50,729 nucleotides of DNA, taken from the NCBI GenBank assembly GCA_945862935.1, contig CAMBBO010000002.1:1-50729 (forward strand), read 5' to 3'. The notes under the pieces are model-generated. The model worked only from the letters and a program-made list of their open reading frames with translations, ran no database searches and had not been told where the DNA came from. This document shows positions 1 through 50,729 of the stretch, piece after piece; the stretch's first letter is position 1, and the number at the start of each line of letters is the position of its first letter. The position numbers were made by a program, and so were the translations under genes. The DNA is from Pseudorhodoplanes sinuspersici. Its GTDB lineage: Bacteria; Pseudomonadota; Alphaproteobacteria; Rhizobiales; Xanthobacteraceae.

Positions 1-2
1 CG

Positions 3-215
3 CACAGCGTTCGCCGCGACGTCGCCTATAGCGGCGAGAAAATGCAGACGGCAGTCGAACGCTATCGCACTGGCCGCATCATCTCGCCGGTCAATGCGAC
101 GACCAGCTCGGTCGCCTATCAGCAGGCGCAGCAGGCAGCGAATTCCGCGTCGGCCAGCACGCCGGGTACCGGTGGCGGCTCGTGGAATGCTCCGCCTACG
201 CCTTCAGTGAAATAA
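3..215 (+). CDS. C-terminal end of a pilus assembly protein, probably CpaD (truncated by window edge)
   Basis: Open frame 3 from the window edge ending ...SVRRDVAYSGEKMQTAVERYRTGRIISPVNATTSSVAYQQAQQAANS...PTPSVK*; directly upstream of cpaE. Confidence 0.6.
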   Translation, partial: HSVRRDVAYSGEKMQTAVERYRTGRIISPVNATTSSVAYQQAQQAANSASASTPGTGGGSWNAPPTPSVK

Positions 216-232
216 GCCAGCAAGGCTGTGAC

Positions 233-1453
233 ATGCGCCTGACACGACAGAACAATAATTCGAAAAAGACTTGCGTGGTGGTCATTACGGCCGATTCCGC
301 CTTTGAGGAATCGGTGCGGGCGACCTTTGCCGCCGCGGCGGCGATCGAGCTGCGCGTGATTTCCGGCACGGTTGCCGCGGGCGGCGACAAGTTCGATGTC
401 GATGGCGTCACTGTCGTCGTGATCGATCTCGACGCGACTCGCGATGACGAGATGCAGGCGCTTGAACGTCTGATGGCGCGCATCGGCGCATGGCCTCCGG
501 TTGTCGTCGTGACCCAGGCGTTCGACGCCAACGTCGCGCGCACGCTGATCCAGATGCGCGTCGCGGATTTCCTTGTGAAGCCGGTACCTCCAGTCGAGCT
601 CGTGCGCACCTGCGCGCGCGTGACACAGCCGGCGGTCACCGAACAGAACGAGGCGCAGATTTTCACGTTCCTCGCGGCGGTCGGAGGCGCCGGCGTCACC
701 ACGCTCGCAATTCAGACAGCGCTTCTGCTTCTCTCCAGCGGCCAGCGCGGCCGGGCATCGACTTGCCTTGTCGACCTGAACTTCCAGCACGGCGCCTGCG
801 CCGATTATCTTGACCTCGAGCCGCGTCTCGACCTGAACGAAATCGAGCCGCGCCCGGATCGTCTCGACAAGCAATTGCTTGACGTCATGACCTCCTATCA
901 TGCGTCCGGTCTCGCAGTGATCGCGGCGCCGCCGCAGCCGGCCGAAATGCGCTCGTTCGACCCCGACGTCGTTACGCGCCTGCTCGATCTTGCCTCGACC
1001 AATTTCGAGAATGTCGTGATCGACATGCCGCGCACCTGGTTCTCTTGGACCGACGACGTGCTGCTTGGTTCCAACAAGCTTTTCATCGTCAGCGAAATGA
1101 CCGTGCCGGGCCTGAAGCATGCCAAGCAGCTGGTCGGCGCTATTCGCGAGCGCCTTGACGGCGATTTGCAGCCTCAGGTCATCGTGAACCGCTTTGAGCA
1201 GCGCATGTTTGCGCCGGGCCTGAAGAAGAACGACATCGAGAAAACACTTGGCAAGGATTTCGCTGCCGTGATTCCTAATTTCTATCGGCTGGTGCGCGAA
1301 GCGATCGATCGTGGCGTGCCTTTGGACGAGGTGAAAGCAGGCAACAAGATCACTGCGGAGCTTAAAAAGCTGATTGCACCGAATCCGGCCAAGGCGGCTG
1401 CTGCCAAGCCCGTTGCCCAGCCGGGTAAGCTCAATCTGCAACTCGCGCGCTGA
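233..1453 (+). CDS. cpaE: Pilus assembly protein CpaE (pseudo-receiver plus MinD/ParA-like ATPase)
   Basis: ORF with receiver-like N-terminus and P-loop-like FLAAVGGAGVTTLAIQTA; position between cpaD end and cpaF. Confidence 0.85.
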   Translation: MRLTRQNNNSKKTCVVVITADSAFEESVRATFAAAAAIELRVISGTVAAGGDKFDVDGVTVVVIDLDATRDDEMQALERLMARIGAWPPVVVVTQAFDANVARTLIQMRVADFLVKPVPPVELVRTCARVTQPAVTEQNEAQIFTFLAAVGGAGVTTLAIQTALLLLSSGQRGRASTCLVDLNFQHGACADYLDLEPRLDLNEIEPRPDRLDKQLLDVMTSYHASGLAVIAAPPQPAEMRSFDPDVVTRLLDLASTNFENVVIDMPRTWFSWTDDVLLGSNKLFIVSEMTVPGLKHAKQLVGAIRERLDGDLQPQVIVNRFEQRMFAPGLKKNDIEKTLGKDFAAVIPNFYRLVREAIDRGVPLDEVKAGNKITAELKKLIAPNPAKAAAAKPVAQPGKLNLQLAR

Positions 1454-1466
1454 CGGGTAATACGCA

Positions 1467-2933
1467 ATGACCCGACCCGCAGGCATGGCTGGCCGTTTCA
1501 GCGCCCGGCGCGCTCCGGCGCCAGAGGCAATCGCGCCCGAGGAGGAATCCTCTGCGACCCTCGAGGGCATTTCCTGGACCGTGTTCCCGGAAGAACCGGT
1601 GCGGGAAGTTCCCAATGCTGCCTCGGCGGCTGCCTCGGCAGAACGCGCCAATCCGCTTCTCTCCGATAAGCTTCTTGATGCCAAGGTTCGTCTGCATCGC
1701 CGGCTGATCGAGGAGATCAATCTGTCGGCGTTGGAAAAATTGCCCGAGCACGAGATGCGCCAGCATGTGCAGCAACTCGTGTCGCAGTACGTTGCGGTCG
1801 AACGTCTTGCGCTCAACAAGAACGAACTCGACGCATTCGTTTCCGAAATTCTCGATGAGATGACCGGCCTCGGTCCGCTCGAACCTCTGCTCAAGGATCC
1901 GTCGATCTCGGATATTCTCATCAACGGCCACGAGAATACCTATGTGGAGCGCGGCGGCCTGCTTGAGCCGGTGGCGTGCCGCTTCAAGGACGAGGCGCAT
2001 CTTTTGCGTATCGTCAACAAGATCGTGTCCGCGGTCGGACGCCGCGTGGATGAATCGCATCCTTTGTGCGACGCGCGTTTGCTCGATGGCTCTCGTGTGA
2101 ACGTGGCGGTGCGCCCCATCGGCGTCGATGGTCCTCTCGTCTCAATTCGTAAATTCTCCAAGAAACCGTTCAACCTTACAAAGCTTGTCGAGATCGAAGC
2201 ATTGCGTCCGCAAATGGCGGAACTGCTTGCCGCTGCCGTAAAGGCGCGCGTCACCACCATCATTTCCGGCGGGACAGGCTCCGGCAAGACGACGATGCTG
2301 AATGCGCTCTCCGCCTTCATCTCGGAGAAAGAGCGCCTCATCACCATCGAGGACGCGGCCGAACTTCAGTTGCAGCAGCCACACGTCGCGCGCATGGAAA
2401 CGCGCCCGCCGAACATCGAAGGCAACGGCGAAATCCGCCAGCGCGAACTGGTCAAGAACGCGCTTCGTATGCGGCCTGAGCGCATCATCCTCGGCGAGTG
2501 CCGCGGCGAAGAAGCCTTCGACATGTTGCAGGCGATGAACACCGGCCACGAAGGCTCGATGGCCACCATTCACGCTAACAATCCGCGCGAGGCAATCTCG
2601 CGTCTTGAACAGCTTATCGGTATGGCCGGCCTGCCGATGACGGTCGGTTCGATCCGCGGGCAGATTTCCGCTGCGATCCGGATGATCGTGCAGTTGCAGC
2701 GCCTGTCAGACGGCAAGCGCCGCGTCACCTCGATCGCTGAGATTACCGGTCTCGAAGGCGACATCGTGCAGATGCAGGAAATCTACAAATTCGTCCGCAC
2801 CTCCACCAGCGAGGACGGTTCTGTGCAGGGCCACTTCCAGGCAACCGGCGTGCGCCCGCGTTTCCTTGCCGATCTGCTTGCCAAGGGCATCAAGATTCCG
2901 GGCAGCTATTTCGATCCGAGCCAGCCGTTGTGA
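1467..2933 (+). CDS. cpaF: CpaF/TadA secretion ATPase
   Basis: VirB11-like ATPase motifs [45 protein letters not shown]. Confidence 0.95.
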
Positions 2934-2940
2934 GCGTGTG

Positions 2941-3909
2941 ATGGGCTTCGAGATCGACCAGATTTATGTCTTCTATTTTTTCGCAGGCGCGTCCGCGATC
3001 ATGTTCGTGGAGGCGATGTATCTTTTGTTTTTCTCCGGCGCGACCTATCGCAGCCGGATCAATCGCCGCCTCAACATGCTGCAGGATCAGTCCGACCGCG
3101 AAGGCATCCTCGTGCAGTTGCGGCGCGAGCGCGGCCTGACCAGCGGCGGCAATTACCGGCTTCCGTTCGTCGCGTTCAATAAGCTCGTCCTGCAGTCCGG
3201 CGTCACCATCGGATTTGTTAAACTCATCGTGATTGTAGTCGCGGGCGCGTCGATCGCGTCCGGCGCGCTGTATGTTTTCTACGGCGACATCTTCTATTCA
3301 GCGGGGCTCGGTCTGTTCTGCTTGTTCGTGATGCCGTTCCTTGTTCTCTACATGAAACGGTCCCGGCGGCAGAAAGCCTTCGGCGCGCAATTCCCGGATG
3401 CGCTCGACATCATCGTGCGCTCGTTGCGCGCGGGCCATCCGGTGCCGGTCGCGGTTGCAATGGTTGGGCGCGAATTGCCCGATCCGATGGGAACCGAATT
3501 CGGTATTGTTTCCGACGAAATCACTTACGGCTCAGAGCTCGAAGGCGCGTTGCGCAGCCTTTATTTCCGCGTTGGGCAGGATGACCTGCCGCTGTTCGTT
3601 ACAGCCGTTGCGATCCAAAGTTCGACCGGTGGCAATCTTTCCGAAATTCTGGAAAACCTGTCGGCGGTGATCCGCTTGCGCTTCAAGATGCGCCGCAAGA
3701 TTCGCGCGCTTGCATCCGAAGGCCGGGCGTCGGCGATGATCCTGTCGTCGCTGCCGATTGCGATCTTTCTGATGATCCAGATCGTCGCGCCGGATTTCTA
3801 CACCAGCGTTTGGCAATACCCGCTGACCAAGATGGGCCTCGCCGGCGCCGGGTTCTGGATGTTCATCGGCAATCTCGTCATGTTCCGCATGGTCAATTTC
3901 AAGATCTGA
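2941..3909 (+). CDS. tadB: Type II secretion F family protein TadB
   Basis: FPDALDIIVRSLRAGHPVPVAVAMVGRELPDPMGTEF plus C-terminal TM segments; directly after cpaF. Confidence 0.9.
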   Translation: MGFEIDQIYVFYFFAGASAIMFVEAMYLLFFSGATYRSRINRRLNMLQDQSDREGILVQLRRERGLTSGGNYRLPFVAFNKLVLQSGVTIGFVKLIVIVVAGASIASGALYVFYGDIFYSAGLGLFCLFVMPFLVLYMKRSRRQKAFGAQFPDALDIIVRSLRAGHPVPVAVAMVGRELPDPMGTEFGIVSDEITYGSELEGALRSLYFRVGQDDLPLFVTAVAIQSSTGGNLSEILENLSAVIRLRFKMRRKIRALASEGRASAMILSSLPIAIFLMIQIVAPDFYTSVWQYPLTKMGLAGAGFWMFIGNLVMFRMVNFKI

Positions 3910-3911
3910 TC

Positions 3912-4859
3912 ATGAACGCTGCATTCGAACCTTTCTTTCTGTTCGGTGATGCATCGTCCACGATGCTGACGCTGCTCGTGTTCTTAGCTACCGCGACAGT
4001 CGCATTCAGCATCATGGCGTGGATGCGTATTAACGGCGAGGTGAAACGCCGCGCCGCAGGCATCAAGCTCGATTCAGGGCCGGACGCGGGCGGGATTCGC
4101 GGCTCCGGCGTCAAAGCCGCGCAACGCCTGCTCGAATACACCACGCGGCATTATTCGAGCGCCGACACCAAGGACATGAAAGTGCTGCGGCGCAGGCTTG
4201 TGCTCGCCGGCGTTTTCGATCCGCGTGCCGTTGGCTATTTCTTTGTCGGGCGGACGGGTCTCGCTGTTGGCATTGCACTGGCAATGTTTTTTCTGGCGCC
4301 GATGGGGCAGGGATCGTCGTTCTGGCTTTTTATCGGCGTCGGCGGCATCGCGGGCTATCTCGGCCCGAGCCTCTACCTTGACAAGCGCATCAAGAAGCGC
4401 AAGATCGAATATCGATCGGGATTTCCCGATTTCATGGATTTGATGGTCGTCTGCGCGGACGCAGGGCTTGCGATGGAAGCAGCCCTTGACCGTGTCGGCC
4501 GCGAATTGTCCGACAGCTATCCGGCGCTTGCCGCCAATCTTCACATGGCCAATCTCGAAATCCGCGCGGGGCGCACGCTCACCGACGCGCTCGATCATCT
4601 GGCCGACCGCCTCGCACTGGATGAAGCGCGTTCGTTCGCGACCCTGATCCAGCAATCGAACGAACTGGGCTCAAGCATCACCGAAGCGCTGCGGGTTTAT
4701 TCCGACGACATGCGCCACAAGCGCCTGTCCCGCGCCGAAGAGAAGGCTTACGCGCTGCCGGCCAAGCTCTCCGTGCCGATGATGCTCTGCATCTTCCCGG
4801 TGATTTTTATTGTCATCCTGCTGCCGGTCATTGTGCGGCTCACGGTGGGCTCTTTCTGA
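3912..4859 (+). CDS. tadC: Type II secretion F family protein TadC
   Basis: FPDFMDLMVVCADAGLAMEAALDRVGREL...FATLIQQSNELGSSITEALRVYSDDMR; follows tadB. Confidence 0.9.
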   Translation: MNAAFEPFFLFGDASSTMLTLLVFLATATVAFSIMAWMRINGEVKRRAAGIKLDSGPDAGGIRGSGVKAAQRLLEYTTRHYSSADTKDMKVLRRRLVLAGVFDPRAVGYFFVGRTGLAVGIALAMFFLAPMGQGSSFWLFIGVGGIAGYLGPSLYLDKRIKKRKIEYRSGFPDFMDLMVVCADAGLAMEAALDRVGRELSDSYPALAANLHMANLEIRAGRTLTDALDHLADRLALDEARSFATLIQQSNELGSSITEALRVYSDDMRHKRLSRAEEKAYALPAKLSVPMMLCIFPVIFIVILLPVIVRLTVGSF

Positions 4860-5015
4860 GCCTAATTCCCACCGGGATACCGTTTGGTATTCAAAGACTT
4901 AAAGCTCACCAGACTTTCTTAACGAACCTCCCCTAGCGTGATCTTGAGGACGGCTGTTTGAAGGCGGCTGCCGCGCGTTTGGCCCTGCCACCTGCGCCGC
5001 CCGCCGGAGCGTAAG

Positions 5016-5612
5016 ATGCGCGTAGGTGTTGCCCGAGCGTTTGTGCTGGTTGCGTGCGTTATGTGGCTCGCCGGTTGCGAGACTACAGGCGTGAAGTTGC
5101 CATGGGCGAATTCCGACCCGAATGCGCCAGCCGCAGAATCAAATTCCGACACCACTGGCTCGATCAATACCCCGCCACCCGGCGAGCCTGTCGTTGTGAC
5201 CGGTCCAACGCCATCCTCGACTGGCTTGTCCGGCGAAGAACCGAAAAGCGATCTGCAACTCGGCAAGCGCTATTACCGTGAAAACCAATTCGGCAATGCC
5301 GAGAAGCATTTTCGCCGCGCCGTCGAGCAGTCGCCGAAGGATCTCGAAGCTTGGGTTGGACTTGCCGCATCCTACGACAAGCTGAAGCGTTTCGATCTTG
5401 CCGACCGTGCATACGGACAGGCGATCCGGCTCGGTGGTCCGACCGCTGAAATTTTGAACAACCAGGGTTATTCCTACTTGCTGCGCGGCGACCGTCATCG
5501 CGCCCGCCAGATTCTTATGCAGGCGCAGCAGCGCGATCCGCGCAATCCTTACATCCAGAACAATCTCGACATGCTCGACGAGAGCTTCGCCAAACGTAAA
5601 GACGTTAACTAG
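5016..5612 (+). CDS. tadD: Tetratricopeptide lipoprotein TadD-like
   Basis: Lipobox-like VMWLAGCETTG; TPR repeats YRENQFGNAEKHFRRAVEQSPKDLEAWVGLAASYDKL. Confidence 0.8.
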   Translation: MRVGVARAFVLVACVMWLAGCETTGVKLPWANSDPNAPAAESNSDTTGSINTPPPGEPVVVTGPTPSSTGLSGEEPKSDLQLGKRYYRENQFGNAEKHFRRAVEQSPKDLEAWVGLAASYDKLKRFDLADRAYGQAIRLGGPTAEILNNQGYSYLLRGDRHRARQILMQAQQRDPRNPYIQNNLDMLDESFAKRKDVN

Positions 5613-5725
5613 CCGCACGATCGATCTCCGGCTGAGACCAAAATTCGCATTACAAATTGGACAGGAGCCGTTGCGCTGCGCCGCGCGGCCGCTTTTATGT
5701 CAGTGTCCTCCCACCGGGACCCCGC

Positions 5726-6202
5726 ATGCTCGAATTACTCAGATCCTTGCTTTCCAACGTCAGTGATGGAGCAAAAGCGCCGCATCATTTCGATGACAGC
5801 GACTACCGCCTTGCTATCGCGGCTTTGCTTGTTCACGTCACGACCGTCGACGGGGCAGTCTCGCCCGCAGAACAAGAAAAGCTGCGTAATGTGCTGAAGC
5901 AACGCTTCTCGCTCGATGACGTGCGCACCGATGAACTGATCGCCGCGGCAACGCAGGCCGATGCTGAGGCAATCGACCTCTATCATTTCACTCGCATGCT
6001 CAATCGTACGCTCGACGAAGACGGGCGGGTCCGCATGGTCGAGATGATGTGGGAAATCGTTTACGCCGACGGCGAGCGCAGCGAGTTCGAGGACAACGTT
6101 GTTTGGCGCACCGCCGATCTTCTCGGCATTTCATCGCGCCAGCGCATCGAACTACGCCAGCGGGTTGCGGCAAAGCAGGGCGGCAATGGCGCGAAAAACT
6201 AA
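5726..6202 (+). CDS. TerB-family (tellurite resistance TerB-like) protein
   Basis: AIAALLVHVTTVDGAVSPAEQEKLRNVL...MVEMMWEIVYADGERSEFEDNVVWRTADLLGIS is TerB-like. Confidence 0.75.
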   Translation: MLELLRSLLSNVSDGAKAPHHFDDSDYRLAIAALLVHVTTVDGAVSPAEQEKLRNVLKQRFSLDDVRTDELIAAATQADAEAIDLYHFTRMLNRTLDEDGRVRMVEMMWEIVYADGERSEFEDNVVWRTADLLGISSRQRIELRQRVAAKQGGNGAKN

Positions 6203-7019
6203 ATCGTCCAGGCGCCCGATCACCCTCATCACCGGGGCATCGGCCGGCATCGGCGAGGCGCTTGCGCATGTGTTTGCGCGTGAAGGGCACGATCTTGTTC
6301 TGGTTGCGCGCCGGGGTGGCAAGCTGAAGGCGCTCGCGGCGTCCATTGAAAAAGCGGGCCGGGGAAAGCCGGTCATTCTCCCGCTTGATCTGGCCAAACC
6401 GGGTGCTGCGGATCGTATCGCAAAGGTGCTCGCTACGAAAAACCTCGAAGCGCAATTCGTAGTCAACAATGCAGGCTTTGGATTGTTTGGCCGCGCCGGC
6501 GAGCTGTCGCGCGACAAGCAACTCGCGATGATCGACTTGAACGTGCGCTCTCTCACCGATCTCTCGCTGTTTTTTATTGACAGCATCGCGAAACATCGCG
6601 GCGGCATTCTCAACGCGGCGTCGATCGTGAGCTTCCTGCCCGGCCCCGGGATGGCGATGTATTACGCGACCAAGCACTTTGTGCTGTCGCTGACTGAATC
6701 CCTGCATCAGGAATTGAAGCCGCGCGGTATCCGCGTCACCGCGTTGTGCCCCGGCCCGGTGCGGACTGAATTCCAGAAGGAAGCCGGATTGTCCGATGAC
6801 GCTTTGCCCTCGGTCCTTACCGTCTCGGCGCAGGACGTGGCGGAGCAGGCCTATCGGGGTCTGATGGCCGGCAAGGCGCGGGTCATCCCGGGCGTCCTGA
6901 ACAAGCTTCTGACGCAAGTCTACCGGATCATGCCGCGCAGCCTGTTCGCGAGGATCACCGACGTCAGCCAGAACCGGCGGATGGCACGCCACGGCGGCCG
7001 CCCCGCCAAAGGTTCATAG
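6186..7019 (+). CDS. Short-chain dehydrogenase/reductase (SDR)
   Basis: TGASAGIGEALA, NNAGFGLFG, YYATKHFVLSLTESL motifs; overlaps terB-like gene end. Confidence 0.9.
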   Translation: MARKTKSSRRPITLITGASAGIGEALAHVFAREGHDLVLVARRGGKLKALAASIEKAGRGKPVILPLDLAKPGAADRIAKVLATKNLEAQFVVNNAGFGLFGRAGELSRDKQLAMIDLNVRSLTDLSLFFIDSIAKHRGGILNAASIVSFLPGPGMAMYYATKHFVLSLTESLHQELKPRGIRVTALCPGPVRTEFQKEAGLSDDALPSVLTVSAQDVAEQAYRGLMAGKARVIPGVLNKLLTQVYRIMPRSLFARITDVSQNRRMARHGGRPAKGS

Positions 7020-7098
7020 CGGACGCGCGACGCCGTCACTTGTAATCGCGGGCGGGCGCGGTACGAATTGCGTGCCGGTTATTTTTGACTGCGATCCG

Positions 7099-7818
7099 AT
7101 GCAAGCCCCTGTTCTCATCGTCCTCCATCAGGAACATTCGACGCCCGGGCGCGTCGGGCATTCACTGATGCGTCGGGGCTTCCCGCTCGACATCCGCCGG
7201 CCTCGTTTTGGCGATCCTTTGCCGGAGACGATGGAGCATCATTCCGGCGCCGTGATCTTCGGCGGGCCGCAAAGCGCCAACGATCAGGACGATTTCATCA
7301 AACAAGAAATCGACTGGATCGGTGTGCCACTGAAGGAGAACAAGCCGTTTCTCGGCATTTGTCTTGGCGCGCAGATGATGGCGCGGCATCTGGGTGCTCG
7401 CGTTTCATTTCACGAGCAGGGCCATGTCGAGGTTGGTTATTATCCGATCCGCCCAACCGACGAAGGCCGGGGCATTTGCGAGACATGGCCGGACCACGTC
7501 TATCAGTGGCACCGCGAAGGGTTCGATCAACCGTCGGGCACGACACTTCTTGCCGAGGGCGATACCTTCCCGGTGCAGGCGTGCCGTTGCGGTGACAGCG
7601 CCTACGCAATCCAGTTTCATCCCGAGGTGACGCACGCGATGATGTGCCGCTGGACCATCCGAGGCGCACACCGCATGGAATTGCCGAACGCCAAGCAGCG
7701 CGTCGCGCATTTTGAGGATCGCTGGGTGCACGATTACGGCATGCAATCGTGGCTCTCGAATTTTCTCGATTACTGGCTGAAGCCAGTCACGCCGGCGCCT
7801 GAAAAGAAACCAGCCTGA
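7099..7818 (+). CDS. Class I glutamine amidotransferase (GMP synthase-like GATase)
   Basis: FLGICLGAQMMARHLGA catalytic Cys motif; FHPEVTHAM. Confidence 0.85.
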   Translation: MQAPVLIVLHQEHSTPGRVGHSLMRRGFPLDIRRPRFGDPLPETMEHHSGAVIFGGPQSANDQDDFIKQEIDWIGVPLKENKPFLGICLGAQMMARHLGARVSFHEQGHVEVGYYPIRPTDEGRGICETWPDHVYQWHREGFDQPSGTTLLAEGDTFPVQACRCGDSAYAIQFHPEVTHAMMCRWTIRGAHRMELPNAKQRVAHFEDRWVHDYGMQSWLSNFLDYWLKPVTPAPEKKPA

Positions 7819-7823
7819 GCGCG

Positions 7824-9047
7824 TCAGCGGTTGTCTAGTCGCTCGACCTTGCGAAGCTGCGGGAACAGCGCCATCCACGCCCCGACGATGGCGAGCGTTC
7901 CGATGCCGCCGATCACGATCGAGGCTTTTGCGCCGACGAAATTCGCAAGCACTCCAGATTCGAATTCGCCTAGCTGATTTGACGTGCCGATGAACAGTGC
8001 GTTCACCGCCGCGACCCGTCCGCGCATTGGGTCGGGGGTGTTGAGCTGAACCAGCGTCTGCCGCACCACCACGCTCACCATGTCGGAAGCGCCGATGATG
8101 AACAGGGCCGCAAGCGAGAGCGGGAAGGATGTCGACAAGCCGAATACGATAGTGGCCAGTCCGAAGGCTCCCACGGCGAGAAACATCTTCAGGCCGGCGC
8201 GCGTGCGGATTTGCCAATGGCCGAGTGCGAGGGCCATCAGGAGTGCTCCGACGGCGGGCGCGGCGCGTAACAATCCAAGCCCCCACGGGCCGGTTGCGAA
8301 AACGTCGTGCGCGTAAACCGGAAGGAGCGCCGTCGCGCCTCCGAGCAGCACGGCGAACATATCCAGCGAAATCGCGCCGAGGATGATCGGATTTTTTCGA
8401 ATGAATGCAATTCCGGCGAACAGCAATTCCGCCGAAACCGGCTGGCGCGGTGGAACGACGCGCTCGATACGAATGGCCGCGATCAGCATGCTCGCGGTGA
8501 AGAACAGCAGCCCGCAGAGTGAATAAACAAAGGTTGGGCCAATGGCGTAGAGAAAACCGCCAAGAGCGGGGCCGCCGATATTCGCCGTCTGCATCGCGGA
8601 CGCCGAACCCGCGATTGCGCGCGGCAGCAGCGCTGCCGGCACCAGGCCCGGGAGAAGCGCCTGTGTGGTCGGCATTTCAAATGCACGCGCAGAGCCGATG
8701 ACAAATACGGTTACGAAGATCAGGTCTCGCGTCAGCCATCCCTGATAGCTGCCGATTGCGAGTATTGCCGCGCAACATGCCTGCACGGTCTGGCACAGGC
8801 GCACGATGAGTCTCCGGTCGTAACGATCGGCGGCGTGACCGGCAAAGAGTAGCAGCGCAACCGAAGGCAGGAATTGGGCAAGTCCGACGAGGCCAAGATC
8901 GAGCGTGCTTCCGGTCAGCGCGTAGACCTGCCAGCCGACCGCGACGACCTGCATCTGCAGCGCGACCGACGCGAAAATGCGTGCGAACCAGAAAAGTACG
9001 AACGGTCGGTGCCGGCGGATCGAGTCGGGTGGTGGGACTTCGGTCAT
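7824..9047 (-). CDS. MFS transporter (enterobactin exporter EntS-like family)
   Basis: Multi-TM ORF, GHAADRYDRRLIVRLCQTVQ loop and GLVGLAQFLPSVALLLFAGHAADR. Confidence 0.85.
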   Translation of the reverse strand: MTEVPPPDSIRRHRPFVLFWFARIFASVALQMQVVAVGWQVYALTGSTLDLGLVGLAQFLPSVALLLFAGHAADRYDRRLIVRLCQTVQACCAAILAIGSYQGWLTRDLIFVTVFVIGSARAFEMPTTQALLPGLVPAALLPRAIAGSASAMQTANIGGPALGGFLYAIGPTFVYSLCGLLFFTASMLIAAIRIERVVPPRQPVSAELLFAGIAFIRKNPIILGAISLDMFAVLLGGATALLPVYAHDVFATGPWGLGLLRAAPAVGALLMALALGHWQIRTRAGLKMFLAVGAFGLATIVFGLSTSFPLSLAALFIIGASDMVSVVVRQTLVQLNTPDPMRGRVAAVNALFIGTSNQLGEFESGVLANFVGAKASIVIGGIGTLAIVGAWMALFPQLRKVERLDNR

Positions 9048-9127
9048 TGAGACGAGCCAGATACGAATGCTCGCAGTAATTCTGGAGCCCCGATTGCGGT
9101 CAGCTCGCTTTCGCCATTCACGGTCAT

Positions 9128-9769
9128 TCAAAACTGACGTTTCTTGGCTTTGTTTGCTGCAATCTTCTTCTGCAAATCGGACTGAAATTCACGGCGCTGT
9201 TTGGCAATCTCGTAAAGTACGATCCCGGAGGACGTACCCAAGTTCAAACTTTCGATAATTCCGTACATAGGAATGTTGATGCAGAACTCGCTTCTTTCGA
9301 TCGCAGTCCTGCTAATTCCAACACCTTCATTTCCAAACCAAACCGCTAATTTCCTGTATTTCGTATAATCATGTTCGTGCAGCACGACGTTGGTGCAGTT
9401 CTTGATGTGCGGTGACGTGACGGCGGAAACAAAACCGTTCTTCGTCAGATGATCCATGCAGAGATCAGTTGATTCGAAAGTTTTTACAAAACTCCACTTG
9501 ATTGCGGAGGCGGATACTGCACTCAGCTTTCGTTTGGTGCGCATGTCCTCCCACGTTTCAGGCAGGCTCTTGCGCTTGGTAACGATATAGGCTTTTTCGA
9601 CCCCGAGAGCATTCACGTTGCGAATGATTGTGCCGATGTTTCTTTCGTCATCAGGGTTTTCGATGACTGCAATCAGGTTTTTGCATCGGAAAGCCTTGAT
9701 CCTGTTGGCTCGCGCACGAAGCGTTGATTTAGACCTAATTTTGGGGCTTTCGCCGGGACCCTGTTTCAT
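9128..9769 (-). CDS. SpoU/TrmH-family RNA 2'-O-methyltransferase
   Basis: LIAVIENPDDERNIGTIIRNVNALGVEKAYIV, WFGNEGVGIS, IPMYGIIESLNLGTSSGIVLYE match SpoU motifs. Confidence 0.9.
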   Translation of the reverse strand: MKQGPGESPKIRSKSTLRARANRIKAFRCKNLIAVIENPDDERNIGTIIRNVNALGVEKAYIVTKRKSLPETWEDMRTKRKLSAVSASAIKWSFVKTFESTDLCMDHLTKNGFVSAVTSPHIKNCTNVVLHEHDYTKYRKLAVWFGNEGVGISRTAIERSEFCINIPMYGIIESLNLGTSSGIVLYEIAKQRREFQSDLQKKIAANKAKKRQF

Positions 9770-9848
9770 GCCGATGCCGTATTCGAGCGCTCATTCGAAG
9801 GTCGGCGTTGCCCTGCGGGCCGTGCCGGGCAGGCTTTACTTTCGACTT

Positions 9849-9865
9849 GCGTGGCGGTGCCACGC
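9849..9865 (-). terminator. Possible hairpin downstream of tRNA-Ala
   Basis: Perfect 7-bp stem GCGTGGC-ggt-GCCACGC located 3' of the tRNA; no clear U-tract. Confidence 0.35.
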
Positions 9866-9879
9866 GAAGCGGCGAAGGT

Positions 9880-9955
<76 letters not shown>

Positions 9956-10134
9956 GGCCGATCCGATCGGCACCGTTCAGGCACCTTTCGATTTCAGCGA
10001 GAGCGGCCATTTACGGCTGAGGGGGTGGGCTGTCAAGGCGAGCGTCGCACGGCGCGCCGGGCCGCTTGTTCCGCTTCGGGTGAACCGTTACATGTGGCGC
10101 GCTGCGGACAAGGCCTGCGCAATCGGGGAGAGAC

Positions 10135-10443
10135 ATGAACGGGTTGATCGTCGATATCCTTTGGTTCATTTCCTACCTGCTGACGCTCTATGTCTGGATT
10201 CTCATTGCGTCGGCCATATTGAGCTGGCTGATCGCCTTCAATGTCGTGAATCCCTACAATCAGGTCGTCCGCACCATCGGAGAATTGCTCTACCGCATCA
10301 CCGAGCCGGTGCTGCGCCCAATCCGCAATCTCCTGCCCAATCTCGGCGGCATCGACATCTCGCCGGTCATCGTCATCCTCATCATCTTCTTCATTCAGTC
10401 GGTCGTTATTCCGAACATCGCCCGCGCCTTCGTCGCGGCCTGA
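10135..10443 (+). CDS. YggT family membrane protein
   Basis: YVWILIASAILSWLIAFNVVNPYN...RITEPVLRPIRNLLPNLGGIDISPVIVILIIFF. Confidence 0.9.
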   Translation: MNGLIVDILWFISYLLTLYVWILIASAILSWLIAFNVVNPYNQVVRTIGELLYRITEPVLRPIRNLLPNLGGIDISPVIVILIIFFIQSVVIPNIARAFVAA

Positions 10444-10453
10444 CGCCGCTGCG

Positions 10454-10786
10454 ATGGGCGATGGCCCCAGCGGTATTCCCTGGGTCGCGGACGCGTCCGG
10501 CCTATTGCTGACAATCCGGCTCACGCCGAAAGGTGGCCGTGATGCCATCGACGGGATTGCGATATTGTCCGACGGGCAACCGGTCTTGAAAATCCGCGTG
10601 CGCGCCGCACCAAGCGAAGGCGAGGCGAATGCAGCGCTGATTGGCCTGCTCGCCAGAACACTTCGCGTGCCCGCAGGGCAGGTGGGCGTCGTGTCCGGTG
10701 CCGCAGCGCGGCTCAAGCGCGTGCGGATTGCCGGGGATGGACTATCGCTCGCGAAAGCGATGGAGAAAATTGCGCCATCCGGCTAA
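10454..10786 (+). CDS. DUF167 (YggU-like) family protein
   Basis: IRLTPKGGRDAIDG...VLKIRVRAAPSEGEANAALIGLLA; adjacent to YggT. Confidence 0.85.
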   Translation: MGDGPSGIPWVADASGLLLTIRLTPKGGRDAIDGIAILSDGQPVLKIRVRAAPSEGEANAALIGLLARTLRVPAGQVGVVSGAAARLKRVRIAGDGLSLAKAMEKIAPSG

Positions 10787-10817
10787 TGGTGCCGGGAACG
10801 ACGAAAGAATTTTCTGA

Positions 10818-11699
10818 ATGACTGCGACCATCATCGACGGGAAAGCTGCTGCCGCCGAACTTGGCGATGCAATCGCTGTCGAAACCTTGCGGCTGCGTGA
10901 GAAGGGCATCGAGCCGGGCCTAGCCGTGGTGCTGGTCGGCGATAATCCCGCGAGTGAAATTTACGTTCGCAGCAAGACCGCCAAAACCGCTGCGCTCGGC
11001 ATGCATTCGGTGCTGCACAAGATGCCGGGCGAAACGGCGCAGACGGATTTGCTGTCGCTGATCGATCGCCTGAACGCCGATCCCGCGATCCACGGCATTC
11101 TCGTTCAGCTTCCGCTGCCGCCGCAGATCGATTCCGACACAATCATCGCGGCAATCGCGCCTGCGAAGGATGTCGACGGTTTCCATCCCCTCACCGCAGG
11201 CCGCCTTGCCGCAGGTCTGCCGGGCCTGAAGCCTTGCACCCCGCTCGCCTGCATTATTCTTGCAAAGCGTATTCACAAAAAGCTCGATGGGCTTGAAGCG
11301 GTGGTTATTGGACGCTCCAACATCGTCGGTAAGCCGGTGGCGCAATTGCTGCTTGCCGAAAACGCGACGGTCACGATCACGCATTCGAAGACGCGCGATT
11401 TGCCGGCGGTCTGCCGCCGCGCGGATATTCTCATTGCGGCCATCGGCAAGGCAGAATTTGTGCGCGCAGACTGGATCAAACCCGGTGCGACCGTGATCGA
11501 TGTCGGTATCAATCGCGTGCTTGCTGATGGCGGCAAGACGCGCGTGGTTGGCGACGTCGCCTATGAGGAAGCACGCGCAGTCGCGGGTGCGATCACACCT
11601 GTGCCCGGTGGGGTCGGCCCGATGACGATTGCCTGCCTGATGTTGAATACGCTGCGCGCGGCCTGTGACATTGCCGGACTGCCGCAGCCGAAAATTTGA
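10818..11699 (+). CDS. folD: Bifunctional methylenetetrahydrofolate dehydrogenase/cyclohydrolase
   Basis: [62 protein letters not shown]. Confidence 0.97.
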
Positions 11700-11709
11700 A
11701 CTCGCCCGC

Positions 11710-12321
11710 ATGACTACGACACTCATGGGTGGAGCAAAACGAGTGAAAGCATTTGTGCTTGCGGCCTTTGCCACGGCGGCCTTCGCGGCTTCCGCGCATG
11801 CGATCGAGCACGTCTACACGACGGTCGATCTGAAAGCCTGCAAGCATACGGCTGGAAAAGCCGAGGAATATTACGGCGTCTGGATTTGTCCCGGCCATGC
11901 CGGAATTTCCGTTCGTATTTCCGGCGGCGATCAGCGCGTTTTCGTCAGTTACGGTCCGAAGGCCAAGGGCGAACTTGCCAACCGCGAGACGCTGCTCTCG
12001 TTCAACGGCGAAGGCAGCACCATCGAATGGCGGATCGCGCCGGAGACCAAAAAACCTTTCGCTGCGATCATGCGCTGGTCCACCACGGTGACCGCCGACA
12101 ATGGCGCCATCACGCGCGGGCAGGTTCTGGTGGTCACGCGGCTAGGTCTCGGCGGCGTCTGTCACGTCGCCTATGTCGACGGACGCGCCAATCCGGATGC
12201 CAATGAACTCGCCCGGAAGGCTGCCGATGAACGCGCCCCTAAATTCAAATGCGGCGTAGATGCGCCGGATTCGGTCGGGCAAACCGGACCGGGTTATTCA
12301 CCGCGCTGGCTGATGCACTAG
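11710..12321 (+). CDS. Hypothetical secreted protein
   Basis: ORF with signal-peptide-like N-terminus [19 protein letters not shown]. Confidence 0.6.
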   Translation: MTTTLMGGAKRVKAFVLAAFATAAFAASAHAIEHVYTTVDLKACKHTAGKAEEYYGVWICPGHAGISVRISGGDQRVFVSYGPKAKGELANRETLLSFNGEGSTIEWRIAPETKKPFAAIMRWSTTVTADNGAITRGQVLVVTRLGLGGVCHVAYVDGRANPDANELARKAADERAPKFKCGVDAPDSVGQTGPGYSPRWLMH

Positions 12322-12354
12322 CGCCAAACGCTTAAAATTATTTCGAACGGAAAA

Positions 12355-12864
12355 TTACGCCTGCCAGGCGTAGGCGACCTTGTCGAGCACGCGTGTGCCA
12401 AATCGCTCCGAGGAGCGAGCGACCGCGCGGCCGCCGAGAGCCTTGTAGAACTCGAGCGCCGGCTCGTTGTCGGAAAGTGCCCAGACCACCAGCGACTTCA
12501 TTCCGCTCTGCACCAGATCGCGGCGAGCAGCAGAGAACAGGCGGCGGCCGAAGCCCAGCCCCTGAAATTCCGGCTTCAGGTAGATTTCGTAGACTTCGCC
12601 GTCATAAAACAGGCTGCGCGCGCGGTTGCGCCCGTAATTGGCATAGCCCGCGATGTGGTCGCCAAACTGCATCAATGCGATACGGCTGCCCTTGCGGATG
12701 GCGGAATCCCACCAATCCGGCCCACGGCGGCTAATCAGCTTATCCAGCTCGGTTCCGGGAATGATCCCCTGATAGGCGGCGCGCCACGCCGAGTCGTGCG
12801 TTTCGGCGACTGCCTCGGCGTCTTCCAGCTTTGCGCGCCGAATCTCTATGAGGACCGTGCTCAT
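12355..12864 (-). CDS. GNAT family N-acetyltransferase
   Basis: IRRAKLEDAEAVAETHDSAWRAAYQGIIP...EIYLKPEFQGLGFGRRLFSAA. Confidence 0.9.
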   Translation of the reverse strand: MSTVLIEIRRAKLEDAEAVAETHDSAWRAAYQGIIPGTELDKLISRRGPDWWDSAIRKGSRIALMQFGDHIAGYANYGRNRARSLFYDGEVYEIYLKPEFQGLGFGRRLFSAARRDLVQSGMKSLVVWALSDNEPALEFYKALGGRAVARSSERFGTRVLDKVAYAWQA

Positions 12865-12921
12865 GCTGGCATATGAGCAAGGGCTGAGTCGCTCATCAAG
12901 CCCCACGATTCATGTTCGGGT

Positions 12922-13875
12922 ATGGGTGTGGATTTCTTGCACAGGAAAGCGAACTTGAGCACAGGTCGCCGGGCCGCCTCGGGTGTGAGGCGCGGGCCGG
13001 TAGCGCGATGGCCGTTATTCGTTTTTCCTATCGTAGTGGCTATGTTGATTGGTGCGACAACATTGCGCGCACAGCCTGTTCCGGGTCCGCAAGGAGCGCC
13101 GGATGGCGCATTTCGTAGCCAGCTTTTTCTTGTGCCCGCGCAAAACAAGCTGACGCAAATGCGAACAATTCTATTCCGGCCGCCGGGAGCGGGGCCGTTT
13201 CCGCTTGCCATCATCAATCATGGCTCGTTTGAAAGCGCGGAACTGCGCGCCCAATTCCCGCAGCCGCGTTACGATGACGCGGTGCAATTTTTTTTACGCC
13301 GTGGCTACGCGGTCGCGTTGCCGCAGCGTCCCGGTCACGGCGAAACCGGCGGACCGTATCTGGAAAGCGCCGGCCCCTGCGACAAATCCGATTTTCGAAA
13401 AGCCGGATTGGCGACCGCCGACAGCATTATTGCGGCTATCGGCTATTTCACCGGCCAACCATTTGTAAAACGCACGGGCGTTGTGGTGGTTGGGTATTCC
13501 GCGGGCGGCTGGGGAGCGCTGGCGCTCGCAAGCCGTCACCTGCGCGAGGTAAGCGCGGTGATAGCGTTTGCTCCGGTTCGCGGCGGACGGATCAATGATC
13601 GCCCGAACAACAATTGCGCGCCCGATCGTTTGGTCGATTCCGCCCGCGCATTCGGCGACAGGGCAAGCGTTCCGGTGCTCGCGGTCGTTGCGGACAACGA
13701 CACTTTCATCAGCGCGGATCTGGCTCAAAAAATTGCGGTTGCATTCCGTATGGGCGGAGGCAAGCTTGATTTGCGTGTGTTGCCGTCATTCGGCCGCGAA
13801 GGCCATGCGCTGTTCGAGCGCGGCGCTGACGTGTGGACGCCGGTGGTGGATCAGTTTTTGAAGAGCGTCCGGTAG
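12922..13875 (+). CDS. Alpha/beta hydrolase (dienelactone hydrolase-like), secreted
   Basis: GPFPLAIINHGS, VVVVGYSAGGWGALALAS nucleophile elbow. Confidence 0.8.
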   Translation: MGVDFLHRKANLSTGRRAASGVRRGPVARWPLFVFPIVVAMLIGATTLRAQPVPGPQGAPDGAFRSQLFLVPAQNKLTQMRTILFRPPGAGPFPLAIINHGSFESAELRAQFPQPRYDDAVQFFLRRGYAVALPQRPGHGETGGPYLESAGPCDKSDFRKAGLATADSIIAAIGYFTGQPFVKRTGVVVVGYSAGGWGALALASRHLREVSAVIAFAPVRGGRINDRPNNNCAPDRLVDSARAFGDRASVPVLAVVADNDTFISADLAQKIAVAFRMGGGKLDLRVLPSFGREGHALFERGADVWTPVVDQFLKSVR

Positions 13876-13918
13876 GCGGCCCGGACGCCGCGCAGCGTCC
13901 GGGACATGGACGTAGAAC

Positions 13919-15745
13919 CTACGCCACTTCGGCTTCCTTGCGCCGGTCTTCACGCTTTCGGTCGTTCTCGTCGAGGAAAGTCTTACGCAGGCGAATGGAC
14001 TTCGGCGTCACCTCGACCAGTTCGTCGTCCTGAATGTAGGCGAGTGCCTTTTCCAGCGTCATCTTGATCGGCGGCGTAAGCCGTACCGCCTCATCCTTCG
14101 ACGTGGTGCGGATATTGGTGAGCTGCTTGCCTTTGAGCACGTTGACGACGAGATCATTGTCGCGCGTGTGCTCGCCGACAATCATGCCGTTGTAAACTTT
14201 CCAGCCCGGTTCGATCATCATCGGTCCGCGGTCTTCCAGATTCCACAACGCGTAAGCGACGGCATCGCCCTTTTCATTGGAAATGAGAACGCCGTTACGG
14301 CGGCCCTGGATCGCGCCCTTGTGCGAGGCATATCCGTGGAACAGGCGGTTCATGATCGCAGTGCCGCGCGTGTCGGTGAGCAATTCGCCCTGATAGCCGA
14401 TCAGGCCGCGTGTCGGCGCGTGGAACACCATGCGCACGCGCCCGCCGCCGGATGGCTTCAATTCCGTCATTTCGCCTTTGCGCTCGGACATCTTCTGGAC
14501 CACGACGCCGGAATGCTCCTCGTCGACGTCAATCACGACTTCCTCGATCGGCTCTTCCAGTTCGCCGGCGTCGTTGTTGCGCAGAAGCACCTTGGGACGC
14601 GACACCGACAATTCGAAGCCTTCGCGCCGCATGGTCTCGATCAGGATGCCAAGTTGCAATTCACCTCGCCCTGCCACTTCCATCGCGTCCTTGTCGTCGC
14701 TTTCCCTGACGCGCAAGGCGACGTTGCCTTCGGCTTCGCGCAGCAGGCGGTCGCGGATCATGCGGCCGGTGACTTTCGTGCCTTCCGTTCCCGCGAGCGG
14801 AGAATCGTTGACGCGGAATGTCATCGCAAGCGTCGGCGGGTCGATTGGCTGCGCCGGCATCGGCGCGTCAACCGCAGGATCGCAGATCGTCATAGCGACG
14901 GTCGCATTCGGCAATCCGGCCAGCGCAACAATATCGCCAGCCTCTGCTTCTTCGAGCGGAACGCGCTCAAGGCCACGGAACGCGAGAACCTTGGTGATGC
15001 GGCCGGTCTCGATCAGCTTTCCTTCGCGGTCGAGAACCTTGACGGCCTGGTTCGGCTTCACGCTGCCCGACGTGATGCGGCCAGTGATAATGCGGCCAAG
15101 AAAGTTATTGGCTTCGATGATGGTGCCTAGAAGCTTGAACGGACCCTGCTCGACAACGGGGGGCTGCACATGGCGCAGAACCAGATCGAACAGCGGCTTC
15201 ATCCCCTGGTCCTGCGGACCATCGAGCTTCTCCGCCATCCAGCCTTGCTTGGCCGAACCGTAGAGGATCGGGAAGTCGAGCTGCTCGTCGGTCGCATCGA
15301 GTGCTGCGAACAAGTCGAACACTTCGTTGATGACTTCGACGGCGCGCGCGTCCGGGCGGTCGACCTTGTTGATAACAACGATTGGCTTCAGTCCCATGCG
15401 CAGCGCCTTGGACACCACGAACTTCGTCTGCGGCAACGGACCTTCGGCGGCGTCGACCAGCACCAATGCGCCATCGACCATGTTCAGAATACGCTCGACC
15501 TCACCGCCGAAATCGGCGTGGCCCGGCGTATCGACGATGTTAATGCGCGTGCCTTCCCACTCGACCGACGCGGCCTTGGCGAGAATGGTGATGCCGCGCT
15601 CACGTTCGAGATCGTTGGAGTCCATTGCGCGCTCAACCTGACGCTGGTTGTCGCGATAGGTTCCCGATTGCTGCAGCAGCCGGTCGACGAGGGTGGTCTT
15701 GCCGTGGTCGACGTGCGCGATGATCGCGATGTTGCGAAGCTTCAT
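13919..15745 (-). CDS. typA: Translational GTPase TypA/BipA
   Basis: NIAIIAHVDHGKTTLVDRLLQQSG, ERERGITILAKA, DTPGHADFGGEVERIL, VINKVDRPDARA. Confidence 0.97.
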   Translation of the reverse strand: MKLRNIAIIAHVDHGKTTLVDRLLQQSGTYRDNQRQVERAMDSNDLERERGITILAKAASVEWEGTRINIVDTPGHADFGGEVERILNMVDGALVLVDAAEGPLPQTKFVVSKALRMGLKPIVVINKVDRPDARAVEVINEVFDLFAALDATDEQLDFPILYGSAKQGWMAEKLDGPQDQGMKPLFDLVLRHVQPPVVEQGPFKLLGTIIEANNFLGRIITGRITSGSVKPNQAVKVLDREGKLIETGRITKVLAFRGLERVPLEEAEAGDIVALAGLPNATVAMTICDPAVDAPMPAQPIDPPTLAMTFRVNDSPLAGTEGTKVTGRMIRDRLLREAEGNVALRVRESDDKDAMEVAGRGELQLGILIETMRREGFELSVSRPKVLLRNNDAGELEEPIEEVVIDVDEEHSGVVVQKMSERKGEMTELKPSGGGRVRMVFHAPTRGLIGYQGELLTDTRGTAIMNRLFHGYASHKGAIQGRRNGVLISNEKGDAVAYALWNLEDRGPMMIEPGWKVYNGMIVGEHTRDNDLVVNVLKGKQLTNIRTTSKDEAVRLTPPIKMTLEKALAYIQDDELVEVTPKSIRLRKTFLDENDRKREDRRKEAEVA

Positions 15746-15768
15746 GTTTATGGTCCTGAAAAGCGCGA

Positions 15769-15803
15769 CGCGGGCCCCATGGCATTCAAATGCCCGGCCC
15801 GCG
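15769..15803 (-). promoter_or_regulatory. Strong stem-loop in the typA 5' leader
   Basis: CGCGGGCC ... GGCCCGCG outer arms (8 bp) enclosing GGCAT/ATGCC inner stem; T-stretch follows on the minus strand, just before the typA ATG. Confidence 0.6.
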
Positions 15804-15964
15804 ACACATTCGGCGCGGAATATAGCGATGATTTGTCCGGTGGCAATCGCGGCTTACAATTCGGGCTTTGACGGGCCTAGGGGCGCGGTATCGTCGGGCC
15901 GACCATAATCCTGCCGTCGGGGTCCGGGACCATGGTTTGAGCGCGTAACCAGCATGGAGTTGTC

Positions 15965-17554
15965 ATGCGGAGCCCCGTTGAGGTCATTAACCGACGAAAT
16001 ATTCTCTGCGTGTTCCCGGCCTATACCCCGGCCTTTGGAACCTTCGCCCACGCCTTCCCGCTGCTCTACCGGGTCAAGGCGTTTATGCCCCCGCAGGGGC
16101 TTTTGATGATCGCGGCCTATCTGCCTGAAAATTGGCCGGTCCGATTCATCGACGAGAACATGACCTCTACGACTAAAGACGACTTCGCCTGGGCCGATGT
16201 GGTGATGGTCTCCGGCATGCACGTTCAGGCGCCGCAGATTCGCGACATCCATGCCCGCGCCCGCGATGCCGGAAAGCCGGTCGTGCTCGGCGGGCCATCC
16301 GTCTCCGGCGCGCCGGAGATGTACCCGGACATCGACTATCTGCACATCGGCGAGGCGGGTGACGCGACCGACGCGCTGATCGCGCATCTCGACAAGACAA
16401 TTTCAATCCCGCAAATGCAGATGCGCTTCGTGACCAAGGAGCGCCTGCCGCTCAGTGACTTTCCAATTCCCGCCTACGGGCAGATTCCGCTCGGTCAATA
16501 TCTCATCGGCTCAATCCAGTTCTCGTCCGGCTGCCCGTACCAGTGCGAGTTCTGCGACATCCCGGCGCTCTATGGACGCCAGCCGCGCCTGAAGACGCCG
16601 CAGCAGGTTCTTGCCGAACTCGATGAAATGCTGGCGCAGCCCGCCCATCCGCACACGATCTACTTTGTCGACGACAACTTCATCGGCAACAAGAAAGCCG
16701 CGCGCGAAATGCTGCCGTATCTGATCGAGTGGCAGAAGAAGCACAATTATCCGATCAACTTTGCTTGCGAAGCGACGCTTAATCTCGCCAAGCAGCCGGA
16801 GACATTGAAGTTGATGCGCGAGGCGGCTTTTCTCAACGTGTTCGTCGGTATCGAGTCGCCCGATGCGTCCGCGCTCGCAGGCATGCGGAAGGACCAGAAT
16901 AATTCCCTGCCGATGATGGAGGCGATCGCGACCTTCAACAGCTACGGCATGGAGATCACGTCCGGCATCATCGTCGGTCTCGACAGCGACACCGAGCGCT
17001 CCGCGCAAGCGTTGATCGATTTCATCGACCTGGCGAAAATCCCGGTTCTCACGATCAATCTTCTGCAGGCTTTGCCGAAGACGCCGCTTTATGATCGCCT
17101 GTCGCGCGACGGGCGCATCACCGACGATCCGAAACTGGAATCGAATGTGCGCTTCCTGCGTCCTTATGACGAAGTGCTTGCTGCATGGCGGCGCTGCATC
17201 GCGCACGCCTATTCACCGGAAAATCTGTACGCGCGCTTCCGCCACCAATGCGACGTGACGTATGGCAACCGGCTGCCCATTCCGGCCAAGGGACAACTCA
17301 AATTTGCAAACCTGCGTCAAGGCGCGGTGCTTGCGTGGAATTTGCTTACGAAGGTGGGCTGGAAATCCGATTACCGCAGCGAATTCTGGAAGGCTGTGCG
17401 CTACGCCATCAAGCGCGGGCAGGTGGATGCGGCCTTTGGAATGGGCTTTGTTTCACACCACTTGATCCAGTTCACGCGGGAGGCATTGCGCGGCGAGCAG
17501 AATGCATCGTTCTACTCGACCCATGAGCGCGGCGGTGACCGCGCGGCAGCTTGA
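15965..17554 (+). CDS. B12-binding domain radical SAM protein (HpnP/hopanoid C-2 methylase-like family)
   Basis: SSGCPYQCEFCDIPALYGR (CxxxCxxC), B12-binding-like N-terminus FAWADVVMVSGMHVQ...VVLGGPSVSG, DUF4070-like C-terminus. Confidence 0.8.
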   Translation: MRSPVEVINRRNILCVFPAYTPAFGTFAHAFPLLYRVKAFMPPQGLLMIAAYLPENWPVRFIDENMTSTTKDDFAWADVVMVSGMHVQAPQIRDIHARARDAGKPVVLGGPSVSGAPEMYPDIDYLHIGEAGDATDALIAHLDKTISIPQMQMRFVTKERLPLSDFPIPAYGQIPLGQYLIGSIQFSSGCPYQCEFCDIPALYGRQPRLKTPQQVLAELDEMLAQPAHPHTIYFVDDNFIGNKKAAREMLPYLIEWQKKHNYPINFACEATLNLAKQPETLKLMREAAFLNVFVGIESPDASALAGMRKDQNNSLPMMEAIATFNSYGMEITSGIIVGLDSDTERSAQALIDFIDLAKIPVLTINLLQALPKTPLYDRLSRDGRITDDPKLESNVRFLRPYDEVLAAWRRCIAHAYSPENLYARFRHQCDVTYGNRLPIPAKGQLKFANLRQGAVLAWNLLTKVGWKSDYRSEFWKAVRYAIKRGQVDAAFGMGFVSHHLIQFTREALRGEQNASFYSTHERGGDRAAA

Positions 17555-17556
17555 TC

Positions 17557-18831
17557 CTAGCTCGGTTGCGATAAAGCCCGCCGGCGGTCGCGGATCGCGG
17601 CGCGCGCATGATCGAGTACCAGCGAGAAGGTCAAAAGGCCATTCTCGTCGAGCGTGCCTTTTTGCGATGCGTCGACCGCGGAAGCGAGCAGCGCGTCCGA
17701 GCGCGATTGTAGTTCGTCGAGCGCTTCAAGATCCTTCGCCTCACGCGCCAGACGCACGATTTCAACCGGCTCGGACAGGCGATTGGATTTGCGGCTCATC
17801 TGGCCGGTGGTGAAGCTTCCGACTGCGGCGAGTGCCGAGCCAACCACCGATAGCGCGAGAATTCCGTAATAGAAAATATCGCCATAGCGGTCGAAGAAGG
17901 TTTTCTGCTCGCCCTCGAAATACGCAGCCGCTCCAGGATGCACCGCGACGACGGCGCTTTTTTCGGTATCTGGCGCTTCGATCCGCCCCGTCGCCGGGAA
18001 ATCGGCGGCGAGCGCCGGGCGCATTTCGAAAAGCACGCGGGCGAGTTCTCCGGCATCGGATTCCGGAAGCGTCGTTCGCGCGACAATGAAATGCGAGAAC
18101 CCGATGGTCTCAAATGTCTGCGACGGGCGGCGCCCGCCGAATGCGCCGGCGACCACTTCGGACGAATCGTAAAGCTGCGAGCGCTGGGAAATCGCCTTCG
18201 CCTCGCCGATCGGAAGAAAGACCGGATCGCGCCCCTCGCGCGTCATCGCGGCGACCGCTTCAGAAACGGAGCGGCCGGTGATTGGTCCCGCCGCCATAAG
18301 GAAATCGACGCGGTTTTCCCGTACAGCGTTTCCGACTTCATCAGGATTGAGCGGCATTGCGCGCACGGCGCTCGGCGCAATGTTGTATTGGCCGAGGATT
18401 GCGTCCAGCACCGGAAGGTTGATCGCGCCGCGTCCGATGATTCCGATGCGCTTTCCAATCAGGTCGCTGGTTTCATCGAGATCGGAATCTGGCGGCCCGA
18501 CGATCACGACCACGTTCTTTCGCATGGTGACGATCGCGCGCCCGTTGCGCGGCATTCCGAGATCGCGGCGGACGAGCGCGAGATCGACAAGGCCGGCATC
18601 GAGCGCCGTCGCGGCGTCGGCCGGGTTCTGGCGCGCCACAAGGTCGAGCCGGAACGGCGAACGGTCGCGCACGAGTTGGGTCGCGATCGTGGACATGATG
18701 CGGGCATCCTCGCCGTCGGCGGAAACCGCGACCCGCAAGGTGATTGGAGTGGTGAAATAAAGGGTGGCAACCGCTGCCGCACCGAGCAGCAGAAATGCGC
18801 CGGTGATGAGGATCAGAAGTCTTTGCATCAT
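17557..18831 (-). CDS. TAXI family TRAP transporter solute-binding protein with N- and C-terminal TM segments
   Basis: LRVAVSADGEDARIMSTIATQLVRDRSPFRLDLV...GIIGRGAINLPVLDAILGQYNIAPSAVRAMPL; C-terminal YYGILALSVVGSALAAVGSF TM. Confidence 0.75.
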   Translation of the reverse strand: MMQRLLILITGAFLLLGAAAVATLYFTTPITLRVAVSADGEDARIMSTIATQLVRDRSPFRLDLVARQNPADAATALDAGLVDLALVRRDLGMPRNGRAIVTMRKNVVVIVGPPDSDLDETSDLIGKRIGIIGRGAINLPVLDAILGQYNIAPSAVRAMPLNPDEVGNAVRENRVDFLMAAGPITGRSVSEAVAAMTREGRDPVFLPIGEAKAISQRSQLYDSSEVVAGAFGGRRPSQTFETIGFSHFIVARTTLPESDAGELARVLFEMRPALAADFPATGRIEAPDTEKSAVVAVHPGAAAYFEGEQKTFFDRYGDIFYYGILALSVVGSALAAVGSFTTGQMSRKSNRLSEPVEIVRLAREAKDLEALDELQSRSDALLASAVDASQKGTLDENGLLTFSLVLDHARAAIRDRRRALSQPS

Positions 18832-19079
18832 GGGGCTGAGGGTCGGGAAGCGCCGCCCCTGCGTCAAGGGCCTGCTCGGCGCCCACCCCTGGCCAGCCAA
18901 GCCGCCCGTTTTTCCTTCGTAAAGTGCCGCCCGCACATGGACCTCGTTGTTTCTGCCGGAAGAAACGCCGCGGCGTGAACTTTGATCCCTGCCTTTTCAT
19001 TGCAAGGAGCGTTCCACACACGTCCGAATCGGCGGACGCTGCGGTGCTATGCTCGATTGATGGGCAAAAGGAGGCGGCG

Positions 19080-19370
19080 ATGAAGAAACTTGACGGTGAG
19101 GCCCGCAAGGCCGCGCTCGCGAGGCTTTCGGGTTGGGCTGAGGCTCAAGGCCGGGACGCTATCCAGAAAACCTTCGTTTTTGCCGACTTCAATGAAGCCT
19201 TCGGGTTCATGAGCCGGGCGGCTCTGGTCGCGGAGAAGTCCGATCACCATCCCGAATGGTTCAATGTCTACAAGAAAGTCGAGGTCACGCTCTCAACCCA
19301 CGATGCCGGTGGCCTGACCGAGCGGGACATCAAATTGGCCGAAGCAATGGACAAGATTGCGGGCCGTTGA
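19080..19370 (+). CDS. phhB: 4a-hydroxytetrahydrobiopterin dehydratase (pterin carbinolamine dehydratase)
   Basis: [58 protein letters not shown]. Confidence 0.95.
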
Positions 19371-19425
19371 GCGGGCTTGCAGCGCGGGGAACTCACCCCA
19401 TCTTTTCGGCGACAGGAGAATTATC

Positions 19426-19797
19426 ATGCGCTTCGGTCGCGCCACGGCTTTCGACAGCGGTACACAGATGGACGCAAACGAAGAGAAGCGGACGGTGCGC
19501 CGCGGATTCTGGCGCAAGGTGAAGCGTGTTGCGGCGTCCATTCCTTTCGCCGAAGACCTGCTCACCGCCTATTACTGCGCGTTCGACCGCTCGACGCCGG
19601 CTCACGTACGCACGATCCTGATCGGCGCGCTCGCTTACTTTGTGTTGCCGTTTGATGCTGTGCCGGACTTTCTCCCGGTGCTCGGCTTCACCGACGATGC
19701 CGCTGTCCTCGCGGCAGCGATCAAGATGGTGATGGATAATATCCGCCCTGAGCATCGCGAAGCGGCAAGGAACGCGCTCGAGCGCGTCGCCGATTAA
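19426..19797 (+). CDS. DUF1232 (YkvA-like) family protein
   Basis: VRTILIGALAYFVLPFDAVPDFLPVLGFTDDAAVLAAAIKMV. Confidence 0.9.
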   Translation: MRFGRATAFDSGTQMDANEEKRTVRRGFWRKVKRVAASIPFAEDLLTAYYCAFDRSTPAHVRTILIGALAYFVLPFDAVPDFLPVLGFTDDAAVLAAAIKMVMDNIRPEHREAARNALERVAD

Positions 19798-20765
19798 GGG
19801 TGCAGGATCGCTTTGCCCATCACCTTGCGGGCGGCGATGTCTTTCAGCGCCTGCGCCGTTTCCCCCAAGGGGTAAACGGCGTGGACATGCGCGGATAGTT
19901 TCCCCGCCGCACACCAATCGACGATCTGCTTCATGTTCACGGCCTGCGCGGCAGGTTCGCGCGTGGTGAACGCGCCCCAATAGACGCCAACCGCCGCGCA
20001 GTTTTTCAACAGCAGCAGGTTGAGCGGAAGCTTTGGGATTTCACCGGCAGCGAAGCCGATGACGAGAAAGCGGCCTTCCCATCCCATGCTGCGGATCGCG
20101 GGTTCCGCCAGCGCGCCACCAACCGGATCGTAGATGACATCCACGCCATTCGGTGCTTCGCGGCGCAGCGCATCGCGCAGATTGTCGCGTTCGTAATTCA
20201 CGCCAACATCGGCGCCGTGTTTGCGCGCAAATTCCAGCTTGTCGTCCGATGACGCGCACGCGATGACGCGCGCGCCCATCAGCTTGCCGATTTCGACCGC
20301 TGCGATTCCAACGCCGCCTGCAGCACCCAGCACCGCGAGTGTCTCGCCCGCCTTCAGCTTGGCGCGATCCTTCAGCGCGTAATAGGTCGTGCCGTAAGTG
20401 ACCGAGAGACCTGCGGCGCGGACGAAGTCGAGTGCATCTGGCAGTTTCACCAGCCGGTCTTCCTGCACGGCAAGCCGCTCGCGCGCCGCGCCATAGGAGA
20501 CGTAGCCCATCACGCGGTCGCCAGCCGCGAAACCTTGCACGTCCGCGCCGATGTTCTCGACCGTCCCGGCAAATTCCGCCGATGGCGAAAACGGCAAATC
20601 GGGCTTCAGTTGGTATTTGCCCTGAATGATGAGCGTGTCGAAGAAGTTCAGCGCCGCGGCCGCGACCTTCACAATCGCTTCGCCGGAGGCTGCGACAGGG
20701 TCCGGCAGGTCGCGCAATTCCAGATCGTCAGGGCCGCCGAGATGCGTACAAACAATGGCTTTCAT
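19794..20765 (-). CDS. NADPH:quinone oxidoreductase (zinc-independent MDR family)
   Basis: VLGAAGGVGIAAVEIGKLMGARVIACASSDDKLEFARKHGAD. Confidence 0.92.
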   Translation of the reverse strand: MKAIVCTHLGGPDDLELRDLPDPVAASGEAIVKVAAAALNFFDTLIIQGKYQLKPDLPFSPSAEFAGTVENIGADVQGFAAGDRVMGYVSYGAARERLAVQEDRLVKLPDALDFVRAAGLSVTYGTTYYALKDRAKLKAGETLAVLGAAGGVGIAAVEIGKLMGARVIACASSDDKLEFARKHGADVGVNYERDNLRDALRREAPNGVDVIYDPVGGALAEPAIRSMGWEGRFLVIGFAAGEIPKLPLNLLLLKNCAAVGVYWGAFTTREPAAQAVNMKQIVDWCAAGKLSAHVHAVYPLGETAQALKDIAARKVMGKAILHP

Positions 20766-20880
20766 TAAAAGGTCCTGCCGAATATGGCGCGCTGCCTTCA
20801 TAGTGCCGACTTTCACCCATTATTGCGGTATCGTTAGCCGCTTTGAAAGCCGGGCGGTATTCTGCAAGTTTCGAGAGGCC

Positions 20881-21573
20881 ATGATGATTCCTTCATTGCT
20901 TTCGCGGTGCGCGCCGCTCACTGCTTTGTTGCTTCTCGCAGCGCCGGTGCAGGCGCAAACCCCTGTTGCGCCGGCGAAGCCCGCTGCGGCAAAGCCTGCA
21001 GCTCCGAAGCCCGCCGCCGCTTCGGCCGCGAAACCCGCCCCTGCCAAACCGGCAGCACCCGCCGCCGCCAAGCCCGCGGCACCGGCTGCCGCGAAACCCG
21101 CAGCGCCCGCTGCGAGCACGCAGCCTTCTCTGCTCGGCCAGTTTGGCGACTGGGACGCGTATGCGGCCGCGCCCGGCGGCAAGAAGCTCTGCTTCGCGCT
21201 GGCCAAGCCCGCTTCGTCCACGACGAATCCGCCGAATCGGCGCAACGACAGCATGACGACGTTCATTTTCGTGTCGTCGCGTCCCGGTGAAAAGGTGAAG
21301 GACGAAGTGTCGATCCTTATCGGGGGCTACGCCTTCAAGCCTGCGACTGACGCATCGGCGCAGATCGGCACGGCATCCTTCCCGATGTACACTCAAAAAG
21401 ATGGTGCCTGGATCAAGAACGCGGCCGAGGAAGCGCGCTTCGTCGATGCGATGCGCAAAGGCGCGGACATGACGGTGAAGGGCACGACCGACAAGGGAAC
21501 CGAGATGATCGACAAATTCTCGCTGAAAGGCCTCGATCAGGCGCTCGCCCGCGTCGCGCAGGAATGTAAGTAA
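20881..21573 (+). CDS. Invasion-associated locus B (IalB) family protein with Ala/Pro/Lys-rich linker
   Basis: Signal peptide, AKPAAPAAAKPAAPAAAKPAAP repeats, FGDWDAYAAAPGGKKLCFALAKP. Confidence 0.85.
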   Translation: MMIPSLLSRCAPLTALLLLAAPVQAQTPVAPAKPAAAKPAAPKPAAASAAKPAPAKPAAPAAAKPAAPAAAKPAAPAASTQPSLLGQFGDWDAYAAAPGGKKLCFALAKPASSTTNPPNRRNDSMTTFIFVSSRPGEKVKDEVSILIGGYAFKPATDASAQIGTASFPMYTQKDGAWIKNAAEEARFVDAMRKGADMTVKGTTDKGTEMIDKFSLKGLDQALARVAQECK

Positions 21574-21631
21574 GCCTGCGCGGCAGGATGCGGATCGCGC
21601 GCGTCGATCCTATTTGTGATACACGCGCGCC

Positions 21632-22855
21632 GTGATCGATATGACCATTCTTGCTGAACCGCTGGAGAAGACCCCGCTGGAGCGATACGTCGCCCCGGCG
21701 AAGCCGTCGCTTGCGGGCGCAACGCGCGGCGAGCTCGCCGAGATGCTGGGCCGCGTCGGCGTGCCGGAGCGCGAGCGCAAGATGCGCGTGCAGCAGCTCT
21801 GGCACTGGATTTACCTGCGCGGGGCGACTGATTTCGACACCATGACCAGCGTGTCGAAAGGTTTGCGCGCGACGCTCACAGAGCACTACACGCTCGACCG
21901 CCCAAACATTGTCGCCGAGCAGGTTTCGGTGGACGGTACGCGCAAATGGCTGATTGAGTTGCCCGGCGAACATGCGGGCGAGCGGCCGCATCAGGTTGAG
22001 ACCGTCTATATTCCGGAAACTGATCGCGGCACGCTTTGCGTATCGAGTCAGGTTGGATGCACGCTTACCTGCTCGTTTTGCCATACCGGCACGCAACGTC
22101 TCGTTCGCAATCTCACGGCTGCGGAGATCACCGCGCAGATTTTGATCGCGCGCGACCGGCTCGGCGATTATCCCGGCATGACGCACGCCACCGGGCCGGG
22201 ACTGCCGACCGAGGGCGAGCGCTTCGTCTCCAACATCGTCATGATGGGAATGGGCGAGCCGCTTTATAATTTCGAAGCCGTGCGAGATGCACTTCTAACC
22301 GCGCAGGACGCCGAAGGGCTGACGCTCTCGCGGCGCCGAATCACTCTGTCTACGTCCGGTGTCGTGCCGAACATTCCGCGCGCGGGCGACGAGATCGGCA
22401 CCATGCTTGCAATCTCGTTGCATGCTGTACGCGATGATTTGCGCGACGAACTCGTGCCGCTGAACCGGAAATATCCGATCAAGGATTTGCTCGACGCCTG
22501 CCGGAGTTATCCCGGCGTCTCGAACGCAAAGCGCATCACGTTCGAATATGTCATGCTCAAGGGCATCAACGATTCGCTTGCCGAGGCGAAGGAGCTGGTC
22601 CGCTTGCTCATGGGCATCCCCGCCAAGATCAATCTCATTCCATTCAATCCTTGGCCGGGCACGAAATACGAATGCTCGGATTGGGATCAGATCGAGAAGT
22701 TTTCCGACGTGGTGTTCAACGCGGGCTATGCTTCGCCTGTTCGCACGCCGCGCGGGCGCGATATCCTCGCTGCCTGCGGTCAGCTCAAGAGCGAAACCGA
22801 AAAGCTCACTGCACGCGAGCGCATGGCACTGCGCGCGATGGCGATGACAGATTGA
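21632..22855 (+). CDS. rlmN: 23S rRNA (adenine2503-C2)-methyltransferase
   Basis: [31 protein letters not shown] (radical SAM), [23 protein letters not shown]-like block. Confidence 0.97.
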
Positions 22856-22866
22856 TGGAGATTTGA

Positions 22867-23316
22867 ATGTCGTTCATCGGCCGGATCTTCGTCATCCTGT
22901 TTGCTCTCTTTTTTGCTTATATCGCGGCCGGTCTGGCCTTCGCGCTCGGCATGGTCGCGCCCGACATCGGCGTGATGGATTACGACCCGATCGAACGATT
23001 TTTCGTTTTCGGCATCGGCTTCATCACGACCACCATTGCCGTTTCGATTGCGATATTCCCGACGCTGTTGCTTACCGGAATCGCCGAGGCGCTCAATCTG
23101 CGCTCGTTTCTCTTTTACGGAGTATGCGGCGGCCTCGTTGGTGCGATGGTTTATTTCGGCACGGATACGACGTCGATCATGGAAAATTCCACCGACATCA
23201 CCCCGATCCGCTTCTCGCTGCAACTCGCTGCGGCAGCGGGCATCATCGGCGGCATCGTTTATTGGCTTGTCGCCGGCCGCAACGCGGGCCGTCGGAAGAC
23301 CTACGGACGCGTTTAG
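22867..23316 (+). CDS. Hypothetical multi-TM membrane protein
   Basis: Four hydrophobic segments; starts 11 nt after rlmN stop. Confidence 0.7.
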   Translation: MSFIGRIFVILFALFFAYIAAGLAFALGMVAPDIGVMDYDPIERFFVFGIGFITTTIAVSIAIFPTLLLTGIAEALNLRSFLFYGVCGGLVGAMVYFGTDTTSIMENSTDITPIRFSLQLAAAAGIIGGIVYWLVAGRNAGRRKTYGRV

Positions 23317-23954
23317 TTATTCCGCGCCAATAGCAGCCGCACCGCGAACGCGCCCATAATTCCTGCGAACGACCAGTCGATCGCGCGCATCACGCGCGGC
23401 GATTTACGCAGCGCTGCTGTGAACTTTTCCGCCATGAAGATGAGCAACGCACAGGTCGGAATTCCGAGTGCGGTGAAATAAAGTCCGAGGAATAGCAATT
23501 TGCCCGCAGCGTTCGGATCGTTGACGCTGACGAATTGTGGCAGGAACGTCAGAAAGAACATCACGATCTTCGGGTTGAGCAGATTCACGCCGAGGCCCAT
23601 CAGATAGACTTGCCCCAGCGATTTTTGTTTCGCGGCTCCGTGCTTGATTGTGAGCGCCGAACCGTGGCGCACGGCCTGGTATCCAAGCCACACGAGATAG
23701 ATCGCGCCGACGATCTTGATCGCGGTGAATGCGGCCGCCGACGCGACCAGCAAGGCCGACAATCCGAATGGCACCAGCATCGAATGCACCAGCAAGCCTG
23801 TGCACGCGCCGAGCATCGCGGCGATCCCCCGTGCGCGACCTGCGGTCAATGTCTGCCCGATGAACAGCGTCATGTCCGGCCCCGGCGTCAGCGCCAGAAT
23901 GAGCGAGGCGACGGTGAAGGCGGCGAGGGCTTCGGCCGAGGGAAGGAAGAACAT
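23313..23954 (-). CDS. LysE/RhtB family translocator
   Basis: ALTPGPDMTLFIGQTLTAGRARGIAAMLGACTGLLVH. Confidence 0.92.
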   Translation of the reverse strand: MFFLPSAEALAAFTVASLILALTPGPDMTLFIGQTLTAGRARGIAAMLGACTGLLVHSMLVPFGLSALLVASAAAFTAIKIVGAIYLVWLGYQAVRHGSALTIKHGAAKQKSLGQVYLMGLGVNLLNPKIVMFFLTFLPQFVSVNDPNAAGKLLFLGLYFTALGIPTCALLIFMAEKFTAALRKSPRVMRAIDWSFAGIMGAFAVRLLLARNN

Positions 23955-24142
23955 TGGAAGGCTCCGGGGCTAGCTACTTTCCAACAAGCCGCCGCTGCGA
24001 GGTCAAGTGGCCAGGAAATGGACGGTTCCGGGGTGCCCTGACTGAGGTGAGGCGTGTATCGGGCTAACCTTCACCCAAGGGAGGGAGGAAAGCGGCGCCG
24101 CGCCGTGCTAGAAGCGCGGCTTGAGACGAGCCGGGCCTTGAG

Positions 24143-24472
24143 ATGAACGCAAAATCCTTCACACTTTCCGACCTTGCCGCACGCGTGAAAGAACGCGCGC
24201 AGGCGAGCGCGGGTGAATCCTATACCCGCAAGCTGCTCGACAAGGGCATCTCGCATGTCGCCAAGAAATTCGGCGAGGAAGCGGCCGAAACGGTGATCGC
24301 CGCGGTCAGCGAGGACAAGTCGCGCGTGATTTCCGAAACCGCCGACCTTCTTTATCATCTGGTGGTGCTGCTCGAAGCGCGCGGCGTCTCGATCGCGGAA
24401 GTGGAAAGCGCGCTTGCCGCGCGCACCGCGCAATCGGGTCTCGCGGAAAAAGCTTCCCGCCCGCGCGAGTAA
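24143..24472 (+). CDS. hisE: Phosphoribosyl-ATP pyrophosphatase
   Basis: [52 protein letters not shown]. Confidence 0.95.
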
Positions 24473-24477
24473 CTTGG

Positions 24478-25431
24478 ATGGACGAACGCATCCCTACGGA
24501 AGTTTCTCCTTATCGTAGCTTCACCCGCGCGCAATGGGCGGCGTTGCGCGAGGATACGCCGATGACGCTGACGCAAGGCGAGGTCGCGGCGTTGCGCTCG
24601 CTGCACGACCGGTTCGATCTGAAGGAAGTCGAGGACATCTATCTACCGCTTTCGCGTTTGCTGTCGCTTTATGTCGGCGCAACGCAACGTCTTTTCCGCG
24701 CGCAGCGAAGCTTCCTCGGAATCGAAGACAAGAAGATGCCTTACATTATCGGTGTCGCGGGTTCGGTCGCGGTTGGCAAGTCCACCACGGCGCGCGTGCT
24801 GCAGGCTTTGCTCGCGCGCTGGCCGAACACGCCGAAGGTCGATCTCGTAACCACCGATGGCTTTCTCTATCCAAACTCTGTGCTCGCGCAGGAAGGATTG
24901 ATGGAGAAGAAAGGCTTCCCGGAAAGCTACGATCTCTCCGAGTTGCTGCATTTTCTCTCAGGCATCAAGGCCGGACAGCGCCCGGTGCGCGCGCCGATCT
25001 ATTCGCACATCGTCTATGATGTCATGCCGAACGAATGGGTGGAGATCGACCGCCCCGATATTCTCATCGTCGAGGGCTTGAACGTGCTGCAGACCGGACG
25101 CCTGCCAAAGGATGGCAAGGCCATTCCGTTCGTATCGGACTTCTTCGATTTCTCGATCTATCTCGACGCGGAAGAAGACGTGCTGCGCAAATGGTATGTC
25201 GATCGCTTTCTTGCGCTGCGGATCACCGCGTTCCGCGATCCGATGTCGTATTTCCATCGCTATTCGAAATTGTCGGACGCGGAAGCGGTCGAGACCGCGA
25301 GCGGCATCTGGGATCGCATCAATCTCGTCAATTTGCGCGAGAACATCTTGCCGACACGGCCGCGCGCAAGTCTGATCCTGAAGAAAGCGGCTTCGCACAT
25401 GGTCGACCAAGTGCTGCTGCGCAAGCTGTAG
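24478..25431 (+). CDS. coaA: Pantothenate kinase
   Basis: [50 protein letters not shown]. Confidence 0.97.
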
Positions 25432-25432
25432 C

Positions 25433-27634
25433 TCACGCGGCGATTTGGGCTTTCGCAACAATCGCGTCAAGCAGAGCTGCGAGTTTCTCCCGGTCGAGCG
25501 GCTTTACCAGGAATGAATCCATTCCCGCAGCGAGGCATGCTTCGCGATGCTCGGGAAACGCATTCGCGGTCAGGGCAACGATCGGAACGCGCGTGCCTGT
25601 TTCCTGCGCGCGAATGCGGCGCGTGGCTTCGAGGCCGTCGATGCCGGGCATGCGCACGTCCATCAGCACAAGGTCGAACGGCGCGCCGCTCGCTTGCGCC
25701 GAGAGAAAAGATTCCAACGCCGCTTCGCCATCGGTCGCAAGAACTGGCCGGTGCCCAAGCTTGGTCAGCAGCGACCGCGCGAGCAGCGCGTTGATCTCGT
25801 TGTCCTCTGCGACAAGGATCGAGAATCCCTTCGTGGTTGCCGGAATATAGCGCGACTCGGTTGACGCAGGCTCGACAGAAAAATCAGCATTGCGTGCGCG
25901 CAATCGCAGTGCGAGCGAGGTCGCGCGAATGGGCTTGATGAGATAGCCGGTGAAACCCGCCTCGTTCAGCGCTGGCAATTCGTGGCGTGCCGAGGGCGTG
26001 GTCAGAACGATGCGCCGCGGGATCGCACGCGCACCGGTATCCATCAGCGCGGCGTGGGCTTCGGCGCCAAGCATGTGATCGACGAGGATCGCATCCCATT
26101 CGCGTTCCGGCATCAGCGCTGCGGCGATGTCCGCGCTCTGTGCGACGACGGTTTTTGCGCCCCAGCGCGTCAGCCGGCGCGCTACAAGCGTTGCTTCGAT
26201 TGCGGCGCCTGCGACGATCAGTACCGCGCAGCCGGAGAAATCCGGCATATCCGGCATTTCGGGTGTCGCGTCCGCAGGTGTCAGCGTGACAGTGAATTCA
26301 AATAGCGCTCCTGCGCCCGGCGAGCTTTCGACCGAGATCGTGCCGCCCATGTGTTCGACGATGTGACGTGAAATCGCAAGGCCAAGGCCGGTGCCATTCG
26401 CCTGCACTCCGGCTTGTTCGAATTCACGGAAGATGCGCTCTTGTTCCGCAGGCGCAATGCCGATTCCGGTATCGCGCACCTTGAAGCTGACTTCATTCGG
26501 CCAGATGCCGGGCTCTGCGACAATCGCGACGCCGCCTTGTTCTGTGAACTTGATCGCGTTGCCCGCAAGGTTGAGCAAAACCTGACGTAGGCGTGCGACG
26601 TCGCCAACCACGCGCGAGGGCAGCGCATCGTCTGCATAGCAGGCAATCTCGATGCCTTTCGTCTGCGCGCGGGGCGCCAGCAATTCGGCGACATCTTCCA
26701 CGAGTGATGCAAGCGACAGCGGTCTGGCTTCGAGGTCGATTCGTCCCGCTTCGATCTTGGAGAAGTCGAGAATTTCCTCGATCAGCGAAAGCAATGTATC
26801 GCCGGAGCTGCGCACGGCTTTGGTGTAAGTGATCTGCTCAGGCGTGAGAGGCGTGTCGAGCAACAGGTCCGACATGCCGAGAATGCCGTTCAGGGGCGTG
26901 CGGATTTCGTGGCTGACCATCGCGAGGAATCGCGACTTCGCGCGGCTGGCATCCTCGGCTTGATCGCGCGCTTCGGCGAGTGCCTGTTCGGCCTGCGTGC
27001 GGTCGGTGACATCGCGTCCGACGCTCTGGATATGTGTTTCCCTGCCCGAGCGCACGGGAACGTCGCGCCAGGCGATCCAGCGCGGCCCGTTCGCGGTTGC
27101 AATCTTCTGGTCGTGCAAGCGCGTACCGTCGCGCGACGCCGCTACATCGCCTTGTTCGAGAATGGCGAAGGCGCTTGTCTGACCTGTGATGTCGCTGCGC
27201 GGTTTGCCCGCGAGTACGCAAATCGCGTCGTTGACGTAGGTGATCGTGCCGTCGCGCCCGCGACGCAGAATGAGATCGCCCTGCGCCTCCACGAGCACGT
27301 TGGCGCGATCCGCCGTTTCAGCAAGTTCCTTATTGAGGCGCGTCAGATCTTCGGCGTTGGCTTCGGCGGCGCGCAATCGGCTGCGGAGCCTGCGCTGAAA
27401 GAGCACCATCATGGCAATCACGATGCAGGAGATCGCGAGCAGGCCCGCGATGCCGATCGCGAAAAGGTGCGGATTGTAATTGCTGTGCGCGTTGTCCTGA
27501 ATTTGCGAGGTAAAGCCCATGCCGATGCTGAAACCGACGGTCAGCAGCATGATCCAGCGCAAGGTGCGCGTGACGAAGGGATACCTGGAAATTGCGCGGA
27601 ATGGCTGCGCCAGCCTTTGCCGAATACGCATCAC
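25433..27634 (-). CDS. Hybrid sensor histidine kinase (2 TM, PAS, HisKA, HATPase, two REC domains)
   Basis: FLAMVSHEIRTPLNGILGMSDLLLDT H-box, GNAIKFTEQGG N-box, GTGLGLAISRHIVEHMGG, C-terminal ILVAEDNEINALLARSLL...LVLMDVRMPGIDG. Confidence 0.95.
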   Translation of the reverse strand: MMRIRQRLAQPFRAISRYPFVTRTLRWIMLLTVGFSIGMGFTSQIQDNAHSNYNPHLFAIGIAGLLAISCIVIAMMVLFQRRLRSRLRAAEANAEDLTRLNKELAETADRANVLVEAQGDLILRRGRDGTITYVNDAICVLAGKPRSDITGQTSAFAILEQGDVAASRDGTRLHDQKIATANGPRWIAWRDVPVRSGRETHIQSVGRDVTDRTQAEQALAEARDQAEDASRAKSRFLAMVSHEIRTPLNGILGMSDLLLDTPLTPEQITYTKAVRSSGDTLLSLIEEILDFSKIEAGRIDLEARPLSLASLVEDVAELLAPRAQTKGIEIACYADDALPSRVVGDVARLRQVLLNLAGNAIKFTEQGGVAIVAEPGIWPNEVSFKVRDTGIGIAPAEQERIFREFEQAGVQANGTGLGLAISRHIVEHMGGTISVESSPGAGALFEFTVTLTPADATPEMPDMPDFSGCAVLIVAGAAIEATLVARRLTRWGAKTVVAQSADIAAALMPEREWDAILVDHMLGAEAHAALMDTGARAIPRRIVLTTPSARHELPALNEAGFTGYLIKPIRATSLALRLRARNADFSVEPASTESRYIPATTKGFSILVAEDNEINALLARSLLTKLGHRPVLATDGEAALESFLSAQASGAPFDLVLMDVRMPGIDGLEATRRIRAQETGTRVPIVALTANAFPEHREACLAAGMDSFLVKPLDREKLAALLDAIVAKAQIAA

Positions 27635-27785
27635 GCCCCATCGTCGTGCCGCCGGTCTGCGGCGCTGCGCGCCATGACCGGTCGGATGTCAATTCGGGGA
27701 ACTATAGAGGCAGGATGTTGCCATTCCCCTTCACTGGCGCGCGTGTGGGCAGCGCGCGGCGAAGGCGGTTAACGAAAGGTTAAGA

Positions 27786-28229
27786 TCAGCGGCGCTCGGC
27801 GACGTTGCGGCGCTGCGAAGATTTCCAGATCGCGGCGAGCAAGGCCGCGGCATCCGCCGGAGCGTAGCGGGTGGAATTCACAAAGACCTTGTAGTCGGCG
27901 GTCTCTGGCTTGGCCGAGAGGACGACCGTGACATCCGGACGCTTCTCGTTTTCGTCCGCGCGAACCGTGGTGATGCGTTTCGCCGTGCCGCATGGGTCGT
28001 TTCCTTCGTCTGCGTCGTCGGCGAGGATGAAATCGGCGATTTCGGCCTGTTCGACGATCTGCATGCGAAGATCGGGGGATGGGTTTTGCGCATCGACACG
28101 GATGCGGACGTCAGCCGACCCGGATTTGATTAGCTGGTAGGTGGTCTTGCCCGAGTTGAAGCACAGATCGCCGGCGGCAGCAGGAGTTGCGAGAAGAAGC
28201 ACCGCGATTGTCGCGTAGCGCATGTCCAT
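27786..28229 (-). CDS. Hypothetical secreted protein
   Basis: Signal-peptide-like MDMRYATIAVLLLATPAAAGDLC. Confidence 0.6.
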   Translation of the reverse strand: MDMRYATIAVLLLATPAAAGDLCFNSGKTTYQLIKSGSADVRIRVDAQNPSPDLRMQIVEQAEIADFILADDADEGNDPCGTAKRITTVRADENEKRPDVTVVLSAKPETADYKVFVNSTRYAPADAAALLAAIWKSSQRRNVAERR

Positions 28230-28313
28230 CCTCCATGGGAGCAGACAAATGCCTGCGCTTCCAGCGTGACGGATGGTGGTTAATGGCCGCTTAAATCGGC
28301 CGTCACGCGTATG

Positions 28314-28814
28314 TCACGCGGCGCGGCGGATTTCATCGGAAGCTGCCCGGTAGGACAACGCTTCGGCGAGATGCACGCGGCCGACATGTTCCGCGCCATC
28401 GAGATCGGCGAGCGTGCGCGCCACCCGTAGTACGCGGTGATAGCCACGCGCAGAAAGCTGCATCGCATCGGCCGCGTCGCGCAGGAGCGTCAGTCCCGCA
28501 GCGTCGGGCTTGGCGATCTGTTCCAGCACGGCGCTCGCGGCCTGCGCGTTTGTCCGCACGTTGGGCATAGCGAGGGCAGCGTATCGCTCGGCCTGGATGT
28601 CGCGTGCCATTGCGACACGGGCTGCGACCTCACGGCTTCCTTCCGCGGGCGGTGGCAGAATGAGATCGGCCGCAGTGACGGCTGGTACGTCAATATGCAA
28701 GTCGATCCGGTCAAGCAAAGGACCGGAAAGGCGTCCTTGATAATCGGCGGCGCAACGCACATTCGCGCCGCGCTTGCAGATGTATCCGGGATCGCTCGCG
28801 TGCCCGCAGCGGCA
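28314..28814 (-). pseudogene. comM: C-terminal fragment of ComM/YifB Mg-chelatase-like helicase
   Basis: Frame reads CRCGHASDPGYICKRGANVRCAADYQGRLSGPLLDRIDLHIDVPAV...VARTLADLDGAEHVGRVHLAEALSYR; N-terminal AAA+ part missing, upstream frame non-homologous and closed by TAG. Confidence 0.85.
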
Positions 28815-28861
28815 AAATTTCGCATTAAATCTCGTTATCTCCGCAAAAACGGAGTGGATTC

Positions 28862-29041
28862 CTACCTATCAATCCCGCCCTTGCTGTCCTTGTCGGCTTG
28901 CTCGCGAAGCCCGCGCTCAAGGTCGTCTAGGGCCTGATCTGCCGTTTCCTTGGAGGCGGGCTTTTTGGGCGCGGGCGGCGTCTTGAGCATCCGCCGGAGG
29001 ACGTTGTCACGGGCTTCGTTGTCTTCGCGGCGCTTACTCAT
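28862..29041 (-). CDS. Short hypothetical protein (59 aa), highly charged
   Basis: MSKRREDNEARDNVLRRMLKTPPAPKKPASKETADQALDDLERGLREQADKDSKGGIDR*; just below the supplied ORF-track size cut-off. Confidence 0.5.
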   Translation of the reverse strand: MSKRREDNEARDNVLRRMLKTPPAPKKPASKETADQALDDLERGLREQADKDSKGGIDR

Positions 29042-29052
29042 GCGGGCCTCGA

Positions 29053-29075
29053 AAATTATGGTCCCACCATAATTT
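29053..29075. repeat. Perfect inverted repeat, 10-bp arms, 3-nt spacer, upstream of the 59-aa ORF
   Basis: AAATTATGGT-CCC-ACCATAATTT. Confidence 0.9.
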
Positions 29076-29122
29076 GTTCACGGACAGTGAAGTTTTGCGA
29101 ACTTTTCTGGGTCTAAGTCACG

Positions 29123-29410
29123 GCTATCCTTGGGATAGCTGGAATCCGCGCTTGCTGTATGGGGTGCAGCGCGGTGATTCTACTACCCCAGATTCGCGGG
29201 AAGGCGAGATCGGCTTTTAGGGCCGATCCCGCATTTCCGTTTGGGCCGGACAAGTGTGGGGGCGTGGCTTCCGACCCTGTCCCCCGAGGGTGCAAGTCCC
29301 TCCCGGTCCACCTTCTCCCCCCTTCCACAAGGGGGAGACTTCTCGGAACGGCTCCCTTCCATAAGGAGCCGCCTCTACCTGAGGCCAGTGGGGAAACCCG
29401 CTGGCCTCAG
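29123..29410 (+). ncRNA. Candidate structured RNA ending in a GNRA-capped terminator
   Basis: Successive hairpins at 29123-29139, 29142-29180, 29208-29228, tRNA-like module 29243-29312, 29314-29338, 29349-29371, 29379-29410; no plausible ORF. Confidence 0.4.
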
Positions 29411-29417
29411 CCGTTTT
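29379..29417 (+). terminator. Rho-independent-terminator-like hairpin
   Basis: CTGAGGCCAG-T-GGG-GAAA-CCC-G-CTGGCCTCAG (14-bp stem including one T.G) followed by ccgTTTT. Confidence 0.6.
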
Positions 29418-29592
29418 AGGGCAAATCGGCCTAGGCCAACTTGTCCTATACCAAATTGGTAATGTGCGTCGGGCGCACAGGGCAATGCGTTTCGCATAAC
29501 GGAACCAGAATTTCTGTTTATAGGAAAAATCCTATCTTGCCTCTTACCCTAGGGTACTCCGCTCTGGGTCGCCTCCTCGGTACGTCAAGTAC
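29417..29592. repeat. Ladder of consecutive short palindromes
   Basis: TAGGGCAA[GGCCTAGGCC]TTGTCCTA, TACCAAaTTGGTA, GTGCGtcgggCGCAC, ATGCGtttCGCAT, CAGAAtTTCTG, ATAGGAaaaaTCCTAT, TACCCTAGGGTA, GTACgtcaaGTAC. Confidence 0.7.
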
Positions 29593-29683
29593 ATAATCCC
29601 CGAAGACCGACAAGAACATTTGCAGAACAAAATATGTCGGCTAGGGTCGGCTCAGGGTGATTCGAAACTCGCTGGAGTCCACG

Positions 29684-29857
29684 ATGATCGACACAAATTC
29701 CATCCGCCACGAACTCGAAGAAGCCCGGAAAATCCGCCTGCGCGCACAGGCCGCGGGCCGCTATCTGGATGCGCTGGTGCGCCACATGAACCGCACCCGC
29801 AAGCCCTGGCAGCAATCCTTCAGCTACGGTCCGCAGATCGCGCTTTTGGCGAATTAG
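29684..29857 (+). CDS. Short hypothetical protein (57 aa)
   Basis: MIDTNSIRHELEEARKIRLRAQAAGRYLDALVRHMNRTRKPWQQSFSYGPQIALLAN*. Confidence 0.5.
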   Translation: MIDTNSIRHELEEARKIRLRAQAAGRYLDALVRHMNRTRKPWQQSFSYGPQIALLAN

Positions 29858-30807
29858 CGCTCGTCGGCGGCGATTGTCTGACCGGCCGCGAGGCGGCGAA
29901 CGCTCTGGCGGATCGCCTCGACGCTTTCGGCAAATGCCGAAAGATCGAAATTCTGCGGATCGTCGTGTTTGTCGTAGATGCCGTCATCAAGCACGGCATG
30001 AAACGCCGGAATGAGCCAATAGCCCGCCCGAACGCTCGCGACCGTGTAGACCAAAGCGAGCGCCTCATATTGAGCTTTCGAAAAGCCGGGATCGGGCGCG
30101 AGAAAATCGTTCGCCCATCCGCGCCCCGGCGAACGCTTGCGCGGCTGCACCAGTTCAATATGCAAGAATAATCCGCGCAACGCGGTCCCGAACTCCGCTG
30201 CCATTTCGAATTTCGTCGCGCGCCACGGAACGCTGAAATCGTGAGACAGCATCACCGCACCCGAGCGGTTGATGAACACATGCGCGCGCTCGATTTTGTT
30301 GTCGCAAGAATAGCGCGCCAGATTGTTGATCGACTTGTCGGCGTCGATGTCGGACGGCCAAGCGCGTCCCATGAAATTCGGGCTCGATGTATCGTGGATG
30401 ACAAAATAGGTCGCGGGCCGCGCCAGCGGTTCGTCTTCCAGTGCGCGCGCCACCGGATTTTCGAGCGCCGGATCGAAAGTCTGGTCCTGCCCGCGCTCGC
30501 GCAGCACCCGGCGCAAAGCCTCGCGCGTGGGCAGCGCGTTCGCATTGCCGACGAAGTCGCCGAACGTCGCGGGAAGATCGGTGCGTGGTAAGCCGATGGT
30601 TCCGAATTGCGAGACGGGCGAGACGAGACACGCGGCCTGTTCGCGGGACGTACCCGCAAATGTGAGTGCAGCCGGATCGAACCGGCATGGCCCCATGCCT
30701 TTCAGGAAGACAGGCTTGCTCGGCGGAAAACGGCAATTACCGCCCGCGACGGCGGCGTTGACCGACAACGCAAGAACAAACGCCGCGAATATCGGCAGCG
30801 AACGCAT
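29854..30807 (-). CDS. Secreted hypothetical protein, possibly related to Amidase_2/peptidoglycan recognition proteins
   Basis: Signal peptide FAAFVLALSVNAAVAG; YFVIHDTSSPNFMG ... RAHVFINRSGAVMLSHDF resembles amidase_2 core. Confidence 0.6.
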   Translation of the reverse strand: MRSLPIFAAFVLALSVNAAVAGGNCRFPPSKPVFLKGMGPCRFDPAALTFAGTSREQAACLVSPVSQFGTIGLPRTDLPATFGDFVGNANALPTREALRRVLRERGQDQTFDPALENPVARALEDEPLARPATYFVIHDTSSPNFMGRAWPSDIDADKSINNLARYSCDNKIERAHVFINRSGAVMLSHDFSVPWRATKFEMAAEFGTALRGLFLHIELVQPRKRSPGRGWANDFLAPDPGFSKAQYEALALVYTVASVRAGYWLIPAFHAVLDDGIYDKHDDPQNFDLSAFAESVEAIRQSVRRLAAGQTIAADER

Positions 30808-30823
30808 TCCTCACCCGCCCGAA

Positions 30824-31765
30824 CTATTTACGCTTGGCCTCAATCCTATCCCAGATCATCGCCGCGATGTCAGGCCCGCCAAGGTTTTTCACGGCGCGAA
30901 TGCCCGTGGGCGACGTGACGTTGATTTCGGTCAGATTGCCGCCGATGACGTCGATGCCGACAAACAACAGGCCGCGCTCACGAAGCTTTGGCCCAAGGCG
31001 CGCGCAAATCTCCCGCTCGCGCGGGGTGAGCTCGGTTGCTTTTGCGGCACCCCCACGCACCATGTTGGAGCGAAGGTCGTCGGCCGCCGGCACGCGATTC
31101 ACCGCACCGGCGAACTCGCCATCCACCAGGATGATGCGCTTGTCGCCGTTCTTCACCTCGGGAAGGAATTTCTGCACCGTCCATTGTTCGCGGAAGGTCA
31201 CCGCGAACATGTCGTAGAGCGAACCGAAATTGAGATCGTCGTGCGTCAGCCGAAAGACGGCTCCGCCGCCGTGCCCGTAAAGAGGCTTCATCACGATGTC
31301 GCCGTGCTCCTTGCGGAACGCCCTGATCTCGTCGAGGTCGCGCGTGATCAGCGTCGGCGGCATCAGGTCGGGAAATTCCATCACGAAAATCTTTTCTGGC
31401 GCGTTACGCACATGCGCCGGGTCATTCACCACGAGCGTCTTGGGATGGATGATTTCGAGAAGATGCGTCGTCGTGATGTAGGCGAGATCAAACGGCGGGT
31501 CCTGCCGCAGCAGCACGACGTCGAACGTCGACATGTCCGTGCGCATGGCATCTCCCAGCGTGAAGTGGTCGCCTGCCGTGTCGCGCACTTGCAGCGGGCG
31601 CACGGCGGCGAAGATTTGTGTACCGCGCTGCGCGAGCTTGTCCGGCGTGTAATAGGACAGCGTGTGGCCGCGGCTTTGCGCCTCAAGCAGCATCGCGAAT
31701 GTTGAATCGCCGCGAATGTTGATCCGCTCAATCGGGTCCATCTGCACGGCGACGTTCAAAGGCAT
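30824..31765 (-). CDS. gshB: Glutathione synthetase
   Basis: [68 protein letters not shown]. Confidence 0.97.
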
Positions 31766-31837
31766 TTCGATCTCATCAGCTTATTTTAGGGGAGCGGCCT
31801 TGTAGCATATCCGCGCGCTAGGCGACCCGCGGCACGG

Positions 31838-32230
31838 TCATAGCGGTGGTTCTTCGAACGCGGCCTCGATATGACGCGGCCAGCGGCGCGGCGCGATCAG
31901 GAGCACGTCGAAACGAATGTCACGCAATGCGTCCGCCGGGTTGTCGGCAAGCCACGTGGCCGCCGCGGCCGCTATGCGGCGCTGCTGCCGGTCGGTGACA
32001 GAGTAGGCGGCATCGTCGAGCTTTTCGCGCGCTTTGACTTCGATGAAAACGAGAAGATCGCCCCGCCGTGCCACGATGTCGACCTCGCCCGCGGGGCTGC
32101 GCCAGCGCCGCGCCGCGATACGGAAGCCCTTGGCCATCAGAAATGCGGCGGCTTGCGTTTCCGCAGACAGTCCGAGCTTGAACGCGGCCTGCCGCGTGGG
32201 ATTCGGCTTTGGTTTGTCAGCGCGCGGCAT
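31838..32230 (-). CDS. YraN/UPF0102 family endonuclease-like protein
   Basis: [46 protein letters not shown]. Confidence 0.93.
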
Positions 32231-33128
32231 CGCCGTCTTTCGCGAGCGCCAGTGCGCGCTGATAAACATCGCGCCGAGGTAAACCCGTTGCTTCGACAAT
32301 TTCGGCGACGGCATCTTTTACCGACTGGCGCTTGAGCGATGCCAGAATGAGCGCGTCGATTTCATCTGCACCCAACAGCGGTTTATTTTCGGGTGGCGCA
32401 ATCACGATAACGAACTCGCCGCGCTTCTCGGAATCGTCGCGCGCATAATGGCGCGCAAGCACATTGAGGGTGTCGCGCCGTACCTCCTCATGCAGCTTGG
32501 TCAATTCACGGCAGATCGCGGCCTCTCTGCTCCCAAGTCCCGCAGCGAGATCAGCGAGGCTGTCGTCGAGGCGCGGGCCGCTCTCGTACAGAACGAGTGT
32601 GGCGGGGATCGCCGCGAGTTCTGTGATGCGCGCTTGCCGCTGTGTGGCTTTGGAGGGCAGAAAGCCCTCGAAGAAAAACCGGTCGGTCGGCAAGCCTGCG
32701 CTTGTCAGTGCCGCAAGGAGTGCCGAAGCGCCGGGAATGGCATGCACAAGGTGCCCGGCATCGCGCGCGGCGACCACGAGCTTGTAGCCGGGATCGGAGA
32801 TCAGCGGAGTTCCCGCATCTGATACAAGTGCAACAGCCCCGCCCGCTTCGAGCCGGGCCAGAATTTTAGGGCGCGCGCTTTCTGCGTTGTGCTCGTGGTA
32901 GGCCGTCAGCGGCGTCGCGATACCATAATGGTCAGTCAGCTTGCGCGTGACACGCGTGTCCTCACAGGCGATGATGTCGGCGGCGGCGAGCGTGGCGAGG
33001 CCCCGCAGGCTGATATCGCTTAGGTTTCCGATCGGCGTGGCCACGAGATAAAGCCCGCCGGGCAAGGCCTGAGCCTCAAGCGTCTGCCCGGCCAGAAAAT
33101 ATCGCCTTCCGGCGTCGTCCTTGGTCAT
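32217..33128 (-). CDS. rsmI: 16S rRNA (cytidine1402-2'-O)-methyltransferase
   Basis: [55 protein letters not shown]. Confidence 0.97.
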
Positions 33129-33229
33129 GGCAAAGCCGGATTCCGAGGGCTTTTGGAGTGGTTAACCATTCAACGACAATATGCCAGATTGCAATCGTTG
33201 GTGGGGCGTTGCGACCTCGTGTGGCGTAG

Positions 33230-34447
33230 TTGAGGAATTCCATGTCCCAAGTGTTGCGGACATTGCTGTTGAGAACACGGCGCCGCCTGCCTTATGCAGG
33301 CGTGGCGGGCGCTCTTCTCGTGCTCGCCGCCTGCGCGGGCGGCCCCGAAATGTTCAACAACCCGCCCCCTTCCGCGGTGCAGCCGCAGCAGGCTGCCGTC
33401 CCAGGCGCCGGTCAGGTCAAGGTCGCGCTCATTCTTCCGCTGAGTGCGAGCGGAAATGCGGGTCTCGCTGCCCAATCGATGAAGAACGCCGCCGAGATGG
33501 CGCTGGTCGAATTCAATTCGCCGAATGTCCTGCTCGTTGTGAAGGACGACAATGGTACGCCCGCAGGCGCGCAGCAGGCAGCGCAGCAGGCGATCGATGA
33601 AGGCGCGGAAGTCATCCTCGGGCCGCTGTTCGCGCAATCGGTGCAGGCAGCGGCGCAAGTTGCGCGTCCGCGCAACATTCCAATTATCGCATTCTCCACT
33701 GACGCGAGCGTTGCCGCGCGAGGCGTGTTTCTCCTGAGCTTCCTCCCGGAATCCGACGTCAATCGCGTGATCGGATACGCAACTGCGAACGGCAAGCGCT
33801 CGTTCGTCGCGCTGATGCCCGATAATTCCTACGGTTCGGTGGTCGAAGCTGCATTTCAGCAGACGGTTTCGCGCCGTGGCGGACGTGTCGTTGGTCTTGA
33901 GCGCTATCCTTTGCCGCCGGACAAATTGAAACTGCAAGACCCGGCGAAGGTGATCGCGCAGTCTGCCGCTCAGGCCGATGCGTTGTTCATTCCGGATGGC
34001 GCGGATGCTGTGCCGCTAGTGGTGCAGACACTCGGCGCGCAGGGGCTCACCAAGAAGGTGCAACTGGTTGGCACCGGATTGTGGGACGATCCGCGCATCT
34101 TCGCGGAAGCGTCGCTGCAGGGTGCCTGGTATGCAGCGCCGGATTCCGCTGGCTACGCAGCATTCGCTACCCGCTACAAAACGAAATTCGGGCAGGAGCC
34201 GGTGCGCACGGCCACGCTCGCCTACGACGCCTCAGCTCTCATCGCTGCGTTGGTAAAGACGCATGGCGGCGGCAAAATCACCGACGAGTTGCTGACCAAT
34301 ACATCGGGCTTTGCCGGCATCGACGGCATTTTCCGCTTCCGTCAGGACGGCACCAATGAGCGCGGCCTTGCTGTGCTGAAGGTTACGCCGACCGGCGGTC
34401 AGGTGGTCAGTCCTGCGCCGAAATCCTTCGGCGGCTCGGGTACCTAG
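33230..34447 (+). CDS. Penicillin-binding protein activator (LppC-like, periplasmic-binding fold)
   Basis: Lipoprotein-like start, VKVALILPLSASGNAGLAAQSMKNAAEMALVEF...GPLFAQSVQAAAQVARPRNIPIIAFS. Confidence 0.85.
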   Translation: MRNSMSQVLRTLLLRTRRRLPYAGVAGALLVLAACAGGPEMFNNPPPSAVQPQQAAVPGAGQVKVALILPLSASGNAGLAAQSMKNAAEMALVEFNSPNVLLVVKDDNGTPAGAQQAAQQAIDEGAEVILGPLFAQSVQAAAQVARPRNIPIIAFSTDASVAARGVFLLSFLPESDVNRVIGYATANGKRSFVALMPDNSYGSVVEAAFQQTVSRRGGRVVGLERYPLPPDKLKLQDPAKVIAQSAAQADALFIPDGADAVPLVVQTLGAQGLTKKVQLVGTGLWDDPRIFAEASLQGAWYAAPDSAGYAAFATRYKTKFGQEPVRTATLAYDASALIAALVKTHGGGKITDELLTNTSGFAGIDGIFRFRQDGTNERGLAVLKVTPTGGQVVSPAPKSFGGSGT

Positions 34448-35598
34448 GCCGCGAGATCCGCGACCACGGCATCAAGCAGCGGGAAGCAAGCCTGCGTGAC
34501 GCGCAGGTTACCATTGGGTGTGGTTTCGACCGCGCCTTCGCCGCGCAGGATGCCGATGCGTTTCGGATCGAGCGGCCGTCCCGCGAGTTTTTCAAAACGC
34601 AGCGGATCAATGCCTTCGGCAAGGCGAAGTCCCATCAGCAAGAATTCATCGGCGCGTTCATCGCCGGTCAGCTTTTCGTCGACCGTCATGCCATGGCCAT
34701 TCGCTTCGACGCGCATCAGCCACGCCTCGGGACGCTTTTCGGTAGCGGTGGCGTAGCGCCTGCCGTCGATTTCGATTCGTCCATGCGCGCCCGGCCCAAT
34801 GCCCGCATATTCGTGCCCGCGCCAATAGACGAGATTATGCCGGCATTCCGCTCCCGGTCGCGCGTGATTGGAAATCTCGTAAGCAGGCAATCCGTGCGCG
34901 GTGCAAATCTCCTGCGTCGCATCGTAAAGATCGCGCGCAAGATCGTCGTCCGGCACCGTGAGTTTCCCCGCTTTGTGCAGGCCAAAGAACGGCGTCTCTG
35001 GCTCGATGGTGAGCTGATAGAGCGACAGATGCTCGGCGGCGTACGAAATCGCGTGCTCAAGCTCGGCTTTCCAGTCGGCAATGGATTGGCGCGGCCGCGC
35101 ATAAATCAGATCGAATGAATAGCGCTCGAAATGCTTGCGCGCGATCGCGACCGCATCGAGCGCCTCCTGCGCGCTATGCAGGCGGCCCAATTCCTTCAAC
35201 GACGCATCGTCGAGCGCCTGCACGCCGAGCGAGACGCGGTTCACACCGGCTGCACGAAATCCCCTGAAGCGTTCGGCCTCGACGCTGGTCGGGTTTGCTT
35301 CGAGCGTCACTTCGACGTTCGGCGCGATGCTCCAGTGTTTCGCCGCCGCATCGAGAATGGCCTGCACGCTCGACGGCTGCATCAGCGACGGCGTGCCTCC
35401 GCCAAAGAACACCGTGGAAACCGTGCGGCCCGGAATGCGCGCGGCAATGGTTTCGATTTCGCGCTCGAATGCGCGCACGAAACGCGCTTCGTCCACCGCA
35501 GCGTGTCGAACATGGCTATTGAAGTCGCAATACGGGCATTTCGACAGGCAGAACGGCCAGTGAATGTAGAGGCCGAACGCGGGCGCATCAGCGGACAA
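34444..35598 (-). CDS. hemW: Radical SAM heme chaperone HemW
   Basis: [50 protein letters not shown]. Confidence 0.95.
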
Positions 35599-36247
35599 GG
35601 CAGGCCTCCGCGAGTTTTACGAAAGCGCGGGCACGATGCGACAGTCCTTTTCCGAGCGGCGGCAGCCCGTGTTTTTCTTCCGGCGGCATTTCGCCGAAGG
35701 TGCGCTCGTGCCCATCCGGCAGGAACATCGGGTCGTAGCCAAACCCTTTCGTGCCGCGCGGCGGCCAGACCAGCGTGCCGTCGATGCGCGCTTCGAATTC
35801 TTCCATGTGGCCGTCCGGCCAGCAGACACACAGCGCCGACACGAAATGCGCCTTGCGTTGTGCAGGCAAAGTTGCGCCGCGCTCCTGCAACAGCTTTTCG
35901 ATCTGCGCCATTGCGCCGTTAAAATCCTTGTCCGGCCCCGCCCAGCGCGCGGAGTAAATTCCCGGGTCACCTCCAAGCGCATCGACGACAAGACCTGAAT
36001 CGTCGGCGAATGAAGTGAGGCCGCTTTTCTGCGCCGCAGCTTGCGCCTTGATGCGTGCATTGGAGCGGAACGTTTCGCCGGTTTCGTCCGGCTCCGGCAA
36101 ATTCAATTCGCCCGCAGACACGGCTTCAATTCCGTAAGGCGCAAGTAGATCGCGCATCTCGCGAAGTTTGCCTGCGTTATGCGTCGCGACGACGATGCGG
36201 CCCGTGATGGCGCGATGCGCCTTCGTTTTGGCCGCGTTTGCGCTCAC
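35588..36247 (-). CDS. rdgB: Non-canonical purine NTP pyrophosphatase (RdgB/HAM1), GTG start inferred
   Basis: [61 protein letters not shown]. Confidence 0.95.
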
Positions 36248-36957
36248 GCCAGCGCCGCCTTCTGTTTGATGACGAGTTCGCCGACACCTTTGCGCGCGAG
36301 CGCGAGTAGCGAAAGAAGTTGTTCCTCGCTGAACGGCGTTTTTTCGGCGGTACCCTGCACTTCGACGATGTTGCCGGTGCCGGTCATTACGAAATTCGCA
36401 TCGGTGTCGGCGTCCGAATCTTCCGCGTAGTCGAGATCGAGTACCGAGACATTCTTGTGAATGCCGCACGAGATCGCGGCCACATGATCGCGTACGACGT
36501 CGCCTTTCACCATGTCCCGTGCCTTCATCCAGTTCACGCATTCCGACAGCGCAACCCATGCGCCGGTGATGGAAGCCGTGCGCGTGCCGCCATCGGCCTG
36601 CAGCACGTCGCAATCGAGCGTGATCTGGCGTTCGCCCAAAGCCACGAGATCAACCACCGAACGCAGCGAGCGTCCGATCAGGCGCTGGATTTCCACTGTA
36701 CGGCCGGATTGCTTGCCGGATGCCGCCTCGCGGCGTGTGCGTTCGTGCGTGGCGCGCGGCAGCATGCCGTACTCCGCGGTGACCCAGCCGCGTCCACGGC
36801 CCTTGAGCCACGGCGGCAGCTTGTCTTCCAGCGTCGCTGTCACGAGCACATGGGTGTCGCCGAATTTCGCGAGGCAGGAGCCTTCGGCATATTTCACCTG
36901 GCCGCGCGCAAGCGACACGGAGCGCATTTCGTCGGGCTGTCGGCGGCTTGGCCGCAT
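36244..36957 (-). CDS. rph: Ribonuclease PH
   Basis: [64 protein letters not shown]. Confidence 0.97.
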
Positions 36958-37093
36958 GGAGAATCCTTGGGCAATATGTGGAGTGGCACAGCTTTTAGGA
37001 GCCACGGCTGCCGCCGACAAGGGCAAATGGCGGTTAACGCGCGGCGGCTCAAGACTTGAACTTGGGGCCTGAAAACGACACCTTCAGCCGTCC

Positions 37094-38188
37094 TTGGTGG
37101 AGTCAAACTTGTCCCACGACATTCCGATCGGAACAAACCGGGTTGGCCTCGCTCAACTGAGCGACCGCTCGCGCGAGATTTTCCGGCAAATCGTCGAGAG
37201 CTATCTCGCGACCGGCGAACCCGTCGGCTCGCGCAATATCTCGCGCCTGATCGGGATGAGCCTGTCTCCCGCCTCGGTCCGCAATGTCATGTCGGACCTT
37301 GAGGCCCTCGGCCTCGTCTATGCACCGCACACCTCGGCGGGCCGTCTGCCGACCGAATTGGGGCTTCGTTTCTTTGTCGATGCTTTGATGCAGGTCGGCG
37401 ACCTCAACGATCGCGACCGCCGCACGATGGACGCGCAGCTCTCGACCGCCGGCACGACAGTCGAAGGCGTGTTGACCGAGGCGACCGGATTGCTGTCGGG
37501 GCTGACGCGTGCCGCCGGCGTGGTCGTCACCGCAAAGTCTAATTACCGTCTGAAGCACATCGAGTTCGTGCGGCTGGAACCTGAGCGGGCGCTGGTTGTC
37601 ATGGTGTCGGAGGATGGGCAGGTCGAAAACCGCATCCTGCAGGTGCCGGTTGGTCTTCCGACATCGGCGCTGACTGAGGCGACGAATTTCCTCAACTCAC
37701 GCATTCGCGGCAAGACGCTCGCTGACGCCCGCACCGAAATGGAAGCGACACTGGAAACCGGGCGCGCGGAGCTCGATCAGCTCACGCAGAAAATTATTGC
37801 CGCCGGTCTTGCGAGCTGGTCGGGCGGGGCGAAGGACGATCGCAAGCTGATCGTGCGCGGGCAAGCCAATCTGCTCGAAGACCTGCATGCGCTGGAGGAT
37901 CTGGAGCGCGTGCGGCTTCTGTTCGACGATCTGGAAACCCACCGCGATGTAGCGGATCTGCTCGGCCGTGCCGAACTGGCGGAGGGGGTTCGCATCTATA
38001 TCGGCTCTGAGAACAAGCTGTTCTCGATGAGCGGCTCGTCCACGATTGTGGCCCCCTATTCGGACCGGCAAGGCCAGATCGTGGGTGTCATCGGCGTGAT
38101 CGGACCGACGCGCCTGAACTATGCGCGCGTGATACCCATGGTCGATTACACCGCCAAGCTCGTCAGCCGCCTGATCGACGGCTCCTGA
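37094..38188 (+). CDS. hrcA: Heat-inducible transcriptional repressor HrcA
   Basis: [66 protein letters not shown]. Confidence 0.97.
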
Positions 38189-38258
38189 TCCAAAGCTTGA
38201 TTTTTTCCTCGCGTGACCTGATATGCGGGCGCAACCACTCGCATGCGGAATTTAGGAC

Positions 38259-38879
38259 ATGACGGATAAAGACGGGCCGAAGGGTCCGGCCGCTCCGGCA
38301 GACGACAACAGCGCGGCCATGCCGGATACGGCGCCTGAAATGGTGCCTGCCGAGCAGGTCACGGCTGCCCTCGAAGCGGCTGCCGATTTCAAGGACAAGC
38401 TGCTGCGCTCGCTGGCCGAGATGGAAAATCTTCGCCGCCGCACCGAGCGCGAGGTCGCCGATGCGCGCGCTTATGGCATCACGGCCTTCGCGCGGGACGT
38501 GCTGGGCGTTGCGGACAACATGCGCCGCGCGCTGGAAGCAGGCGGGGAGGAGCTTCGCGCCTCCGGTGACGCACATGTTATCGCGCTGCTGGACGGCGTC
38601 GAACTGACCGAACGCGAATTGCTCAAGTCGCTCGAGAAGAACGGCATCAAGCGGATCGAACCGCTCGGCGAGAAATTCGATCCGAATATCCATCAGGCGA
38701 TGTACGAGGTGCCCGATCCGTCAGTGCCGGCCGGTACGATCGCGCAGGTGGTGCAGGCCGGTTATCTTATCGGCGAGCGTGTGCTGCGGCCGGCATTGGT
38801 CGCGGTCGCCAAGGGTGGTTCCAAGCCCGCCGCGGAAGCTCCGTCAAATGACAACGCCGAGGCGGACGAAAGCCGCTAG
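38259..38879 (+). CDS. grpE: Nucleotide exchange factor GrpE
   Basis: [47 protein letters not shown]...[33 protein letters not shown]. Confidence 0.97.
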
Positions 38880-38888
38880 TTTTTCGCG

Positions 38889-39854
38889 TCAGCGCGCGCC
38901 CACCGAATCGCGAACCTTACGAAAGCGCGGAAACGCTTCGGCCCATTTTTCCTTTGGTGCGACGCCGACCATCTGGATGATGCCGCCGGAGCCGAACCGG
39001 ACCCATTGAACGATTGAAAATTCGGCGCCGGACAGAGCGTTCTTGGCTTCGACGCGCATTTCGAATCCTTGCTGCCCGCCGAGCCGTATCGGTTCCGCGA
39101 AGGTCACGCGCATATCCTTGAACGTGGACATATTCGCAAGCAGGTCGCGCGAAAAGTTGGCGCGCTCGCGCTCCGGTACCTGCGGCGTTGGAGCGGCGCC
39201 GATGATCATGTGAGAGTCCGAGGCAAATTCACCGGCTTTTTTCGGATCCTCGCCCAAGAGCAGCGATCGGTTCTCGGCGACTTTGAGAATCTGAAAGCCA
39301 CCGAGGTCCTCGACACGGAACGGCAGCAGCGCAAGTTCTTCTTCGACCGGCGTGGCGCGGATCGCGACGGTCGTGAGCGCGGCGCGGACGGCGTCTTCGG
39401 GATAGACATCCTTGGCCGCTTCCGGGACGAGCACGTTCACCGCGACCGCTAGATCCTGAAGCTTCGCGAACAGGAGCCATTTTCTGGCTTTTATTCCCGG
39501 CGCGTCCTCAGTGCCGGTGAACAGCAGGCCTTGGCCGCCCGAGATCGCAAAGTCCTCGCGCTTTTCGACCGTAAGCCCCTGTTTACGAACCGCCTCGATG
39601 GAATCCGCCTTCTCGATTTCGGCGAATGCGCCCGGCGGCACTTCGAACAGGACAATCAACGCCTTGTTGTCGGAATCCTGAAACCCGCGAAACACGGTGC
39701 TCGGCGTGAAGCCCTTGGGTGCCGCAAGGCCGATCCGCGATCCGGCCGGAAACACAACATCGGCGGTGCTGGCGGGGAGGAATGTTGCGCCGAGAATGGC
39801 AAAAGCGGCGAAAAGGCTAATCGGTGACGGATACCGCATCGACACTGTTTCCAT
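38889..39854 (-). CDS. Hypothetical secreted protein
   Basis: Signal-peptide-like N-terminus ISLFAAFAILGATFLPASTADVVFPAGS. Confidence 0.65.
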   Translation of the reverse strand: METVSMRYPSPISLFAAFAILGATFLPASTADVVFPAGSRIGLAAPKGFTPSTVFRGFQDSDNKALIVLFEVPPGAFAEIEKADSIEAVRKQGLTVEKREDFAISGGQGLLFTGTEDAPGIKARKWLLFAKLQDLAVAVNVLVPEAAKDVYPEDAVRAALTTVAIRATPVEEELALLPFRVEDLGGFQILKVAENRSLLLGEDPKKAGEFASDSHMIIGAAPTPQVPERERANFSRDLLANMSTFKDMRVTFAEPIRLGGQQGFEMRVEAKNALSGAEFSIVQWVRFGSGGIIQMVGVAPKEKWAEAFPRFRKVRDSVGAR

Positions 39855-39895
39855 AACTTTACCGGCTCTTTACGGCGCTTCTGGCATGAGAAGCT

Positions 39896-41110
39896 ATGCT
39901 TTTCGCGCGTCCGCAGCCCGGTTCTCCAGCCGACGAACTCTACGGCAAAATGACCGTTGCCGCCGTGGTTTTCGCGGCGGTGTTCGAGATCGGCTATTTC
40001 GCCAACACGCATCCGCCCTTCGAAGCGCTGGGCTATCTGATCGGCCGCGATTTCGTCAATTCTTGGATGGGCGCGCGCGCCGTGTGGAGCGGACATATCG
40101 CCGCGTGGTTCGATTTCGAGACCTATAATGCCGCGCTGCGCGCGTTGTTCGGTGCAAATTTCCCCGAGCACAACTGGTCCTATCCGCCGCATCTTCTCCT
40201 GTTCACCTGGCCATTCGCGGCTCTCTCGTACCTGCCCGCTTACGGCGTGTGGTGCGCGATTGGATATGCGGTTTATCTGCTTGTGGTTTTGCGTGGAGAA
40301 AAACGGCCGGGCCGCATCTTGATGCACGCCTTGGCGCCGGCCGCGCTGGTCAACATCTTCGCCGGCCAGAATGGATTGTTCAGCGCCGCGCTGATGATCG
40401 GCGCGTTGAGCCAGATGGATCGCCGTCCGGTTTTTTCGGGGATTTCGTTTGCGCTGCTCACGATGAAGCCGCAACTCGGTCTGCTCGTCCCGCTGATGCT
40501 CGTGCTCACCGCGCGCTGGCGCGTACTCGTCTCGGCGATTTCTGTGACGGTCATGCTGGCCGCCGTTACATCGCTGATGTTCGGCTCGAATGTCTGGATC
40601 GACTACGTCAAAGTTGCGATGCCGATGCAGCAGATCGTGCTGACACATGGCAGCGGAATTTTTCCCGCGATGATGCCGACCGCGTTCATGAATGCGCGCA
40701 TCGCGCAACTGCCGCTCGAATGGTGCTGGGTCGTGCAGGGCATTGTCTCCGCCGCTGCGATTGCCTCGGTCGTCTGGACCTTCTGGAAACGGCGTGACCG
40801 TGATCTTTCGCTCGCGCTGTTTGTCACGGCATCCTTTCTCGTGACGCCTTATGCGTTCAACTACGACATGGTCGTATTCACGTGGATCGTCATGCTCGTC
40901 CGCGATCATGAAAGCTCGACCATGAAGGACCATCGCCTCGCACTCGCGGTCTGGACCTTGCCGGTGTCCACCATCCTGCTTGGCCTCGCGAATATCCCGG
41001 TATCGTCTCTGGTGCTGTTGGCCTTCGCCGCGCGACTTCTGTGGCGGCTCGCCCATGAGGGCGCGACGCAGAAAAATGCCGCACCCGTTGGACTTGCGGC
41101 GGCAGCCTGA
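39896..41110 (+). CDS. DUF2029/GT87-like membrane glycosyltransferase
   Basis: Multi-TM; FVNSWMGARAVWSGHIAAWFDFETYNAALRALFG ... NWSYPPHLLLFTWPFAALSYLPAYGVW. Confidence 0.75.
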   Translation: MLFARPQPGSPADELYGKMTVAAVVFAAVFEIGYFANTHPPFEALGYLIGRDFVNSWMGARAVWSGHIAAWFDFETYNAALRALFGANFPEHNWSYPPHLLLFTWPFAALSYLPAYGVWCAIGYAVYLLVVLRGEKRPGRILMHALAPAALVNIFAGQNGLFSAALMIGALSQMDRRPVFSGISFALLTMKPQLGLLVPLMLVLTARWRVLVSAISVTVMLAAVTSLMFGSNVWIDYVKVAMPMQQIVLTHGSGIFPAMMPTAFMNARIAQLPLEWCWVVQGIVSAAAIASVVWTFWKRRDRDLSLALFVTASFLVTPYAFNYDMVVFTWIVMLVRDHESSTMKDHRLALAVWTLPVSTILLGLANIPVSSLVLLAFAARLLWRLAHEGATQKNAAPVGLAAAA

Positions 41111-41182
41111 GCGGTCGGGTATCGCTTAAGCAAACCTCAACCCGGCTGGGCCATTGATGGGGCCTCCCTGAGGGCGCGAGCC

Positions 41183-42943
41183 ATGCCTGCTACTCTCCGA
41201 CAGCCTCCGTTTGCCGTGCTGCTGCTCCTTGTCTGGCTCGCGGCCGCATCCGGGCTGATGCTGGAAAACTGGGCCGATACCGGCCGCACGCTGCTCGACA
41301 CCGACGATGCGATGCGCCTGACGCAAATGAAGGCGTGGCTTGCCGGCCAGGGCTGGTTCGACCTGCATCAATCGCGGCTACAGCCACCGCACGGCTATGA
41401 CTCGCACTGGTCGCGCCTGATCGACGCAGGACTTGCCGGCCTCTTTTTCGCCTTCCGAATTTTTGCCGCGCCCGATTTTGCGGAACGCCTGATGCGCGCG
41501 ATATGGCCGCTGCTCTGGCTGCTGCCAACAATGGCAGGCATGGCTGCGATTGCGTGGCGGCTGGCCGGACGCGAAGCAGCGCTTGTTGCGCTTGTGCTCG
41601 CGCTAGTTGGCGTGCCGGCCTATCAGCAATTCACGCCGGGCCGCATCGATCATCACAACGTGCAGATCGCGCTGACTATGCTCACGGTCGCGGCCACGGT
41701 CTGGTCGGACCGTTTTCCGCTTGCCGGATTCGCAGCAGGCTTTTCGACCGCAGCGGCTCTCGCCATCGGCTATGAGGCGCTTCCGTATCTTGCAGCCTGT
41801 GGTCTTGCTTTCGTCATCCGTTTCGTCGCCGATCTGAAAGGCACGCGCGCCTTGCGTAACTATGCGCTGGCACTCGCCGCCGGATCGGTTGCATTCTTTC
41901 TGGTCAGCGTTCCGCCCGAACACTGGACGCGGCCGCTCTGTGACGCTGTCGCGATAAACGCGGTTGCGGCGATTGTCGCCGGATCGCTCGTGCTCGCGGG
42001 TGCCGCGCAAATCGTGCCGGTGCGCGAACAGCCGCGCGTCGGCGTGGTTGTGTTCGCTGGCCTCGTCATGCTTGCCGTTGGAATTGCGTTTGAGCCGCGT
42101 TGCCTGAAAGGTCCCTATGCCATGGTGGACCCGGCGGTGTGGCCGATCTGGCTGTCGGAAGTTCGCGAGATGCAGCCCTTGCTGCGCGTGTTCGAGATCA
42201 ATCCGCTGACCGCGACGGCTATCGCAGCGTTTCCTTTCGCAGGCGTGCTGGCGAGCATTTCGCTCTGGCACGATCAGCGGACCCGTAACGATTACGGCAC
42301 GCTGGTCGCGCGCACAGTCTTTCTGATCGCCGTGCTGACGACGCTGCTTGCGATCCGAGCCTATTCCTACGCCATCTGGCTTGGCATGCCGATCGTGGCC
42401 GCGGCGGCGCTGAAACTTTTTGACCTGTTGAAGCTTCGCACCTTGGGCGGCCGCGCCTTCGCGTCGCTCTTGTTGACGCCGCTCGCCTTGTCATCCGGAG
42501 CGATTGGCGTTGCGAGCGCGGCAGGATTTGACGACCGCGACAGCTTCGCGCGCCCGGCGTCCCGCGCTTGCTTTGAGACGGCGAATTACGCCGCGCTGTC
42601 GGATATTCCTCCCGGCCTGATCGTCGGCGATGTCAGTTACGGTCCCTTCGTTCTGGCGCTAACCCACCATCGCGTGCTGGCCGCGCCGTACCATCGGTTG
42701 ACCGTCGGGATTACCGCAACGCACCACATCCTCACATCCAGGCCCGATATCGCAGAGGAAATGGCGCGCGGTGTCGGCGCGCAATACATTCTGGCCTGCG
42801 GGCTGCGTCCGCCGGACGGGATTGCCGCCCAGGACCTCGCTTCAAGCCTGTGGGGCCAGTTGCAGGCGGGTCAGGTTCCTGAATGGCTGGAGCCGGTGCA
42901 GCTTCGCGATACGGTCCTCAAGGTCTATCGCATCCGCGGCTGA
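41183..42943 (+). CDS. Large multi-TM protein, glycosyltransferase-like
   Basis: N-terminal TM, DTDDAMRLTQMKAWLAGQGWFDLHQSRLQPPHGYDSHWSRLID, repeated TM segments. Confidence 0.65.
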   Translation: MPATLRQPPFAVLLLLVWLAAASGLMLENWADTGRTLLDTDDAMRLTQMKAWLAGQGWFDLHQSRLQPPHGYDSHWSRLIDAGLAGLFFAFRIFAAPDFAERLMRAIWPLLWLLPTMAGMAAIAWRLAGREAALVALVLALVGVPAYQQFTPGRIDHHNVQIALTMLTVAATVWSDRFPLAGFAAGFSTAAALAIGYEALPYLAACGLAFVIRFVADLKGTRALRNYALALAAGSVAFFLVSVPPEHWTRPLCDAVAINAVAAIVAGSLVLAGAAQIVPVREQPRVGVVVFAGLVMLAVGIAFEPRCLKGPYAMVDPAVWPIWLSEVREMQPLLRVFEINPLTATAIAAFPFAGVLASISLWHDQRTRNDYGTLVARTVFLIAVLTTLLAIRAYSYAIWLGMPIVAAAALKLFDLLKLRTLGGRAFASLLLTPLALSSGAIGVASAAGFDDRDSFARPASRACFETANYAALSDIPPGLIVGDVSYGPFVLALTHHRVLAAPYHRLTVGITATHHILTSRPDIAEEMARGVGAQYILACGLRPPDGIAAQDLASSLWGQLQAGQVPEWLEPVQLRDTVLKVYRIRG

Positions 42944-42976
42944 GGGTCTCAAAGCCTTGGGGAATGGCCATAAGTC

Positions 42977-43007
42977 CTTGCGGCTTAAAGTCCCTCTCCT
43001 ATATGAG
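42977..43007 (+). promoter_or_regulatory. Putative RpoH (sigma-32)-type promoter of dnaK
   Basis: CTTGC-N16-CCTATATGAG; the -10 fits the alphaproteobacterial heat-shock consensus CYTATNTNNG and CTTG matches the -35 core. Confidence 0.6.
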
Positions 43008-43142
43008 CCATGACGCCGCAGAGGGGCGCGGCTGAAGTTTAATTTGTGGGGATCGGAAACGGGTGAGCGGTCGATCCGCAAAACCCATCCGGGTGCCGAA
43101 AGGGCCTGGCCGGTCTGCCTGAACGAGAGGGATTGAAAGACC

Positions 43143-45068
43143 ATGGCTAAGGTCATCGGCATCGACCTCGGCACCACGAATTCGTGTGTGGCCGTGATGG
43201 AAGGAAAAAGTCCGCGCGTCATCGAGAACGCAGAAGGCGCGCGCACCACGCCGTCGATCGTCGCGTTTTCCGACGACGGTGAGCGTCTCGTCGGCCAGCC
43301 GGCCAAGCGCCAGGCGGTGACGAATCCGGAACGCACCATTTTCGCGGTGAAGCGCCTCATCGGCCGCCGCTACGACGATCCGATGGTCGAGAAGGACAAG
43401 AAACTTGTCCCGTACAAGATCGTCAAAGCCAGCAATGGCGACGCATGGGTCGAGGTCGACGGCAAGGCGTATTCGCCGTCGCAGATTTCAGCCTTCATCC
43501 TGCAGAAGATGAAAGAGACGGCGGAAGCCAATCTCGGCCACAAGGTCGAGCAGGCGGTCATCACCGTTCCGGCGTACTTCAACGACGCGCAGCGCCAGGC
43601 GACCAAAGACGCCGGCAAGATCGCGGGCCTTGAAGTCCTGCGCATCATCAACGAGCCGACCGCGGCCGCACTCGCTTACGGCCTCGACAAGACCAAGACC
43701 GGCACCATCGCGGTGTACGATCTCGGCGGCGGTACGTTCGATATTTCAATTCTGGAAATCGGCGACGGCGTGTTCGAGGTGAAGTCGACGAACGGTGACA
43801 CGTTCCTCGGCGGCGAAGACTTCGACATGCGTCTGGTCAGCTATCTCGCCGACGAATTCCAGAAGGAGCAGGGCATCGACCTGCGCAAGGACAAGCTCGC
43901 GCTGCAGCGGCTGAAGGAAGCCGCCGAAAAAGCGAAGATTGAGCTGTCGTCCACGACGCAGACCGAAATCAACCTGCCCTTCATCACCGCGGATGCCTCG
44001 GGTCCGAAGCATCTGACCATCAAGCTCACGCGCGCGAAGTTCGAGGCGCTGGTGGACGATCTCGTCCAGCGGACCGTCGAGCCGTGCCGCGCCGCGCTGA
44101 AGGATGCGGGCCTGTCGGCTGCCGAGATCAATGAAGTCGTTCTTGTCGGCGGCATGTCGCGCATGCCGAAGGTGCAGGAAATCGTGAAGCAGTTGTTCGG
44201 CAAGGAGCCGCACAAGGGCGTGAACCCGGATGAAGTCGTTGCGGTCGGCGCGGCCATTCAGGCCGGCGTGCTGCAGGGCGACGTCAAGGACGTGCTGCTG
44301 CTCGACGTGACTCCGCTTTCGCTCGGCATCGAGACGCTGGGCGGCGTGTTCACGCGGCTTATCGACCGCAACACCACGATCCCGACCAAAAAGGCGCAAG
44401 TCTTCTCGACGGCTGACGACAATCAGGGTGCCGTGACGATCCGCGTTTTCCAGGGCGAGCGCGAGATGGCGGCCGATAACAAGATGCTCGGCAATTTCGA
44501 CCTCGTCGGAATTCCACCGGCGCCGCGCGGTGTGCCGCAGATCGAAGTGGCGTTCGACATCGACGCGAACGGCATCGTCAACGTCCACGCCAAGGACAAG
44601 GGCACCGGCAAGGAGCAGCAAATCCGCATCCAGGCATCGGGTGGTTTGTCCGAAGCCGACATCGACAAGATGGTGAAGGACGCCGAAGCCCACGCGGAGG
44701 ACGACAAGAAGCGCAAGGCCGCAGTTGAAGCAAAGAACCACGGCGAAGCCCTCGTCCATGCCACCGAGAAAGCATTGTCCGAGCACGGTTCGAAGGTTGA
44801 CGACGCAACCCGTTCGTCGATCGAGAACTCGATGGCCGATCTGAAGGAAGCGCTGAAAGGCGACGATTCCGAAGTGATCGCCACAAAGACGAATGCGCTT
44901 GCTCAGGCTTCGATGAAGCTCGGCGAGGCGATGTACAAGCAGCAGGCCGATGCCGAAGGCGGCAGCGATCATGACAGCGCGACCGGCGCTGACGGCAAGA
45001 AGGAAGACGTTGTCGACGCGGAGTTCACCGAAGTCGACGACGACAAGAAGAACAAGAAGTCGGCTTAA
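43143..45068 (+). CDS. dnaK: Molecular chaperone DnaK
   Basis: [57 protein letters not shown]. Confidence 0.99.
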
Positions 45069-45078
45069 AAGGAAATCG

Positions 45079-45108
45079 ACGGCCCTCGTCTTCGCAGACG
45101 GGGGCCGT
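45079..45108 (+). terminator. Stem-loop in the dnaK-dnaJ intergenic region
   Basis: ACGGCCCTCGTC-ttcgca-GACGGGGGCCGT, 12-bp stem with one T.G, followed by tcgtctttct. Confidence 0.65.
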
Positions 45109-45129
45109 TCGTCTTTCTGAGCAAGAAGA

Positions 45130-46281
45130 ATGTCAAAACGCTGCTTTTACGAAACGCTTGAAGTCGAACGAAGCGTCGACGATGGCCAGATCAAGACGGC
45201 CTTCCGCAAGCTCGCGATGAAATGGCACCCGGATAAAAATCCGGGCGATCAGGCATCCGAAAACCGCTTCAAGGAAATCAACGAAGCCTACGAAATTCTG
45301 AAAGACCCGAACAAACGGGCTGCCTACGACCGCTTCGGTCACGCCGCGTTTGAGCAGGGCGCGGGCGGCGGCGGCGCGCACGGCTTCGGAACAGATTTCG
45401 CCTCGACCTTCGCCGACATCTTTGAAGGCGTGTTCGGCATGGGCGGTGCTGCCCGCCAGCGCAGCGCATCGGGGCGCGAGCGTGGTGCTGATCTTCGCTT
45501 CAATATGGAAATCACGCTGGAGGATGCGTTCGCGGGAAAAACCGCGGAGGTCCGCATTCCGACTTCGGTGGTGTGCGAAACTTGCTCCGGCACGGGCGCG
45601 AAGGCAGGCACCAAGCCGAAGACCTGCCAGCATTGCGGTGGTCAGGGCAAAGTGCGCCACGCGCAAGGCTTCTTTACGCTCGAGCGTACTTGTCCGATCT
45701 GTCAGGGACGCGGCCAGGTAATCGAGGACCCATGCCCAAGCTGTTCCGGCTCTGGCCGTGTCACGCGCGAACGCACCTTGTCGGTCAACATCCCGGCAGG
45801 GGTCGAGGACGGCACGCGCATTCGTCTTGCCGGTGAAGGTGAAGCGGGATTGCGCGGCGGGCCTTCGGGCGATCTCTATATTTTTCTCGGTATTGCGCCG
45901 CACGCGTTTTTCCAGCGCGACGGTGCGGACCTGCATTGCCGCGTTCCCATCTCGATGGTGACAGCGGCCATCGGCGGAGACTTCGAAGTCCCGACCATCG
46001 AGTCAGCCAAGAGCCGGGTCAAAGTTCCGGCTGGCACCCAGTCCGGCCGCCGCTTCCGCCTGCAGAGCAAGGGAATGCCGGTTCTTCGTTCGCGCCAGAC
46101 CGGGGATATGTACGTTCAGGTCGTGGTCGAAACGCCCCAGAACCTGACAAAGAAACAACGCGATTTGCTTGCGGAATTCGAAAAGCTCTCGTCGAAGGAG
46201 ACTCATCCAGAATCCGCGAGTTTCTTCTCCCGGGTCAAGGACCTGTTCGATGGGCTGGGAAGCAGAGCAAATTCCTCGTAA
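45130..46281 (+). CDS. dnaJ: Molecular chaperone DnaJ
   Basis: J-domain [17 protein letters not shown]; four CxxCxGxG zinc repeats [36 protein letters not shown]. Confidence 0.98.
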
Positions 46282-46351
46282 CTTGACGTGATCTGTCTCT
46301 GACGATACGGCTCGCATTCGCGAGTGTCCGCGCTCCTTCGGCGTCACTTGA

Positions 46352-47239
46352 ATGCAAATGCAGTTACCGGAAAAGCGCGACAAGAAGCGCATCAACCTCG
46401 AAGACGAGGTAAAGCAGTTCCGGGCGTGGCTCACGACGCGTTTGCAGAAGCAGCCCGGCAAGAACGCCAAGACCAAAAGCACCAAGAAGCCAATCAATTT
46501 CGACGACGAGGTCAAACTCGTCCGTGCCTGTCTCGCGACGCACCTTCACATGCCCACGCCGACGCCGGCCGGTGTCGCAAAAAAGCGCATCAATTTCGAC
46601 GACGAGGTCAAACTCGTCCGTGCGTGGATCGAAAAGCGCTTGCAGCCGCTGCCGAAGGACAAGAAGAAAAGCGACCGTCTCGACGACGAAGTCCGATTCA
46701 TAAAAACATGGCTCGAGAAACCACTCGACATCGGCGCGGTATCGCCTTCGAGCCGGATGCTCGCGCGCACGATGGCGCGCTACGTCGACCCGAAATCGCA
46801 CGGCCCGGTTATCGAACTTGGACCGGGCACAGGCCCGGTTACGGAAGCCTTGGTCGAGCGCGGGATCGATCCGTCGCGTCTGGTCCTCGTGGAATTCGAT
46901 CCAGTCTTCTGCAAATTGTTGCGTGCGCGCTACCCCAAGGCAACGATTGTTCAGGGCGACGCTTACCGGCTGAAGCTGACGCTCGATCATCTCATGCAGG
47001 AACCCGCCGCCGCCGTGGTGTCGAGCCTTCCGCTGCTCACCAAACCAATCCGCACACGATTGCGTCTGGTACACGATGCGATGGCGCTGATGCAGCCTGC
47101 GGCGCCGTTCATTCAATTCACCTATTCGATGACGACCCCGCCGATTCCGAAGCGCACACTTGGCCTGAAAGCCGAAGCTTCCGATCGCATCTGGATGAAC
47201 CTGCCGCCCGCCCGCGTGTGGAGCTTCCGGCGGGCGTAA
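46352..47239 (+). CDS. pmtA: Phospholipid N-methyltransferase (PmtA)-like SAM methyltransferase with repeated N-terminal helix
   Basis: [32 protein letters not shown]...[20 protein letters not shown]...VVSSLPLL; N-terminal repeats (I/N)(L/F)(E/D)DEVK. Confidence 0.8.
46391..46693 (+). repeat. Intragenic tandem repeat encoding the (I)[12 protein letters not shown]-type helix, 3 near-identical units plus a divergent native unit
   Basis: Units begin at 46391, 46493, 46589, 46673; 46493-46527 and 46589-46623 are an identical 35-nt string ATCAATTTCGACGACGAGGTCAAACTCGTCCGTGC. Confidence 0.95.
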
Positions 47240-47310
47240 GCCCGCCATTCCCTCGTGGAAACCGGGCCTTCCGGCTTCGCGATGCGCGGCGGATGGGCTA
47301 AACCACGCTC

Positions 47311-47901
47311 ATGCCCGCCCCCAAAATCCTTGTTTTCGCAGGCTCGATCCGCACCGGATCGTTCAACGCAAAGCTTGCCGCGCTTGCGGCCAAGGAGCTT
47401 TCGATCGCGGGTGCCGAGGTGACGCGCATATCGCTCGTCGATTATCCGATGCCAATCTACGACGGCGATCTGGAAGCGCGCTCCGGTCCGCCCGAGAACG
47501 CCACCAAGCTCAAGCAGATGATGATGCTGCATCAAGGCGTGTTCATCGCAAGCCCCGAATACAACGCGTCGGTCACACCGCTCCTGAAGAATACCATCGA
47601 CTGGATTTCGCGCGTGCGCGGAATGCGCGAGCAGCCGCTCGCCGCCTACAAGAACCGGGTCTTTGCCATCGGCGGCGCGTCCAACGGACAATATGGCGCG
47701 ATGCGTTCGCTGCTGGCGCTGCGTCAGGTTTTGGAAATTGGCTGCGGCGCGATGGTGATCCCGGAACAGATCGCGGTGAACAAGGCGGCCGAGGCGTTCG
47801 ACGATATGGAAAATCTCAAAGACGAAGCGACAGCAGCGCGGCTGAAGGCCGTGTTGCAGCGGCTGATGGATGTCGCGCAATGGGCCGGAGGAGGCCAATG
47901 A
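47311..47901 (+). CDS. NADPH-dependent FMN reductase
   Basis: [50 protein letters not shown]. Confidence 0.93.
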
Positions 47902-48596
47902 CGATCGCGCCGGAGGATCGGTTGATCGTCGCGCTCGATCTTCCGGGTGTCGCGCAGGCCGAGGCGATGATTGCAAAACTCGGCGACAGCGTGACCTTTT
48001 ACAAAATTGGCTATCAGCTCGCCTTCGCGCATGGTTTGACGCTGGCGGAAAAGCTCGCGGCGTCAGGCAAGAAAGTGTTTATCGATCTCAAGCTGCACGA
48101 CATCGGCAATACGGTCGCGGGCGGTGTGTCGAGCGTTGCGAAACTTGGCGGCACGTTCCTCACCGTCCACGCCTACCCGCAGACGATGAAAGCCGCGGTC
48201 GAAGCGCGGCGCGGAACGAATTTGAAAATCCTCGCTGTGACGGTTCTGACGTCCTACGACCAAAACGACCTCGGCGAGGCGGGTTATGCTGGCTCGGTCG
48301 CCGACCTCGTGAAGACGCGCGCGTTGCAGGCAAAATCAATCGGCATCGACGGTCTGGTCTGTTCGCCCGAGGAAGTGAGCGCCGTGCGCGCCATCGTCGG
48401 CAACGACATGGTGCTGGTGACGCCCGGCATTCGTCCCGCAGGCGCGGCAGTTGGCGACCAGAAGCGCATCATGACGCCATCGAAGGCAATCGCTGCGGGC
48501 GCCGATTATCTCGTGGTCGGGCGTCCGGTGACGGAAAGTGCCGATCCGAGAGCCGCCGCCGACGTCATCGTCGCGGAAATCGCGAATACGATTTAA
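47898..48596 (+). CDS. pyrF: Orotidine 5'-phosphate decarboxylase
   Basis: [61 protein letters not shown]. Confidence 0.97.
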
Positions 48597-48601
48597 TTCT
48601 C

Positions 48602-48922
48602 ATGGAGAGCACCAAAAAAATGGCGAAGGGATATTGGGTTGCGAATATCGATGTGACTGACATGGATGGTTATAAGCTCTACGCCGTTGCCAATGCAGAG
48701 CCGTTCCGGAAATACGGCGCAAAATTTTTGACGCGGGGTGGAAAATCGGAGCACGTAGAGGGGCAACTGCGCTCTCGCATCGTGGTTATCGAATTTCCGG
48801 ATTATCAGGCTGCATTGGATTGCTATCATTCACCGGAATATCAGAAGGCAAAGGTGCTCCGCATTGGCAAAGGGGTCGGCGAGATTACTGTCGTCGAGGG
48901 CTACGACGGCGCGCAGCCTTGA
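48602..48922 (+). CDS. DUF1330 family protein
   Basis: YWVANIDVTDMDGYKLYAVANAEPFRKYGAKFLTRGG...YHSPEYQKAKVLR. Confidence 0.93.
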   Translation: MESTKKMAKGYWVANIDVTDMDGYKLYAVANAEPFRKYGAKFLTRGGKSEHVEGQLRSRIVVIEFPDYQAALDCYHSPEYQKAKVLRIGKGVGEITVVEGYDGAQP

Positions 48923-48981
48923 TGGCTGACAGCGCGCCCGCCTGCGGTTATACCCCGCGCAGGATTTTCGGAGGCTGACAA

Positions 48982-49797
48982 ATGGCCGATATGCGGCTCG
49001 TGGTGGCGGGTGCGGGCGGACGCATGGGGCGCACGCTCATCCGTGCGCTTGCCGAAGTCGAGGGCGTCACGCTCGGCGGCGCGTTTGAAGCCGAAGGCTC
49101 TGCCGTGATCGGCAGCGACAGCGGCGAACTCGCGGGCCTCGGCAATAACGGCATTGCCGTTACGGTTAATCCGGAGGCGCTGCTCGCGAATGCCGACGGA
49201 CTGATCGATTTCACCATTCCCGCAGCAACCCTTGCGCTTTCCGAACTGACCGCGCGGCGCGGCTGCGTTCATATCATTGGTACGACCGGGATGAGCGAAG
49301 GCGACGACGCGGCGCTCGCCGCTGCCGCGAAGCGCGCGATCATCGTGAAATCCGGCAACATGAGTCTCGGTGTTAATCTTCTGGGTGCACTGGCGAAGCG
49401 CGTTGCCAAGACGCTTGGCGATGATTTCGACATTGAAATTCTCGAAATGCATCACAACAAAAAGATCGACGCGCCGTCCGGCACCGCGCTGCTTCTCGGG
49501 CAGGCGGCGGCGGACGGGCGAGGGATCAAACTTGCCGGGCATTCGGTGCGTTCGCGCGATGGCCATACCGGGGCGCGCAAGGCCGGCGATATCGGCTTTG
49601 CCACGCTGCGCGGCGGCTCCGTGGTCGGCGAGCATTCGGTGATTTTCGCAGGCCATGCCGAACGCATCGAACTCACCCACAAGGCTGAGGACCGGATGAT
49701 TTTCGCGCGCGGCGCGCTGCATGCGGCGTTGTGGGCGCGGACGCAAAAGCCCGGCCTCTATTCGATGATGGATGTGCTTGGACTGAAAGATTTTTAA
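48982..49797 (+). CDS. dapB: 4-hydroxy-tetrahydrodipicolinate reductase
   Basis: [47 protein letters not shown]. Confidence 0.97.
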
Positions 49798-49808
49798 GTG
49801 AGGTTCTT

Positions 49809-50048
49809 GTGACTATCCGCGCTGGCCGAGTGTCGCACTGGATCGGGATTGTTCTGGCGCTGCCGCTTGCCGTGTTGACCGCAATCGAAATCGTAAGCTG
49901 GACGCGCGGCGGCTATCCCCCGACCGTCGGAATAAGCGAAGTGCTTTTCGTTATTGGAGCCGTGCTGATCGCGATGCTGTCAATCTACGCGATGTGCAGG
50001 GCCATCGGCTTCGTCGCCGTCAGGTTAGCCCGTCGGGATTCACGCTAA
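49809..50048 (+). CDS. Small hypothetical membrane protein (GTG start inferred)
   Basis: Two hydrophobic segments [19 protein letters not shown] and [18 protein letters not shown]. Confidence 0.5.
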
Positions 50049-50053
50049 AGGGA

Positions 50054-50680
50054 ATGACTATGGATCGCTTGCTTGTTCTCGTTCGTCACGGCCAGAGCGA
50101 ATGGAATCTGAAAAACCTGTTCACTGGCTGGAAGGACGTCGACCTCACCGAGCAAGGCGTTAATGAAGCGCGCGAGGCGGGGCGCAAGCTTAAGGCGCAG
50201 GGCCTTGCCTTCGATGTGGCGTTCACGTCCGTCTTGAAGCGCGCACAGCGTACGCTCGACCTGATCCTCACGGAGATGGGCGCAAGCGGCGTCCCCATTA
50301 TGCGCGATCAGGCTTTGAACGAGCGTCACTACGGCGACCTCGTCGGCATGAATAAGGACGACGCGCGCAAAAAGTGGGGCGAGGAGCAGGTGCTGCAATG
50401 GCGCCGCTCCTACGATATCCAGCCGCCCGGTGGTGAAAGTCTGAAAGACACGGTCGCGCGCACCCTGCCTTATTTCATTCAGGAGATACTGCCGCGTGTG
50501 CTGCGGGGTGAGCGCACCATTGTGGCCGCGCACGGCAATTCGCTGCGCGCGCTGGTGATGGTGCTGGAGCGGCTTTCGCCCGACGGCATCCTCAAGCGCG
50601 AACTCGCGACCGGCGTGCCGATCGTTTATCGCCTGAACGCCGATTCCACCGTCGCTTCGCAGCTTGATCTGGCCGCATGA
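50054..50680 (+). CDS. gpmA: 2,3-bisphosphoglycerate-dependent phosphoglycerate mutase
   Basis: [67 protein letters not shown]. Confidence 0.97.
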
Positions 50681-50729
50681 GCGGACAAGTCCGCATCTGG
50701 TTGTGAGTTAAGCATTCCCGGTAAGGTAA

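What the first reader, a model, noticed from the sequence alone, without database searches (positions are those of the whole stretch)
29053..29592. About 540 bp tiled almost end-to-end with hairpins/palindromes: candidate undescribed structured RNA or mobile-element core
I can place about 17 inverted repeats almost back-to-back: 29053-75, 29090-104, 29123-39, 29142-80 (GAATCCGCGCT/AGCGCGG-tg-ATTC), 29208-28 (GATCGGC/GCCGATC), 29243-309 (tRNA-like), 29314-38, 29349-71, 29379-410, 29417-48, 29449-61, 29464-78, 29485-97, 29506-16, 29520-35, 29545-56, 29580-92. ORFs here are short and do not look like real proteins. No other intergenic region I read in the window has this density. It may be a large structured ncRNA, an origin/att/packaging region of an element, or a palindromic-element nest in the comM scar.
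Basis: partly seen in the sequence, partly recalled or inferred. Interest (0 to 1): 0.8.

Follow-up and report, generated by a model that had tools for sequence, protein, structure and literature searches.

The report
Alanine tRNA mimic in transposon remnant
The hairpin-rich stretch is the broken right-hand end of a jumping gene (IS1595 type) that carries a tiny, unusually shaped tRNA built to be loaded with alanine, and similar tiny tRNAs that standard tRNA searches miss turn up in other transposons and phages.

Summary
Window 29050-29600 folds 7.7 SD better than shuffled sequence, holds 7 perfect hairpins of 6 bp or more (shuffle mean 0.9), matches no Rfam family and has no same-genome copy. 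It is not one novel giant RNA, though. At its heart (29243-29312) lies a ~70-nt tRNA-like RNA: 7-bp acceptor stem, 2-bp mini D-arm, extended anticodon-like arm, no variable region, 5-bp T-arm. I found ~22 relatives; 17 of 21 base pairs show compensatory changes, and D-loop and T-loop elbow bases covary. Of the 23 sequences, 22 have G3.U70 plus A73, the alanyl-tRNA synthetase signal, yet none of the loops reads as an alanine anticodon. Six relatives sit with a transposase inside complete IS1595- or IS1-type transposons with terminal repeats and exact 8-bp target duplications; a seventh lies in such a cassette without a transposase; others are in phages. The window's right edge (29578-29601) is an IS1595 terminal repeat, followed by host promoter sequence; the left end and the 5' half of comM are deleted. 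So the site is a transposon remnant carrying an alanine mini-tRNA. Charging with alanine is strongly implied; what it then does (translation-directed delivery, recoding or decoy) is inferred. No expression data.

The parts
28317..28811 (-). 3' part of comM (host gene); its 5' half (~1.1 kb) is missing
   Evidence: 86% identical to intact comM of a same-genus relative; intact comM lies directly beside the LexA-box promoter in relatives
28812..29601 (.). foreign segment: right-hand fragment of an IS1595-type transposon; left end deleted together with the comM 5' half
   Evidence: host homology stops at ~28811 and resumes at ~29607; IS1595 terminal repeat at the right edge
28862..29041 (-). 59-aa ORF (MSKRRED...VLRRMLKTPPAPKK), possible passenger gene
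   Evidence: translation; no Pfam match; weak motif resemblance and same divergent arrangement in L251
29053..29075 (+). hairpin, 10-bp perfect stem
   Evidence: fold; no homologue found
29096..29200 (+). three-way junction domain holding hairpins 29123-29139 and 29142-29180
   Evidence: MFE fold; no homologue found
29205..29231 (+). hairpin GATCGGC/GCCGATC
   Evidence: fold
29243..29312 (+). alanine-type tRNA-like RNA (mini-tRNA): acceptor GGGCCGG/CCGGTCC with G3.U70, A73, mini D-arm ACAAGTGT, extended arm with loop CTTCCGA, T-arm GAGGG-TGCAAGT-CCCTC, ends ACC
   Evidence: CM score 84.3 bits; 23-member alignment with covariation
29314..29338 (+). hairpin with conserved core CCTTCCACAAGG, directly after the tRNA-like RNA
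   Evidence: same core in the same place in L060 and L062, nowhere else in 589 kb (both strands) of member loci
29349..29371 (+). second hairpin with core CCTTCCATAAGG
29379..29410 (+). 14-bp hairpin with a GAAA tetraloop
   Evidence: fold
29417..29556 (+). tiled short hairpins between the tRNA-like RNA and the transposon end
   Evidence: folds (150 nt downstream of the tRNA-like RNA: z -7.4)
29578..29601 (-). right terminal inverted repeat GGGGATTATGTACTTGACGTACCG of an IS1595-type element
   Evidence: matches the TIRs of L316, L347 and L348 (18 of 22-24 positions, 0 of 150 shuffles each); 3 of the other places in the two scans where this end motif lies are ends of IS1595 elements
29614..29628 (+). 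host LexA-type box GAAC-N7-GAAC, just outside the transposon
   Evidence: conserved beside comM in five same-genus relatives

Best explanation
The region is the right-hand remnant of an IS1595-type transposon that landed between comM and a LexA-controlled gene and later lost its left part, together with the 5' half of comM, in a deletion. The transposon carried an alanine-accepting mini-tRNA as a passenger RNA. Proposed mechanism: the transcript is trimmed at the acceptor stem like a tRNA, given CCA where this is not encoded, charged with alanine by the host AlaRS through G3.U70/A73, and folded into a tRNA-like L through a D-loop/T-loop elbow. As alanyl-RNA it then meets EF-Tu and the ribosome, where it delivers alanine out of code or occupies a tRNA site to the element's benefit (allo-tRNA- or tmRNA-TLD-like action). 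Shown computationally: the fold, the elbow, the conserved Ala identity, the transposon context. Inferred: processing, charging, ribosome action. The window copy may be a dead relic.
For: Fold: 23 sequences, 96.8% of cells paired, 17 of 21 pairs with compensatory changes, covariation score 0.508 against 0.163 +/- 0.017 shuffled and at most 0.103 when slid; the same on the unfitted MAFFT alignment. Elbow: 11 of 11 with G55 lack GG in the D-loop, 10 of 10 with U55 have GG (Fisher 2.8e-6, relatedness not corrected). Ala identity: 22 of 23 have G3.U70 and A73, including all 8 members (window included) first found without any acceptor-stem requirement. Transposons: exact 8-bp TSD plus TIR enclosing the RNA in 7 loci; IS1595 transposase domains by Pfam in L034, L313, L314, L316, L232, L042 and an IS1 domain in L040. 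Window right end = IS1595 TIR, with host sequence resuming just beyond.
Against: No transcript or charging data. Only one TIR survives and there is no transposase in the window segment or in the 87%-complete genome, so the transposon origin rests on one 24-bp end. Just 1 of 30 sampled alphaproteobacterial IS1595 transposase loci carries the RNA, so it is an occasional passenger, and some members lie in phages without IS1595 (L060, L062). One member (L316) is glycine-type. Odd C37-like bases and 8-nt loops argue against ordinary decoding.
Confidence: 0.62

Rival explanations
1. Prophage remnant: the tRNA-like RNA and its hairpins come from a phage intergenic region, and the IS1595-like end is coincidental or from a nested insertion.
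For: The only loci sharing both the tRNA-like RNA and the CCTTCCANAAGG hairpins are L060 (beside terminase genes) and L062 (a terminase-like gene in the contig).
Against: The right edge is an IS1595 TIR exactly where host homology resumes; 0 of 150 shuffles match as well, and 3 other places with this end motif are IS1595 ends. No phage gene is in the segment.
Confidence: 0.2
2. tmRNA-domain mimic: the RNA is the tRNA-like domain of tmRNA without its message, sequestering SmpB, EF-Tu or stalled ribosomes, or rescuing ribosomes without tagging.
For: Same layout as a tmRNA TLD: G3.U70, reduced D-arm, a helix abutting the T-arm with no variable region; phage tmRNA 3' ends share its TGCAAGT T-loop; an invariant third G-U pair is the tmRNA signature (PMC3985003).
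Against: No tag reading frame, no match to tmRNA or alpha_tmRNA models, a different D-loop, and an anticodon-like loop often with U33- and A38-like bases.
Confidence: 0.2
3. Decoy for anticodon nucleases or tRNA-targeting toxins, carried by mobile elements as anti-defence.
For: Phage and transposon distribution; small variable anticodon-like loops (TTC, GTC, TCT, TCC and others).
Against: Does not explain why G3.U70 and A73 are kept in 22 of 23; no defence gene link was sought.
Confidence: 0.15
4. DNA-level structure: a hairpin nest acting as transposon-end, origin or REP-like palindrome element, not RNA.
For: Both strands fold well; dense palindromes between the RNA and the TIR.
Against: The tRNA-like part shows strand-specific RNA features: G.U pairs in one orientation, tRNA elbow covariation, Ala identity. 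The other hairpins could still be DNA elements.
Confidence: 0.15
5. Degenerate pseudogene of an ordinary tRNA-Ala.
For: Ala identity elements and T-arm.
Against: Twenty-odd diverged relatives keep the same short architecture (about 31-39 nt between acceptor and T-stem) with compensatory changes; the 74-90-nt tRNA-type matches inspected score about 35 bits or less with the model against 39.7-92 for members.
Confidence: 0.03

Closest known systems
allo-tRNAs (Mukai et al. 2017, as reviewed in PMC7609411)
   Same: Non-canonical bacterial tRNAs whose synthetase identity does not agree with the anticodon; some have G3:U70; one group (allo-tRNA UAU) overlaps a transposon-related ORF, is inactive in E. 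[quoted passage not shown]
   Different: Allo-tRNAs have an 8/4 or 9/3 acceptor branch and mainly Ser identity; here the branch is 7/5, identity is Ala, the D-arm is 2 bp and there is no variable arm.
tmRNA tRNA-like domain (TLD)
   Same: AlaRS signal, reduced D-arm, helix directly abutting the T-arm, T-loop TGCAAGT also seen in phage tmRNA 3' ends.
   Different: No mRNA-like domain or tag; ~70 nt in one piece; different D-loop; anticodon-like loop.
IS1595-family transposons (PF12762/PF12760) and the related IS1 family
   Same: Window right end and enclosing elements have IS1595 TIRs, 8-bp TSDs and ISXO2-like transposases.
   Different: I found no earlier report of a tRNA-like passenger in the open-access library; most sampled IS1595 loci lack it.
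D-arm-lacking mitochondrial tRNAs
   Same: Missing or reduced D-arm, compact L shape.
   Different: Bacterial mobile elements; conserved elbow contacts; extended rather than normal anticodon arm.

Membership tests
IS1595-family transposon | terminal inverted repeats | tested here: inconclusive
   Right TIR met; left end deleted
IS1595-family transposon | DDE_Tnp_IS1595 transposase | tested here: not met
   None in the window segment or in the assembled genome; present in six relatives. So the window is called a remnant, not a member
IS1595-family transposon | 8-bp target duplication | tested here: not met
   No credible pair in the window, as expected after the deletion; met in 7 relatives
alanine-accepting tRNA-like RNA | G3.U70 and A73 | tested here: met
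   Window and 21 other members
alanine-accepting tRNA-like RNA | aminoacylation by AlaRS | not testable with these tools
   Needs an in vitro charging assay
canonical tRNA | cloverleaf recognised by ARAGORN/Rfam | tested here: not met
allo-tRNA | 8/4 or 9/3 acceptor branch | tested here: not met
   7/5: pair 49-65 in 23 of 23; 8/4 (8-65) 18 of 23; 9/3 (9-64) 6 of 23
tmRNA | mRNA-like domain with tag and Rfam tmRNA match | tested here: not met
   No match up to E 5; only 36 nt between acceptor and T-stem
large structured ncRNA (GOLLD, ROOL, group I/II intron) | covariance-model match | tested here: not met

The most novel reading that the evidence does not exclude
The mini-tRNA is the RNA half of a transposon-encoded ribonucleoprotein. 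In at least five elements (L037, L042, L260, L316, L232) and phage contig L062 it lies 38-44 nt behind the stop codon of a same-strand gene; L037, L042, L260 and L316 encode related coiled-coil plus winged-helix proteins ending in an SSB-like tail (DDVPF, DDEIPF, DEEIPF, DDAIPW). Charged with alanine, it would tie transposition or element regulation to the host's translation or replication state.
Probability: 0.2. Interest if true: 0.88.

Novelty: new variant of a known kind. Interest (0 to 1): 0.72.

Why it matters
It adds a covariation-supported family of short, D-arm-poor, alanine-type tRNA mimics that ARAGORN and Rfam miss and that IS1595- and IS1-type transposons and phages carry as passengers. 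If charged, they are alanyl-RNAs with non-alanine loops: either tools for mobile elements to bend translation, or ribosome or nuclease decoys. The earlier suggestion that irregular transposon-linked allo-tRNAs exist but lack a function becomes testable with defined, intact elements.

Tried and rejected
Large known ncRNAs: no Rfam match. Same-genome repeats: none. DNA matches in phage and plasmid collections: only chance. Phage relatives of the 59-aa ORF: none. L038 (Holophagaceae) matched the T-arm 19-mer but shows no matching acceptor architecture and looks like a group II intron: rejected. Most other hits of the T-arm/acceptor patterns are phage tmRNA 3' ends or ordinary tRNAs. The idea that the G007 comM break was a second insertion: only a frameshift. 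Intrinsic terminators: no. Fold search of the passenger protein: only weak winged-helix resemblance, best E 0.05. IS1595 loci as general carriers: 1 of 30.

Full report
OBSERVATION. The stretch 29050-29600 is as hairpin-rich as claimed: + strand MFE -245.7 kcal/mol against -195.2 +/- 6.6 for shuffles, z -7.7, - strand z -6.9; 7 perfect hairpins of at least 6 bp against a shuffle mean of 0.9 and maximum 4, and no other of 980 windows in the contig reaches its paired length. Rfam and ARAGORN find nothing here. There is no second copy in the genome and no meaningful DNA match in phage or plasmid records.

HOST CONTEXT. The window carries only the 3' part of comM (- strand). In same-genus relatives comM lies next to a promoter with a LexA-type box (GAACATTTGCAGAAC) and a small gene; the window keeps the box and the gene but has ~790 bp of foreign DNA (28812-29601) in place of the first ~1.1 kb of comM. 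So this is a scar, not a normal intergenic region.

THE TRNA-LIKE RNA. One weak BLAST hit in a relative (G020, L007) lay on the tRNA-like hairpin, and the relative's surroundings were also hairpin-rich. Scans with the exact T-arm sequence found it in viral contigs and in Sphingomonas, Bosea and a proteobacterial MAG; wider patterns and a covariance model brought the family to 23 sequences. Architecture: 7-bp acceptor stem, a 2-bp mini D-arm (ACAAGTGT in the window, GCATAGTGC or GCAAGTGC in others), a 5-bp lower helix (GGGGN/NCCCC) and a short upper stem with an anticodon-like loop, no variable region, 5-bp T-arm with a 7-nt loop, A73 and CC or CCA. 96.8% of cells pair; 17 of 21 pairs show changes on both sides; covariation score 0.508 against 0.163 shuffled and at most 0.103 for slid partners; the MAFFT alignment that was not fitted to the structure agrees. 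The elbow covaries too: G55 always goes with a D-loop lacking GG, U55 always with GG (11 of 11 and 10 of 10), consistent with an A18-G55 or G18-U55 tertiary contact. Relatedness is not corrected for in these counts.

ALANINE IDENTITY. 22 of 23 have G3.U70 with A73; the exception (L316) has glycine-type ends. The wider patterns demanded U70, but the 8 members (window included) first found by the T-arm alone have it as well, and G3 was never demanded. None of the loops (window CTTCCGA; others CTTTCCA, TTGTCCA, CTTCTAA and so on) would read an Ala codon. In model searches of 385 alphaproteobacterial genomes, six including the window's own score 45 bits or more; the remaining matches score 34 or less and look like ordinary tRNAs.

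TRANSPOSONS. Genes beside the RNA include IS1595-family (ISXO2-like) transposases in L034, L313, L314, L316, L232 and L042 and an IS1 transposase in L040 (Pfam). Exact 8-bp target duplications plus terminal inverted repeats enclose the RNA in seven loci: L034 (4,520 bp), L040 (2,925), L232 (3,805), L243 (1,801, no transposase), L313 (2,048), L314 (7,610), L316 (2,844). The RNA therefore moves as cargo. It is not a general part of IS1595: 1 of 30 sampled transposase loci has it. Other members lie in phages, for instance L060 beside terminase genes.

THE WINDOW AS A REMNANT. The right edge of the foreign segment, read outside-in, is GGGGATTATGTACTTGACGTACCG (29578-29601). It matches IS1595 ends of L316, L347 and L348 at 18 of 22-24 positions, never reached in 150 shuffles each. 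Of the other places in the two scans where this end motif occurs (L347-L351), three have an IS1595 transposase inside the end. Host sequence resumes within a few bases. The left end, the transposase and the target duplication are missing; a single deletion from inside the element into comM explains this. No IS1595 transposase is left in the assembled genome.

OTHER HAIRPINS. Two hairpins directly after the tRNA-like RNA share the core CCTTCCANAAGG. Over 589 kb (both strands) of member loci that core occurs five times, always just downstream of the RNA on its strand (window 2, L060 2, L062 1). The 150 nt downstream of the RNA fold with z -7.4 in the window and about -3 to -6 in several other members. 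The remaining hairpins lack relatives and cannot be judged; they are not terminators.

PASSENGER PROTEIN. In L037, L042, L260, L316, L232 and L062 a same-strand gene ends 38-44 nt before the RNA. The L037, L042 and L260 products are clearly related. AlphaFold gives long helices plus a winged-helix-like part (mean pLDDT 70.5), with only weak PDB resemblance to winged-helix proteins. The tails DDVPF, DDEIPF and DEEIPF (and DDAIPW in L316) resemble, from general knowledge, the SSB C-terminal tip; this is untested.

MECHANISM AND NOVELTY. Shown by computation: RNA-level selection on a tRNA-shaped molecule, conserved AlaRS identity, mobilisation by transposons. Inferred: processing, alanylation, and a role at the ribosome or as a decoy. 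Closest known are the allo-tRNAs, of which a transposon-linked, translation-inactive group was reported (PMC7609411), and the tmRNA tRNA-like domain, whose G-U third pair is its AlaRS signal (PMC3985003). The 8/4 and 9/3 branch that defines allo-tRNAs is not met, and tmRNA models do not match. Hence 'new variant of a known kind'. The literature search covered open-access papers only; subscription papers on IS1595 passengers could not be read.

Noticed in passing
29614-29628 and 29684-29857 (+): LexA-type box upstream of a small ORF beside comM, conserved in same-genus relatives: a possible SOS-controlled small gene.
   Followed up: partly
L023 (G007) comM region: comM of another genus member is broken by an apparent frameshift, so comM may be losing its function more widely in this genus.
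   Followed up: no
L059, L063, L053 and other viral contigs: Phage tmRNA 3' ends share the unusual T-loop TGCAAGT (G55); some ordinary phage tRNAs with it (L096, L072, L089) also seem to have AG instead of GG in the D-loop.
   Followed up: partly
L316 10122-10191 (-): Member with glycine-type acceptor (G1-C72, C2-G71, U73) but the same arm as the alanine-type L037: acceptor identity apparently swapped.
   Followed up: no
L040 2758-2840 and L032 6470-6552: Second tRNA-like sequences directly after the mini-tRNA; the one in L040 seems to have an 8-nt anticodon loop. Possible small arrays of irregular tRNAs.
   Followed up: no
L243 5278-7078: 1.8-kb cassette with IS1-like ends and an exact target duplication, no transposase, only small ORFs (one of 266 aa) and the mini-tRNA.
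   Followed up: partly
L060 9127-9195 (-): Mini-tRNA lies antisense immediately before terminase genes of a phage contig.
   Followed up: no
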